Positions 1-55,649 of a stretch of DNA of 55,649 nt are shown piece by piece. A program made the position numbers and the translations under genes. Position 1 is the first letter of the stretch. Each line of letters starts with the position of its first letter. Source of the DNA: Chloroflexi bacterium OHK40 (GTDB lineage: Bacteria; Chloroflexota; Chloroflexia; Chloroflexales; Chloroflexaceae); contig SFCB01000057.1 in NCBI GenBank assembly GCA_004367505.1, forward strand, positions 1 through 55,649, written 5' to 3'. The notes beneath the pieces are model-generated. The model was not told the DNA's origin. It did no database searches and saw only the letters and a program-made list of their open reading frames with translations.

Positions 1-150
1 CTTTACGCCGCATGATATCCCGTGGAGACGCCCCGATGGGGCGTCTCTACGCTGCATGATATCCCGTGGAGACGCCCCGATGGGGCGTCTCTACGCTGCT
101 GCACGGTACCCCGTGGAGACGCCCCGATGGGGCGGCTCCACGCTGCATGA
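1..150. repeat. Tandem copies of a GAGACGCCCC palindromic repeat
   Basis: About three head-to-tail copies of a roughly 44-base unit lie here, beginning near positions 12, 56 and 100. Each contains the inverted repeat GAGACGCCCC...GGGGCGTCTC with a short loop. The first two copies are nearly identical; the third carries changes (GGGGCGGCTCC in place of GGGGCGTCTC). They lie just downstream of the minus-strand 5'-nucleotidase gene, where the hairpins could stop transcription. Related copies occur at 50810-51033 and, diverged, at 55455-55494. Confidence 0.85.
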
Positions 151-166
151 TCTGGGTGGTCGACCA

Positions 167-1996
167 CTAGGCGGCGATCTCCTCAGCCGGTTCCTCTGCC
201 GCCTGCTCCGCCTGCTCCGCCAGCCGCGCAGCGCGCCGGCGCAGGGCCAGGCCGCCAGCCACGGCGCTCGCGCCGAGGCTCGCCAGCCAACCCAGCGGGG
301 CCAGGGCCCCACCGGTGTTCGGCAGGGTCGCGGGCACTGGCGCCGGGGCCGCAGGCGCCTCGGGAGCGGGGGCGATCGGGGTCACCGGAAGCGCCAGGCC
401 GATCGCGATCCGGTCGTCGGTGCCGATAGTGACCGGCGAGTTAGCGGCAATGTATTGCTCAACTTCGTCGGCCATGATCAGCCCGGTATCCACCTTATCG
501 GTGCCCTCAGCGAGGGCGGTGTAGCCATCGCCGCCGGCCAGCATGAAGTTGTTCGTGGCCACCCGGAAGGTTGTCGCAGGGTCCACCGCCAGGTTATTGA
601 AGGTGATCCCCGTCACCCGGTCGCCGGCGGGGCGGGCCGGGTCGAAGCTGAAGCGGAAGCCCGCGATCTGCGGGAAGCGTCCGCCACCGCGCTCCACCTG
701 GCTCACACCGTTCTCCAGCGCGGCCTTGAGCTGGGCGCCGGTGATCGTGGTGAGCGCGAGGGTGTTGCCGAAGGGCAGCACCTCGAGCACGTTGCCCACC
801 GTGACCGGGCCAGCCGGGATGGAGGCGCGGATGCCACCACCGTTGGTGATCGCGATCTGGGCGCCACCGTCACGGCCAGCCGCCAACAACGCCTCAGCCA
901 CCAGATTTCCGAGGTTGGTCTCCTTCGAGCGCACATCGGCGCGATTGCCGTTAAGCTCCACAGCCGTCTGGCCGATCACGCGGGCCCGCAGCTCGTCCAG
1001 GGCGCTGCGGAAGACGGCGATGCGGTTCTCGAAGCCCTGGTCAGGCTCAAGGCTGGCGGCCACCTCGGTGGGGGTACCAACGATATCGATCAGGCGTCCG
1101 GAGGCATCGAAGCTGACCGTCACATCACCGAGCCAGCGGCCCCACTCCCAGGCCTGCACGATCGGCACCGCCCGCCCGTCAGGGCCACCCACCAACTCGG
1201 GGTAGGGAGGCGTATTGTTGGCAGTCATCGGTCCCATGGGAGTGTGGGAGTGGCCGCCAATGAGCATGGCGATCCCGGGCACCTGGGCGGCGATCTGCCG
1301 ATCCACGGCGATACCCACGTGGGTCAGGCCGATGATCTTGGTCACTCCCTGGGCCTGTAGCGCGGCCACCTGAGCGCGGGCAGCCTCGATCGGATCGCCG
1401 AACTCGAGCCCACGGGCGCCGAGCGCAAGCTCGGGCGTATCCTGCGGGGAAACCCCGAAGAAGCCGAGGCGCTCGCCGCCCTTCTCGATGATCGTGCTCG
1501 GCCGGTACTTGCCAGCGATCGGCGAGCCGGAGGGGGCGGTGATGTTCGCGCTCAGCACCGGGAAGCTGGCCCGATCGAGGAAGGCCGCCAGCACCTCCTG
1601 GGTCTTATCGAACTCGTGGTTCCCGAGCGTCATCAGCTCGTAGCCCATGGCGTTATAGAACTCGAGGTCGGCCTGGCCGTCGTAGAGGTTGAAGTAGAGC
1701 GTGCCCTGGAACACATCGCCGGCGTCCACCAGTAGCACTGGCAGATCCGAGGAGGCACGGATCTCATCGATCAGGCGCTTGCGCCGCGAGACGCCACCGT
1801 GGAGGGGATCGCTCCCGTCGAGCACGGGCTCGATCCGGGCGTGATGGTCGTTGGTATGGAGGATCCGCACGCGGTAGGCGGGGGTCTCTTGCGCCAGGGC
1901 AAGCCGGTAGCCTCCATCGCTGTAGATCCAGAGCACGGCGCCGGCGCCAAGCGCGACGCTGCCCTTCAGAAACCGACGGCGCGAGATCTTCGGCAT
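167..1996 (-). CDS. Tat-exported 5'-nucleotidase / UshA-family metallophosphoesterase with C-terminal LPxTG-like signal
   Basis: Predicted extracytoplasmic nucleotidase that releases phosphate from nucleotides, 609 aa. The start at 1996 is chosen because a strong AGGAGGAG site precedes it and it places a Tat motif (SRRRFLK) at residues 5-11; an upstream in-frame start would lengthen the leader. The N-terminal calcineurin-like domain has the metal motifs TNDHH, GDVFQGT, GNHEFD and GGHSHTP. The 5'-nucleotidase C-terminal domain shows ITNGGGIRASIP and LAGGDGYTAL. Near the end is LPNTGG, then a hydrophobic stretch and an RRR cluster, as in sortase substrates, but followed by about 20 further Ala/Glu-rich residues, which is unusual. 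It is divergent from the PstS gene, fitting a phosphate-scavenging role. Family assignment is firm; the exact substrate is not known. Confidence 0.9.
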   Translation of the reverse strand: MPKISRRRFLKGSVALGAGAVLWIYSDGGYRLALAQETPAYRVRILHTNDHHARIEPVLDGSDPLHGGVSRRKRLIDEIRASSDLPVLLVDAGDVFQGTLYFNLYDGQADLEFYNAMGYELMTLGNHEFDKTQEVLAAFLDRASFPVLSANITAPSGSPIAGKYRPSTIIEKGGERLGFFGVSPQDTPELALGARGLEFGDPIEAARAQVAALQAQGVTKIIGLTHVGIAVDRQIAAQVPGIAMLIGGHSHTPMGPMTANNTPPYPELVGGPDGRAVPIVQAWEWGRWLGDVTVSFDASGRLIDIVGTPTEVAASLEPDQGFENRIAVFRSALDELRARVIGQTAVELNGNRADVRSKETNLGNLVAEALLAAGRDGGAQIAITNGGGIRASIPAGPVTVGNVLEVLPFGNTLALTTITGAQLKAALENGVSQVERGGGRFPQIAGFRFSFDPARPAGDRVTGITFNNLAVDPATTFRVATNNFMLAGGDGYTALAEGTDKVDTGLIMADEVEQYIAANSPVTIGTDDRIAIGLALPVTPIAPAPEAPAAPAPVPATLPNTGGALAPLGWLASLGASAVAGGLALRRRAARLAEQAEQAAEEPAEEIAA

Positions 1997-2151
1997 AGGT
2001 GGATCTCCTCCTCGTCCAGTTGAGCGGTGCGGCCAACCGCACACGACGACACAGGGTGGGCGAAATTGTTCGGACCGTGGGCGCCGCTAATGGTAGCCGA
2101 GGCCCGTGGATTTGTAAAGGGGCGATCATCGTCAACGCCCATTCATCAACA

Positions 2152-2184
2152 GTTAACAGCGGCTTAACCTTTGCCAGCTACAAT
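2152..2184 (+). promoter_or_regulatory. Candidate Pho box and -10 box upstream of the PstS-like gene
   Basis: Two 8-base elements, GTTAACAG (2152-2159) and CTTAACCT (2163-2170), are separated by three bases and so repeat with an 11-base period. This resembles the direct-repeat Pho boxes described for PhoB/PhoP/SphR-type regulators. A TACAAT box follows at 2179-2184, so the repeats overlap the expected -35 position. The site lies between a nucleotidase and a phosphate-binding protein. Site identity is inferred from pattern and context only. Confidence 0.5.
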
Positions 2185-2289
2185 ATTGAGAGCGAGAGCA
2201 CGTGCCACCGCGTCCTCAGGGTCGCACTGAGGCCGTGTGCGCGCCAGAGGGTGCATCCCGCACCTGGCCCCTGACAGCTGGACCACGTT

Positions 2290-3393
2290 GTGAGCCTTCG
2301 ATCCTTCATCGCGCTGCTCGCGGCGGCCACACTCGCTGCTTGTAGCGCCTCGCAGCCCCCGCGTGCCGCAACCGACGCGGCTCCCACCTTGCCCCCCACA
2401 GCAGCTCCTACCGCTACCAGTACGATCATCGCGCAGACTCCGCTCGTTCTCCCGATCGCGCCGGAGGAGCTCGCACAGCTACGCGACACGCTCCAGATCG
2501 ACGGCTCCAGCACTGTCTTCCCCATCACCGAAGCGGCAGTGCGGGCTTTTCGCGGGCTGGCCCCCGGGGTGAGTGTACGCCTGGGAGTCAGTGGGACAGG
2601 AGGCGGGTTTCGGCTCTTCTGCGACGGCGCCACGGTAATCTCGGGCGCCTCACGGCCGATCAAGGCGGAGGAGCAGGCCGCTTGCGAGCGCTCCGGGATC
2701 ACGTTTGTCGAGGTGCCGGTGGCCTACGACGGCCTCACGGTGGCTGTTCACAGGTCGAACACCTGGGCTACCTGCCTCACCCTTGCCGAACTACGCGCCA
2801 TGTGGGAGCCCGCCGCCACCGGTGTGGTGACCACCTGGCAGGACGTCCGCCCGGAGTTTCTGCCAGCCCCGCTGCACCTGTACGGCGCCGGGGCCGAGTC
2901 GGGCACCTACGATTACTTCACGGCCGCCGTAGTGGGTGAGGAGGGCGCGAGCCGCAGCGACTACACGGCCAGCGAGGACGACTACCTCCTCGCCCAGGAC
3001 CTCGCCGCCGACCCGACCGGCCTGGGCTTCTTTGGTTATGCGTATTATGTTGAGTATTCGAGCCAGATCAAAGCAGTGGCCGTGGACGCCGGGGCGGGAT
3101 GCGTCGCACCCACGGTGGACACGATCACCAGTGGCAGCTACTGGCCGCTCTCGCGCCCGTTGTTCATCTATGTACGCGCGGACGCCCTGGAGCGACCAGC
3201 AGTGCGAGCTTTTGTGGAGTTCTACCTGGCCAATGGCCCGACCCTGGCCACGGAGGCCCGGTACATTCCCCTGCCCACACGAGTCTACCGCCTGGGGGCG
3301 CTGCGCCTCGAGCGTCGAGTGGTAGGATCCATCTTTGCGGGCGGCTCAGAGGTGGGCGTCTCGGTTGAGCAACTCCTGGAGCGAGAGCAGTAG
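2290..3393 (+). CDS. PstS-family phosphate-binding lipoprotein
   Basis: Predicted solute-binding protein for phosphate, 367 aa, with a GTG start. A lipoprotein signal ends at the LAACS lipobox near residue 18, followed by a Pro/Thr/Ala linker. The mature part has the PstS signature IDGSSTVFPITEA near residue 73 and the SGTGGGF ligand loop, then GAGAESGTYDYF in the second lobe. No pstC, pstA or pstB follows. Instead a histidine kinase starts 1 base after the stop and a response regulator follows, so the protein may serve phosphate sensing as well as, or instead of, transport. That role is inferred from order only. Confidence 0.85.
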   Translation: MSLRSFIALLAAATLAACSASQPPRAATDAAPTLPPTAAPTATSTIIAQTPLVLPIAPEELAQLRDTLQIDGSSTVFPITEAAVRAFRGLAPGVSVRLGVSGTGGGFRLFCDGATVISGASRPIKAEEQAACERSGITFVEVPVAYDGLTVAVHRSNTWATCLTLAELRAMWEPAATGVVTTWQDVRPEFLPAPLHLYGAGAESGTYDYFTAAVVGEEGASRSDYTASEDDYLLAQDLAADPTGLGFFGYAYYVEYSSQIKAVAVDAGAGCVAPTVDTITSGSYWPLSRPLFIYVRADALERPAVRAFVEFYLANGPTLATEARYIPLPTRVYRLGALRLERRVVGSIFAGGSEVGVSVEQLLEREQ

Positions 3394-3394
3394 C

Positions 3395-5098
3395 ATGCGC
3401 CTCCCCATCCGCACCCAACTCCTTGGCGGCTTCGCCCTCGACCTGCTGCTCATGTTCGCCCTGGGCTACGTGGCGGTGCAGCAGATGAGCGTGATGGACG
3501 CCCGGGCGGCCTTTGTGCAGGAGCATACGATCCCCTCTCTCGACGGGGTGGCGGCGATGAACGCGGTGATTAGCGGCTACCGGCTGGAGCAACTCGAGTA
3601 CGTGCTGCGCACCAACCCCGCCGACGACACGCGCACCCTGCAGCGCCTGGCGCAGCTTGAGCAGGAGATGGCCGGCCACCTCGCCGCCTATCGCCAGCTG
3701 CTCGATGTGCGCGCCGCCGAGATGAGCACCGAGCGCCACGAGGCTGAACACCAGCTGCTCGACACGGTGGAGCGTGCCTGGGGCAATCTGGTGGCCTTTA
3801 CCTACGAGCGCTTCATTCCCGACGCCTCGGTCGTTACCTCGGGCAGCGTGCGCCCGAGCCACTCGCGGCTCAACCCACTCTACGACGAGCTGGATCGCCC
3901 GATGGAGGCCCTGACGGCCGAAAGCCAGCGCCAGGCCAACCAGGCCCTGGCCGTGCTCGATGGCGCTTACGCCACTGCCCGAGGATTCATTGTGGTCGAC
4001 ACCGCGCTGGCGGTGGTCGTCTCAGCGGCGATCGGCCTCATCCTCTCCGGTCGCATCGCCCTGCGGATCAGGCGTCTCACCAGCGCGGCTGGCCGCGTCG
4101 CGGCGGGCGATCTCACGCCGCGCGTTGCCGTTACCAGCTACGACGAGCTGGGCCAGCTGGCCGATGCCTTCAACCAGATGGTCGCGAGCCTGAGCGAGCA
4201 GCGCCGAACGCTGGAGCAGCGCAACGACGCGCTGCAGGCCAGCCTGGCTCGCCAGCAGCAGCTCACCAACGACCTGCTACGACGCCAGCAGGCTGAGGAA
4301 GAGGCCCACCGGGCCCAGGCTGCCGCCGAGGCCGCCAGCCAGGCCAAGAGTATGTTCCTCGCCACCATGAGCCACGAGCTGCGCACCCCGCTCAACGCCA
4401 TCCTCGGCTATGCCCAGCTGCTGCGGCTTACCACGCCCCGGCCGCCCGGCGAGAGCGAAGCCGACCTGCTCGACCGCATCCTCACAGCGGGCCGCCATCT
4501 TACCGGCCTGATCAGTGATGTGCTCGACTTCTCGCGGGTGGAGCAAGGCGCCCTCGACCTGTGTCTGAGCCATGTCGATGTCGGAGCGCTCACCCGCGAG
4601 GCCGCCGACGTGGTGGCGCCGCTCGTGAGCCGCCATCGCAACCGCCTGCGGATCGAGTGCCCGCCCGAGATTGGATCGATTGTCTCCGACGCTGGCCGGG
4701 TGCGCCAGATTTTGCTCAACTTGCTCTCCAACGCAGCCAAGTTTACCGAGGATGGACTGATCACCCTGCGCGTTAGCCGGGAGGAACAGACAGCAGGCGG
4801 GGAACAGATCGTCTTTGCCATCTCCGACACCGGTATTGGCATCGCCCCCGAAGATCAAGCCCGGCTCTTCCAGCCCTTCAGCCAGGTGGACAGCTCGGTG
4901 ACTCGCCGCTACGAAGGCACCGGGCTGGGGCTGGCTCTGTGCCGGCAGCTTTGCATAGCCCTCGGCGGCACAATCGACGTAGCGAGCGAGCCTGGTATTG
5001 GCTCAACGTTTACCGTACGCCTGCCAGTCGAGGCGTCTGCCGGCAGGCCAGACTCCGACCTTCTGAGCATCGCCGGTACACGCGCGACCCAACCCTGA
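3395..5098 (+). CDS. Membrane-bound sensor histidine kinase (sensor-HAMP-HisKA-HATPase)
   Basis: Predicted sensor kinase, 567 aa. The start at 3395 follows a GGAG site and immediately follows the PstS stop codon. An N-terminal membrane helix (about residues 8-30), an alpha-helical extracytoplasmic segment of about 160 residues, and a second helix near 200-222 come before a HAMP region and a coiled coil rich in Gln, Arg and Ala. The H box [10 protein letters not shown] has the phosphoacceptor His at residue 327. The N box ([12 protein letters not shown]), G1 (SDTGIGI), F (LFQPFSQ) and G2 (GTGLGLAL) are all present, so the ATPase domain is complete. Tight linkage with the PstS-like gene suggests the signal is related to phosphate, but this is inference. 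Confidence 0.9.
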
Positions 5099-5118
5099 TA
5101 CACTGCGGAAAGGCCCCG

Positions 5119-5484
5119 ATGAAGAAGATCCTCGTCGTCGACGACAACTTCGACAACCGTATGATTATTGCCCAGATGCTCAAGCTCAGCGGCTTCGGGG
5201 TGGTGCTCGCCAGCGATGGGCAGCAGGCGATCACGATGAGCGAGCGCGAGGGCCCCGACCTGATCCTCATGGACCTGGCGATGCCCGGGGTGGACGGCTG
5301 GAGCGCGGCGGCCAGCATCCGGGCGCGCCCCGAGCTCGCCCACGTCCCGATGATCGCCGTGACCGGCCACGTTACCCGCGACGATATCGAGCGGGCGCTG
5401 CGGGCCGGATGCGACGACTATCTCGCCAAGCCGATCGACTACGAGACCCTTCTGCTGAAGGTGCGCACCTTGCTTGCGGCCTGA
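5119..5484 (+). CDS. Single-domain (CheY-like) response regulator
   Basis: A stand-alone receiver domain of 121 aa, starting 20 bases after the kinase stop and preceded by GGAAAGG. Acidic residues D8-D9, the phosphoacceptor Asp52 (ILMDLAMPG), the Thr of AVTGH and the Lys of LAKPID are all present, so it should be phosphorylatable. No output domain is attached, so it acts through a partner or as part of a relay. It is most likely the cognate partner of the adjacent kinase. Confidence 0.92.
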   Translation: MKKILVVDDNFDNRMIIAQMLKLSGFGVVLASDGQQAITMSEREGPDLILMDLAMPGVDGWSAAASIRARPELAHVPMIAVTGHVTRDDIERALRAGCDDYLAKPIDYETLLLKVRTLLAA

Positions 5485-5822
5485 CGCAACCACGAAACGT
5501 TTTGCAGGGCTCGCGAGGCAGGATGCGACAGCCACTCCTACCCGCTCCCATAGCGACCCGGCACTGCCCTCCGGCAGGACGCGGCGTCCGGGGCTGAGCG
5601 CCATATCATACGCAGGCGCGCTGGCCACTCCCGGAGAGACGCGGCACTGCCCACCTCAGGAGGGAGGCAGCGTGCTGCGTCCCTCTGGAGGCCCGGCGAT
5701 GTTTCCCAGCGCGCCCGGCGCGTTCGTCGCAGGCGCGCCCTGAAAATCCGCCGACAGTTCGTTTGTGTACATGCGATGGTAATGCCATCTACGACACACA
5801 GGCGTAAACTGATTGGGCGGAT
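5485..5822. other. Intergenic region with palindromic repeat remnants
   Basis: No convincing gene is seen in these 338 bases. They hold a short perfect palindrome (GGACGC-G-GCGTCC, about 5578-5590) and a diverged copy of the GCAGC-GT-GCTGC repeat at 5661-5684, which also occurs at 49436-49463. The last 80 bases are comparatively AT-rich and probably contain the promoter of the patatin gene; no clear -35/-10 pair was identified. Confidence 0.5.
5661..5684. repeat. Diverged copy of a GGACGCAGC/GCTGCGTCC palindrome
   Basis: The arms AGGGAGGCAGC and GCTGCGTCCCT flank a GT loop and pair except at one central position. The right arm shares GCTGCGTCC with the perfect palindrome at 49436-49463. Confidence 0.6.
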
Positions 5823-6902
5823 ATGAAGAAGGCGCTGGTGCTCTCGGGGGGCGGTGCACGGGGTGCGTACCACGTGGGCGTGATCGAAGCCCTGGTAGAG
5901 CTCGGCTGGATGGAAGATGGGCGGGGCCCCGACATCATCGCGGGCACCTCGATTGGCGCGATCAACGCCGCCGCGCTGGCATCGGGCCTCACCGTCGCGC
6001 AGCTACGGGAGGTGTGGCTGCGCATGCACACCGAGGATGTCCACCGGCTCTCGGCGGACCTGCCACCGGTCGTACGGCCACTTATGCGCTTTTTGCTCCG
6101 CAGCGTCCTCACCTCACAGGCGCACGGCGGCGCCGGGGTGGACGAGCTACCGCCCGAGGAGCGCGGGCAGAGCGCCCAGAGCCTGCTCGGGCGCCTTGGC
6201 GAACTGTTCCGCGCCCGGCCATTCCGCAGCCTGCTAGACACGGCTCCCTGGCGGCGCACGTTGACCGGCTGGATGGACTTTGAGCGGATCAACAGCGCCA
6301 GCGCGCCGGCGCTATTGATCGCCGCGACCGAGCTCCAGAGTGGTGCCCTGGAGCTCTTTTGCAACCGGCCCCGCAGCGGCCGCCCCGCCACCACGATCGG
6401 CATCGAGCACCTGATGGCCTCCTCGTCGATCCCGGTCGTCTACCCGTGGACCACCATCGGCGGCGGGCGCTACTGGGACGGGGCCGTGATCGCGAACACG
6501 CCGCTGGACCCCGTGATCGAGCTGGCCGGCGACGACGAGCTCGACATCCTGGTCGTGATGATGACACCATGGAGCGCGACGCCGGGTGGAGCGGGTGCGG
6601 CGCTGCCACAGGACATGGTGCAAGCGCTGACACTCACCCTCGACTGGGCGCTGCTGGCATCCTACCGGGTGGCCTTCGAGCGGCTCGAGCAGCGCAACCA
6701 GCTCGCGGCGGCCGTCGCACGCCTGCGGGCCGCCGGTATCGAGCCGCCCGGGCCGGCGCCACGGCCGATCGCCATGCCCACCGTGATCGCTCCCCAGCAG
6801 CTGATGCCCCTGGAGTGGATCGTCGACTATGAAGATGGGAACCACTGCCAGCTTTTCGAGCTTGGCAGGGCCGACGCACGGCGCGCATTCGCCGCCCGCT
6901 AG
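5823..6902 (+). CDS. Patatin-like phospholipase / NTE-type serine hydrolase
   Basis: Predicted lipid acyl hydrolase, 359 aa. The oxyanion motif SGGGARG is at residues 8-14, the nucleophile motif GTSIG gives Ser43, and the catalytic-dyad Asp lies in WDGA (Asp219). The family uses a Ser-Asp dyad to release fatty acids from glycerolipids. No signal peptide is visible, so it probably acts in the cytoplasm or at the membrane face. The region between the two motifs (about residues 60-150) is less conserved. It is convergent with the next gene, with only 13 bases between the stops. Confidence 0.9.
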   Translation: MKKALVLSGGGARGAYHVGVIEALVELGWMEDGRGPDIIAGTSIGAINAAALASGLTVAQLREVWLRMHTEDVHRLSADLPPVVRPLMRFLLRSVLTSQAHGGAGVDELPPEERGQSAQSLLGRLGELFRARPFRSLLDTAPWRRTLTGWMDFERINSASAPALLIAATELQSGALELFCNRPRSGRPATTIGIEHLMASSSIPVVYPWTTIGGGRYWDGAVIANTPLDPVIELAGDDELDILVVMMTPWSATPGGAGAALPQDMVQALTLTLDWALLASYRVAFERLEQRNQLAAAVARLRAAGIEPPGPAPRPIAMPTVIAPQQLMPLEWIVDYEDGNHCQLFELGRADARRAFAAR

Positions 6903-6915
6903 CCCCAACCCAGCG

Positions 6916-7689
6916 CTAGGCGTGCTCGCTGACAGGGGCCTCGACCCGGCGCGGCGGCAGCGCCAGCAGCCAGTGCTCGAGGGCGCCGAGTGAGATCAGC
7001 GCGGCGAGCAGCGCCAGGCGCGGCCCGGTCGCTTCGAAACGGTGCGCGTAGGCCGCCAGCCAGAGCATGATTGCCAGTAGCGTCGCCACCGAGACCGAGG
7101 GAAGAAAGAAGGCACTGGGCGGGCGACAGGCCCAGAAGCTGCCCAGGTACCGCAGGTGGGGCGGAAAGAGCTCGACATTGAGCGAGCGCACACCGAGCAG
7201 CACATTGAGCTTCGCACTATGCTGCAGGGCCCAGCTCAGCATAATCACCAGCGGCCCCAGCAGATTGCGCGCATCGTGGAGCAGCCAGGCCAGCAGGATG
7301 AGTTCGGCGGCCACCGCGATCTCGTGGTGCAGGTGGGTGCCAAGGGCATAGCCGAAGCGAAACACGCCCCGCGCCCCCGTGGGACAGGGCGCGCGCCAGG
7401 GACCGGTGAGCACGCCGCTGTAGAATGCGAGCTCATGCCAGGCCCAGATCAGCGTGCCCGCGACGAAAGCGCGGTAGGCGCCGGCCAGGCCCATGTCGTG
7501 GCGCACGAGCCAGAGTTCATGATGTGCCAGGGCGAGCAGCGGCAGCCCGAGCAGCAGCGCGATACGCCCGGCATGTGGGCCACGCCGGTTGAGCGCCGCG
7601 ACCCCTGCCGTAAGCCCGACCCACAGGCCGATCGCGGCCAGGAGCGGGTAGAGGAAGATGTGGGGCCAGACGGGAAGGGGCGTCAGCAT
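6916..7689 (-). CDS. Polytopic membrane protein of unknown function
   Basis: A protein of about 257 aa with some seven to eight hydrophobic segments, for example at residues 8-30, 43-62 and throughout the C-terminal half. The start is uncertain. 7689 is chosen because membrane helices begin soon after it; ATG codons at 7758 and 7794 would add an unremarkable N-terminal extension. The Arg, His and Trp content between helices is high. I do not recognise the family, and the neighbours give no clear clue. Confidence 0.6.
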   Translation of the reverse strand: MLTPLPVWPHIFLYPLLAAIGLWVGLTAGVAALNRRGPHAGRIALLLGLPLLALAHHELWLVRHDMGLAGAYRAFVAGTLIWAWHELAFYSGVLTGPWRAPCPTGARGVFRFGYALGTHLHHEIAVAAELILLAWLLHDARNLLGPLVIMLSWALQHSAKLNVLLGVRSLNVELFPPHLRYLGSFWACRPPSAFFLPSVSVATLLAIMLWLAAYAHRFEATGPRLALLAALISLGALEHWLLALPPRRVEAPVSEHA

Positions 7690-8164
7690 GGCGGTTGCAC
7701 CATCCAGATCGGGGCGCCAGGAGCCCGGCACCAGGGCGGGGGTGCCGCATCGCGCCATGACATTTAAGCAAGGCCAGTGCATAGATCGTAACACGGCGCG
7801 GGGATGCGTGTCAATCAGCCCTGGCCCGGGTCATAGAAGAAATGTAGTTTCCCCATGCGGCCTGGGAGCGCGGGCGTCTCGCCCGCCCCGGCGGGATGCA
7901 GGTGGGACGCCCGCGCTCTCGGCAAGGGTCTTCCGGGCGGCCGCGCTAGAAGCATCGGGGTGGACCGTCTATTCCTGCACATCCCGCGTGCCGTGGCGCT
8001 GAAGCGCGCGGCGATGGGAAGGCAAAGCCCGCCGACGCGGGCTCCCGAGCGTCGCCGGTGGTGGCGGTTGCCCAGCCCACACCGCAGTGGTGATGCCCAC
8101 CCCCGCGCAAGTGGAGGCGGGCTGGCATGCAGAACGATACGCCACCCCCCGCGTCAACAGATAT
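7690..8164. other. Long intergenic region with a dispersed hairpin repeat
   Basis: These bases lie upstream of the membrane-protein gene and downstream of the MgtC-type gene. They hold the long palindrome at 7866-7918 and a smaller hairpin (AGCCCGC...GCGGGCT, about 8025-8042). Reading frames here are short and lack coding character, so no gene is called. Confidence 0.5.
7866..7918. repeat. Dispersed palindrome with arms GAGCGCGGGCGT / ACGCCCGCGCTC
   Basis: Twelve-base outer arms (7866-7877 and 7907-7918) pair perfectly and enclose a second stem, CCCGCC (7882-7887) with GGCGGG (7890-7895). The structure resembles bacterial interspersed REP-like elements. It is a different family from the GAGACGCCCC repeats at the two ends of the window. 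Confidence 0.75.
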
Positions 8165-8659
8165 CTACTCCTGAGAGTCACGCTCGGCGCCGTAGCGGCT
8201 CAGCCGCTCGCGAACCGGGCGCAGGGCGGCCAGCACAAGGACGGTGATAACGGTGCCGACCACGCCGAGAAAGTAACTCCCGGTGCCCGCCGCCATGCCG
8301 ATCGCCGCCACCAGCCAGATCGTGGCGGCCGTTGTCATCCCCCGCACGTGATCACCGTCGCGAAAGACGGCCCCGGCGCCGAGAAACCCGATCCCGCTGA
8401 CGATCTGCGCCGCGATCCGTGCCGGGTCTCGCCCGACCTGGCCACTTTCAGGGCCCGGAGCAAAACCGTAGATCGACAGGATGGTAAAGAGGCAGGCGCC
8501 AACTGAAACCAGGATGTTCGTGCGCAAGCCCGCCGACTGGCCGCTGTACTCACGCTCGCCGCCGATAATGCCGCCAAGCAGCGCGGCGAGCGCGATCCGG
8601 CCTGCGAGTTCCCACGGCATGGCGCCGAGCGCCTGGCTCAGCCCCGTCGCTCCGCCCAT
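8165..8659 (-). CDS. MgtC/SapB-family membrane protein
   Basis: A small integral membrane protein of 164 aa in the MgtC/SapB family, which is linked to magnesium or cell-wall stress rather than shown to transport. The start at 8659 is set by an AAGGAGGG site; the frame is open further upstream but lacks coding character. Conserved elements are the GGIIGGEREY loop, GLRTNILVSVGA, and RIAAQIVSGIGFLGAG, followed by the TTAATIWLVAAIGMA helix. Only the membrane domain is present, without the C-terminal cytoplasmic domain of pathogen MgtC. It lies 113 bases downstream of the MFS gene on the same strand. Confidence 0.9.
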   Translation of the reverse strand: MGGATGLSQALGAMPWELAGRIALAALLGGIIGGEREYSGQSAGLRTNILVSVGACLFTILSIYGFAPGPESGQVGRDPARIAAQIVSGIGFLGAGAVFRDGDHVRGMTTAATIWLVAAIGMAAGTGSYFLGVVGTVITVLVLAALRPVRERLSRYGAERDSQE

Positions 8660-8772
8660 GCTTCCCTCCTTCTCTAGCCGGCACCCTCGCCAACCGCTAC
8701 ACGGCCAGGCACCCGGCGGGCGCGGCCCAGGGCAGGCCCGCAGGTCGTACCGCCGCCACCGGCGGCATCTCG

Positions 8773-10293
8773 TCAAGAATGGAGCGAGCGCGTCGCCCGC
8801 ATGGCGAGAGCGATCAGCAAGCCACAGGCCAGTGCCACGACGCCGAAGAGGAAGGTTTCGCCGATCACCCGGGCGGCCACGTCCATCAGGAAGCGGGCTG
8901 GCTCGCTGGCAGCGAGCGGATCACCCGCCCCGGCCCGGCGCAGGGCATCCTGGCGCTGCACGCCCCACAGAGTGAGCACAGCCACCCCGACGGTCATCCC
9001 CACCAGGCGGAGAGCGATCACGATCGCGGACACAGCGCCCCGCCGGTCTTCCGGGGCAACCCGGATCACGGCATCGGCTGCGGGGGCCAGCACGAGCCCG
9101 AGCCCCGCGCCGGCTAGCACCATGTGGAGCACCATCACGGCGTAGGGCACATCCGCGCTCCAGCGGCTCATCAGCCCGAAGCCGGTGGCGGCCAGGCCGA
9201 GCCCACCGAGGGTTACCAGCCGATCGCCCAGGCGCCCGGCGAGAGCGCCGCCGGGAAAAGCGGCGGCGGCCATCGTCAGGGTGAGGGCCGAGAGGAGCCA
9301 GCCGGCGTCCCAGGCGGCCCGCCGCAACACGTCGGGGTCGGCGCTCTCGAAGAGCAGCAGGCGGGTGTTCACGAAGAGCGGCACGTTGGTGATCGCGAGG
9401 GCGAGCGCGAAGCCGAGCAGGGCGTTCACGGCGCAGGCTGCCGCCGCGCCTCGATCACGGAAGAGCGCCAGATCGACGAGCGGGTAGGTGGCGCGGCGCT
9501 CCCACCAGACGAAGGCGGCCAGGAGCGCGAGCGCGAGCAGCACGAGCGGTAGGGCATAGGGTGGCGGGCCGGCCCGCTCGCCGTAAAAGTCGCTGGCGCC
9601 GAGCTCGGCACCAGCGGCCAGGCCCAGGTTCAAGGCGGTGAGGCTGGCGCTGATCAGCAGCGCACCCTGCCAGTCGAAGCTACCAGGGGCGCGGCGCTGG
9701 GGCACATCACGCAGCGCCCACCAGGTGAGCGCCAGCGCCACGAGGCCGATCGGCAGGTTCACCCAGAAGAGCAGGCGCCAGTCGTCGAAGGCCCGCATCA
9801 GCACGCCGCCGTAGAGGTGGCCCACCATCCACCCCGCCGTGTCTACCGCGCCGATGAAGCCCAGTGCCGCCGCCCGCCCCGCTGGCGGAAAGATGTCGCT
9901 CACGAGCGCCATGCTCACCGGCACCATCGCCCCGGCCCCGAAGGCCTGCACCGCCCGCCCAAACACCAGCACCTCCAGGCCTGGCGCCGCAGCCACCACC
10001 ACCGAACCGGCGATGAAGACGCCCAGAGAGACGAGGTAGACCATCCGGCGGCCCAGCAGGTCCGACAACCGACCCATGAAGGTCATACTGATCGTATAGG
10101 CCAGCAGGTAGGCGCTCACCACCCAGGCCGCCCGGTTCAACTCGGTATCGAGCGAGACCCGCAGGTCGAGCATGATCTTCGGCAGTACGGCGCTGGCCAC
10201 GGTCAGATCTACCGCGCCCACGAAGATCGCGAGGGCGACGAGGCCGAGGGTGAACCGAGGGGAGACGCGGGATTGGGGAAGGCGCTGATCCAT
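8773..10293 (-). CDS. MFS transporter of the 14-TM DHA2 drug:proton antiporter type
   Basis: Predicted proton-coupled efflux protein, 506 aa, with about 14 hydrophobic helices. The first helix contains GAVDLTVASAVLPKIMLDL, resembling DHA2 motif D1. Motif A (GRLSDLLGRR) lies between helices 2 and 3, and a motif C-like GAVDTAGWMVG follows in helix 5. The substrate cannot be inferred. The region up to the preceding lipoprotein gene (10294-10478) holds a small hairpin CCACC...GGTGG but no clear promoter. Confidence 0.9.
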   Translation of the reverse strand: MDQRLPQSRVSPRFTLGLVALAIFVGAVDLTVASAVLPKIMLDLRVSLDTELNRAAWVVSAYLLAYTISMTFMGRLSDLLGRRMVYLVSLGVFIAGSVVVAAAPGLEVLVFGRAVQAFGAGAMVPVSMALVSDIFPPAGRAAALGFIGAVDTAGWMVGHLYGGVLMRAFDDWRLLFWVNLPIGLVALALTWWALRDVPQRRAPGSFDWQGALLISASLTALNLGLAAGAELGASDFYGERAGPPPYALPLVLLALALLAAFVWWERRATYPLVDLALFRDRGAAAACAVNALLGFALALAITNVPLFVNTRLLLFESADPDVLRRAAWDAGWLLSALTLTMAAAAFPGGALAGRLGDRLVTLGGLGLAATGFGLMSRWSADVPYAVMVLHMVLAGAGLGLVLAPAADAVIRVAPEDRRGAVSAIVIALRLVGMTVGVAVLTLWGVQRQDALRRAGAGDPLAASEPARFLMDVAARVIGETFLFGVVALACGLLIALAMRATRSLHS

Positions 10294-10478
10294 GCGTATC
10301 GCCAGAGTTCCTTCGCATGTCCGGCTGGATGGTGTCCATCAGCGGGGATGCGCGGAGAGTCCGCAGATCCTTTCGCACAAACACCGCCTGGACACGAACA
10401 AACCGGATTTGAGATCCACCATCACTCACGGTGGCCAGGCCATGGGCGCGGGAGCAGCGGCCCGCCGGGTGGCGTGCC

Positions 10479-11195
10479 TTAGCACACCACCGGCGCCCGC
10501 ACATCCACGGCCTTATCGTAATCGCTAAAAGTGATCGTCCAGGTGGTGGGCTCCTGGCCATCGGGGGCGGCATCGGTGAGGACGATGCGGCTCGCGCGCA
10601 TACTCGCCTGGTCGGCCCAGAGCTCCACGGCGACGGACCCCGCACCTACCAGACCACCACTGATCGGCTGGAGTTTCTCACCGGCGATCGTGCCACGCAG
10701 GTGGTAGTGGGGCCGCCCGTCGAGATCTTCAACGCCCACCAGGGCGATCTCGTCGAAGCCTTCCTGGAGCAAGAACTCGATGCCCCGGTCGGGTGCGAAG
10801 AGCACGGCCGGGTCGAAGGCGACGCCGGGCGCGAGGCACTGCCACTCGCGTGTGATCGGGTTGGTGAGGAACTGCTGGCCGCCGAGGGAAACGGTGCGCA
10901 ATTCGGCCACGGCGCCACCCAGGGTGACGTTCAGCACAGCCAGCACTCCATCGGGACGGGCGAGGTCACCCTCCATGCGGTTCAGCACGGTCAGGCCGCC
11001 GGCGTCGATGGCCACGGGCGCACCCGTGAGCTCAATGACGAAGTGGACGCTCTGGCTGGCCTGGGTGGCACGGCCCACGGCGGCGCTGATCTCGCGGGGG
11101 GTGGGCGTTGGGGTTGGCACGGGCGTCGGCTCGGCGGGGCGGCCACAGGCAGTGAGGAGCAGGGCGAGGAGCAGCGGAGCAACGATCTGGCGCAC
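10479..11195 (-). CDS. Lipoprotein, LppX/LprAFG-like
   Basis: A secreted lipoprotein of about 238 aa. The likely start is the GTG at 11195 (or 11201), with a GAGGTG ribosome-binding site, because it opens directly into a lipoprotein signal ending in LLTAC (Cys17). A Pro/Thr linker follows. The mature domain of about 200 residues has the alternating pattern and TWTITFSDYD ending of the LppX/LprG-type fold, a family that binds lipids or supports envelope assembly. The longer upstream reading frame is judged not to be translated. The specific function is unknown. Confidence 0.7.
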   Translation of the reverse strand: MRQIVAPLLLALLLTACGRPAEPTPVPTPTPTPREISAAVGRATQASQSVHFVIELTGAPVAIDAGGLTVLNRMEGDLARPDGVLAVLNVTLGGAVAELRTVSLGGQQFLTNPITREWQCLAPGVAFDPAVLFAPDRGIEFLLQEGFDEIALVGVEDLDGRPHYHLRGTIAGEKLQPISGGLVGAGSVAVELWADQASMRASRIVLTDAAPDGQEPTTWTITFSDYDKAVDVRAPVVC

Positions 11196-11414
11196 GTTCA
11201 CCTCAACCACGAAAGGCGCGAAGGGCAAAGGGCGCGAAGCCCACGAACACCATACCACGAACGAGCGAAGCCCACAACCGCGCCCGGCGTGGCCCGCAGG
11301 GCGGAGGCCACACCGGAGGATTACAGGGCACCGCAGTGGCAAGGGGCGATGTGTAAGGGCGCGAAGGGATCGGTGATCCCCTCGCGCCCGTGGTGGTCCT
11401 GGTGTTCCTGATGG

Positions 11415-14400
11415 CTACTGGTAATGTACCTGCACCGCCACCCAGTCGAGGGAGAAGTCGCGGGAGGTGTTGCGAGCCACGTTGATCACCCGAACGCGGA
11501 AGCTGGTGTTACTGAGCTCGCTGCTCGTCCAGGTGCGGCCCCAGGTATTGGTGGCGCCACCCAGGGTATACGTGGCCTCGCTGGTGCTCAGGGTACCCGT
11601 GGCGAGAGCACTCGTCCAACTGCTGCCGCCGTCCCAGGAGAGCTGGACGCAGATCCGAGGTGAGCCCGAGGTGCTGTCGGCGCGGGCATCGAGCCGCACC
11701 TCAATGCCGTTGATCGTCGCGCCGCCTGGCACGCTGATGTTATAGTCGCGGTAGATATGCTTATCCTTGCCGCTATTGGTGCAGTTGTTGTTCGTATTGG
11801 TGCCGCTGTTGGTATCCACCGCGAAGGCGCCGTCGTTGGCGTGGGCGTTGGCCGGGCTGCTCTCGTAGCCGTTGTTGTCGCCCGCACTGCTCGTAACGGC
11901 CGCATTGGCACTGGGGCTGAGCAGACCAGTGCTGGTCGCACCGGCCGGGGTAGTGGCGCTGGCGGTGTTGGAATAGGCTGAGTCGCCGCCGGTGTTGAAG
12001 GCGCGGACGCGGTAGCTGTAGCTGGTGCTGGCGCTGAGGCCCGTATTGCTATAGCTGGTAACATTCGCACCCACGGTAGCGATCTGAGCAAAGCTGGAGC
12101 AGCCGCTGCCCTGGCAACGCTCGATCTTGAAGCCGTCTTCGTTGCTGCTTGCGTCGGTCCAGCTCAGGTTGATCTGGCTACTGGATGCGGCCGTCGCGCT
12201 CAGGCTCGTTGGCGCGGCGGGCGGCGAGGGCGGCGGCGCGGCCTGGGCGCCGTCCACCACGAGGGCGAAGGGCTGGGGCCCCTGGGGCACATTGGCGCCG
12301 GAGATCGTTACCGTCCAACTGCTGCCAGCAGCAGGCGCCTGGATGTAGACGTTCTCGACGTTGTTGACGCTATCGGCGGTACCGTTAGGCGCCGACCAGC
12401 CACCAGAGAAGACGTTGCCCCGGTAGGTGGTGCTGCCACTGGTGACGGTGAGGTTGAGGTTGTTTACCAGATTGGTCGCGGCCGAAGCGGTAGAGGGGTA
12501 ATCGCTCCAGACGAGGGTCACCTTGAGAGGTGTACCGCCGACGGCGTTGTAGGTAGCGCTGAAAGTACCGCCGGTGCTGAGGCCGCTGGTATTGTCCACA
12601 TAGATCGCGCTGCCATCGGTGGCATTGACCAGGTTCACCCGGCCCCAGCCCTCGTGGACATTGGGGATGGGGTAGTCATTGTCGTTCACACCGTCATTGT
12701 TCTCGTCCAGCAGGTCTACGGCCGAGTTGATCAGCGTCGCCTTCACGAGTGCGGCGCTGGCGCTGTGGGAGTAGGCCTTCTGGTAGAAGTCGCGCACGAC
12801 GGTGGCGGCTCCAGCGGCAAGGGGGTTGGACATCGAGGTGCCGCCGAAGTACTTATAGTAGGCATTTCGCGGCATACCCCAGCCATCGGACTGATAGAGC
12901 CCGGTCTGGGGATTGGTGCTCCCGTCATAGCCCTGCTGGTAGAGGTCGGAGTACCAGGAGAGCACCCAGGTGCCGGGGGCCACCACATCGGGCTTGATGC
13001 GGCCATCGTCGGTGGGACCACGGGATGAGAAGGCGGCCATCTGCTCCGAGTTGCCCGCACTCAGGTCGTCGGCGATCGGGTTCGCGGTGAAGCCCCAGCG
13101 CTGGCGCGGCGTACCGAGCAAGTTCTGGCCACCCATCGAGCTACAGGTTTGCCCGTTCTGGTAGGCCGTATCGTTCGAGGTGTAGGTCAGACTGGTATCG
13201 CACTGGTAGTTGCCCTGGCGGTCATTCTCGCTAGCGCCGATCGTGATGACATTCTTGGCCGTGGCTGGGGCACCAATCGAGTCATTGTCCACCACACCGT
13301 CGGCGTTGGCATCGGCGCCGGAGTTCCCCGCCGAGAAGGTGATCGTCATCTGCGGGTTATCCCAGATGAAGTCATCGGTGGTAGCACTATTGGCGTTGTA
13401 GTCACCGGCCACCGCAGCACCCCAGGAGTTGGCATGCACGCGGGCGCCGGCGTTGTAGGCCTGCTGGAAGAGATTGTAGAGGTCATTCAGGCCGGTGAGG
13501 TAGTAATCATTCTGTAGACCGTAGAACGTCTTACAGAAGTTGGAGGTCACGACATAGTTCTCCACAGCCTGGAAGACGAGACGGGCTGCCGGAGCTACGC
13601 CGCGCCCAAAGCCGCCCGGGTCGCCACGGCTGAGCACTGAGCCAGCCACGTGGGTGCCGTGGCCGCTGTCCACATCAACCGCGCCATCATTGACGATCGA
13701 GGAGAAGCAGCTATCGGTGACGCCGGGGAAGTTCTGGATAGCGACGATATCGGTGGCGGCGATATCGCGGTGGGCGGTGGAGGCCGTACCGCCGCCGATC
13801 CCGGTGTCGGCCACGGCCGCGATCTGGGTCGAACCATCGTAGCCATTGGCATTGGCCGTGGCACCACCGATGATCGTGCCGCCGCCGTACTCATTGTGCG
13901 TCTCATTCAGGACGTAAGGCTCGATCCACGCGACATCCATGGACTGGGCGATCCGGTTGATGGTAGCCCGGTCCGCATTCACCACCAGACGCTCGGCGTC
14001 CACCTCGGCCAGTTCGGCGCCCGCCGCAGCGGCCGCTGCGGCCACCGCGGCGCGGTTGCCACCCCGCTCGATGTAGACGCTGACCAGTTGCTGGCCGGTG
14101 GTGGCGACCGCCGGGCTGATCGCGTAGAAGGGGTGGAAGAGGCCCACGTAGGCCGTGCCACTCACCCGGCGGACCTGCGCCGCCTGGGCGGCCGACATCC
14201 GCACCTTGAAGGCATTCTCCGGAATATAGTCCAGCAACTCGGCACCAGTGGCGGCTAGAGCCGCCTTCCAGGCGTCGGTCACCGGGCCGTCGGCCTGCAC
14301 GATGTAGTACCCCGGGCCTGTGCTGGGCGGGGCGCGGCGGGTGAGCCCGAGCGGCGTCGCGGCGATCTGGCCGGCGGCCGGGTTGAAGGTGATCGCGCGC

Positions 14401-14516
14401 AGCCTGATTGGCGCGCCACTCTGGGCCCGGGGCGCCGCCTGGGCGAAGGAGCCTCCGGCGACGGTAGCCACGAGGAGCAGGATCACGGCGAGCGCGGCAG
14501 TTCCTCGGAGACGCAT
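11415..14516 (-). CDS. Secreted subtilisin-like serine peptidase (S8) with fibronectin type III domain
   Basis: A large exported protease of 1033 aa. A signal peptide covers residues 1-27. A region of about 170 residues comes before the catalytic domain and resembles an inhibitor-like propeptide. The triad is Asp237 (AVADTGIGG), His286 (GHGTHVAG) and Ser561 (GGTSMSNP). A long insert between His and Ser contains several Asp/Asn-rich loops. A beta-rich domain follows, then a fibronectin type III domain (about residues 770-860), and a C-terminal beta-sandwich of about 170 residues with a jelly-roll look. Its own promoter and the neighbouring subtilase suggest a role in extracellular protein breakdown. 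Confidence 0.92.
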   Translation of the reverse strand: MRLRGTAALAVILLLVATVAGGSFAQAAPRAQSGAPIRLRAITFNPAAGQIAATPLGLTRRAPPSTGPGYYIVQADGPVTDAWKAALAATGAELLDYIPENAFKVRMSAAQAAQVRRVSGTAYVGLFHPFYAISPAVATTGQQLVSVYIERGGNRAAVAAAAAAAGAELAEVDAERLVVNADRATINRIAQSMDVAWIEPYVLNETHNEYGGGTIIGGATANANGYDGSTQIAAVADTGIGGGTASTAHRDIAATDIVAIQNFPGVTDSCFSSIVNDGAVDVDSGHGTHVAGSVLSRGDPGGFGRGVAPAARLVFQAVENYVVTSNFCKTFYGLQNDYYLTGLNDLYNLFQQAYNAGARVHANSWGAAVAGDYNANSATTDDFIWDNPQMTITFSAGNSGADANADGVVDNDSIGAPATAKNVITIGASENDRQGNYQCDTSLTYTSNDTAYQNGQTCSSMGGQNLLGTPRQRWGFTANPIADDLSAGNSEQMAAFSSRGPTDDGRIKPDVVAPGTWVLSWYSDLYQQGYDGSTNPQTGLYQSDGWGMPRNAYYKYFGGTSMSNPLAAGAATVVRDFYQKAYSHSASAALVKATLINSAVDLLDENNDGVNDNDYPIPNVHEGWGRVNLVNATDGSAIYVDNTSGLSTGGTFSATYNAVGGTPLKVTLVWSDYPSTASAATNLVNNLNLTVTSGSTTYRGNVFSGGWSAPNGTADSVNNVENVYIQAPAAGSSWTVTISGANVPQGPQPFALVVDGAQAAPPPSPPAAPTSLSATAASSSQINLSWTDASSNEDGFKIERCQGSGCSSFAQIATVGANVTSYSNTGLSASTSYSYRVRAFNTGGDSAYSNTASATTPAGATSTGLLSPSANAAVTSSAGDNNGYESSPANAHANDGAFAVDTNSGTNTNNNCTNSGKDKHIYRDYNISVPGGATINGIEVRLDARADSTSGSPRICVQLSWDGGSSWTSALATGTLSTSEATYTLGGATNTWGRTWTSSELSNTSFRVRVINVARNTSRDFSLDWVAVQVHYQ

Positions 14517-14667
14517 GGTGCGGACGTCCTTTCGCTACGGTTCCGGGCACAGCTGGCGCCAATCCGGCAGCCCGTTGCCGGCGCGCCGCAGGATACGGCA
14601 CGGCCCGCCTGGCGGCGTTGCCAGACGGCGATGGCGCTTCAACAGGGTGGGGACCTTACAGCCGGTT

Positions 14668-14696
14668 ATTATGCCAGATCGTGGCGCGCTTTACAA
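14668..14696 (-). promoter_or_regulatory. Probable sigma-70-type promoter of the 1033-aa subtilase
   Basis: On the minus strand a TTGTAA box (14691-14696) and a CATAAT box (14668-14673) are separated by exactly 17 bases. This would start transcription near 14660 and give a leader of about 145 bases before the start codon at 14516. Confidence 0.55.
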
Positions 14697-14712
14697 GCTT
14701 GACACATAGACA

Positions 14713-14743
14713 AGCCCCCCCGCCGCCGAGGGCGAGGGGGCTC
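14713..14743 (-). terminator. Hairpin terminator after the 713-aa subtilase
   Basis: The arms AGCCCCC and GGGGGCT enclose a GC-rich loop, 25 bases beyond the stop codon of the upstream minus-strand gene. On the minus strand the stem is followed by TTGTCT, a weak U tract. Confidence 0.65.
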
Positions 14744-14767
14744 GTTGGGAAGGAGCGACACCGGGTA

Positions 14768-16909
14768 TCAGCGCCTGATGATCGGAAGGAAGAGGAAAAA
14801 CTGGTCGAGGTCGATCACCAGCCGCGCGCTAGTGTTAGAACCCAGCACGGCCGAACTGCTCGGCGAGCTCAGGCTCACAATCAGCGCAGGGGCCGTCCCC
14901 ACCTCCGACTTCGCGATCGTCGCCGTCACCGACTTGCTCGTCTCGCTGGCCGCGAAGTTCACGGTGCCCGCCAGCAACTCCACGTCGGTCGCCAGATCGG
15001 CTTCGATGGTATAGCTGACACTGGCCGTTGAGCTCAGGCCGCCCTGGCGCGTCACGGTGAAGGCCACCTCGTAGTTGCTACCATTCTCGCTCACGCTGGC
15101 CGTGCCGATGTTGAGCAGCGAGGTACCGCTATCGATCACCGTGACGGTATGGGTGGTGGGGCCAGTCAGGGTGGCGCGCGGCGGTGTCCCGCCCGGCGTC
15201 CCAAGGGTGACGATGATCGTCTCAGCCGGCTCGGTGACGGAGTCGTTCACGAGGTTGAAGCTGATGTTCGCACTCGTGGCGCCGGCCGGGATGGTGAGGG
15301 TCCCGTTGGTGAGATCGTGGTCACTCCCGCCAGCGGTACCGCTCACGGTGTAGGGCACGCTGATGTTCTGGTTGCTCACCACACTCAGGCTGAGCGGGAT
15401 CGAGACCGTCCCGGTCGTCTCGCTGACAGTCTGGGCGGCCGAGCCGAGAGCGAGAGTGCGCACGCGGCGGGCTGCCTCTTCCACGGCGTTGCCCGCGTTG
15501 ACGATCCCCGCGCCGCAGGTGGAGGTACTGCAGTCGCTGTAGCCCGGGAAGGGTGTCACCGTATCCTGGAGGATGTCGAGCACCTCGGTGTTGCTCAGCC
15601 CCGGGTTCACGGAGAGCATGAGGCTCACGATCCCGGCGACGTGAGGCGAAGCCATACTGGTGCCGTTGTAGGCGGCGTAGCCGTCGGTGGTGGGCGAAGT
15701 GGTGCCGTTGCTCACCGTGGAGAGCACACCGGTATCGTAGAGCGGGCTATCACCGCCGGGAGCCGACAACTCCACCAGGGAGCCGAAGTTGGAGTAGCTG
15801 GCTTTATAGCCATCCTGGTCGGTCGCGGCGACAGTGATGACGTTGTTGCAGTTGCCCGGCTGGAAATTGGAGACGTTCTGGTCGCTATTGCCGGCTGCAA
15901 CGACCACCACGGCGCCGGTAGCAACGGCAGCGTTGATTGCGTCCTGCATGGTGATGCTACAGGAGCCGCCACCGCCGAGGCTCATATTGATCACCCGGGC
16001 GGGGTTGGGATTGTCGGGCACGCCGCTGACGCTCAGACCGGCGGCCCAACGCACGGCCGCGGCGATATCGTTCAGGGTGCCGCCACATTTACCGAGGCCA
16101 CGGAGGTGCAGGAGCCTGGAGGCCCAGTTCACACCTACTACGCCCTTGCCATTGTTGGCGCTGGCGCCGATCGTACCGGCGACGTGGGAGCCGTGCCAGG
16201 AGCTATCGGTGGGCACGCCGCAGCCGTCAGAGATCTCCACCCAATCGCCGGGGTCACTGGGATCGGGGTCGCGTCCATCATCGTCGTTGCCAACGAAAGG
16301 ATCCGACACAAAGTCGTAGCCACTATTGCCAGCGGGCGTCCGGCCCGCCAGGTCCTCGTGGTTGAGGAGGCCACCGGTATCGATCACGGCCACAACGAGG
16401 TTCGAGTTGCCGGTGGTGATATCCCAGGCGGGTGGCATGTTCACGCCGTAGTTGTTGGCCGGGTTCGAGGTACCCACGGGATTGACCGGCTGGAGGTGCC
16501 ACATCTCAGCGGCGTAGCGCGGGTCGCTGGGGATGAGGGCCGGGTACAAGCGAACGTTGGGCTCAGCGTAGGCCACGGACGGGCTGGTTGCCACCTGGGC
16601 GGCAAGCTGGGCGGCCTCGGCGGTGGTCATGGCTCGAGGCAGCTGGAGCACGTGCAGGTCGGGGGCGGGGCCAGCAGCCGCGTAGCTGAGGCTGAGGCCC
16701 GTCTCGGCGCTGAGCTGAGCGGCCACCTGATCGGGCTGGGCCTGGGATTGGGCGGCGAGATCGCCTCCGGGCCGCAGGCCAACAATGAGCTGGTCAACAA
16801 GATCGGCGGCGGGGGCGGTCTGACGGACGGGGCCGGCAGCGGCGGGGGCAACAAGGGCGAGGAGGAGGAGGGCGGCGAGAGCGATCAGCGGCACGCGAGT
16901 GCGAGACAT
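14768..16909 (-). CDS. Secreted subtilisin-like serine peptidase (S8) with Calx-beta-like domain
   Basis: An exported protease of 713 aa. A signal peptide ends near residue 26 (VAPAAAG). A propeptide-like domain of about 110 residues precedes the catalytic domain. The triad is Asp177 (AVIDTGG), His239 (HGSHVAG) and Ser418 (NGTSMASPHVAG). The C-terminal 230 residues contain one Calx-beta-like domain (about 490-590) and a second related half (about 600-700). The protein ends FLPIIRR, a hydrophobic-plus-basic tail. It is tandem with the 1033-aa subtilase but shares only the catalytic fold, so the pair is not a recent duplication. Confidence 0.92.
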   Translation of the reverse strand: MSRTRVPLIALAALLLLALVAPAAAGPVRQTAPAADLVDQLIVGLRPGGDLAAQSQAQPDQVAAQLSAETGLSLSYAAAGPAPDLHVLQLPRAMTTAEAAQLAAQVATSPSVAYAEPNVRLYPALIPSDPRYAAEMWHLQPVNPVGTSNPANNYGVNMPPAWDITTGNSNLVVAVIDTGGLLNHEDLAGRTPAGNSGYDFVSDPFVGNDDDGRDPDPSDPGDWVEISDGCGVPTDSSWHGSHVAGTIGASANNGKGVVGVNWASRLLHLRGLGKCGGTLNDIAAAVRWAAGLSVSGVPDNPNPARVINMSLGGGGSCSITMQDAINAAVATGAVVVVAAGNSDQNVSNFQPGNCNNVITVAATDQDGYKASYSNFGSLVELSAPGGDSPLYDTGVLSTVSNGTTSPTTDGYAAYNGTSMASPHVAGIVSLMLSVNPGLSNTEVLDILQDTVTPFPGYSDCSTSTCGAGIVNAGNAVEEAARRVRTLALGSAAQTVSETTGTVSIPLSLSVVSNQNISVPYTVSGTAGGSDHDLTNGTLTIPAGATSANISFNLVNDSVTEPAETIIVTLGTPGGTPPRATLTGPTTHTVTVIDSGTSLLNIGTASVSENGSNYEVAFTVTRQGGLSSTASVSYTIEADLATDVELLAGTVNFAASETSKSVTATIAKSEVGTAPALIVSLSSPSSSAVLGSNTSARLVIDLDQFFLFLPIIRR

Positions 16910-17222
16910 AGGGTTCCCCGTGGTTGGCTAGCGGCAACACGCTGACTCTTTGCGGCCTGAAGCGCTACCTGGTAGAACGGCGTAACGGGACTTTCTTGGC
17001 GGGCCGAGCGCCATGCTAACGTACGCGGGTAGGTTGCACCATGGGCCAGAAGGTGGAAAGGCTGCCCCAACCAGCGCGGCGCTCCTCAGGCCCGGCCCGC
17101 TGCCAGTCGGCCATGCCGGAGTAGCGTGCAGGGCGATAGATGGCTGACTTCTCGGCGCAACCGTCCCGCCTCACCGTTCTGGCACTCCCATACTGCTTAC
17201 CCTGCGGGCGCGGCACCCGTAT
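16910..17222. other. Intergenic region between subtilase and M3 peptidase genes
   Basis: These 313 bases lie upstream of the subtilase at 16909 and downstream of the M3 peptidase gene. A GGGGA site sits just before the subtilase start. No repeat, RNA gene or coding frame with convincing character is seen. Confidence 0.4.
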
Positions 17223-18935
17223 TCACGCGCCGCTGAAGCCATCGATCGTTGTCTCGATCAGCTCGACGGCCGCCTGCATCGTAGCAGTATCGAAGGCGAA
17301 TCGGGCGCCCGCTGCGGCGTAGAGCTCGGGCAGGGTCACCGTACCGCCCAGCGCCAGCGCGCGCCGGTAGGCCTGGACGGCAGCCTGCTGGTTGGCGAGG
17401 GCGGCGCGCCAGACCTGCACCGCCCCGAGCTGGGCAAGGCCGTACTCGACGTAGTAGAACGGGTAGCGGTAGATATGCTGCTTACGGTGCCAGCCTGTCG
17501 CCCGCTCGGCCTCCAACCCCGACCAGTCGATGGCGCCCATAAAGCGCGCCCAGAGCTTGTCCCAGGCGGCGTCGCAGGCGGCGGGATCGTCGGCATCGGC
17601 GGGATGGGTGTAGGCCCAGTGCTGAAAGCCGTCGACGACGGCCATATAGGGCCAGAAGAGCAGGATGCCCTCAAGATGCTCGACGCGAGCCCGGGCATAG
17701 CCAGCCTCATCATAGAAGCCGCCGTCGGCGCGGCGCAGATAAGGCGCGGCCAGCAACTCCATCGCCATCGAGGCGACCTCAGCGAACTCCACCGACACAT
17801 CACGCTGCTGATGGTAGGGCAGGTGCAGCGACTCGAACACGTGGAAGGCGTGCCCGGCCTCGTGGAGCAGCACCCGAATATCGGTAGGCAGGCCAACGGC
17901 ATTCATAAAGATGAATGGCCGCCGGGCTACAGGAAAGCTGGTGCAGAAGCCGCCAGGGGCTTTCCCCTTGCGGTTGTCCAGATCGAGCAGAGCCTCGCGG
18001 CGCATCGTGGCAAGATATGCGCCGAATGTCTCGTCCACGCGGCCCATCACGGCCTCGGTCCGCGCGGCGAGCTCGGCGCCGTCGGCGAATGGGCGGAGCG
18101 GCGCCGCGTCCGGCGGCTGAGCGTCGGTATCCCAGGGGCGCAGCCGATCGAGGCCGAGGCGGGCAGCGCGCCGGGCATAGACACGGGCCGCAGCGGGCAC
18201 CGCAGCGGCCTCGATCGCCTCATGGAAACGCAGACAGTCATCCGGCGTGTAGTCGAAGCGCTTCCGCAAGCGCCAGGCGTAAGCCCGATAGTCGGGCTCA
18301 CCGGCATTCGCCGCGATCTGCAAGCGGAGTGCGAGAAGCTGGCGCCAGATCTGGTTGATTGCCTCCCGATCGGCCAACTGGCGAGCCGCAGCCAGACGCC
18401 AGACCGCCTCGCGGGTAGCCCGGTCGGGATTCTGGAGCAGCGGCGCGGTCTGTGGGATGGTCAACTCGTGGCCGCCCCAGCTGATCGTCTGGGCGCCGAT
18501 GAGCCGGTTGTACTCGTTGCCAAGGCGGCGCTCCTCGGTTTCCAGCGGCAGGTTAGCCTCGCGGAAGAGCTCGGCCTCGGCGCGCAGGTTGCGCAGCGGC
18601 ACGGCGAAGCCAGCCGGTTCGAGGCCGCTCGCCAGTAAACGATCCTTGAGCTCCTGGTCGGCCGCCATAGCCTGCGGGTAGACGCCGGAGAGGAAGGCGT
18701 TAAAGCGAGCCTCAGCCGCTGCGTCGGTCGTGTCGCAGTTCGTGGCCAGCGAGAGCCGGGCGTAAGTTTCGGAGAGAAGCTCATCCAGCCGGGTCCAGTC
18801 CGCGAGCCATGCGTCGGCGGTGTCGGCACTGAGGGGCGCGGCGCGGAGGGCATCGAAGGCGGGACGCCACTGCTCCCAGGACCACTCGAGCGTCTCCAGA
18901 GCCGAACCGGGAAGGGATAGAGCGATCACGTGCAC
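17223..18935 (-). CDS. M3-family oligoendopeptidase (PepF-like)
   Basis: A cytosolic zinc metallopeptidase of 570 aa that degrades oligopeptides. The zinc motif HEAGH is at residues 358-362, inside LLHEAGHAFHVFES. The third ligand Glu is expected in the following helix (FAEVASMAMELLA). No signal peptide is present. The length matches the M3B group (about 560-600 aa). Together with the two secreted subtilases it could complete extracellular protein breakdown inside the cell, although it appears to be transcribed separately. Confidence 0.9.
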   Translation of the reverse strand: MHVIALSLPGSALETLEWSWEQWRPAFDALRAAPLSADTADAWLADWTRLDELLSETYARLSLATNCDTTDAAAEARFNAFLSGVYPQAMAADQELKDRLLASGLEPAGFAVPLRNLRAEAELFREANLPLETEERRLGNEYNRLIGAQTISWGGHELTIPQTAPLLQNPDRATREAVWRLAAARQLADREAINQIWRQLLALRLQIAANAGEPDYRAYAWRLRKRFDYTPDDCLRFHEAIEAAAVPAAARVYARRAARLGLDRLRPWDTDAQPPDAAPLRPFADGAELAARTEAVMGRVDETFGAYLATMRREALLDLDNRKGKAPGGFCTSFPVARRPFIFMNAVGLPTDIRVLLHEAGHAFHVFESLHLPYHQQRDVSVEFAEVASMAMELLAAPYLRRADGGFYDEAGYARARVEHLEGILLFWPYMAVVDGFQHWAYTHPADADDPAACDAAWDKLWARFMGAIDWSGLEAERATGWHRKQHIYRYPFYYVEYGLAQLGAVQVWRAALANQQAAVQAYRRALALGGTVTLPELYAAAGARFAFDTATMQAAVELIETTIDGFSGA

Positions 18936-19093
18936 ACCTTTCGGATCACACCAGCAGAGCCCGGGAAGTATAGCCGCACGGACTGGCCCGTGTCAACGGT
19001 GAGCCGTTGCACAGAAGCGCGCGGCGGGCTGGCGTGCAGGGAGATACGGCACGCCCCGCTCCCGTTGAGGCAGGGACAGTGAAGCATGGGCCG

Positions 19094-19106
19094 TATAATG
19101 AGCGCA
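19094..19106 (+). promoter_or_regulatory. TATAAT box directly before a start codon
   Basis: A perfect TATAAT (19094-19099) lies six bases before the ATG at 19106. Transcription would start at or next to the start codon. No good -35 box was seen at 17 bases. Confidence 0.5.
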
Positions 19107-19708
19107 TGCCGATCGAATTGCTAAACTGGCTGCTGAGCCCCGAGGCCGTCTCGGCGGCGGCGCTGCTGATCTTTATGGCGGGCCTCTCCGACGGTATTGG
19201 CAGCCAGGGGGTGACGCTGCTGATCAACCGGATCACGCCGCTGCGCTTCGTGCTGGGCCTGCTCGCTTCGGCGGCGCTCTTTCTTGTGAGCGCCGCCCTC
19301 TGGGTGGCGGCCCTCTGGCTCAGTGTGCGGACGCTCTATGGGGTCAGTGTGCCGCTTGCGCTCTTCTTCGTTGCCGTGAGTGCGGCGTATGGCCCATTGC
19401 TCCTCGGCGCGCTGCGCCTGCTCCCCCTCATCGGCACCCCGATCTGGGTGCTGCTGCGACTCTGGAGTTTCGGCGCGGCGCTCGCCTCCATTCAGGCGGT
19501 GACAGGTCTCGGCTTCTGGCAGGCAGCACTGGGCGCCCTCGGTGGCACGTTGCTGCTCGCCGGGGCAAGCTGGCTCCTCAGTGAGCCTGCCGCCGCCGTG
19601 GGCGGGCGCCTCTGGGCCCTGGTGACGGGCCGGCCACGGCCTCTGGAGCGGTCGGCTCCACCACTCGTTATCCCCGGCTATGAGCCCGCAATAGAGGTTG
19701 AGCCATGA
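19106..19708 (+). CDS. Multi-pass membrane protein of unknown function
   Basis: A protein of 200 aa with about five hydrophobic segments, including one with the phrase GLSDGIGSQGVTLLINRITP after the first helix. The start at 19106 is favoured by the TATAAT box just upstream; the upstream open frame is GC-rich spacer. It overlaps the next gene by four bases (ATGA), so the two are translationally coupled. I do not recognise the family. Coupling to an alpha/beta hydrolase-like membrane protein suggests they work together. Confidence 0.7.
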   Translation: MPIELLNWLLSPEAVSAAALLIFMAGLSDGIGSQGVTLLINRITPLRFVLGLLASAALFLVSAALWVAALWLSVRTLYGVSVPLALFFVAVSAAYGPLLLGALRLLPLIGTPIWVLLRLWSFGAALASIQAVTGLGFWQAALGALGGTLLLAGASWLLSEPAAAVGGRLWALVTGRPRPLERSAPPLVIPGYEPAIEVEP

Positions 19709-20691
19709 TCGGCGTGGTGCTCTGGGTGGCCGCGATCCTCTGCGCACTCCTGATCGTAGCCGCGATCGCCGTCCCGCTTGCGGCCCTGGCCTGGTGGGCC
19801 GGATGGATCAGTGCCCCTGGTGTCGCAGCCCCCCTGGTGAACTCCGAGCCGCCACGGCCCGGCCCGTTCCTCGTCTACCTCTCCGGCGTCGGCGATATCT
19901 CCGGCGAGTACTCGACCCGCTACGAGGACGCCATGCTCGACGCGCTGGTGGAGCGGGTGCCGGGGCTTCAGGTGGTGACGGATGTATTCGCCTACTCCTG
20001 GGCCAATGTGGGGCTTACCAGCGAGGGTGATCTGGGGTGGTTCTGGGCCTGGCTCAATGCAGTGCGCCTGAACAAGCGCAGCCCCCTCCGCAAGGTGGGC
20101 AAGCTGATCAACCTGCGCAACGTGCTGCATATCGCCGTTTCAGCCGACAATCGCTATGGCCCGATCTATAACTATGGTGTGGCCGAGATGATCATTCAGG
20201 GGCTGTTGCGCCACGGCTACCGCCTTGGTAGCGGCACGCCAGTGACGCTGCTGGGGTACAGCGGTGGCGCCCAGATTGCCGTGGGTACCGCGGGCTACAT
20301 TCAGGCCACGCTGCGTACGCCGGTGCAGGTGATCTCGCTTGGTGGGATCTTCAACTCCAACAGCAGCCTCGAACGGATCTCCTCCCTTGTGCATCTGTAC
20401 GGCAGCCGCGACCGTGGTCAGCGCCTCGGCCAGCTGATTTTCCCCGCCCGCTGGCCACTGTTCCCAGCAACCCACTGGGGCCGCGCCCTCGCCGTCGGAA
20501 AAGTGTCGTTCCACTGCCTGGGCCCAATGGTCCACTCCGGCAGGGGCAGTTATCTCGACGATAACGAGCGGCTGGAGGATGGCCGGAGCTTTATGGCCGC
20601 CACGGCCGATGCAGTGGCTGAGCATGTGCTGCATCTCGGGCCCGGGGCGCCCGCAGGGGTTGTGGCACCTACCGGGCAGGGCCGAGCGTAA
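19705..20691 (+). CDS. Membrane-anchored alpha/beta-hydrolase-like protein
   Basis: A 328-aa protein with an N-terminal membrane helix (residues 4-32) and a soluble domain. GYSGG near residue 189 matches the nucleophile elbow GxSxG, preceded by a hydrophobic strand (PVTLLGYSGGAQIAVG). A candidate catalytic His lies in MVHSGRGSY near residue 277. The fold is therefore likely an alpha/beta hydrolase; the substrate is unknown. It is coupled to the upstream membrane-protein gene. Its 3' end overlaps the convergent glycosyltransferase gene by 23 bases. Confidence 0.65.
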   Translation: MIGVVLWVAAILCALLIVAAIAVPLAALAWWAGWISAPGVAAPLVNSEPPRPGPFLVYLSGVGDISGEYSTRYEDAMLDALVERVPGLQVVTDVFAYSWANVGLTSEGDLGWFWAWLNAVRLNKRSPLRKVGKLINLRNVLHIAVSADNRYGPIYNYGVAEMIIQGLLRHGYRLGSGTPVTLLGYSGGAQIAVGTAGYIQATLRTPVQVISLGGIFNSNSSLERISSLVHLYGSRDRGQRLGQLIFPARWPLFPATHWGRALAVGKVSFHCLGPMVHSGRGSYLDDNERLEDGRSFMAATADAVAEHVLHLGPGAPAGVVAPTGQGRA

Positions 20692-23600
20692 TTTCGCCTA
20701 GCTGGACCCCGACTGCCCGCTCGTCGTTCTGGCGCGCGTCTTCGGCCGCCGGCACCCAGGGCTCGCTCTCCAGGTAGACCAGGAGTGTACCGCCAGGGGC
20801 CGGTGGTAAAGCTGCCGGGTCGAGCCGAAGCGTATAGCGGCGCGGTGGGCCGGCCACCTCCAGGCAGCCAAGGGTGACGGGTGCCCCCGTCGTGTGTGGG
20901 TAGAGCGGCGCCTCTGGCTGGGCGCTCACGCAGACCCTGGCGGCGCCCAGGTGGGCCGGGCGCTCACCGGCCCCCAGCTCCAGCCCCAACGCTGCGGTAG
21001 CAGCGCCCGCCCCCCAGGGCAGCCGCAGGATGGCCTCACCGTTGGTCCAGGCGAAGCGCGTGCCCTCGGCGCGGAATTCGGGCCGGTAAAGGCCACTCAC
21101 CTGGGCGGCGAAGTCGAGCGGGCCGATGGGCGGCGCCGCGCTCGCAACGCTCCCTGGCGCGGCGGGCACCGCCCGGTAGATCGTGAAGGGCAACGTTAGC
21201 CGGGAAACGTTGCGCGGCTTCTGGTCGGTGAGTTGCTCGAACTCGGGCAGATCGAGGGTGAAGGAGCCTACTGGTTCGAGCGTAAAGCCCGGCAGGGCGA
21301 AGCTGGCCCCGGAGGCGCTGAGCAGCAGGTAGACTTCCCGGCCACGAGCGCGCCAGTGGGCGGCCTGCGTGGCCAGCGCATCGGCGTAGGCCCCGGGGGT
21401 GCTGCTTTTGACCGCGAAGGCATCGAGCCCGTGAGCAAAGCGGAGCGGCGTCGCCACCAGATCGGGCACATCGCGCGATTGGGCAAAGATCGGCGCCCCG
21501 CCGCGCAGGAGCAGCACATCGCGACCGGGCATGAAGCGCCCCGCCAGCTCGCGGAGCTGCGCGACCGCCCCGGCGTACTCTGTGTGCGTAACGATCGGGC
21601 GGTTCGTCACGAGCAGAAATGCGAGCAGCAGGAGGCAGGCCGCGGCAGCGCCGCCCAGAAGCCCATTGCCGATCATCCGGCCGGAGCGGCTGGTAGCGTG
21701 CTGGCGCCGGTGGTTTGCGAACCTCCACCAGGACACAATGGCGTACGCGACACTCAGGCAGAGGGCCGGGTAGGCGATCGGCACAAAGCGGCGCAGGATG
21801 TAGATATAGTGCTGATCGGAGGTACCGAAGGTCTGGCGCACGTAGAAGAAGGTGCCGATGAAGGCGACAGCGAGGAAGAGCCAGGAGCCCGTGCCGAGCC
21901 CACGGCGCCACCAGAGGGCGTAGCCCACACAGGCCAGCACGATCCCGAGGGGCGAGAGGTACCAGCCCACACGAACAAAATTAGCCAGGGGGATGAGGTA
22001 CTTGTCGTTGATCGGCGCCGGCTCTGAGGTGAGGGTGTCCGGGTCGACTGTCAGGCGTTCCCACCAACTCATCGCGGCGTACTCGTTGTACCAGAGCCGT
22101 ACCGGGAGGCGGATGGGCGCACCTACATAGCCCTGCAGCCGGATCCAGCTCAGCGTCTCATTGCTGAACGGGCCGCCCCAGGGGCCTCGCTCGGCCCGCA
22201 GGCGCTCGCGGAGCGCGGCGGTAGCCACGAGGTCGGGCGTGGCTTCCCAGAAGGGCTCGGCATCCAACACGACGCCGGCCAGGATGCGAGCCTCGTCCAC
22301 ACCCATGCGGCCCTCGCGCACATCGCGAGCCACCAACTCCGGATCGCGGGCCAGGGGATCGTTCCAGCCGCCCCGGGCGTTGAAGAGGATGTCGGCGTCG
22401 AGGATCTGGGGCCGTACCAGGTAGGCGTAGGCGGAGAGGAGTAGCAGCGCCACCATAACGGTATTCAGCACGGGCGCCCGGCGCACGGTGAGCCACGCCT
22501 CCACGCGCCGCAGGGGGCCGGGGCGCTGCCGGAGAGCGAACAGCGCAGCCAGGCTAGCAGCCACGGCGACGAGCTCCAAAGCCAGGCGGGCCGGGCGCGC
22601 CAGGGCGCTACTGGCCAGGAAGGTCGCCCGCACCTCCGGGGTGAGGAAGGGCAGGCTGAAGAGCGAGACGAGGGCGAAGTCTTGCAGGCGATCGTGGCCG
22701 GTGTCGAAAAAGTACGCCCGGGCTATCAGGGCAATATGCAGCGCGGCGTGGCCGAGCATCAGGCCCAGGCCGAGGGAGAGGGCCGTGTGCGGCCCCGCCC
22801 AGCGCCGGCTCACCCAGGCGTAGAGCAGGAAGAGCAGCACCGGCCCGAGCAGGAAGAAGTCCAGCCGGGCCAGCGCCACCTGGCCGATGGCGATACCAGC
22901 GATGAAGGCGGCGGGCCCGGGGGGCCGGCGGGCGCCATCGAAGGCGGTGGCGAAGAAATAGAGCCCGGCCCAGATCAGAAACTGCGCGGTTGTCTCCGCG
23001 GTGGAGTAGCGGGCGAACCAGATCTGGGTACCACAGAGGGCCAGGAAGACCATGGCAAGCAGGCCCACCGGGGGGCCGGCGAGGCGCCGTCCGAGCATGC
23101 CTACGCTCCAGACGCCGAGCAGCCCGAGCAGGCCAGGCGCGAAGAGCCCGGTGGTTGGGCCACCGGCGGCGGTGAGCAGCCCGATCCAGGCCGGCAGCAG
23201 GTGCAGGCCCTGGGGCACCACCCGACCATCGGCCAGATCGCCCTCGTAGACGAAAAAGCCGGCGGCGCGGAGGCGCGTGGCGATATAGCGATCTCGCGGC
23301 TGGCCAATCGTGTAGTTGGAGATCGCCTGTTTCGCCGGCTCGGCCACCGCCGGATCAGCACTGCTAGTGGAGACGGCAAGCTCAGCCAGGAGCGGGTCTT
23401 GCTGAACGAGGGCACCGGTACGGGCGATCGCGAAGCCGGTATTCGCGTAGACTCCGGCGTCGCGCACGCCGAGCACCACCTCGAAGGGCCGAGCAACGAG
23501 TAGCAGGGCCACGGTGAGGATGGCAGCGTGGGCGATGAGCTCCCAGCGGCGTGGAGGATCGGCAGGGAACTGGCGTGCGTCGCGGGCGACCGGCCGCCCG

Positions 23601-23839
23601 AGCATCAGCAGCGCGCTGGCGGCGAGGGTGAGGGCCAGGTGCAGCCAGAGCGAAAAAACCCCGAGCTCGGCGAGGAGCAGGGCCAGCCAGCCGCTCCAGA
23701 GCGCGCCGACGGCGAAGCGCTCGTAGTGGCGCTCCAGCGGGTCGGCGGGGGCGCCGAGGCGCCTGCTCAGCGCCCAGCCCGGCAGGTAGAGCAGCAGGGG
23801 CAGCAAGAGGGCCGCCGCGATCGGGAAGCCGTTGACCAT
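20669..23839 (-). CDS. Large GT-C/GT39-like membrane glycosyltransferase-type protein
   Basis: A 1056-aa polytopic protein with about 13 hydrophobic segments in the first 730 residues and a soluble C-terminal domain of about 320 residues. The first long loop contains GVRDAGVYANTGFAIARTG, the acidic-residue position typical of GT-C (PMT/ArnT-like) enzymes. GT-C enzymes transfer sugars from polyprenyl-phosphate donors to outward-facing acceptors. The C-terminal part is beta-rich and may bind carbohydrate. Sequence-level certainty for the exact family is moderate. A TATAAT box lies nine bases before the start codon. Confidence 0.7.
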   Translation of the reverse strand: MVNGFPIAAALLLPLLLYLPGWALSRRLGAPADPLERHYERFAVGALWSGWLALLLAELGVFSLWLHLALTLAASALLMLGRPVARDARQFPADPPRRWELIAHAAILTVALLLVARPFEVVLGVRDAGVYANTGFAIARTGALVQQDPLLAELAVSTSSADPAVAEPAKQAISNYTIGQPRDRYIATRLRAAGFFVYEGDLADGRVVPQGLHLLPAWIGLLTAAGGPTTGLFAPGLLGLLGVWSVGMLGRRLAGPPVGLLAMVFLALCGTQIWFARYSTAETTAQFLIWAGLYFFATAFDGARRPPGPAAFIAGIAIGQVALARLDFFLLGPVLLFLLYAWVSRRWAGPHTALSLGLGLMLGHAALHIALIARAYFFDTGHDRLQDFALVSLFSLPFLTPEVRATFLASSALARPARLALELVAVAASLAALFALRQRPGPLRRVEAWLTVRRAPVLNTVMVALLLLSAYAYLVRPQILDADILFNARGGWNDPLARDPELVARDVREGRMGVDEARILAGVVLDAEPFWEATPDLVATAALRERLRAERGPWGGPFSNETLSWIRLQGYVGAPIRLPVRLWYNEYAAMSWWERLTVDPDTLTSEPAPINDKYLIPLANFVRVGWYLSPLGIVLACVGYALWWRRGLGTGSWLFLAVAFIGTFFYVRQTFGTSDQHYIYILRRFVPIAYPALCLSVAYAIVSWWRFANHRRQHATSRSGRMIGNGLLGGAAAACLLLLAFLLVTNRPIVTHTEYAGAVAQLRELAGRFMPGRDVLLLRGGAPIFAQSRDVPDLVATPLRFAHGLDAFAVKSSTPGAYADALATQAAHWRARGREVYLLLSASGASFALPGFTLEPVGSFTLDLPEFEQLTDQKPRNVSRLTLPFTIYRAVPAAPGSVASAAPPIGPLDFAAQVSGLYRPEFRAEGTRFAWTNGEAILRLPWGAGAATAALGLELGAGERPAHLGAARVCVSAQPEAPLYPHTTGAPVTLGCLEVAGPPRRYTLRLDPAALPPAPGGTLLVYLESEPWVPAAEDARQNDERAVGVQLGEITLGPAR

Positions 23840-23848
23840 CGGGGGGTG

Positions 23849-23854
23849 ATTATA
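23849..23854 (-). promoter_or_regulatory. TATAAT box nine bases before the GT39-like gene
   Basis: On the minus strand TATAAT is followed by CACCCCCCG and then the ATG at 23839. The short spacing predicts a leaderless or nearly leaderless transcript. Confidence 0.5.
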
Positions 23855-23929
23855 GCATAGGGGCGCGCTGGCGCTTCCCCATGCCCCCCACGCCGAGCTG
23901 ACACCTCCCTGACACCGTGCGCTGGCAGT

Positions 23930-24109
23930 TGGATCGCGCTGGATCTGGCGCCCGTCGGAGTGGTGCTCGCGATCAGCCCGATCTCGGTACCCGTGGTGAT
24001 GCTGCTCACGCCACTGCTGGTTGGAGCTCAGGCCGAGCGGATCACCCTCACCGTCTGGCTCGGCGCCGCGCTCACCGTCGGCGGCTCGCTGATCCTGGTC
24101 CTGCGCTAA
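23930..24109 (+). pseudogene. C-terminal remnant of a DMT/EamA-family transporter
   Basis: A 59-codon frame ending in TAA encodes two hydrophobic helices with the pattern of an EamA domain end: LAPVGVVLAISPISVPVVM, then a loop with AERITLTVWLGAAL, then TVGGSLILVLR. There is no start codon with a ribosome-binding site, and the codons before 23930 lose this character. About four fifths of the expected gene (about 300 aa) is missing. It lies between two minus-strand genes, and its stop codon overlaps the PHP gene's stop region. Likely a deletion relic; the assignment is by pattern only. Confidence 0.6.
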
Positions 24110-25167
24110 GCCCCGGCGTCACTATCTTCCACGTAGATCGGGTTGGTGAAGAGCCAGGCCTTGCCGCCGATGTAGGCCTCAAGCCGGTAGACCGCCCCCT
24201 CGTCCACGCTCTGGCGCAGACGGCCGACCCCGCTGGTCAGCACCTCGCCATCGGCGATCAGGCGCACGAAGGCATCCCGCCCCACGTCGGCCTCGATCAG
24301 CAGTGGCCCCCCCGCGATGCTCGCCGTGTCGCCGATGCCGTAACGCTCGTCGCCGCGTCGGGCCTCGAACAGGATCGCCGGGGCGTCTCCGTCGAGCCGG
24401 TTGGCGAAGTAGCTGCGGCCGGCCGCCAGCGCGCCATAGACCTGGTGCGTCGCCTGTGTGTCGTCCTCGTGCAGGGGCCGGTCTAGCAGCAGGTAGTTGG
24501 TGAGCGTACCGAACATCCAGCGGTACGGAAAGACCTCCGCCACGCCCCAGGGCAGCCAGTGTTTAAAGGCGTGGACGTCCACCCCGCCGACGCCGAAGGT
24601 GCGCCGGCCAACCATGTTCAGCCGATCCCACCAGGCGAGCGTAGCGGGGGTAGGCCCACTCAGCCCGAGAGCCGGAACGAAGAAGTGGAGGTACCGGTTG
24701 CGCGGCGTGAGGTGCTCGCCCCAGTCGCTCATCAGGTTCCAGAGCTCCAGCCCCACGGGCCGTCCGGCCCGCTCCCGTGGCCCATCGATCGTCCAGTCGT
24801 CCCAGCGGTAGATCTCCTTGAAGGAGTTACGCACCCGCTCGTCGGGGTGGGCGATGATCCCGAAGCCGCCGCGAGCGTACACTTCGTCTACGAAATCCTG
24901 GGGCGCGAGCGAGTTCGGCACCACGCTGCCCGTGTTGAGCGCCAGGAAGTGGTTGCGCGGCGGGGTAATCTCGTGGCCCACCACTACCAGCAGGCCATCG
25001 TGCCAGCCAGCGAAGGATTGGCCGGCAAGCGTGTCATGGTCCGTCACAATGATCCAGCGCAGGCCAGCATCGCGGGCGGCGGCGATCACTTCGGGGAAGC
25101 TCCCGCTGCCGTCCGAGAAGCTGGTATGAATATGGATGGCGCCAGGGTAGCAGAAAGGGTAGCGCAT
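24106..25167 (-). CDS. PHP-domain metallohydrolase (CehA/McbA-like)
   Basis: Predicted metal-dependent phosphoesterase or hydrolase, 353 aa. PHP motif I is HIHTSFSDG (residues 12-20), motif II is IIVTDHDT, and further ligands appear in VVGHEIT, IIAHPDE and VGGVDVHAF. The last 90 residues form a beta-rich domain often seen after PHP domains in this group. No signal peptide is present. The start codon lies 14 bases after the DUF58 stop, so the two genes are probably co-transcribed. The substrate is unknown. Confidence 0.85.
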   Translation of the reverse strand: MRYPFCYPGAIHIHTSFSDGSGSFPEVIAAARDAGLRWIIVTDHDTLAGQSFAGWHDGLLVVVGHEITPPRNHFLALNTGSVVPNSLAPQDFVDEVYARGGFGIIAHPDERVRNSFKEIYRWDDWTIDGPRERAGRPVGLELWNLMSDWGEHLTPRNRYLHFFVPALGLSGPTPATLAWWDRLNMVGRRTFGVGGVDVHAFKHWLPWGVAEVFPYRWMFGTLTNYLLLDRPLHEDDTQATHQVYGALAAGRSYFANRLDGDAPAILFEARRGDERYGIGDTASIAGGPLLIEADVGRDAFVRLIADGEVLTSGVGRLRQSVDEGAVYRLEAYIGGKAWLFTNPIYVEDSDAGA

Positions 25168-25181
25168 GCTGGTCTCGATCG

Positions 25182-26486
25182 CTACGCCACCAGTGAACCC
25201 GGGCCTGGCGGCTCCTGGAGCGCATCGGGCAGGGGCTGACCCTGGCGCAGCCGGTAAGTCGGCACCCGCAACTCGGCCAGTCGCCGCAACAGCGGCTCAG
25301 GATCGCGCCAACCCCCGAAGCTTTGCGGGTCGATGAAGAGCACCGCCGCCCGCACCCCACGGTAGAGGTGCTGCTGCAGCGCGCCCACCCAGCGCTCGTC
25401 CAGCGAGGAGGTGACGACGAGCAGGGTGCAATTGCGGCCAAAACGCTGGCTCTCGGCGGTGAGCACTTCGGCCAGTGAGCGCGGGCTGTGGGCCCGGAGC
25501 ACGGCCAGGGCTTCCAGGATCTTGAAGAGCTGGCGCGACTCGCGCTCGGCCGGGATCACCTCGCGGTGCTGGCCCCAGGCTACCAGCCCTACTACCCGGT
25601 TCTGGGTGAGCAGAGCCCGTGCCAGCGAGGCCGTTGCCATCACGGCGTACTCCTCGGTACTAGCCAGCGCCGGCGGCGAACCGGGGCGCTGGGCCGGCTG
25701 CCGGGCCCACCAGGGTCCCTGCTCCCGCTCGTCCCCGGCGGGTCGCGCGGCCACCACACGCGCGTCGGCCACCACCGCCCGCTCCTGCATGTCCAGCACC
25801 AGGTAGACGTCGGCGCTCGGGTCGAGCTCGAACTCTTTGACCATCAGGCGGCCCGTACGGGCCGTGCTGCGCCAGTGGATGCGGTTCATGCTGTCGCCAG
25901 GCGCGTACTCACGCACCGTAGCCACGTTCGGCGTCACATTGAAGGTGCGGGCCCGAGTCGCCTGGCCACCAGGCAACTCGGCGCTCGGCAGCCGGAAGTT
26001 CGGCAGGTCGACCGTCTGCGGGTAGACGAGGATCTCGCTGGTCGAGGCGACCTGGCGGCTCAGGCGGATGATCCCGAACGGGTCGCCACTGATCAGTGTG
26101 GTGGGGCCAAGGCGGAAGCGCCCGCGCTGCGTACAGAGTGTTCGCGCCGTCCAGCGGCCTCGCTCGCGTCCCGCCAGGGAGGCGACAAAGCCCCCGCCGT
26201 GGTTCGGCAGTTCCGACTCATCGCGTAGCTCCACCCAGAGCTTGGGGAGCGGCCAGCGGTTGCGCACGCAGATCCGCTCGCGGGCATACTCGCCCACCGT
26301 CGCCCGCTGCGTGAGCGTCTCCCGCTCCACGTCCAGGCCGCGCAGGTTCAGCCAGGCCCAGAGAGCCGAGAGCGCCAGCAGGCCCAGGAGCAGATAGCTC
26401 AAATGGAAGAATAGCCGGATGCCCGTCCCCTGGGCCGCCAGAAAGGCGCACCCGGCCAGCAGCAGCACGGCGATCGGTCGCACCAT
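25182..26486 (-). CDS. DUF58-domain membrane-anchored protein
   Basis: A 434-aa protein with two N-terminal membrane helices (about 5-22 and 28-46), a beta-rich segment, and a DUF58 core with the motif REYAPGDSMNRIHWRSTAR followed by MVKEFE. DUF58 proteins usually pair with MoxR ATPases and contain a von Willebrand A-like fold. Here the partner is a PHP hydrolase instead. A MoxR/DUF58 pair is present separately at 48.4-50.8 kb. The insert around residues 240-275 is Pro/Gln/Arg-rich and probably disordered. Confidence 0.88.
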   Translation of the reverse strand: MVRPIAVLLLAGCAFLAAQGTGIRLFFHLSYLLLGLLALSALWAWLNLRGLDVERETLTQRATVGEYARERICVRNRWPLPKLWVELRDESELPNHGGGFVASLAGRERGRWTARTLCTQRGRFRLGPTTLISGDPFGIIRLSRQVASTSEILVYPQTVDLPNFRLPSAELPGGQATRARTFNVTPNVATVREYAPGDSMNRIHWRSTARTGRLMVKEFELDPSADVYLVLDMQERAVVADARVVAARPAGDEREQGPWWARQPAQRPGSPPALASTEEYAVMATASLARALLTQNRVVGLVAWGQHREVIPAERESRQLFKILEALAVLRAHSPRSLAEVLTAESQRFGRNCTLLVVTSSLDERWVGALQQHLYRGVRAAVLFIDPQSFGGWRDPEPLLRRLAELRVPTYRLRQGQPLPDALQEPPGPGSLVA

Positions 26487-26639
26487 AGGGTTCTACCTGC
26501 GGGGCTGGCGCTGACGGCTGACGAACGGGCGTCTACGGCCTTCAGCCGGCCACCGATGGCCTGCCGACAGGCCGCCAGGCGACCGCCCCGGCAGCTTACC
26601 GCGGCCCCGGGGCCCTGTCAAGCTGGTTCAGCCAGCCAG

Positions 26640-26645
26640 TATAAT
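26640..26645 (+). promoter_or_regulatory. TATAAT box upstream of the STAS-domain gene
   Basis: A perfect TATAAT overlaps an in-frame ATG that is therefore unlikely to be used. A GTG at 26653 would be leaderless; the ATG at 26773 has a better ribosome-binding site. Confidence 0.45.
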
Positions 26646-26772
26646 GGGGGGCGTGCCGCTTGCAGATCCCGATCACGGCATCGAACATAACGTCTTTCAG
26701 TTCTCGGCGCTGCTGGAGTGGCGAGAGCTTCCCGCTTCGCATTCCCAGACCCGAGAGCCTTGCGGAGCCACC

Positions 26773-27855
26773 ATGGTCACGTGGAGTAGCCAGCTCTTAA
26801 CCGTGCGCTCGGACAACCCGGAGCTCGTACGGCGCGGGCGTAACTGCATCATTATCAGCTTTGCACTGCTCCTGCTTTCGCTCGCCTTCATTCCGGTTGT
26901 CAGCATCTTCAACCCCAACCCTGTAACCCTGGCGGTGCTGGTGGTTGCCGCGTGCATCTTCGTCGTCACCGCGATCCTCGGGCGCGCCGGCCACATCGGT
27001 CTCAGCTCCTATCTCTTGATCAGCGTGCCGCTCGTTGCGATCGCCATTTCGATCCCCAGTGCGACGGCCACACAGAACACGCCCCTGTATATGGTTCTGG
27101 TGATCCTCCTCGCGGGCGTGCTGCTCCCCTCGCCCCAGATCTGGATCGTCTTCGTCGCGACCCTGATGGCCACCGCGATCGGCGCTGGCATGATGGCCCC
27201 GGAGCTCCGCGACACAATGGCCTGGCGCCAGACGCTGATCAGCACGGCTCTGCTCCTGGTCACTTCGTCCCTGCTCGTGTACCTCAGCGCCCGTGGCACG
27301 GAGCTGGCCCTCGCCGCTGCCCACCGCGCCCAGGCCGAGGCCGAGCAGGCCAGCGCCGCTCTCGCCATGAGCAACGCCGAGCTCGAGGCCCGCGTCGAGG
27401 AGCGAACCGCCGCCCTGCGCCGCGCCGTCGAGGAGCAGCGCGCTGCCGCCGCTGAGCTCGAGGCCAGCCTCCAGGTCCAGCGGGATCTGAACCGGGTGAT
27501 CGCCGATCTCTCGGTGCCGATCATTCCCGTGAGCGCCGGCACCCTGGTGGTGCCGCTGATCGGCAATCTTGATACGCGCCGTGCCGATCAGTTGCTCGGC
27601 TCGGTGCTCGAGCGCGTCGGCGCCGACCACGTCCACACCGTGATCCTCGATGTGACCGGCGTGCCGATCGTCGATACGCAGGTCGCTGCCAGTCTCATCC
27701 GCGTCGCCGCCGCCAACCGCCTCATGGGCGCCGCTACGGTCCTCGTCGGTATTCGCCCCGAGGTTGCGCAGGCCCTTGTGCATCTCGGGGTGGACCTGGC
27801 AACGCTCCGCACCGCCGCGACGCTCCAGGACGCGCTGACCGCCACGTTCCGATGA
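26773..27855 (+). CDS. Membrane protein with coiled coil and C-terminal STAS domain (RsbR-like)
   Basis: A 360-aa regulator. The start at 26773 has a CGGAG site; a leaderless GTG at 26653 is an alternative. About six hydrophobic segments occupy residues 25-180, then a coiled coil rich in Ala, Glu and Arg (about 190-245), then a STAS domain. The STAS region contains LDVTGVPIVDTQVAASLI, with Thr and Asp at the positions used for phosphorylation in RsbR/RsbS-type proteins. The membrane part may sense a signal and pass it to a stress-signalling complex, but no rsbS, rsbT or rsbU gene is nearby. Confidence 0.82.
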   Translation: MVTWSSQLLTVRSDNPELVRRGRNCIIISFALLLLSLAFIPVVSIFNPNPVTLAVLVVAACIFVVTAILGRAGHIGLSSYLLISVPLVAIAISIPSATATQNTPLYMVLVILLAGVLLPSPQIWIVFVATLMATAIGAGMMAPELRDTMAWRQTLISTALLLVTSSLLVYLSARGTELALAAAHRAQAEAEQASAALAMSNAELEARVEERTAALRRAVEEQRAAAAELEASLQVQRDLNRVIADLSVPIIPVSAGTLVVPLIGNLDTRRADQLLGSVLERVGADHVHTVILDVTGVPIVDTQVAASLIRVAAANRLMGAATVLVGIRPEVAQALVHLGVDLATLRTAATLQDALTATFR

Positions 27856-28190
27856 GCACGATCTACCATCTCACCCGCGCCGACGATTGGGAGGCCGCCC
27901 GCCCCAGCGGGCACTATACGGCCGATACGCTCGCCAGCGAGGGATTCATCCACTGCTCGACCCGCGCCCAGTTGCTGGCCGTCGCCGGGCGCTTTTACCA
28001 CGGCCAGACCGACCTGGTGCTGCTCGCCATCGATACCCGGCGCCTCACGGCTGAGCTGCGCTACGAGGAGTCGGAGCCCGGCCAGTGGTTCCCCCACCTC
28101 TATGGCCCGCTCAATCTCGACGCGGTGCTGGCGGCGCTGCCCTTCCCGCCCGGGCCCGACGGCTCCTTCACTTTCCCGCCGCAGATCTGA
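27852..28190 (+). CDS. DUF952 family protein
   Basis: A small cytosolic protein of 112 aa matching the DUF952 pattern: an N-terminal IYHLTRADDWEAA, the central EGFIHCST, and a C-terminal FPHLYGPLNLDAV. The start overlaps the preceding stop codon (ATGA), so translation is coupled to the STAS-domain gene. The family's biochemical role is not established. Confidence 0.9.
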   Translation: MSTIYHLTRADDWEAARPSGHYTADTLASEGFIHCSTRAQLLAVAGRFYHGQTDLVLLAIDTRRLTAELRYEESEPGQWFPHLYGPLNLDAVLAALPFPPGPDGSFTFPPQI

Positions 28191-28220
28191 GCTCCGACAG
28201 GGGGTGGGCGCTATTGTGCA

Positions 28221-29525
28221 TTACTCCCCCCGCAGGAGCTCCAGCACCGCCGTCCGTGGCACGCTGCGCTGGCCATCGCCGCGCAGATCCTTCACGATGA
28301 CCTCGCCACGGGCCAGTTCATCGGGGCCGAGCACCAGAGCAAAGCGCACACCTTTGCGGTCGGCCTCTTTGAGCTGCTTGCCAAGCCCGGCGGCGATATC
28401 GAGCGCGATCAGGGTGTTTACCCCACCTGCCCGCAGCTCCCGGGCCAGTGCCAGGCTGGCCGCAGCTTGCCCCGGGCCGAAGATCGTCACGTAGGCCCGG
28501 GCGGTTGTGGAAGAGCGCGGGCCGAGGCCCAGTTCTTCCATCACGTCATGCAGACGATCGATCCCGAAAGCCAGACCGACGGTGGGAATGGGGCGCCCGG
28601 CGAACTGGCCGATCAGCTCGTCGTAGCGGCCCCCACCGAGTAGTGAGCCCTCCGGCCAGTGCGGGGTGATCGCCTCGAACACCAGCCCGGTATAATAGGA
28701 GAGGCCGCGGGCCAGGCGTGGCGCCACCCGGTAACGCTCGGGGGCTACCCCCATCTCCACGAGCCCCGCGACCACGGCCCGCAGGTTCTCCAGCGCCGCC
28801 ACGGCCCGCGCGTCGGCAGCGAGGCGCCCGGAGAGCTCCTCAAGTACATCGCCCGGATCGCCGTTGGTCTGCACCAGCGCCAGGATCTGGTCGGCGGCGC
28901 CAGGGGCCACGCCGCTGCGTAGCAACTCCTCGCGCACACCGTCGGCACCGAGCTTGTCGAACTTGTCGATCGCCCGATAGACCCCACCGGCCGCAGCCTC
29001 ATCAAGGCCGCTGGCACGGGCAATGCCGCCGATCACCTGGCGGTGGTTGAGCAACGTCGTGAAGCCGGGGAAACCGAGCGCCTCCAGCGACTCGGTGAGT
29101 ACCGCCACGATCTCCGCGTCGGCCAGGGGCGCGTTGCTCCCCACGATATCGACGTCGAACTGGTAGAACTCGCGGTAGCGCCCCCGGGCGGGGCGCTCAC
29201 CACGGTAGCTCGGCCCGTAGGCGTAGCGGCGCCAGGGAAGCGCTAGCTGGCCGGCATACTGGGCCACCACCCGGGCCAGCGGCACCGTCTGGTCGTAGCG
29301 CAGCGCCAGCCGCCGCCCACCGTGATCCTCGAAGCGGTAGATCAGTTTCTCGTCATCGCCGAGCTTGCCCTCAAGGGCCTCAGCATATTCCACCACCGGC
29401 GTCTGCAGCGGCTCGAAGCCGTGGCGCTCGGCCACCTGTGTCAACACCCCGACAATGTGCTGGCGCAATAGCATCGCCTGCGGCAGATGATCGCGCATGC
29501 CCTTGATGTTCTGAATCTTCGTCAT
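28221..29525 (-). CDS. hisS: Histidine--tRNA ligase
   Basis: Charges tRNA-His, 434 aa, the usual bacterial length. Class II signatures are present: motif 2 region LALRYDQTVPLARVVA, the histidine A region GLSYYTGLVFE, motif 3 within GGRYDEL...PTVGLAFGIDR, and a C-terminal anticodon-binding domain (about residues 330-430). The start is immediately before TKIQNIKGMRDHLP. It follows a peptide-binding protein gene by 12 bases and is probably in an operon with it and rlmN. Confidence 0.97.
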   Translation of the reverse strand: MTKIQNIKGMRDHLPQAMLLRQHIVGVLTQVAERHGFEPLQTPVVEYAEALEGKLGDDEKLIYRFEDHGGRRLALRYDQTVPLARVVAQYAGQLALPWRRYAYGPSYRGERPARGRYREFYQFDVDIVGSNAPLADAEIVAVLTESLEALGFPGFTTLLNHRQVIGGIARASGLDEAAAGGVYRAIDKFDKLGADGVREELLRSGVAPGAADQILALVQTNGDPGDVLEELSGRLAADARAVAALENLRAVVAGLVEMGVAPERYRVAPRLARGLSYYTGLVFEAITPHWPEGSLLGGGRYDELIGQFAGRPIPTVGLAFGIDRLHDVMEELGLGPRSSTTARAYVTIFGPGQAAASLALARELRAGGVNTLIALDIAAGLGKQLKEADRKGVRFALVLGPDELARGEVIVKDLRGDGQRSVPRTAVLELLRGE

Positions 29526-29537
29526 ACTGCTCTCCGC

Positions 29538-31151
29538 TCACCGCGCTAGCCCCACCAACGCCAGGTCGAGGATGCCCAGTGGCGTCACCTCCAGCCCTTC
29601 CACATACGGCTTCACCAGGGTGTGGTCCACATCGTGGTAAAGCGGCACGACCGGCGCGTCGGCCAGAATGCGTCGCTCAGCCTGACGGTAGAGCTCGTGT
29701 CGCCGCGTTTCATCTGCTTCCACCGCCGCCGCATCGAGCAGGGCATCGACCTCGGGGTTGCCGTAGCCAAAGTGGTTCTCCCCGCTGCCCGTGCGAAAGA
29801 GCAGATCGAGGAAATTCTCCGGGTCCGGGTAGTCGGCCACCCAGCCGCTGCCAAAGATCTGGAACTGTGCCTCGTCCAGGGCGCGCAAATAGTCGCCGTA
29901 GTCTTCGTAGTCACGCACTTCGATCCTGATGCCAAGGGCCTCCTCGGCCACCTCGCGCAGGGTGTGCGCCCACCCACCATAGGCCACGATCGGCGGAAGC
30001 TGCTCGGGGCTGCCGTAGCGCGAGGCGGCGATCAGCGCGCGGGCCCGCTCCACGTCGGCCGCTACCGGAGCGATGGCCGGATCGTAGCCGGGCATCCCCG
30101 GCGGCAGGATGCCATAGGCTGGTTGCGCCGCGCCACTCAAGCTCACCGTCGCCAGCCGCTCCCGGTCGATCAGCAGCGAGAATGCCTCTCGCACCAGCGG
30201 GTCGTCGAAGGGGGGCAGAGTCGGGTTGAGGCCGAGGTAGGTCACCGAGAGTTGTGGCACGCTGCGCAGCTCCCGCGAGAGCGGGTTGCTCGTGTCCTGC
30301 ACCCGCGCCAGGGCGTAGGACGGAACGCCACTTATGTCCAGTTCACCCTGCTCGTAGAGTACCAGAGGGTTATTGGCGCTGGCGCCGATCAAGAATCGCA
30401 CCCGGTCCAGCTTTGCCGGCGCGCGATAGAAGGCCGGATTGCGCGCCAGCACCAGCAACTCGTCGTGTAGCCAGCGCTCGATCATGAAGGGGCCACTCCC
30501 GTTGGGCTGCTCAGTCCAGCGCTCGCCACCCGCCTCCACCGCCCGCCGGTCCACCACGTAGCTGGTCGGATGGGCCAGCTTCGAGAGGAAGTAGCGCTTG
30601 GGGCCATCGATGGTGATCGCCAGCGTGCGCTCGTCGAGCACCTCCACGCCGCTGATCGTCGAGGCCTGGCCCGCGATCTTTTCCCGCACCCCGACGATAT
30701 CGCCAAGGTAGGCGCGGGCGGGCAGGAAGGGGGCCAGGGCCGAGTCGGCCGCCCGCTCCAGACTGTAGCGCACATCCTCCGCCGTGATCGGCGTCCCATC
30801 GGCGAAGCGGGCCTCGGGCCGCAGCGTGAAGCGGTAGGTACGCCCGTCGGGCGAGAGCTCCCAGCCTTCGGCCAGATCGGGCTCAACCTCCAGCCGATTG
30901 TTCAGGCGCACCAGCCCGCTGAAGATCTGCCGCACCACGAAGGCGCTCGTCACATCACCCACGAGCGCCGGGTCCAGCGTCGTCGGGTCCCGGGGGCCTA
31001 GCGCCATGATCAGCGTGCCACCCGCGTCGGCAGGGAGCGGCTGGGCCGGCGTGGGCGCGGGGGCCAGCCCGCTCGAGGCACAGGCGGCCAGAAGGAGCGT
31101 GCAGCACATAAGCTGCACCACGCGCAATAGCCAGAGGAACGATCGTCGCAT
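29538..31151 (-). CDS. Peptide/nickel-type ABC transporter substrate-binding lipoprotein (SBP family 5)
   Basis: A 537-aa lipoprotein of the SBP_bac_5 family, which deliver oligopeptides or similar ligands to an ABC importer. The start at 31151 has a GGAAGGAG site. The signal peptide ends at the lipobox LLAAC near residue 24. The mature domain has VRQIFSGLVRLN, DLAEGWELSPDGRTYRFTLRP and FADGTPITAEDVRYSLERA, all family signatures. No permease genes are nearby, so the transporter partner must be elsewhere. Its placement between rlmN and hisS is unusual but the spacing suggests one operon. Confidence 0.93.
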   Translation of the reverse strand: MRRSFLWLLRVVQLMCCTLLLAACASSGLAPAPTPAQPLPADAGGTLIMALGPRDPTTLDPALVGDVTSAFVVRQIFSGLVRLNNRLEVEPDLAEGWELSPDGRTYRFTLRPEARFADGTPITAEDVRYSLERAADSALAPFLPARAYLGDIVGVREKIAGQASTISGVEVLDERTLAITIDGPKRYFLSKLAHPTSYVVDRRAVEAGGERWTEQPNGSGPFMIERWLHDELLVLARNPAFYRAPAKLDRVRFLIGASANNPLVLYEQGELDISGVPSYALARVQDTSNPLSRELRSVPQLSVTYLGLNPTLPPFDDPLVREAFSLLIDRERLATVSLSGAAQPAYGILPPGMPGYDPAIAPVAADVERARALIAASRYGSPEQLPPIVAYGGWAHTLREVAEEALGIRIEVRDYEDYGDYLRALDEAQFQIFGSGWVADYPDPENFLDLLFRTGSGENHFGYGNPEVDALLDAAAVEADETRRHELYRQAERRILADAPVVPLYHDVDHTLVKPYVEGLEVTPLGILDLALVGLAR

Positions 31152-31216
31152 GGGCGGGGAGGGGGCTCCTTCCGGATCCTGGCTGCTACAATCGCGCGGC
31201 GGACAGGGCCAGACAG

Positions 31217-32422
31217 TCAAGGGGCTGGAACGGCTGTCAGATGTTGCGTGCCCGCCAGCTGCCCACAGGCCGCCGCGATCGCCACGCCACGCTCGACTCG
31301 TACGGTGCAGGCGACGCCATAGTCGAGCAGCACCTGCTGAAAGGCCAGTACACGCTGCCGTTCCGAGCGACCGAGGGGCGTGCCCGGCACCGGATTCCAG
31401 GGGATCAGGTTGACGTGGCAGAGCAGTGGCGGCCCCTTGCTCACACCCTGGCCACGCAGCAGCCTGGCGAGGGCCTGGGCCTGGTGCGGATGGTCGTTGC
31501 GTCCCTGGAGCAGCACGTACTCAAAACTTACCCGGCGACCGGTGCGCTGGATGTACTCCCGCGTAGCGTCCAGCAGTTCAGCGATCGGGTAGCGCCGGTT
31601 CACCGGCATCAGCGCGCCGCGCAGCTCGTCGTCGGGGGCGTGCAGCGAGATCGCCAGGTTCACCGGCAGCCGCTCGCCCGCCAGGCGCCTGATCCCCGGC
31701 ACCAGGCCCACCGTCGACACCGTCATGCTCCGCGCGCCGAGGTTGAAGCCTTGCGGGTCGTGCAGCCGCTCCACGGCGGCCCACCAGCGCTCGTAGTTGG
31801 CGAAGGGCTCACCCATGCCCATAAAGACCAGGTTCGTCACCCGGCCGAACCATGCCCGCCCACGCGACTCCGGCGCGCTCCCGGTTAGCCCCTGGTGACC
31901 CTCCTCGGGCAGCCACCAGCGCTCATCGGGCTCGGAGGAGAGATCGGACCGGGGGCGCTGACCGCCCGGCGCCAGCCGGCGCAGCTCACGCGATGCCCAG
32001 GCGGCCTGCTGCACGATCTCGCCGGGGCTCAGGTTGCGCAGCAGGCCCAGCCGGCCCGTGGCGCAGAAGACGCAGCCCATCCCGCAGCCGGCCTGGGTGG
32101 AGACGCAGACGGTGGCCCGGTCGGCGTAGATCATCAGCACCGTCTCGAGAACGGCGCCATCGGGCAGGCGGAAGAGTGCCTTGCGAGTCGCGCCGTCGTC
32201 GGCCTCCTGCACGCGCTCCAGCGTCAGATGGCCCAGGCTCACCTCGGCCCGCAGCCGCTCGCGCAGCGCCACCGGCAAATCGGTCATCGCGGCCGGATCG
32301 TCGGCGAACTGTACGTAGAGCTGCCGGTAGAGCTGGCGCGCCCGGTACGACGGCTGGCCCCACGCGCTCATCAACTGCTCCAGCTCCGGCAGGGTCAGAT
32401 TGTAGAGATCAGGCTTCGACAT
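31217..32422 (-). CDS. rlmN: Dual-specificity 23S rRNA/tRNA adenine-C2 methyltransferase RlmN
   Basis: A radical SAM methyltransferase that adds a methyl group to C2 of A2503 in 23S rRNA and A37 in some tRNAs, 401 aa. Cluster cysteines are C113, C117 and C120 (CGMGCVFC). Cys106 and the Cys of AAACGQLAG near residue 386 match the two catalytic cysteines of the family. GMGEPFANY follows. About 45 extra residues (roughly 146-190, rich in Arg, Pro, Ser and Glu) sit between the SPGEIVQQ region and [12 protein letters not shown]. The start at 32422 is supported by a TATAAT box nine bases upstream. Confidence 0.95.
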
Positions 32423-32737
32423 ACGCCCGGCATTATACCATTGCCAACCCGCTTTCCTGACCGGCATCAGTACGCCAATCGCGTTGGAATGCCCCATTCC
32501 ACACCTGCGATCCGCTCGTGCGCGAGCAAACGCCACGTTTCGGCACCTGGAGTGAAGGCGTGGGGGCGGTGGAACGATCCTCGGCCCCCTGGCGTCTCTA
32601 GGGCAGCCGCATCGGAGCTGTGCATCAAGGGCTGCGGTGCCACTCTCAGTTTGCGATTAGCGGCTCGTGGTTCTACTGGAATGGTTTCCTGGCGTCCCAC
32701 CTGGGCGCCCGAGCCAGATATTTGGAGGAAGACACAG
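32423..32737. other. Intergenic region between rlmN and a small lipoprotein
   Basis: These 315 bases contain the rlmN -10 box and, at the right end, a GGAGGA site for the lipoprotein gene. An inverted pair TGGAATG...CATTCCA lies near 32484-32502. No coding frame with convincing character is seen. Confidence 0.45.
32432..32437 (-). promoter_or_regulatory. TATAAT box nine bases before rlmN
   Basis: On the minus strand TATAAT is followed by GCCGGGCGT and the ATG at 32422. There is no room for a normal ribosome-binding site between the predicted transcript start and the start codon. Confidence 0.5.
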
Positions 32738-33106
32738 ATGCTTCGCCTGATCATATTGCTCGGTATGCTGCTGGCCCTGGCCGCATGCGGCACACCAACC
32801 CCAACGCCCCGCACCATGCCCGCCGAGATCACCGGCGTGGAGGTGGAGGTGCTTGAGTCCCAGCCGGTGCAGGTGGTGGCGTTCGTGAGCGGCGGCCTGG
32901 GCGATGGCTGCACGAGCCTGGGGCCGATCAGCCAGGCGCGTAGCGGCAGCACGATCGAGCTCACGGTGAACGCCACCCACAGCGGCGCCGAAGCCTGCAC
33001 GATGATCTACCAGACCTTTGAAGAGCGCATTCCCCTGGAGGGCGAGTTCGCGCCCGGGCAGTACACCCTGATCGTCAATGGGAGCGCGCACAGCTTTACC
33101 GTCTAA
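32738..33106 (+). CDS. Small secreted lipoprotein, unknown function
   Basis: A 122-aa lipoprotein. The start at 32738 follows GGAGGA. The signal ends at LALAAC (Cys17). A PTPTPR linker leads to one compact beta-rich domain of about 95 residues with two cysteines (GDGCTSLG and AEACTMIYQ) that may form a disulfide. It ends in a repeating pattern (FAPGQYTLIVNGSAHSFTV) typical of small beta-sandwich domains. The family is not recognised by name. Confidence 0.8.
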   Translation: MLRLIILLGMLLALAACGTPTPTPRTMPAEITGVEVEVLESQPVQVVAFVSGGLGDGCTSLGPISQARSGSTIELTVNATHSGAEACTMIYQTFEERIPLEGEFAPGQYTLIVNGSAHSFTV

Positions 33107-33167
33107 CGGGAACCGCTCAGCCCAGCGCAGATAGCTTAACCATTCCGATCAACGCGCTAGCGGCACA

Positions 33168-33207
33168 CCGCAAGCCCCTCGCCACCGACGTGGCGGGGGG
33201 CTTGCGA
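33168..33207. terminator. Bidirectional terminator hairpin
   Basis: A strong stem made of CGCAAGCCCC and TCGCCAC pairing with GTGGCG and GGGGCTTGCG lies between the convergent ends of the lipoprotein gene (33106) and the Yip1-family gene (33222). Confidence 0.8.
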
Positions 33208-33221
33208 TAAGCAGGCGGTTT

Positions 33222-33839
33222 TTACGGTGCGGTGGTGCCGCCAGCACCCATGATCGCGGCAACCAGGACCGCGAAGAAGAGGACGAAGCAGAGCACGATC
33301 GCCGTTGCGATCACGAACTCGATGATAATGACATAGAGGGCCTTGTTGCTCGGCAGATTCATCCCCGACTGGATAGCCAGGTAGGTCAGGTAAAGGTTAT
33401 AGACCGAGAGCGCGAAGGCGGCGATTCCCCCGACGATGGGGATCAGGCCGAGGAGGCTGCCGATAACGGAGAGGGGTGCTGCGAACAACGAGAGATTGTA
33501 GGCCAACTCGCCAAACTGGCCCGTGCCGCCGAAGGCCCGGCCCAGGCCGTAGGTGATCCCCCAGGCGATCAGCAGGATCAGCACGGTGAAGAGGATCGCC
33601 CCGAACACCGTCCCGAGGATGTCTGGCTGCGCTGGCGCAACCTCAGGGTCCAGCCCCGCCATAGTGGCCGCGCCCAGGCCGAGCGACGCTGCAATGGCTG
33701 CGATGATCGCGTTGATCACGCCGGCAATGAGCGAGTAGATCAGGGCCCAGGCCAGATTGTTCTTCTCGTGCTCTTCGAAGGTGGAAACCGATGGCCTGGT
33801 CAGGACTGCGATACTGCCGTTGATCATCTCTTGGAACAT
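33222..33839 (-). CDS. Yip1-family membrane protein (paralogue B)
   Basis: A 205-aa protein with five predicted membrane helices. It starts MFQEMINGSIAVLTRPSV and contains GLGRAFGGTGQFGELAYN, a Yip1-domain pattern. A GAAGGAG site precedes the start. It is clearly paralogous to the 212-aa gene at 34398-35036: start, FEEHEKNNL, AFGGxGQFGELA and IQSGMNLPSNKALYVI are shared. A TACAAT box at 33878-33883 and a terminator upstream show it is transcribed separately from the DUF35 gene. Bacterial Yip1 proteins have no established function. Confidence 0.85.
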   Translation of the reverse strand: MFQEMINGSIAVLTRPSVSTFEEHEKNNLAWALIYSLIAGVINAIIAAIAASLGLGAATMAGLDPEVAPAQPDILGTVFGAILFTVLILLIAWGITYGLGRAFGGTGQFGELAYNLSLFAAPLSVIGSLLGLIPIVGGIAAFALSVYNLYLTYLAIQSGMNLPSNKALYVIIIEFVIATAIVLCFVLFFAVLVAAIMGAGGTTAP

Positions 33840-33877
33840 GGCCGCGTCACTCCTTCAAAACGGAGGGGCTGTGCCCA

Positions 33878-33883
33878 ATTGTA
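33878..33883 (-). promoter_or_regulatory. TACAAT box upstream of Yip1 paralogue B
   Basis: The box is 38 bases before the ATG at 33839, leaving room for the GAAGGAG site. The expected -35 region lies in the preceding terminator hairpin and does not match the consensus. Confidence 0.35.
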
Positions 33884-33896
33884 AACGATCAACAGC

Positions 33897-33947
33897 AACA
33901 CGCTAGCCCCTCGCGCCAGGAAAGATCGTGCGAGGGGCTAGCGTGTT
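33897..33947 (-). terminator. Terminator hairpin after the DUF35 gene
   Basis: Eighteen-base arms (33897-33914 and 33930-33947) pair without mismatch around a 15-base loop. It lies 17 bases beyond the DUF35 stop codon. A T-rich run (TTGCTGTTG) follows on the minus strand. Confidence 0.85.
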
Positions 33948-33964
33948 TGTGGCATGCCGGCAGT

Positions 33965-34360
33965 TTACTGAAGAACGGGGCGAAACTTATAGCCGTAGAC
34001 GAGGACACCGTCCTCACCGGTGTCCAGAAGGCGACGGGTAACCACCTCAACCGGCTGGCCGATCGCCAACTCGTCCTCGCTGCAGTCCGTCAGCTGAGCC
34101 GTCACCAGCGGGCCTTCGGCGAGCCGCACTAGCGCCACGGGGTAGGGCGCGAGGGCTTCGTAGCCCTCAGGTGCCTGGCGCACCACGCTGAAACTGTAGA
34201 TCTCCCCACGGCCGCTGAGCGCCACCGGCTCCCAGAGATCGGGCTCCTCCCCGAGAGCAGGTGGTTGAGGCGGAAAACGCACCACGCCGCTATGGCGGTT
34301 ACGCTGTCCCTCAAGCCGGTAGCGCGTCGTGCGCTGGCGCCAGTGGCGGGCGATCTGCAT
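33965..34360 (-). CDS. DUF35 OB-fold protein lacking the zinc-ribbon cysteines
   Basis: A 131-aa protein of the DUF35 family (rubredoxin-like zinc ribbon plus OB fold). In archaea such proteins bridge thiolase and HMG-CoA synthase. The N-terminal helix (IARHWRQRTTRYRLEG) and the spacing around FPPQPP are as expected. However, the four zinc cysteines are replaced: the region reads GQRNRHSG and QPPALGEE. The OB part (GRGEIYSFSVVRQAP...PYPVALVRL) is intact. An AGAGG site precedes the start. It is 37 bases downstream of a Yip1 gene and one gene away from the thiolase homologue, supporting a link to the mevalonate enzymes. Confidence 0.82.
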   Translation of the reverse strand: MQIARHWRQRTTRYRLEGQRNRHSGVVRFPPQPPALGEEPDLWEPVALSGRGEIYSFSVVRQAPEGYEALAPYPVALVRLAEGPLVTAQLTDCSEDELAIGQPVEVVTRRLLDTGEDGVLVYGYKFRPVLQ

Positions 34361-34397
34361 AGAGGTACCTCTCGTGAACTGGTCCGGCGCGGACGGG

Positions 34398-35036
34398 CTA
34401 CGGGGCCGTCTGCAGGGCTCCGGTGCCGAGCAGCGCCAGCAGGGCCACGCCGAAGATGGAACAGAAGACGATCAGGAAGATGGCAAACAGGATCAGGATG
34501 ACGTACAGCGCTTTGTTGCTAGGCAGATTCATGCCCGACTGGATGGCCAGGTACGTCAGGTAGAGGCCGTAGATACCAAGGACAAAGGTGGCGATCCCGC
34601 CAACAAGCGGGATGACGGCGAGCAAGTTACTCACGATCGAGAGCGGCGCCGAGAAGAGTGCCAGACCCCAGGCCAGTTCGCCAAACTGGCCACTCCCGCC
34701 GAACGCCCGACCCAGGCCGTAGACGATACCCCAGTAGATCAGTGAGCCGATCACCGTACCGATCAGTGCGCCAAGAATGGCGCCCACCAGGCCACCCTGG
34801 GAGGCCGCCACGGCAGCGTCGATCTGCACCGGGTCCATGCCGCTGGCCTCCAGTTGCGCCCGCACCTGGCCAGCGCGGAGCGGAGCTGTAAGCGTAGCGA
34901 TGATCGCGTTGATCACCGCAGCAGAGACGGCGTAGATCAGCGCCCACTGCAGGTTGTTCTTCTCATGCTCCTCGAAGGTTGAGACCGCCGGCTTCGTCAG
35001 GACCGCGATGCTGCCGTTGAACATTTCCTGGAACAT
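34398..35036 (-). CDS. Yip1-family membrane protein (paralogue A)
   Basis: A 212-aa protein with about five membrane helices and the Yip1-type segment GLGRAFGGSGQFGELAWG. The start at 35036 has an AAGGAG site and aligns with the start of paralogue B; the longer frame begins inside the -10 box. The loop after the first helices differs from paralogue B (acidic VQIDAAVAAS here). It is probably co-transcribed with the DUF35 gene. Its function is unknown; it may anchor DUF35-linked enzymes to the membrane, which is speculative. Confidence 0.85.
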   Translation of the reverse strand: MFQEMFNGSIAVLTKPAVSTFEEHEKNNLQWALIYAVSAAVINAIIATLTAPLRAGQVRAQLEASGMDPVQIDAAVAASQGGLVGAILGALIGTVIGSLIYWGIVYGLGRAFGGSGQFGELAWGLALFSAPLSIVSNLLAVIPLVGGIATFVLGIYGLYLTYLAIQSGMNLPSNKALYVILILFAIFLIVFCSIFGVALLALLGTGALQTAP

Positions 35037-35073
35037 GCCTGGCTCCTTGTGGTCGGCCGGAGTGCGCGACGCC

Positions 35074-35102
35074 ATTGTAATCGCTTAAACGTAAAACGTA
35101 AA
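35074..35102 (-). promoter_or_regulatory. Promoter of the Yip1/DUF35 operon
   Basis: TTTACG (35097-35102) and TACAAT (35074-35079) are separated by 17 bases on the minus strand. The start codon at 35036 lies 37 bases beyond the -10 box. Confidence 0.5.
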
Positions 35103-35287
35103 GCCCTTTCTGGGCGGCCCATCACGAGATGTAGCCCGAGCTTACGCTTTACGCCTGGCCTCCCCGAACCACCACCATGCTCCCCCGAATCCAGACACTG
35201 CACAGCCGCCTGCTCACCGCGTCTCCCGTGCCCCCCCGAACGACGCGCAGGGTTGTGCGCCAGGCATGTGAAGATCTACCGCAGCAT

Positions 35288-36469
35288 CTACTCGGCGACC
35301 AGCACGCATGTGGCCGCCGTGGCGCCCACACCGCCGAGGCACTGGGCAAGCGCCACACGAGCACCGGACACCTGAGTGGGCCCGGCCTCGCCACGCAACT
35401 GCCGGATCAACTCGACCACCTGATAGACGCCGCTCGCCCCGCCCACGTCGCCACGGGCCTTGTAGCCGCCGGCGGTCGCCAGCGGGGTCCGCCCCGTTGG
35501 CGCGATCGCACCGTCGGCGGCGTGGCGTGGCGCCTCGCCTCGCCGGTAGTAGCCGATCGCCTCCAGGGCGAGGGCTGCCGCGATCCCGTGGGGGTCACAC
35601 AGCTCAAAGACATGCACATCACCCAGGCCCATGTGGGCCCGTCCGAGCGCCATATGGGCGCTCGCGCGGGCGGCAGGCAGATCGAGCGGGTCGAGGCGCG
35701 CACCGAGTGCCGGGGCATCGGTGGCCACGGCCGTGCCAGCCAGCCGCACGAGCGGCCCCCGGCCACCATCGCGATCGGCCAGGCTGCGGGCTACCCGCTC
35801 GCTCGCCAGGATTACGCAGGCAGCACCATCGGCCAGGCTGCTACAGTCGAGCATATTGAGTGGCGAGGCGATCTGGGCAGCCTTGCGGTACTTATCGGCG
35901 TTGATCGGAAAGCGATAGAGCGCCTGCGGGTTTTTCGCGGCATTGGCGTGAGCATTGACCGGGAAGGGGGCAAACGCCTCGGCCGGGTAGCCGTGCTCAT
36001 GCATGTAGCGGCGCATCAGCAGGGCCCACTGGGCCGTGAGCGTGAGGCCGTGCAGGGCGTCGGCCTCGGCGTCGGCGGCAAGCGCCAGCGCCGCCTCAAC
36101 CTCGGCCTCTAGCTGGTCGGTTACCTTCTCTACGCCGAGCACTACCGCCACCTCGCAGCTCCCGGCGGCGATCGCCTGCCCGGCCTGCTGGATGGCTACC
36201 CCGCCGCTAGCGCCGGCAGCCTCCACCCGCACCGCCGGGATGCCCGGCAGCCCTACAACGGATGCCAGGAAGGCGCCGAGCTGGCCCTGGCCGGCAAGGC
36301 GCTCGCCGAGGGCATTGGCGACAAACAGACCGCCAACCCTGGATGGCTCCAGCCCAGGCGCAGTAGCAAAGGCGCCCCGCACCGCGTCGCAGGCCAGCGC
36401 GCTCAGACTGCGGCCGTAATGCTCGGCCACCGGGGTTGCGGCAGAGGCAATGATGTAGATCGGATTCAT
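35288..36469 (-). CDS. Thiolase-fold protein (archaeal/SCP2-type) with all catalytic motifs replaced
   Basis: A 393-aa member of the thiolase superfamily, full length. Family landmarks are clear: IIASAATPVAEH at the start, LGVEKVTD, RRYMHEHGYPAEAFAPFPV, and NAHANAAKNP. The nucleophile motif VEAACASGG instead reads VEAAGASGG, so Gly86 replaces the Cys. The HDAF motif reads CDPHG (residues 291-295). The GHP motif reads GDV (Asp341). An enzyme lacking these should not form the acyl-enzyme. It lies 33 bases after the HMG-CoA synthase stop, so it is probably co-expressed. It may be a structural partner of the synthase. Calling it acetyl-CoA acetyltransferase would be misleading. Confidence 0.85.
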   Translation of the reverse strand: MNPIYIIASAATPVAEHYGRSLSALACDAVRGAFATAPGLEPSRVGGLFVANALGERLAGQGQLGAFLASVVGLPGIPAVRVEAAGASGGVAIQQAGQAIAAGSCEVAVVLGVEKVTDQLEAEVEAALALAADAEADALHGLTLTAQWALLMRRYMHEHGYPAEAFAPFPVNAHANAAKNPQALYRFPINADKYRKAAQIASPLNMLDCSSLADGAACVILASERVARSLADRDGGRGPLVRLAGTAVATDAPALGARLDPLDLPAARASAHMALGRAHMGLGDVHVFELCDPHGIAAALALEAIGYYRRGEAPRHAADGAIAPTGRTPLATAGGYKARGDVGGASGVYQVVELIRQLRGEAGPTQVSGARVALAQCLGGVGATAATCVLVAE

Positions 36470-36502
36470 CGAGCGTATCCTCATCGTGCGGGCGAGGCCG
36501 GG

Positions 36503-37558
36503 CTAGCCCAGCACCAGCTTGCCGCGCCACCTGGCGTAGATCGCGTAGTCCACAGGCACGGCCCGCCGCAGATAGACCTCAGTGAGCGGGGCACGGCTAC
36601 GACGCGCAATCAGCCGCTCGGTCACCGTCAGGGCATAGGCGTCGGAGCCGGCACCGCTCCCGTAGGTCGTCATGAAGATGGTATCGCCGGGTTGGGCCAC
36701 ATCGAGGATGGCGCAGAGGCCCGCCAGGGCCGCGCCCGAGTAGGTGTTGCCGATCTGCGGGCTGAGCATGCCTGGCGCGATCTGCGCATCGCTAAATCCC
36801 AGACGCCTGGCGACGGCCTGCGGAAACTTGGCGTTGGGCTGATGGAAGACGGCGTAGGTGAACTCCTCCGGCGCGCGGCCGAGCTCATCAAGCAGACGCC
36901 GGCCAGCGCTCTGGATCTGCTGGAAGTAGGCCGGCTCACCGGTGAAGCGATTGCCGTGCACCGGGTAGGGCCGGTCGGCGCGCCGGAAAAAGTCGGGCGT
37001 ATCGCTCACATAGGAGACGGTCCCGTCGATCGTAGCCAGCGCCTCCTCGGCGGGGCCCACCACCAGGGCAGCGGCGCCTGCCGAGGCGGTGTACTCAAGC
37101 GCATCACCCGGGCGGCCCTGGGCGGTGTCGGCGCCGATGGCGAGGGCGTACTCCTGCATCCCGCTACCTACCAGGGCCATGGCGGCGGTGAGCGCCTCGG
37201 AGCCTGCCTTGCAGGCAAACTCCCAGTCGGCGGCGCTCACCCACGGTGTTGCGCCAAGCGCCTCGGCCACGATCGTCCCAGAGGGCTTCACGCTGTAGGG
37301 GTGGCTCTCGCTGCCCACCCACACCGCGCCGAGGCGCTCGGGTGGCACCTCGGCGCGGGCCAGGGCATTGCGGGCCGCCTCGATCGCCATCGTAATCGTA
37401 TCTTCGTCGGGACCAGGCACGCTCTTGGCCTCAACCGGCACTCCGGCCTGCCCGTCAGTCCAGATCCGGGCGATCTCGGTGGCGGCGATACGATAACGAG
37501 GGATGTAGAGACCGTAGCCGATCAGGCCAACCGGTCGTGCTGGTTTCATCATGGACAT
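36503..37558 (-). CDS. Hydroxymethylglutaryl-CoA synthase, archaeal type
   Basis: Condenses acetyl-CoA and acetoacetyl-CoA to HMG-CoA for the mevalonate pathway, 351 aa, the short archaeal form. Catalytic residues are present: Glu84 (GSESHPYS), Cys116 (FACKAGSEA) and His239 (VFHQPNAKFP). The start at 37558 is chosen by homology to the usual N-terminus (VGLIGYGLYIPRYRI); no strong ribosome-binding site is visible. It sits 146 bases downstream of the HMG-CoA reductase gene, and the thiolase homologue follows closely. Confidence 0.95.
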   Translation of the reverse strand: MSMMKPARPVGLIGYGLYIPRYRIAATEIARIWTDGQAGVPVEAKSVPGPDEDTITMAIEAARNALARAEVPPERLGAVWVGSESHPYSVKPSGTIVAEALGATPWVSAADWEFACKAGSEALTAAMALVGSGMQEYALAIGADTAQGRPGDALEYTASAGAAALVVGPAEEALATIDGTVSYVSDTPDFFRRADRPYPVHGNRFTGEPAYFQQIQSAGRRLLDELGRAPEEFTYAVFHQPNAKFPQAVARRLGFSDAQIAPGMLSPQIGNTYSGAALAGLCAILDVAQPGDTIFMTTYGSGAGSDAYALTVTERLIARRSRAPLTEVYLRRAVPVDYAIYARWRGKLVLG

Positions 37559-37704
37559 GGTGCTTTCGGTAAGTGGATCCGAGAAAGGGGGGGGTCGGGA
37601 GCGGCTCGGATCAACGAGCGCCCAGCCCCCGCTGCGAGCGGAGCGGTCACGCATTGCCCGCGCCCCCGGCCCTCGCGCAGTCAGGGCGATTCCGGTAGGC
37701 ACTG

Positions 37705-38994
37705 CTACCCACGCAGCTCAGCCACGAGCTCCTCGGCGCGGGCGGGCTTGATGTTGCGCTCCTCAACCATCCGGCGCGCCACCTCGTCCACGAGCCCTCC
37801 AGCGGCACCGGCGGCCATCGCGATCTGGCGGGCGTGCAGCCCCATATGGCCCTGCTGGATGCCCTCGCAGGCGAGCGCGCGCATGGCCGCAAGGTTGCTC
37901 GCCAGGCCCGCGCAGACGGCGATCTGGGCGAGTTCACCGGCGCTCTCCACCCCGAGCAGCTTCAGAGCCGTCTGCGCGGCCGGGTGCACCTTCGTGGCCC
38001 CACCAACAATCCCGACCGCCATGGGCAGCTCCAGGCTCCCCACGAGGTTGCCCGCCTCGTCGCGCTCCCAGACACTGAGCGAGGTATACTGGCCCGAACG
38101 CGCCGCATAGGCGTGGGCGCCAGCCTCGATCGCGCGCCAGTCGTTCCCGGTGGCCACAATCACCGGATCGATCCCGTTGAGAATGCCCTTGTTGTGAGTG
38201 GTCGCACGGTACACGTCTACGGCGGCGAAGGCATAGGCCCACATGATCCCCTCGGCCACCTCCTCGCCGCTCAGCCCATCACGGGCCAGGGCCGACGGCG
38301 GTACCACGCAGCGTGCGCGAGCCAGACGTCGGTCGCTCAGGTTCGAGAGGATGCGCAGATAGACCCGGCCACCCGTGATCTGCTCGATCAGCGGGGCGAC
38401 TGCCTCGCACATCGAGTTGATCGCGTTGGCGCCCATCGCGTCGCGGCAGTCAACGATCAGATGCACGACGAGCATTGGCCCCATGGGGCTCGTGGCATGG
38501 AAGTGCACCTCCACATCGCGGGCGCCACCGCCAAGGGCTACGAGCGAGCGGCTCTGGGCGTTGGCCGTCTCGATCAACGCTTGCTTATGGCTCAGGATCG
38601 CGTGGCGCGCGCTCTGGGGAGCGGCGACACCCACTACCTGCACCTGGCCGATCATCAGCGGCTCGGTGCTGATCGCCACAAAACCACCGCCCTCGCGCAC
38701 CATGCGGGCGGCGTAGCTCGCCCCGGCGACAATCGACGGCTCCTCCACGACCATCGGGATGAGGTAGTCGCGACCATTGATGGTGAAGTTCGTCGCGATC
38801 CCGAGGGGCAGGTTGAAGGTGCCAATCACGTTCTCGATCATCTTGTCGGCACGCTCGACGCTGAGGATGCCCTGGCCTCCATGGAGGACTCGCAGGTCCT
38901 CATCGCCAAGCCCATCGAACGACTTGACCATCTGGAGTCGCTCGAAGGGGTTGAGCTGGTAGAAGCCCTGGAGTCGCGAGTTCTTCGTACCCAT
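37705..38994 (-). CDS. Hydroxymethylglutaryl-CoA reductase, class II (degradative-type)
   Basis: Interconverts HMG-CoA and mevalonate, 429 aa. The start at 38994 follows a CGGAGG site and opens with the class II N-terminus ([18 protein letters not shown]). [15 protein letters not shown] and [14 protein letters not shown] (containing the catalytic Glu) are class II signatures; [13 protein letters not shown] contains the catalytic Lys; and [11 protein letters not shown] contains the His. Class II enzymes are called degradative after Pseudomonas mevalonii, but in bacteria with HMG-CoA synthase alongside they serve isoprenoid synthesis. It is the first gene of the block; a TACAAT box lies at 39052-39057. 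Confidence 0.95.
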
Positions 38995-39051
38995 ACGTCC
39001 GGCTGCGCCTCCGTTTTGTGATAGTCTGCACAAACTCAATACTCTGGAGTG

Positions 39052-39057
39052 ATTGTA
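39052..39057 (-). promoter_or_regulatory. TACAAT box upstream of the HMG-CoA reductase gene
   Basis: The box lies 57 bases before the ATG at 38994. A TTGACA at 39091-39096 is too far away (33 bases) to be its -35 element. Confidence 0.35.
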
Positions 39058-39230
39058 CCATCGTCTCGCTTTCAGAAGCCTCAAAAAGACTGTCAAAACC
39101 TATCATGACCCTCTCCGAGCCTTTCAACTGCATAGACGTACGACGGGCAGGCGTAGGTGCACGGCGGGGGTGAGCGCAAGGGGAGATCGCCGCGTTTCGT
39201 GGAGGGACAGAGCCCCCGGCGGTGCCGTGG

Positions 39231-39236
39231 TACAAT
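39231..39236 (+). promoter_or_regulatory. TACAAT box seven bases before a lipoprotein gene
   Basis: TACAAT is followed by GGCCGCC and the ATG at 39244, another case of a -10 box almost touching the start codon. Confidence 0.45.
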
Positions 39237-39243
39237 GGCCGCC

Positions 39244-39957
39244 ATGCGCGCACTGCTCCTGATCGTTGTGATGCTCGCCCTGGGCGCCTGTACCAGCCAA
39301 CCCGCTCCGGCGGCAACCCGGATCCCGGCCCCGACTGTCCCGGCGGTCGGCGAGCTGCTGGCCGGGCCACGAGCCGGGCCGGTGAGCACTGTTGGCTACC
39401 TCTACCTGACATCCGATGGGGCCGCCCTGGTAGGCGGGCTCAGCTACGCCACCGCCGATCCGCCCGAGCCGCTCGGCGCGGGCCTCTGGCTCGGCGAACT
39501 CCAACAGCTTCCCGCAGAACCGCCGCTCACGCAGGCCGGTGATCGCCGCTTCGGCCTTGCGCTGGCCCACGGCACCCTGGAGGGGCCAGGCGCCTACGGG
39601 CCCGGGGGCGCGTACCGCTACCGGCTGGCTGCCCCGGTCATCGAGTCGCTCGGTGTTCGCGAACTCAGCATCCCCCTGCTACTCGCCAATACCGAACTCT
39701 ACGAAGGCCAGCCGGTACGCCTGGAGGGCCAGTTGCTCAGTGGCCCCGACGCCGCCCTACTTGTCGAGCGGCTCGGTTCTGGCGGCGTGCCCGATGACAC
39801 GGCGCTGCAGGTGAAGCTGGCCGGCCCCATCGCCGACCAGGCACTGACAGCCGGGCTGCGGCAGGCCGGCGCCCCCGGCGTACGCTTCGGGCCGGTCGCT
39901 GTGACCGGCCTCTGGCGGGCCGGGCGCCTCTACCCGCTTGCGGTTGTCGCGCGTTAA
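39244..39957 (+). CDS. Secreted lipoprotein of unknown function
   Basis: A 237-aa lipoprotein whose signal ends at LALGAC (Cys17), followed by a PAPAATRIPAPTVP linker. The mature part of about 200 residues has repeated beta-strand patterns, including VGYLYLTSDGAALVGGLSY near residues 47-65 and VTGLWRAGRLYPLAVV at the end, which recalls OB-like strands. It is divergent from the mevalonate block. The family is not recognised; no catalytic motif is visible. Confidence 0.75.
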   Translation: MRALLLIVVMLALGACTSQPAPAATRIPAPTVPAVGELLAGPRAGPVSTVGYLYLTSDGAALVGGLSYATADPPEPLGAGLWLGELQQLPAEPPLTQAGDRRFGLALAHGTLEGPGAYGPGGAYRYRLAAPVIESLGVRELSIPLLLANTELYEGQPVRLEGQLLSGPDAALLVERLGSGGVPDDTALQVKLAGPIADQALTAGLRQAGAPGVRFGPVAVTGLWRAGRLYPLAVVAR

Positions 39958-40082
39958 CTGGAACCACCGATCCCGCCCGCCCCCTCGAGGCTTGCTTTAG
40001 TACCTCCGCCCCACACTCCCCCCTGCCCCCACTTGCCCGCCGACAGGACCATGCGCCACTAGGCACACACCCTGGCCCGAGC

Positions 40083-40088
40083 TACAAT
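40083..40088 (+). promoter_or_regulatory. TACAAT box upstream of the secreted metallopeptidase gene
   Basis: The box lies 86 bases before the ATG at 40175, with a GAGGAA site in front of the start codon. No good -35 match was found. Confidence 0.3.
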
Positions 40089-40174
40089 CCAGCCACAACT
40101 GAAAACCACTGCGGGAATCTGCCCGCGGATGGCTGTTCCCCCTCACCACCACTGCATCGCACCCGAGGAACACC

Positions 40175-41959
40175 ATGCGCGCTGTTGCCGTTGCCTACGG
40201 CCTTGCCGCCGTGATTCTGCTTGCTATGTTTCCCCTTGCCGGCATAGCCGCCCCGACGTCCGAACCTGAGCCCCTGCTCCACGAGGATGCACTTATTCCC
40301 CCACCGCCCGGCCCGGGCATCCTGGCGGGCGCCAGCGACGGGCGCGGCCCGAGCCAGTTTCTGGCCGGGAGCGTCGCAGTGCGGCTGGTGCTTCCCGAAA
40401 GTGACGGCAGCATCGACCACTCAAGCGAAGACTGGAGCCCCGCCCAGATCGAGGCGGTGCGCCAGGAGGTGCAGGCGGGCCTGGACTGGTGGAGCGCCAG
40501 GTTGCCACTGGCCCACCTGCGCTTCGAACTGCGGGTAGAGGTCGTCCCCATCCCCTATGAGCCGATCAACTACGGGCTTAGCCAGGAAGGCCGCTGGATC
40601 GGCGCGGCCCTTACCCGGCTCGGCTACAGCGGCGCGAGCTACTTCGACCAGGCCTACGCCGCCGCCGAGGCTCTACGGGCCGAGCGGGGCACCGACTGGG
40701 CGACAACCATCTTTGTTGCCAATAGCGCCAATCACCCCACTGGCACCTTTATCGATGGCCGCTTCGCCTACGCCTATCTCAACGGGCCTTTTGTCGTGAT
40801 GACCTCCGACAGCGGCGCCTACGGCCAGCACAACCTGGACCTCGTGACGGCCCACGAGCTGGGCCATACCTTTGGCGCCCTGGACCAGTACGCCAGCGCG
40901 CGGATCAGCTGCGATCGGCGCAGCGGCTACCTGGACACACCCACGACCAACAGCCAGTATGGCGGCTGTGGCACACGCAACCCGAGCATTATGCTGGAGC
41001 CGATCGCCGCCTTTGCAGCGGGCCAGGTGGACACTGCGGCCCTGCACCAGCTTGGCTACCGCGATAGCGACGGCGACAGCCTGATCGACCCACTCGACAC
41101 CGCACCCACAATCGAGATCCGCGAGAGCACCCTCGCCTCAGCCACAGGCAGGCCGGTGCTTCAGGGCAGCGCGCAGGACAGCGCCTTTCCCTCGCCGTAC
41201 CACCAGGATGTCTCGATCAACCACATCCGCGCCGTCGAGTTCCGGGTTGATGGGGGTCTCTGGCTTCCCGCTGACGCGGTCGATGGCAACTTCGACGAGC
41301 GCGCCGAACAGTTTAGCGCCGAGTTGCCGCTCTACGACGGGCGCTACACCGTGGAACTGCGGGCGATCAACAGCGCCGGAGTGGCCTCCACGCCCGTTAC
41401 CCGGGAGCTCAACGTCACCTGGATTGGCCCTCAGCCCGCCTACCGGGTGAGCGCCCCGGAGGCAGTCGCCCAACCCCAGGTGGCCCTGCAACTCGATGCG
41501 CCGGCTGCCACCCAGGGGGTCCAGGTGAGCGAGGAAGCCAGCTTTGCGGGCGCCGAATGGCAACCGCTGAGCCCGACCCTGAACGTGGCCCTGGAAGGGG
41601 CGGACGGCCCCCGGACAATCTACGTGCGCTTCCGCGACCAGTTCGGGCTCATCTCGCTGCCCTACGTCGTTGAGACCACCCTGGACACACGGCCACCCCG
41701 GGGGCGCGTGATGCGCGACCCCCACGACGCGGCGCGCCTGCTGCTGGAGGCCCGCGACGAAGGCAGTGCCGTCACGGCGGTGCAGATCGAGCCCCAGGGT
41801 CTCCCCCCCCTCCAGTTCCCCTTCACGCCAGCCGTCGAGCTCGCCGATCTCCCCGCCGGGCCACTGACCGTGCGCTTCCGCGACGCCGCCGGCAACCTCT
41901 CACCCGCCTACGTCCCGGCAAATGGCTATGAAGTCGCCATGCCCATGCTCACACGCTAA
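40175..41959 (+). CDS. Secreted zinc metallopeptidase-like protein (HExxHxxGxxD)
   Basis: A 594-aa exported protein. A signal peptide ends near residue 26 (LAGIAA). The zinc motif HELGHTFGALD is at residues 227-237, with Asp as the third ligand, as in snapalysin-like and M6-like peptidases. NPSIMLEP, about 40 residues later, resembles a Met-turn. A calcium-binding-like DSDGDSLIDPLDT follows near residue 300. The remaining 270 residues form two or three Ig-like beta domains. Cysteines in RISCDRR and YGGCGTR may pair. A hairpin terminator lies at 42016-42045. The exact peptidase family cannot be set by eye. Confidence 0.78.
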   Translation: MRAVAVAYGLAAVILLAMFPLAGIAAPTSEPEPLLHEDALIPPPPGPGILAGASDGRGPSQFLAGSVAVRLVLPESDGSIDHSSEDWSPAQIEAVRQEVQAGLDWWSARLPLAHLRFELRVEVVPIPYEPINYGLSQEGRWIGAALTRLGYSGASYFDQAYAAAEALRAERGTDWATTIFVANSANHPTGTFIDGRFAYAYLNGPFVVMTSDSGAYGQHNLDLVTAHELGHTFGALDQYASARISCDRRSGYLDTPTTNSQYGGCGTRNPSIMLEPIAAFAAGQVDTAALHQLGYRDSDGDSLIDPLDTAPTIEIRESTLASATGRPVLQGSAQDSAFPSPYHQDVSINHIRAVEFRVDGGLWLPADAVDGNFDERAEQFSAELPLYDGRYTVELRAINSAGVASTPVTRELNVTWIGPQPAYRVSAPEAVAQPQVALQLDAPAATQGVQVSEEASFAGAEWQPLSPTLNVALEGADGPRTIYVRFRDQFGLISLPYVVETTLDTRPPRGRVMRDPHDAARLLLEARDEGSAVTAVQIEPQGLPPLQFPFTPAVELADLPAGPLTVRFRDAAGNLSPAYVPANGYEVAMPMLTR

Positions 41960-42015
41960 GCGTAGAGCGCCGCTGGGCCAGCCACCCACCTGCCGGCACA
42001 GCACTTGCGTACACC

Positions 42016-42045
42016 GACGACCAGCATGAGCGTGCTGGTCGTCGA
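42016..42045 (+). terminator. Hairpin terminator after the metallopeptidase gene
   Basis: Twelve-base arms CGACGACCAGCA and TGCTGGTCGTCG pair perfectly around a six-base loop, 56 bases after the stop codon. There is no T run, so a role as a pure intrinsic terminator is not certain. Confidence 0.65.
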
Positions 42046-42205
42046 ACATCTGGGACGGCTGTTGCACGGATGCAAGGCCCGCATCTGGCGGACGGATCGT
42101 GATTGCCGGCACCACGACACCGTGGCACAATACCAGATTGCAGGGCATGCAACGACTCTTCCCGAGGGAGCACTCCTCCCAGCGGGGGATTTTCTGGGCA
42201 ATTCC

Positions 42206-42233
42206 TTGACAAAGGATGGACACATGGTACGCT
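42206..42233 (+). promoter_or_regulatory. Candidate promoter of the pterin cluster
   Basis: A perfect TTGACA (42206-42211) is followed after 16 bases by TACGCT (42228-42233), a weak -10 match. The -10 lies inside a palindrome CACATGG-TACGCT-CCATGTG (42221-42240), which could be an operator. Confidence 0.45.
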
Positions 42234-42240
42234 CCATGTG

Positions 42241-42288
42241 GCAGGTGATTGCAGCTGCACAAAAATGCACAAGCTGCATGTGGCACCT
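42241..42288 (+). promoter_or_regulatory. Candidate structured leader before the PTPS gene
   Basis: CAGGTG (42242-42247) can pair with CACCTG (42284-42289), and GCAGCT (42251-42256) with AGCTGC (42272-42277). The loop holds a direct repeat TGCACAA...TGCACAA. The structure ends next to the AAGGA ribosome-binding site, so it could control translation. No known riboswitch class was recognised. Confidence 0.4.
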
Positions 42289-42299
42289 GAAAGGAACCC

Positions 42300-43175
42300 A
42301 TGATGGTAACGGCAACACGACGCTTTGAGTTCTCGGCGGCTCACCGCTACTGGCGGGACGACTGGAGCACCGAAGAGAACGAGCGGGTCTTTGGCCGCTG
42401 CACCCGACCCTACGGCCACGGACACAACTACACGCTCGATGTGACGATCACCGGCCAGCTCGACCCCCGCACCGGCATGATCCTCAACATGCGCGAACTC
42501 AAGGCTATTGTCAGCGAGGTACTAGAGGAATTTGATCACAAGCATCTGAATGAAGACACCCCCTACTTCCGGGCGCTGATTCCCACGACTGAGAACATCG
42601 TGCGCGTGCTCTGGGGACTGATCGCGCCGCGTCTGCCCACAGGAGTACGTTTGGCGCGGCTACGGCTCTACGAGACGAACGACCTCTGGGCGGAGTACGA
42701 CGGCGCCGACGAGGCCACGTTCGCGCGGGCCTATAGCTTCTCGGCGGCCCATCGGCTGCACGCGCCGGCCCTCACCGATGCGGAGAACCAGGCGCTCTAC
42801 GGCCCGTGTAACAATCCAAACGGCCACGGACACAATTACACCGTGGAGGTGAGCGTGGCCGGACCGATCGACGCGGAGAGCGGCATGGTGATCGCCATGC
42901 CGGACCTCGACGCAACCGTGCGCGCCGTGCTCGACAGGCTTGATTACCATCACCTGGATCGCGAGATCCCCGCCTTCGCCGAGCGCCCATCGACGGGCGA
43001 GCACATCATCGTCTATCTCTGGGACGAGCTCGCCCCACGGCTCGAGGGGCGCCTGCGCCACCTCAAGCTCTGGGAGACGGGCAGGAATATGTTTGAGTAT
43101 ACGGGCCCTGCCACCGTGGTTACGGGCCGCAGCGAACGAACGGACATCCATCATGGCACCCACGACTACCCATAA
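42300..43175 (+). CDS. Tandem 6-pyruvoyl-tetrahydropterin synthase/QueD-family fusion protein
   Basis: A 291-aa protein made of two complete PTPS/QueD-type domains (about 1-137 and 141-280), twice the usual single-domain length. In both, the zinc histidines are present: His15, His40 and His42 in the first; His151, His176 and His178 in the second. So is the catalytic cysteine (Cys34 and Cys170). PTPS converts dihydroneopterin triphosphate to 6-pyruvoyl-tetrahydropterin; QueD makes 6-carboxy-tetrahydropterin. The second ATG (42303) is better spaced from the AAGGA site. The folE gene downstream overlaps by 23 bases. The SDR gene nearby favours a biopterin role over queuosine. Confidence 0.9.
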
Positions 43176-43848
43176 CGGCAACGGCCGGCACCTCAACGCC
43201 CGCGAGTTCGACGATCACGACTTCGAGACGCTGATCGTCCCGGGCCGGGGCAAACTCGAGGGCGTGAGCTACAGCTCCGACCCACGGATCGAAGCAGCAG
43301 TGCGCGAAATTCTGGTGGGTATCGGCGAGCAGCCCGATCGTGAGGGGCTGCAGAAGACGCCATCCCGGGTGGCCAGGATGTACGCCGAGTTGACCGCTGG
43401 CTATCACGTCGACCCCGATGCATTGATCAATGACGCGATCTTCAGCGTGGACTACGACGAGATGGTGCTGGTGAAGCAGATCGACTTCTACAGCCTGTGT
43501 GAGCACCACATGCTACCTTTTATGGGCCAGGTGCATGTGGCCTACATCCCCGACGGCAAAGTCGTGGGGCTGAGCAAGATCCCACGGATCGTCGAGATGT
43601 TCGCACGGCGCCTACAGGTGCAAGAGCGCATGACGGTGCAGATCGCCGACTTCATCAACGAGCATCTGGAGCCTGCCGGCGTGGCCGTCGTGGCCGAAGG
43701 GGTGCATATGTGCTCGGTGATGCGTGGCGTGAAGAAGGCCAATGCCAGTATGGTTACGTCGGCGATGCGTGGTGTTTTCCGGGACGATCCGAAGACACGC
43801 GCCGAGTTTATGGCCCACGTGGGCCGTGCCCGCACCTATGAGGGATGA
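43153..43848 (+). CDS. folE: GTP cyclohydrolase I
   Basis: Converts GTP to dihydroneopterin triphosphate, the first step to folate and biopterin, 231 aa. Zinc ligands Cys116 and His119 (LCEHHMLPF) and Cys187 ([10 protein letters not shown]) are present. Also seen are the QERMT motif and a complete C-terminal core. The first 40 residues extend beyond the conserved core. The start at 43153 lies inside the preceding gene, which indicates translational coupling. It supplies the substrate for the upstream PTPS-type protein. Confidence 0.96.
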
Positions 43849-43916
43849 GGCTGGCTTAGGAGGCTGGCCGCGCCAGCGTGTGACCACGTAGTCCACGAGG
43901 AGCGCGAAGGCCGGGC

Positions 43917-44066
43917 GTGAGTGCCCTCTTCGTGGACCTCGTGGGCTATCTGCACAGCGGCCAGGGATTGGCGCTCCCCGGGCAGCACCGCGACAATACG
44001 CCCTGGAAGCGCGTGGACGAGAGCGGGGCCCGAAACCAGCACATGCACGCGCCGGGGAGGAGCTAG
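43917..44066 (+). CDS. Small putative gene in the pterin cluster
   Basis: A GTG-initiated frame of 49 codons lies between folE and the SDR gene. AAGG sits six bases before the GTG. About nine in ten codons end in G or C, like real genes here, while the in-frame codons upstream of the GTG do not. The stop is four bases before the SDR start. The product is polar and begins VSALFVDLVGYLHSGQG, then turns rich in Arg, His and Asn. It matches no family I know. It may be a real small protein or a degraded end of a larger one. Confidence 0.42.
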   Translation: MSALFVDLVGYLHSGQGLALPGQHRDNTPWKRVDESGARNQHMHAPGRS

Positions 44067-44070
44067 AGCC

Positions 44071-44769
44071 ATGCGAACGGTCCTGATCACCGGGGCGAGC
44101 CGGGGCATTGGCCGCGCCACCGCGCTGGCCCTGGCGGCTCCAGGAAAGCGGCTGGTGCTGGCGGCGCGCACCGCCGAGGCGCTGGAGGAGGTGGCCGCTG
44201 CCGTGCGTGCGCGTGGCGCCGAGGCCGAAGCCGTGCCATGCCACGTCACGGCGGAGCCACACGTGCGTCGCCTCACCACGATGGCTGCAGCGGCCACCGG
44301 GCAGATCGATCTGGTAATCCACAGCGTTGGGGGCGCTCTGGTAGCACCCTTCGATCGGATCGACCTTGGGGACTGGGAGGAAGCGCTCCGCTCGCAGCTT
44401 ACCAGCCTCTTTCTGGTATGCAAACATAGTGTGCCACACATGAGCGCCGGCGGGCTGCTGGTGGGGATCGCCTCGGTAGCCGCTCGGCAGGCCTTCCCAG
44501 GATGGGCAGCCTACAGCGCGGCCAAACACGGTGTGCTGGGCTTTCTTGCCGCCATCCGCGAGGAGCTACGGCCACGAGGCATTCGCGTGACGGCCGTACT
44601 GCCTGCCGCCACCGACACCGCCCTGTGGGACAAGGTGCCAGGAAGCTGGGATCGCAGGGCCATGCTCCGGCCCGAGGAGGTTGCGACGGCGATCGCCAAT
44701 CTCGCTGACTACCCAGCCCATGTGGCGGTTGAAGAGCTCACTGTAGGCCACGTGGCAGGGCGACTGTAG
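44071..44769 (+). CDS. Short-chain dehydrogenase/reductase (candidate sepiapterin-reductase-like)
   Basis: An NAD(P)-dependent oxidoreductase of the classical SDR family, 232 aa. The cofactor motif TGASRGIG is at residues 7-14, the catalytic Ser135 lies in GIASVA and Tyr148/Lys152 in YSAAK. Arg at position 11 and AARTAEAL after strand 2 favour NADPH. A GGGGAGGAG site precedes the start. In the biopterin pathway an SDR (sepiapterin reductase) acts after PTPS. The location downstream of PTPS and folE therefore suggests that role, but the SDR family is broad and this is inference. Confidence 0.88.
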   Translation: MRTVLITGASRGIGRATALALAAPGKRLVLAARTAEALEEVAAAVRARGAEAEAVPCHVTAEPHVRRLTTMAAAATGQIDLVIHSVGGALVAPFDRIDLGDWEEALRSQLTSLFLVCKHSVPHMSAGGLLVGIASVAARQAFPGWAAYSAAKHGVLGFLAAIREELRPRGIRVTAVLPAATDTALWDKVPGSWDRRAMLRPEEVATAIANLADYPAHVAVEELTVGHVAGRL

Positions 44770-45019
44770 GGGTGTGCCGGATGGTCCTGCGCTCCTCTTC
44801 CTTGTCCCCGCACCTCTGGCGGGCTGGCAGACCGGGTGAGACGCCATACCCTGAGTGTAGCCAGGTCTCGCTGTGGCAACGGACATCCACTATACTCCGC
44901 CTGGCGTTCGCGCAGGCGTGGCCAACGCTGCCCGCGCCATCCGGCACCGCCACAGAGCCGAAGACTCGAGGATCAGCCTTGCACGTGGCCGCGAACGGGC
45001 TGATCGTACGGAGCCAGGC

Positions 45020-45418
45020 ATGCTATACCCGCCAGAGCCCGCCCCGCCCTTGCTGATCGCCGAAGATAATCACGACAACCGCACACTGTTCGTGGATTAC
45101 TTCAGCGCGAAGGGCTACCGGGTCATCGCCGCGCCGCACGGGCAGGAGGCAGTGGAGCTTGCGGCGAGCAGTCGGCCAGCGATCATTGTGATGGACATCC
45201 AGATGCCAGGTCTGGATGGTCTGGAGGCGATCCGGCAGATCCGGGCAATCCCGGCGCTCAGGGCGACGCCGATCATCGCGCTGACAGCGCTAGCGATGAG
45301 TGGCGACCGCGAGCGCTGTCTGGATGCGGGTGCGAACGCGTACCTCACCAAGCCGGCAAGCATGCGCGCCCTGCGCGAGCTCATCGAGAGCCTGTTGCGC
45401 GGTGAAAGCCAAGCGTGA
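45020..45418 (+). CDS. Single-domain response regulator
   Basis: A stand-alone receiver domain, 132 aa, starting with a short Pro-rich leader (MLYPPEPAPP). Acidic residues E15-D16, the phosphoacceptor Asp59 (IIVMDIQMPG), the Thr of ALTALA and the Lys of LTKPAS are all present. The start at 45020 follows a CGGAG site; a longer frame upstream has no coding character. No kinase is adjacent, so its partner is unknown. A TATACT box lies near 44892. Confidence 0.9.
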   Translation: MLYPPEPAPPLLIAEDNHDNRTLFVDYFSAKGYRVIAAPHGQEAVELAASSRPAIIVMDIQMPGLDGLEAIRQIRAIPALRATPIIALTALAMSGDRERCLDAGANAYLTKPASMRALRELIESLLRGESQA

Positions 45419-45421
45419 TGA

Positions 45422-45601
45422 TCACCGCAGCCACAGAAACGGCAGCGCGAGGAGCACCCGCCCGACGGCGTAGAGCCCCAGGTTGGCCAGGCCGGCGGTC
45501 AGGCCTGCGATGGCGCCGACAGCAAGCGTGTACCCGATGTGCGGAGTAGCAAGGCGCGCGGCGGTCGCCACGACGTCTCCTCTGGTGATTGCACGGCTCA
45601 T
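45422..45601 (-). CDS. Small hydrophobic protein downstream of marR
   Basis: A frame of 59 codons from ATG 45601, or 49 codons from GTG 45571, which has an AGAGGAG site. The product has one or two membrane helices (YTLAVGAIAGLTAGLANLGLY is the core, within 38 residues of the end). The pattern resembles the first part of DUF6069-like membrane proteins, which are about twice as long, so it may be truncated. It follows the MarR gene by 68 bases on the same strand. A TTAGTC half-site (45610-45615) shared with the marR/fabI operator sits just upstream. Confidence 0.45.
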   Translation of the reverse strand: MSRAITRGDVVATAARLATPHIGYTLAVGAIAGLTAGLANLGLYAVGRVLLALPFLWLR

Positions 45602-45669
45602 GATCAGACGACTAACCTTCTCCGCGCAGCAAACGACCCGGCGGGCGTAAGGCGCTGATCGGGGAGCGC

Positions 45670-46107
45670 TCAGGCGGGGAAACGGCAGAGGTTGGCGCGG
45701 CCCTGGGCAAGGATGCGGCGCAGGAGCAGGCGCTCTTCAAGTGTCATACCGGCGGTGAGGCGCTCATCGACCGCCTGCCAGGCAGCCGTGACGGCGGCCT
45801 CCAGACTACGACCGCGCTGGGTCAGGTAAACGCGCGAGACCCGGGCATCATCGGGATCGGGCCGGCGCTCGAGCAGCTGCTCGGCCTCCATACGCTGCAA
45901 CATCCTGGTAACGGTGGGCGGCTCCACGGCGAGGCGCTCGGCAAGTTCCGTTTGAGTCAACCCCTCGCCGGCCCAGAGCTGCAACAGGATCATCTCCTGG
46001 CCGGCCCGCAGCCCATGCTCGCGCAGAGCCTCGTCCACCGCGTAGCGATGGGCTTTGCAGAGCTGAGCAAGCGTGAAGCCGACGGTGTCCTGAATGCGGT
46101 AGTCCAT
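45670..46107 (-). CDS. MarR-family transcriptional regulator
   Basis: A 145-aa winged-helix regulator. The DNA-binding core is LTQTELAERLAVEPPTVTRMLQRMEAEQLLERRPDPDDARVSR in the central part (described here by its LAERLAVEPPTVTR helix-turn-helix near residues 58-71), with the wing DPDDAR after it. The terminal helices give the usual dimer region. MarR proteins repress nearby genes and respond to small ligands. It is divergent from fabI, and the 129-base gap holds a TTAG-CTGA-CTAA palindrome at 46128-46139, a good candidate operator. Confidence 0.93.
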   Translation of the reverse strand: MDYRIQDTVGFTLAQLCKAHRYAVDEALREHGLRAGQEMILLQLWAGEGLTQTELAERLAVEPPTVTRMLQRMEAEQLLERRPDPDDARVSRVYLTQRGRSLEAAVTAAWQAVDERLTAGMTLEERLLLRRILAQGRANLCRFPA

Positions 46108-46127
46108 GGTCTATAGCCGTCTTTCTA

Positions 46128-46139
46128 TTAGCTGACTAA
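46128..46139. promoter_or_regulatory. Candidate MarR operator between marR and fabI
   Basis: TTAG and CTAA form inverted half-sites around CTGA, 20 bases from the MarR start codon. The region is AT-rich compared with its surroundings. The fabI -10 candidate (TAAGAT, 46190-46195) is about 50 bases away. Confidence 0.4.
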
Positions 46140-46236
46140 ATAATAATCCGGAGGTGGCAGGCCTGTCAAGGGGGCCAGGCGACCTATGGTAAGATACGCG
46201 GAGTTTTCCGCACGAACAAGCCGGGAGGCGCGAAGC

Positions 46237-47016
46237 ATGGGCCTGATGGCGGGCAAGAAAGGTCTCATCGTTGGCCTGGCCAACGACCACTCAATCAGCT
46301 GGGGGATCGCGCAGGCGCTGCACCGGGAGGGTGCCGAGTTGGGCTTCAACTACGCCAGCGAGGCCTTTGAGCGGCGGGTCCGGCCCCTGGCGGAGAGCGT
46401 GGGCGCGCGGCTGATCGAGCCGTGTGATGTGACGAGCGACGCGGCGATCGACGCGCTGATGGCCCGCACCCGCGAGGTGTTCGGGCAGATCGATTTCCTC
46501 ATCCACGGGGTGGCCTTCGCCAACAAAGACGAGCTGAACGGACCCTACCTGAAGACCACGCGGGCGGGATTCGCGCTGGCGATGGACGTCAGTGTCTACT
46601 CGCTGACGGCACTGGTGAAGGCGGCAGACCCCCTGCTCGCCCCCGGGGCGTCCATCCTGACGCTCACCTATCACGGTGCCCAGAAGGTGATCACCAACTA
46701 CAACGTGATGGGGGTGGCCAAGGCCGCGCTTGAGGCAAGTGTGCGCTACCTCGCGGCCGACCTGGGGCCACGGGGCATCCGCGTGAACGCGATCAGCGCG
46801 GGGCCCATCCGCACGCTAGCGGCCAGTGGGATTGGCGGGTTCCGCGCCATGCACAAGAGCTTTGCCGAACAGGCGCCCCTGCGCCGCAATGTGACGATCG
46901 ACGACGTGGGGAACGCCGCGCTCTGGCTCTGCAGCGACCTGAGCAGCGCCGTGACGGGCGAAGTACTTTACGTCGATGCCGGGTTCAACATTATGGGGCT
47001 GGCAGTCGAGGGGTAG
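46237..47016 (+). CDS. fabI: Enoyl-[acyl-carrier-protein] reductase (NADH)
   Basis: Catalyses the last reduction step of fatty acid elongation, 259 aa, the usual FabI length. The cofactor region [13 protein letters not shown] near the N-terminus replaces the classical SDR glycine motif, as in FabI. Catalytic Tyr155 and Lys162 have the FabI Y-x6-K spacing, with Tyr145 before them. A GGGAGG site precedes the start at 46237; the longer upstream frame is unlikely. It faces the MarR gene, which may regulate it. Confidence 0.95.
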
Positions 47017-47232
47017 GCCCGGCCAGCGATAACCGCTTGTCCAACCTCTTGCTGGCGCGGGAACGATACCATCGCCGGAGCGGCCAGCGAGAAGAATATG
47101 TCAAGTACACTCCCTGTCGCGCCCTGTGCTACAATGCGGCCCACACGGCATCCGGCGAGCGCTACGGGCGGCGTCCCAAGGTACGCTTGCCCGCAACGGT
47201 CAGCCCGATTTCGATCCGACTAGAGGTTGCCT

Positions 47233-47595
47233 ATGCCCACAGCAGTTGCAGTCGTGGCAAGCGACAGCGGGACGCGCGAGCGACTGGCGGCACTGATCCC
47301 GGAGGACGCCTTTCTGGTGGGCCAGTACGCCCCCGAGGGAGTCCCTGCCGAGGCGCCGGGCCTGTTCGTGATCGCCCTCCCTGGCCTGGAAACGCCAGAG
47401 GAGCAGTTGATCGAACGGCTCCGCGCAGACGAGGCCACGGCGGGCATCCCGATCATCATCGCCAGCGCACTGCCGATGGTGCAGCTGCAATCGGTGCCCT
47501 ACGCCTCCGACTGGACGATCGCGATCGTGGAGGAGCCGGTGCAGGCTACGGTGCTGGCCGACACGATTCGCTTTCTGCTCACGCCAGATCCCTGA
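47233..47595 (+). CDS. Degenerate receiver-like (pseudo-receiver) protein
   Basis: A 120-aa protein with the alternating strand-helix pattern of a receiver domain: AVAVVASDSGTRERLAAL at the start, LFVIALPGLETPEEQ where the phosphoacceptor strand should be, IPIIIASALP as strand 4 and a C-terminal ADTIRFLL helix. The Asp expected after FVIA is missing (ALPG replaces xDxxMPG), and the conserved Lys is not in place. It probably works without phosphorylation, if it is a receiver at all. A TACAAT box lies at 47130-47135. Confidence 0.6.
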   Translation: MPTAVAVVASDSGTRERLAALIPEDAFLVGQYAPEGVPAEAPGLFVIALPGLETPEEQLIERLRADEATAGIPIIIASALPMVQLQSVPYASDWTIAIVEEPVQATVLADTIRFLLTPDP

Positions 47596-47764
47596 GCCGC
47601 CGCGAGTCACGCCGCGCGCGGGATTTCCTGGCGCCAGTCCGGCTGCGTTGCTCCCGCGCGCGGCTGACCATCCGTAGCGCACAAGGCCGGACGGGCATGG
47701 CGCGCACCGCGCCGGGTTGGCACGGATCGCATCTGTGTTACGCGAGCAGGGAGGAGCTACCCCA

Positions 47765-48283
47765 ATGAACGAGACGATCCAGCAGGCCCTGAACGAGCAA
47801 CTGCGGCTGGAGCTCACGGCCTCACACGCCTACCTGGCGATGGCGGCCTGGGCCGAGGCGCGCAACCTGAGCGGCTGCGCCCACTGGATGCGCGCCCAGA
47901 GCGAGGAGGAGCGCGGCCACGCGCTGAAGATCTTCGACTTTATCCACGACCGTGATGGCCAGGCGCGGCTGGGTGCTCTCCCCGAGCCAGGTTCGAGCTT
48001 CGGCACGGTGCTGGAGATGTTCGAGGCGGCGCTGGAGCACGAGCGCAAGGTGACGGCTTCGATCAACCGGATCTACAGCCTGGCGCTACAGGAGAGCGAC
48101 TACCCCACCCAGGTGCTCTTTCAGTGGTACATCAATGAGCAGGTGGAGGAGGAGAAGCAGCTCACCCAGATCATCGACCAGCTGCGCCTGGTGGGCGCGG
48201 AGGGCGTGGGCCTCTACATGATCGACCGTGAGCTTGCCGGGCGGCGACCAGAGGGCGAGCCGGAGGGCGACGAGGAGGAGTAG
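47765..48283 (+). CDS. Ferritin
   Basis: Iron-storage protein, 172 aa, without heme-binding features. Ferroxidase ligands are recognisable: the Glu of LRLELTASHAYL near residue 15, EEERGHA (Glu and His near 48-52), Glu in ALEHERKV near 95, and Gln/Glu in INEQVEEEKQL near 125-130. A GGGAGGAG site precedes the start at 47765. The last 15 residues are Glu-rich and extend past the core. A strong terminator follows. Confidence 0.95.
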   Translation: MNETIQQALNEQLRLELTASHAYLAMAAWAEARNLSGCAHWMRAQSEEERGHALKIFDFIHDRDGQARLGALPEPGSSFGTVLEMFEAALEHERKVTASINRIYSLALQESDYPTQVLFQWYINEQVEEEKQLTQIIDQLRLVGAEGVGLYMIDRELAGRRPEGEPEGDEEE

Positions 48284-48315
48284 GGCAACGGGACAGAGTG
48301 CGCGGGCGAATCAGG

Positions 48316-48353
48316 AGGCGAGGGGCATCGCTACCAATTGATGCTCCTCGCCT
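48316..48353. terminator. Terminator hairpin after ferritin
   Basis: Fourteen-base arms AGGCGAGGGGCATC and GATGCTCCTCGCCT pair with one wobble around a ten-base loop, then TATCGTTT. It lies between the ferritin and MoxR gene ends, which converge, and may serve both. Confidence 0.8.
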
Positions 48354-48373
48354 TATCGTTTCCGGGTCCTCTT

Positions 48374-49321
<948 letters not shown>

Positions 49322-49435
49322 TGGGGGCTCCGTGGCAGTAGGCGATGCGTGGCAATGGCCTCCACGGCCTGGCATTATGGCACAGGCGATGGGGGAGATC
49401 AAGGGGCCGCCCGCCCCGCGCCGACCCGCCGCCTT

Positions 49436-49463
49436 GTATGGACGCAGCGTGCTGCGTCCATAC
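49436..49463. repeat. Perfect GTATGGACGCAGC/GCTGCGTCCATAC palindrome
   Basis: Thirteen-base arms with a two-base loop (GT) lie in the MoxR-DUF58 gap, just before the -10 box of the DUF58 gene. A diverged copy is at 5661-5684. Confidence 0.8.
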
Positions 49464-49480
49464 CGCGCCCCACCATGCGC

Positions 49481-49486
49481 TACAAT
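49481..49486 (+). promoter_or_regulatory. TACAAT box eight bases before the DUF58 gene
   Basis: TACAAT is followed by GGCGGTCG and the ATG at 49495. Spacing again suggests a leaderless transcript. Confidence 0.45.
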
Positions 49487-49494
49487 GGCGGTCG

Positions 49495-50805
49495 ATGCTG
49501 CCGACGCTACGCCTGCTCACCCTGCTGCTGCTCGCCGCACCGCTCATCGGGCTCGCGGCCTTCGCGCCGTGGCTCGTATGGCTGGCGCTGGTCTATGTGC
49601 TGGCCGTGGCCGCCCTGGCCATCAGCGACGTGGCGCTCGCAGCCCGGCCTGGCCAGATCGAGGTGGAGCGCGTACACGACGCCCGCCTCTCGCTCGGCGC
49701 CGAGAATCTGGTGACGCTCATTCTCGCGAATGCGAGCCCGCGCCCGGTGCGATTCACCCTGCGGGACGAGTACCCTCACGAGTTCCCCGCCGACGCGCTG
49801 ACACTCGCCGGGACCATCCCGCCCTACGAGGTGTACGAGGCGCGCTACCACGTGCGGCCACTGCGCCGTGGCGACTATACTTTTGGCGACGTGGTGCTGC
49901 GCTACCAGGGGCCGCTCGGCACGATCGTACGGCAGGCCCGCTACCCCGCCACCGCGACCGTGAAGGTCTACCCCAATACCCTGGAGCTGCGCAAGTACGA
50001 TCTCCTCGCCCGCAAGGGCCTGCTCCACGAGATCGGTTTGCGGCCGGCCCGCGTTCAGGGCCCCGGCGGCGAGTTCGAGCGCCTGCGCGATTACACGCCC
50101 GACGACGAGTTCCGGCGGATCAACTGGAAGGCCACCGCCCGCCGCCACAAGCCGATCGCCGCCGACTACGAGACCGAGCGCAGCCAGCATGTGCTCTGCG
50201 CGATCGACTGCGGTCGCCTGATGGCCCCACCGGTGGGGCCGCTAATGCGGATCGACTACGCCGTGAACACCGCCCTGCTGCTCAGCTACGTGGCCGCCCT
50301 GCGCGGCGACCACGTAGGCATGCTGGCGTTCGCCGATGGCGTGCGCACTTACGTGGCCCCGCGCCGTGGCCGCCCTCAGTTTCAGCGGCTGCTCGAGACG
50401 CTCTACAACCTCCAGCCCGAGCCCGTTGAGGCCGACCACGGCGCAGCCTTGAGCTATCTCGCGCAGCGCCAGCGCCGCCGATCGCTGATCATTCTTTTTA
50501 CCGACCTGGCCACTCCTGAGACAGCCGAGCCGCTCGCTGTGCACCTGGCCCGCCTGGCCCGGCACCACCTGCCGCTCTGCGTGACGGTGAGCGACCCTTT
50601 TGTGAGTGGCGCTGCGGGGAAGCCCGTCACCGACAGCGCCAGCCTCTATCGGCGCGCCGTCGCCGAGGGGCTGCTCGACGAACGACGCGCGCTGCTCGAC
50701 CGTCTGCACCGCTCCGGTGTGCTCACGGTGGATGTCCCCGCCGACAAGCTGAGTGCAGGGGTGGTGAACACCTATCTGCGGCTCAAGGCCCAGGGGCGGC
50801 TCTAA
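49495..50805 (+). CDS. DUF58-domain protein, partner of MoxR
   Basis: A 436-aa protein with two N-terminal membrane helices (about 5-23 and 26-45), a beta-rich middle and a DUF58 core with [20 protein letters not shown] near residue 200. The C-terminal half has a von Willebrand A-like shape ([23 protein letters not shown]), with Asp and Thr at metal-site-like positions. It is divergent from the MoxR gene. It differs clearly from the other DUF58 protein at 25182-26486. Confidence 0.92.
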
Positions 50806-50809
50806 GGGC

Positions 50810-51033
50810 GCGATCCCGTGTAGAGACGCCCCGGTGGGGCGCGATCCCGTGTAGAGACGCCCCGGTGGGGCGTCTCTACGGGGTACGATCAGGGTCACCA
50901 CGCTGATGGCGATGAGGCGCGTTCCTGTGGCGATGCCCCGGTGGCGACGCCCCGGTGGGGCGCGATCCTGTGGCGATGCCCCGGTGGTGACGCCCCGGTG
51001 GGGCGTCTGTACGGGGTGGGATCAGGGTGGTTG
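50810..51033. repeat. Cluster of GAGACGCCCC-family repeats
   Basis: At least four copies of the unit ending in GACGCCCCGGTGGGGCG lie between the convergent DUF58 and mscL genes. The first two (50810-50880) are near-identical and carry GTAGAGACGCCCC; later ones have GGCGATGCCCC or GGTGACGCCCC. The same family appears at 1-150 with CGATGGGG in place of CGGTGGGG. Confidence 0.85.
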
Positions 51034-51037
51034 GCCA

Positions 51038-51415
51038 CTAGGTGCGCTGGGCCTTTAGCAGATCGCGGATCTCGCCCAGCAGCTTCTCTTCGCTGGTCGG
51101 CGCCGCCGGGGTGGAGTCGGCGGTGAAGCGGGCGGCCAGGCCTGAAAAGGGCCGGACGACGAAAAAGTAGATCACAAAGGCTTTGATCACAAACGTGATC
51201 AAAGCCGACAGGAAGAGCCCGACCGGAAAAACGCCGACGGTGACGGTCGCAAGATTTTCCGCGCCAGAGGCCCCCAGCGCAATGGCCAGTAGCGGGTCGA
51301 TGAAGGCGGCAATAAAGCCATTGACCACCTCGTTGAACGCCGCGCCGATGATGACTGCAACCGCCAGGTCCACCACGTTCCCCCGGAGCAGAAAGTCGCG
51401 GAATCCCTTCAGCAT
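51038..51415 (-). CDS. mscL: Large-conductance mechanosensitive channel
   Basis: A pressure-release channel, 125 aa, of typical length. The N-terminal amphipathic helix MLKGFRDFLLRGNVVDLAVAV leads into TM1 (described by the GNVVDLAVAVIIG phrase at residues 12-24), then ALITFVIKAFVIYFFVV as TM2 and a C-terminal helix EEKLLGEIRDLL. A TATACT box is at 51460-51465 upstream. The gene ends next to the repeat cluster, which may help end transcription. Confidence 0.96.
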   Translation of the reverse strand: MLKGFRDFLLRGNVVDLAVAVIIGAAFNEVVNGFIAAFIDPLLAIALGASGAENLATVTVGVFPVGLFLSALITFVIKAFVIYFFVVRPFSGLAARFTADSTPAAPTSEEKLLGEIRDLLKAQRT

Positions 51416-51799
51416 GCCCTTCGAGCTCTCTTTCTAGCCAGGCGCGTTCCCCGCGCCACAGTATAGGGCAATCTCAGCAAAAACAACTCCTGCTATCAGA
51501 CCCTGGTTGATCGGGAGCGCGACGTTGGGTTGCGAAGGGGCCTGCGACCCTTCCACGCATCCCCACCGATGCACGGGATCAGGCCGGATGTGATGTGAGA
51601 ACCGAGCACCGCCATACGACGGCCCGGTGCCAGCTTCACCATGGGCCGGCGAATCAGCTTTCGCGAAGCGGCGCGCGGGGAGGCGCTGTGTGGGGTGAAT
51701 TCTTTACACCGCGTTGCGATAGGTTTTCGCCGCGCCAGGCCTCCGCCTGATACCCTGAGCATAGCTTCACAAACGCCGGCCACACGGAAAGGGAACGCT
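51416..51799. other. 384-base intergenic region, possibly a structured remnant
   Basis: Apart from the mscL -10 box (TATACT, minus strand, 51460-51465), no promoter or gene is clear. Short stems occur: GAAGGG...CCCTTC (about 51535-51555) and GCACCG...CGGTGC (about 51607-51631). A minus-strand frame of 95 codons (51496-51783) is open but is rich in Arg and Ser with no recognisable domain. It could be a decayed gene or a structured RNA; I cannot decide. Confidence 0.35.
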
Positions 51800-52105
51800 A
51801 TGGCCAGGCCGAAGCGTCCACCACACCCGATGCTCCAGGTGGCCCGCGAGCACCTGCGCCGGATCGACGCGACACTGAGCGACGCGCCACTCCACCTGCA
51901 CCAGCTCGACGGCCCACCCGGCGGGCCGCGCTACGCCGTCTCGGTGGGGGTCTGCCGCAGGAGCACCGCCTGCCCCTACGGCGTCGCCGAGGGCCAGCCA
52001 TGTACGGTGCTCGACTGCGAGTTACGCGATGCGGTTCGCCTACTCCTGGACCGCAACGGCAACCTGCTGGAGGTGCTGCGCAACGGGGTGCGCTGGAGTT
52101 CGTAG
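51800..52105 (+). CDS. Small cysteine-containing protein of unknown function
   Basis: A 101-aa cytosolic protein starting MARPKRPPHPML, with an AAGGGA site. Four cysteines lie close together in VGVCRRST, TACPYG, QPCTVL and DCELRD (about residues 55-76), a possible metal site or two disulfides. The C-terminus NLLEVLRNGVRWSS is a helix-strand end. It precedes the CBS gene by 33 bases, so the two may be co-transcribed. No family recognised. Confidence 0.7.
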   Translation: MARPKRPPHPMLQVAREHLRRIDATLSDAPLHLHQLDGPPGGPRYAVSVGVCRRSTACPYGVAEGQPCTVLDCELRDAVRLLLDRNGNLLEVLRNGVRWSS

Positions 52106-52138
52106 AGCAAGCCACGAGGAGCGCGCAAGGAGGCACCC

Positions 52139-52594
52139 ATGGATACGGTTCGCGTCTGGATGAGCGCCCCGCCGGTGGTCGCCCGTGACACGATGGTCCT
52201 GCCGCAGGCGCGCCAGATCCTGGCTGACATGAACATCAGGAGGCTGCCGGTGGTGGATGCCGCCGATCAGCTTGTCGGCATCGTCACCGAAGGGGATATT
52301 AACCGGATCTCCGACGGCCCCGAGGGCGACCTGGTGCAGTTCAGTATCTACTACCGGGTGAAGGATCTGCCGCTCCGGGAGTTTATGCGCCGGCAGGTGC
52401 TCACAGTGACGCCCGATACGCGCCTGCGCGACGCGGCCAGGCTGATGATCGACCACCACATCCACGGGCTGCCCGTGGTGATCGGCCGGCGGGTAGTCGG
52501 GGTGATCACCGTCTCCGACTTGCTGCGCTGGATGGTTGACTCGGAAGGCGAGCCGGTCGGACTGACGCCGATGGGGAGCGAGGGGCGCGACTAA
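52139..52594 (+). CDS. CBS-domain pair protein
   Basis: A 151-aa protein consisting of two CBS domains (about 1-60 and 75-140), which commonly bind adenine nucleotides as energy sensors. Typical phrases are NIRRLPVVDAADQLVGIVTEGDI and HHIHGLPVVIGRRVVGVITVSDLL, each split across the first and second repeat (key residues RRLPVVD, IVTEGD; HGLPVV, ITVSDL). An AAGGAGG site precedes the start. It stands 44 bases before the UspA gene, another nucleotide-binding stress protein. Confidence 0.93.
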   Translation: MDTVRVWMSAPPVVARDTMVLPQARQILADMNIRRLPVVDAADQLVGIVTEGDINRISDGPEGDLVQFSIYYRVKDLPLREFMRRQVLTVTPDTRLRDAARLMIDHHIHGLPVVIGRRVVGVITVSDLLRWMVDSEGEPVGLTPMGSEGRD

Positions 52595-52638
52595 GAAGCT
52601 CCGGAGATCCACTGCAAGGGCGCAGAAGGGAGGGCTGT

Positions 52639-53088
52639 ATGTATCGGCATATTCTCGTCCCGCTCGACGGCTCGCCGCTCGCCGAGCAGGTGCTACCACA
52701 CGTCCACGCGCTTGCCGCGAACGAAGGCACCACCCGGATCACGCTGCTGCGGGCCGTGCCGCCGGTGTTCACGCCGAGCGTCGACTACACCGGCATGCTG
52801 GCCAGCTCGGCGGAAGTGTTCGAGACTATGGAGCAGGAGGCGCGCGATTACCTGGAGCGGATCGCGGCGGAGTTCCGGGCGGAGGGCTACACGGTGCGAA
52901 CCGAGGTCAGCGCGCTGCCGGCGGCCGAGGCGATCCTCGACTACGCGGAGAGCGAGCACGCCGACCTGATCGCGATCGCTACCCACGGGCGCAGCGGCAT
53001 AGGCCGCTGGGTCTTCGGCAGTGTTACCCAGAAGGTGGTGCAGGCGGCGCCGGTGCCGGTGCTGGTGGTCCGGCCGAAGCCCGAATGA
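52639..53088 (+). CDS. Universal stress protein (UspA family)
   Basis: A 149-aa stress protein. The N-terminal strand HILVPLDGSPLAEQVLPH and the ATP-binding signature THGRSGIGRWVFGSV (G-x2-G-x9-G-S type) near residues 118-132 are typical of the ATP-binding subgroup. A GAAGGGAGG site precedes the start. It likely forms a stress operon with the CBS protein. Confidence 0.95.
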   Translation: MYRHILVPLDGSPLAEQVLPHVHALAANEGTTRITLLRAVPPVFTPSVDYTGMLASSAEVFETMEQEARDYLERIAAEFRAEGYTVRTEVSALPAAEAILDYAESEHADLIAIATHGRSGIGRWVFGSVTQKVVQAAPVPVLVVRPKPE

Positions 53089-53106
53089 GGGGGTTGGGGA
53101 AGAGGC

Positions 53107-53134
53107 GGAGGGGCGCGGCATGCCGCGCCCCTTC
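53107..53134. terminator. Palindromic terminator between UspA and M24 genes
   Basis: A palindrome built on GGGGCGCGGCA/TGCCGCGCCCC with no loop bases lies between two convergent stop codons (53088 and 53152). It is followed by TTCTGGTGTT on the plus strand. It probably serves both genes. Confidence 0.7.
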
Positions 53135-53151
53135 TGGTGTTGGCGACACGT

Positions 53152-54270
53152 TCAGGCCGGCAGGACGATCAACTCTCGCTCGAAGGTGGTGAGTGTGCGG
53201 GCACCCTCGGGGGTGATCACCATATCATCCTCGATGCGCACCCCGGTGACGCCGGGCAGGTAGATCCCCGGCTCGACGGTGAAGGTCGTACCGGGCATGA
53301 AGGGCTGATCGACACCGGCCATCACATTGGGCAACTCGTGGGTCTCCAGGCCAATGCCATGGCCGGTACGGTGGATGAAGTACTGGCCATAGCCGCCAGC
53401 CTCGATCACCGTGCGGGCAGCCGCATCGATCAGCGCGCCGGTGGCACCGGGGCGGCAGGCGGCACGGCCCGCCTCGTTGGCCTGCAACACGAGCTGGTAG
53501 ATCCGGCGGGCCTCCTCGGATGGTTGGCCGATGGCCACCGTCCGGGTGATGTCGGAGATGTAGCCGCCGTAGCGCGCCCCACAATCGATGATGATCAGGT
53601 CGCCCGGCTGGAAGGCGCGATCGGTGTTGTTGTGGTGGGGATTGGCGGCGTTGGGGCCAGAGGCGATCAGGTTCTCGAAGCTCTCGCCATCAGCGCCAGC
53701 GGCGATGATCGCATCGGTGCAGATGCGGGAGAGCTCGCGCTCTGTCATCCCCACGCAGATCTGGTCGATGGTGTGGCGCAGGGCCAGTTCGACGATCCGC
53801 ACTGCCTGCTCGATCGCAGCGAGCTCCTGGTCGTCCTTGATCATGCGCAGCTCGGCGAGGATCGGGGTGGCATCGACGGTGCGCAGGCCGGGGATGGCGT
53901 TCTCCAGGGCGCGCAGCTCCATCACGCGCATGCTGGTATGCTCAACGGCGAGGGTGAGGCCGCTGGCGCCCGGGCCAAAGGCGGCCGCTACAGCCTCGGC
54001 CAGAGCTGCGGCGGGCCCATCGGCGTCGGCCCAGGCGAAAAAGCGCATGGGGAGCTGGCTCCTGGCCTGTGCCTGGCCTTGCTCCAGGGCGGGGACGACA
54101 AAAGCAGGCGCGGCGCCGGCGGAGGGGATGAGGGCGAGGGTCAGGCGCTTCCCCGGGTGAAAGGTCAGGCCGCTGAGGTAGCGCAGGTTGGCGTCCGGCA
54201 TGAGGGCAAGCCCGTCTAGCTGCTGGGCGCGCAGCGCAGCGATCAGGCGATCGAGTCGCTCGGTGCTCAT
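53152..54270 (-). CDS. M24-family Xaa-Pro aminopeptidase-like protein
   Basis: A 372-aa cytosolic metallopeptidase (pita-bread fold) that likely removes N-terminal residues before proline. The two metal Asp residues lie in IIDCGARYGGYISDITRT, the metal His in HRTGHGIGLETHE, and two Glu in TVEPGIYL and VRIEDDMVIT. An N-terminal creatinase-like domain (about 1-130) precedes the catalytic domain. The start has an AAGGAG site. It could also be a prolidase (Xaa-Pro dipeptidase). Confidence 0.93.
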   Translation of the reverse strand: MSTERLDRLIAALRAQQLDGLALMPDANLRYLSGLTFHPGKRLTLALIPSAGAAPAFVVPALEQGQAQARSQLPMRFFAWADADGPAAALAEAVAAAFGPGASGLTLAVEHTSMRVMELRALENAIPGLRTVDATPILAELRMIKDDQELAAIEQAVRIVELALRHTIDQICVGMTERELSRICTDAIIAAGADGESFENLIASGPNAANPHHNNTDRAFQPGDLIIIDCGARYGGYISDITRTVAIGQPSEEARRIYQLVLQANEAGRAACRPGATGALIDAAARTVIEAGGYGQYFIHRTGHGIGLETHELPNVMAGVDQPFMPGTTFTVEPGIYLPGVTGVRIEDDMVITPEGARTLTTFERELIVLPA

Positions 54271-54492
54271 CGGTACTCCTTGCGGACAATACGGGCCGGG
54301 CCCGTAACGGATGGATGGGAAGGGCGATGGCAGCCCGGCGACATGAGAGCGGGGAAACGCCGCCCGTCACGATGTGGCACACCGCCAATCACACGCCGGA
54401 ACAGTCCGCCCTTGAACGGCCCACGGAGCGTGTACTGTGCGCGTCGGGGGAGGGGGCGAGCACGGGCGTCCCCAATGGCTGGCGTGGCTCCC

Positions 54493-55230
54493 CTACAGTT
54501 CCACGCGCAACACCAGGTTCCCGAGGCGCAGCTCGTCGCCAGTCTGCAGCGGGGCAGGCTGGCGCGGGGCGAGGCGGGCGCCGTTGAGGAAGGTCCCATT
54601 GGTGCTGTCCAGATCCTCGACCAGCAGCTGGCCCCCCTGCACGAAGAGCCGGGCGTGGCGACGGCCGACGCCGTGCTCGAGCGCGCCGTGAGGTGTGAGA
54701 TCGAGATCAGGAAAGAAGTTGCTGACGGCGTCGGCGCGACCGACCACTGCCTGCGGAGCAGAGGGGAGCGCGAGCGCGGCTCCGGCGGGGATCACGACCA
54801 GACGGGCGGGCGCCAGCGTGGCCCGTGGGGGCGGCACCGGGGATGATGGCGGAGTGACCAGCGGTGGAGTGACGAGGGGTGGAACGGAGACCGGCTGGGG
54901 CGGCGGGTAGGCCGGCTGGGGCGGCACGCCGCCGTAGGGCAGCCCGGGGGCAGCGGGTGGTGCAGGGCGCGTTGGGCCAAGCAGAGCGGCCCCACAGTTG
55001 TCGCAGAAGGCCTCACCGGGGATCACGGCGGTACCGCACTGGGGGCACACACTCGGGCCTGCCGTTGCCGTGGCGCTGGGAGCGACTGGCGGAACTGGCT
55101 GTGCCGCCTGAGGCGGAGGAGCGGCGGGCCCCTGGGCGGGCACCGGGATCATCTGGGCGCCGCACTGGTCGCAGAAGCGGGCCGACGGCGGGTTTTCAAC
55201 ACCACACTGGGGACAGAACGGCATCTCCAC
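54493..55230 (-). CDS. Zinc-ribbon and FHA-domain protein
   Basis: A 245-aa signalling adaptor. Two zinc ribbons lie near the N-terminus: FCPQCGVENPPSARFCDQCG (about 4-24) and VCPQCG...FCDNCG (about 58-80), each with two CxxC pairs. A Pro-rich linker of about 60 residues follows. The C-terminal FHA domain has the GR, RRHARL, and DSTNGTFLNG motifs used to bind phosphothreonine. It may therefore read Ser/Thr kinase output, although no kinase is nearby. A GTGGAG site and a TATAAT box (55275-55280) lie upstream. Confidence 0.93.
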   Translation of the reverse strand: MEMPFCPQCGVENPPSARFCDQCGAQMIPVPAQGPAAPPPQAAQPVPPVAPSATATAGPSVCPQCGTAVIPGEAFCDNCGAALLGPTRPAPPAAPGLPYGGVPPQPAYPPPQPVSVPPLVTPPLVTPPSSPVPPPRATLAPARLVVIPAGAALALPSAPQAVVGRADAVSNFFPDLDLTPHGALEHGVGRRHARLFVQGGQLLVEDLDSTNGTFLNGARLAPRQPAPLQTGDELRLGNLVLRVEL

Positions 55231-55274
55231 ACGACCTTTCGTGTCGGCTGCGTGGCAGCGGGCGACTTGCCCAG

Positions 55275-55280
55275 ATTATA
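55275..55280 (-). promoter_or_regulatory. TATAAT box upstream of the zinc-ribbon/FHA gene
   Basis: A perfect TATAAT lies 44 bases before the ATG at 55230. No matching -35 element is visible. Confidence 0.45.
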
Positions 55281-55454
55281 CGACAGCGCCGGCCACTCCG
55301 GCCACAGCCCTGCTGGCGCGTGGGTGGTATGAGCGGCACGATCAGCCAGGAAGGGAGTGTACCTCATCTGGGCCAGGAGCACGGCGGTGATACGGCCAGG
55401 CTCCTGCGTAGACCACCCGGGGTGTGTGGGCGCCTAAGGGTTCGTCGCAGAGGA

Positions 55455-55494
55455 AACACCACGAGACGCCCCACCCGGGACGTCTCGTGGTGTT
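55455..55494 (-). terminator. Terminator hairpin built from a GAGACGCCCC-type repeat
   Basis: Fourteen-base arms (AACACCACGAGACG and CGTCTCGTGGTGTT) pair perfectly, 22 bases after the stop codon of the partial gene. Its core GAGACGCCCC...GGGACGTCTC is a variant of the repeat at 1-150 and 50810-51033. Confidence 0.75.
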
Positions 55495-55516
55495 CAGCCG
55501 TTGATGAGCGTTGTGG

Positions 55517-55649
55517 TTACGGTGTGAAGGGGCTGGGCTCGGGCACCTCAGCCTCCACCACATCGCCGCTCACCGGGTCGACGCCGGTGTTGAGGCTGCC
55601 GTCGGCCAGCCCGGCGAAGATCTCGTCCAGCTTGGCCTGCATCGCCGGC
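55517..55649 (-). CDS. C-terminal end of an unidentified protein (partial)
   Basis: The last 44 codons of a minus-strand gene enter from the right edge. The visible part reads AKLDEIFAGLADGSLNTGVDP and then a Val/Glu/Pro-rich tail ending PEPSPFTP before TAA. The acidic Pro-rich tail is typical of secreted or surface proteins. Too little is visible to name a family. A terminator hairpin follows the stop codon. Confidence 0.65.
   Translation of the reverse strand, partial: PAMQAKLDEIFAGLADGSLNTGVDPVSGDVVEAEVPEPSPFTP

Follow-up and report, generated by a model that had tools for sequence, protein, structure and literature searches.

A thiolase-like protein without catalytic residues is a probable non-catalytic partner of HMG-CoA synthase in Chloroflexales

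The mevalonate gene block of a Chloroflexi bacterium contains a thiolase-like protein that no longer has the residues for covalent acyl transfer. The DNA analysed here, referred to throughout as the window, is a stretch of 55,649 nucleotides from Chloroflexi bacterium OHK40. The gene stands in fixed order with those of an intact HMG-CoA synthase (HMGS) and a DUF35 protein, and it co-occurs with HMGS across the order Chloroflexales. We conclude that its product is probably a non-catalytic thiolase-fold subunit of an HMGS complex. In Chloroflexales the three proteins would assemble, and the dead subunit would bind CoA and influence HMGS. What is new is the extent of the loss (the whole order, with milder forms over the phylum), its tie to HMGS, its co-variation with other thiolases, the refixed residues and a zinc-free DUF35. 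These observations are of relevance both to the mevalonate pathway and to research on dead enzymes.

The gene runs on the minus strand from 36469 to 35291, with the stop codon extending to 35288, and forms an open reading frame of 393 amino acids, intact and full-length as the original prediction had held; an in-frame ATG at 36484 offers an alternative start that would add five residues. The protein (35288..36469) matches the Pfam profiles Thiolase_N and Thiolase_C_1. By sequence and by AF2 model it has the thiolase fold and full-length similarity to archaeal-type acetoacetyl-CoA thiolase. Its best solved match is the Pyrococcus thiolase 7YVY (E 2e-77), followed by the thiolase of 6ESQ (E 2e-44), and the same two structures come first when the model is compared by Foldseek and VIA-align (Z 41.5 and 40.1, respectively). 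The model, based on 15 close sequences, is of modest quality (pLDDT 70, pTM 0.77), with pLDDT <50 at residues 120-146 and 164-211. The protein stays below the curated family cut-offs for the archaeal-type thiolase, scoring 319 bits against the NCBIfam thiolase subfamily PRK06064 (cut-off 420) and 249 bits against NF053570 (cut-off 600).

Alignment to 7YVY, 6ESQ and homologues places the motif slots on the nucleophile Cys, VHDAF/VHDCF and GHP/GHA of the solved thiolases, and confirms all three of the losses proposed for this gene (Gly86, CDPHG and GDV). The nucleophile Cys is replaced by Gly86 (VEAAGASGG; 36212..36214, minus strand). HDAF gives way to C291-D292-P293-H294, followed by G295 (35588..35599, minus strand), and the His of GHP to Asp341 within G340-D341-V342 (35447..35449, minus strand), leaving Cys291 and Asp341 where archaeal-type acetoacetyl-CoA thiolase has the His of HD(A/C)F and the His of GHP. 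The C-terminal NxGG segment is altered too (AQCLGG vs TQNIGG). A search for Rfam elements gave none in 33000-39500 of the window.

The same state is found throughout the order. The genome of the window belongs to Chloroflexales, with Oscillochloris, Chloroflexus and Viridilinea as its named relatives, and a homologue (E <1e-20) is present in 74/82 genomes of this order. None of the 68 distinct copies has the nucleophile Cys: Gly86 is found in 66, and the remaining two have a Thr and an alignment gap. Asp292, His294 and Trp148 (36026..36028, minus strand) are each present in 68/68 copies and Asp341 in 64/68. By comparison, Cys occupies slot 86 in 48/48 homologues of the Cys clade and of the standalone kind. 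The Gly/CDPHG/GDV set therefore recurs as a clade over all Chloroflexales, the check that the original prediction had proposed, and milder forms occur in other Chloroflexota. Two copies (L079 and L083) still have the HDxF His together with DPH. The automatic label acetyl-CoA acetyltransferase is wrong for this gene in the order that holds Chloroflexus and Oscillochloris, and the mislabelling would lead to the first step of the isoprenoid pathway being misplaced in Chloroflexales.

All genes of the block lie on the minus strand. The archaeal-type HMGS (36503..37555) scores 493 bits against TIGR00748 (cut-off 353) and has chain I of 6ESQ as its best solved match (E 8e-121). Its active-site Glu, Cys and His are intact, as they are in every copy with the column filled (Glu 106/106, Cys 106/106, His 109/109). 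HMG-CoA reductase (HMGR) of the TIGR00532 class (37705..39096) lies upstream in the window and precedes the block in 32/32 loci covering that position. The DUF35 protein (33965..34360), with an OB fold and a match to Pfam OB_ChsH2_C, has chain E of 6ESQ as its best solved match (E 2e-27). It is separated from the thiolase-like gene by a Yip1-domain membrane protein (34398..35075), which gap lengths across loci mark as an insertion in part of the order and not as core. The order HMGS, thiolase-like gene, DUF35 on one strand holds in 65/65 Chloroflexales loci with all three in the fetched stretch, the genes being adjacent or separated by at most a few others. Two Yip1-domain membrane proteins flank the DUF35 gene in the window (33222-33839 and 34398-35075), and the gap between the thiolase-like and DUF35 genes varies across the order as if the pair had been gained and lost.

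Of the 82 Chloroflexales genomes, 74 carry HMGS and 74 carry the thiolase-like gene. Neither gene occurs in seven, of which two (G049 and G055) have an estimated completeness of 100%. HMGS occurs without a complete thiolase-like gene in three genomes, in all of which HMGS ends at the contig end, and the thiolase-like gene occurs alone in one, also at a contig end, so among the 82 genomes there is no assembled case of either gene without the other. The gene order, this co-occurrence and the match of all three proteins to subunits of 6ESQ support the proposed link to HMGS and DUF35. In one Oscillochloris metagenome-assembled genome the HMGS gene (L034, 3172-4233) contains an in-frame TAG that is probably an assembly error.

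To survey the phylum outside the order, we covered 350 Chloroflexota genomes and read 80 loci, counting a thiolase homologue as HMGS-linked when HMGS lay within about 3 kb. Among the 42 HMGS-linked homologues, 13 have C/H/H and 29 are without Cys, the slot being filled by Gly (20), Asp (5), Glu (3) or Gln (1). Of the 38 homologues away from HMGS, 35 have Cys and the other three are members of a distinct group that has Thr. Thr group apart, Cys-less copies lie beside HMGS in 29/29 cases, and unlinked copies have Cys in 35/35. Fisher tests of Cys loss against HMGS linkage give about 1e-8 to 1e-11, values that overstate significance because the copies are kin, which lowers the weight of such association statistics.

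The 29 Cys-less copies form a graded series: some retain HDAF and GHP, and most have HD together with GF or GN. Position 148 is Ala in 27/29, position 294 mostly Phe and position 341 mostly Phe or Asn. One phylum thus offers a natural series from a working complex, through partly stripped forms (Asp or Gly for Cys, HDAF kept), to one in which none of the motifs is catalytic. This series makes it testable to what extent the complex serves channelling and to what extent it exists because HMGS needs a partner to form its CoA site. Other Cys-less forms were also encountered. The Thr group (L084, L085, L086, L129, L130 and L132; VEAATATGA/VRAATATGA) retains HDAF and GHP and is unlinked to HMGS; in L129 a probable dephospho-CoA kinase, encoded on the opposite strand, is among its neighbours. 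The HMGS-linked copy with Gln at the slot (L166, EAGQASGG) recalls decarboxylating KSQ domains. A plasmid search for relatives returned 11 distant matches, 10 of them haloarchaeal, at 32-38% identity.

Two further changes go beyond the original prediction, namely the loss of the zinc ribbon from DUF35 and the residues fixed anew at the motif sites. All four zinc-ribbon Cys are lost from the DUF35 protein of the window, and the Cys4 ribbon is missing throughout Chloroflexales, where one copy has a single stray Cys; zinc-free DUF35 is found in the window (33965-34360) and in 65 or so other loci of the order. The ribbon is retained in the DUF35 of Cys-bearing and nearly all other Cys-less Chloroflexota lineages, and every one of the solved DUF35 structures that have been reviewed binds zinc (PMC6996347). 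In the AF2 model of the window DUF35 (pLDDT 79) the former ribbon is confidently placed (blocks 21-50, pLDDT 87-91). Since the zinc ribbon has been lost in Chloroflexales, the geometry of the complex may have changed, which counts against the non-catalytic subunit that we favour.

Compared with Cys-bearing homologues, the Chloroflexales thiolase-like proteins have 6/393 positions (53, 86, 148, 293, 294 and 341) fixed to different residues, A53, G86, W148, P293, H294 and D341, as type-II sites. Four of the six (G86, P293, H294 and D341) lie in the catalytic motifs (hypergeometric about 3e-6). At position 148 the Chloroflexales copies have Trp, whereas HMGS-linked Cys-bearing thiolases have Asn and other Cys-less lineages Ala. 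The refixing of six sites, with other residues in the remaining Cys-less lineages, argues that the Chloroflexales pocket has been set in a new state, in which it would be either closed by packing or put to a new use. In a plain scaffold the old active site would be expected to drift, as it partly does in other Cys-less lineages; the six refixed sites, four of them in catalytic motifs, speak against so simple a role.

What this new state means can be read in several ways. The thiolase site may have been rebuilt as a new conserved pocket (G86, W148, P293, H294 and D341) that, together with the zinc-free DUF35, binds or converts a CoA ester for HMGS. This would be a new mode of the complex, and we regard it as unlikely, if plausible. 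It is doubtful that the protein is a neofunctionalised enzyme, its pocket rebuilt for a Cys-independent reaction on a CoA ester (for example aldol cleavage, decarboxylation or hydrolysis) that serves or proofreads the HMGS step. The six type-II sites, with W148 and H294 invariant in 68/68, would fit such an enzyme, and Cys-less aldolases of the thiolase fold exist (Ltp2, Sal; PMC12329534). However, the operon points to no substrate, and the slot of the aldolase base Tyr holds Thr, Ser, Cys or His in all 68 Chloroflexales copies. An aldolase of the Ltp2/Sal type, which depends on the catalytic Tyr of YDxF/Y, is thereby rejected. In addition, the other Cys-less lineages of the clade are without W148, H294 and D341, so retention of the gene cannot be ascribed to these residues.

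Regulation by ligand sensing is one recognised fate of dead enzyme subunits in general. A conserved, refixed pocket without a nucleophile, in a subunit tied to HMGS, could in this way bind CoA, acetoacetyl-CoA or HMG-CoA and alter HMGS activity; ligand binding and allostery are both conjectural, and we consider this role improbable.

A source of acetoacetyl-CoA other than the thiolase-like protein is at hand. The window's genome encodes four classical thiolases that score above the cut-off of TIGR01930. All four have Cys, NEAF, GHP and CxG, and one of them adjoins a short-chain reductase of PhaB type. The cut-off is exceeded in 79/82 Chloroflexales genomes, and a classical thiolase is missing in about 1/73 Cys-less genomes of the order. 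Outside the order it is missing in 5/13 Cys-bearing genomes, the five representing three families, vs 0/29 Cys-less HMGS-linked genomes (P 0.0015). This contrast is what would be expected if loss of the Cys required the presence of another thiolase. Thus the four intact classical thiolases and the pattern over the phylum support the proposal that acetoacetyl-CoA comes from another thiolase, in a class of Chloroflexi that relies on the mevalonate route (PMC3857490). It is correspondingly very improbable that the protein is a residual or altered thiolase which still condenses acetyl-CoA with, for instance, C291, C377 or H294 as a stand-in. C291 and C377 do lie close to the old motifs in the window copy, but position 291 is Cys in 2/68 copies and position 377 in 50/68, conservation too poor for a replacement nucleophile, and both catalytic His are lost as well.

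To follow the history of the loss, we built trees with the motif columns left out. In a tree of 100 sequences all 62 Cys-less copies form one clade (SH-aLRT 87). In a careful tree of 60 sequences this clade has UFBoot 84 and SH-aLRT 53, and one change suffices in 82% of bootstrap trees. The Cys was probably lost once, long ago, two losses being less probable on these trees. The Cys-less clade is nested among HMGS-linked Cys-bearing thiolases, and because its sister groups include them we infer that linkage to HMGS came first and the chemistry was lost later. In comparisons of pairs of relatives, the thiolase-like gene has a dN/dS of 0.03-0.09; the corresponding values are 0.01-0.05 (HMGS) and 0.01-0.09 (DUF35). 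The thiolase-like gene is under strong purifying selection, in agreement with the original prediction that it has been kept. Nothing favours a sequencing or assembly artefact, a lone outlier or a decaying pseudogene, to which we give next to no credence given the common state of 68 distinct copies, their open frames and a dN/dS well <1.

Formation of acetoacetyl-CoA is thermodynamically unfavourable, an obstacle that the archaeal complex presumably overcomes by handing the intermediate directly to HMGS. For the non-catalytic subunit that we favour, the following course can be proposed. In the archaeal complex, CoA occupies a single site to which thiolase, HMGS and DUF35 all contribute residues, as stated for 6ESQ (PMC6392133); with a site shared among three proteins, HMGS could not readily shed its thiolase partner. 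After a soluble thiolase of PhaA type became able to supply acetoacetyl-CoA, selection on the thiolase chemistry of the subunit would lapse, and Cys would be lost first, then HDAF and GHP. The subunit would be retained for its part in completing both CoA site and oligomer for HMGS. It may bind acetoacetyl-CoA or acetyl-CoA for HMGS while neither cleaving nor condensing them. The back reaction, thiolysis of acetoacetyl-CoA, would thereby be removed from the complex, an advantage that we offer as speculation.

We found no earlier report of a pseudo-thiolase or of the Chloroflexi thiolase step in the open-access literature. We regard the system as a modified form of a known complex and not as a distinct type. 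The closest counterpart is the acetoacetyl-CoA thiolase/DUF35/HMGS complex of Methanothermococcus thermolithotrophicus (6ESQ, 6ET9), and the genes for the corresponding three proteins are found together in the window; unlike it, the window has a thiolase subunit without Cys, HDxF His or GHP His and a DUF35 without the zinc Cys. Pyrococcus furiosus PFC_04095 (7YVY) is the closest solved protein in sequence and fold (41% identity over the VIA alignment, Z 41.5), but itself has C/HDAF/GHP. The thiolase-fold steroid aldolases Ltp2-ChsH2(DUF35) and Sal-Shy(DUF35), as well as TbSLP, are likewise without the nucleophile Cys, Sal having Gly at the slot as in the window, and a DUF35 partner accompanies both Ltp2 and Sal (PMC12329534). 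However, these proteins have YDHF, YDCY or YDCF with a catalytic Tyr, a steroid context and no HMGS. ST0096 of Sulfolobus tokodaii (4YZO), a thiolase fold of 24% or so identity, also has no Cys at the slot (RVDNTSGSGG) but retains HD and GHP. Finally, the PhlABC and MucABC acyltransferases follow the same three-subunit plan with one subunit dead, which in PhlABC is the HMGS-like PhlA, where Gly115 replaces the Cys and Cys83 the Glu (PMC6392133). By analogy, PhlABC shows that complexes of this kind tolerate a dead subunit, and so provides a precedent for the window. It is also its mirror image: in PhlABC the working subunit is the thiolase-like PhlC and the dead one is HMGS-like, whereas here the opposite holds.
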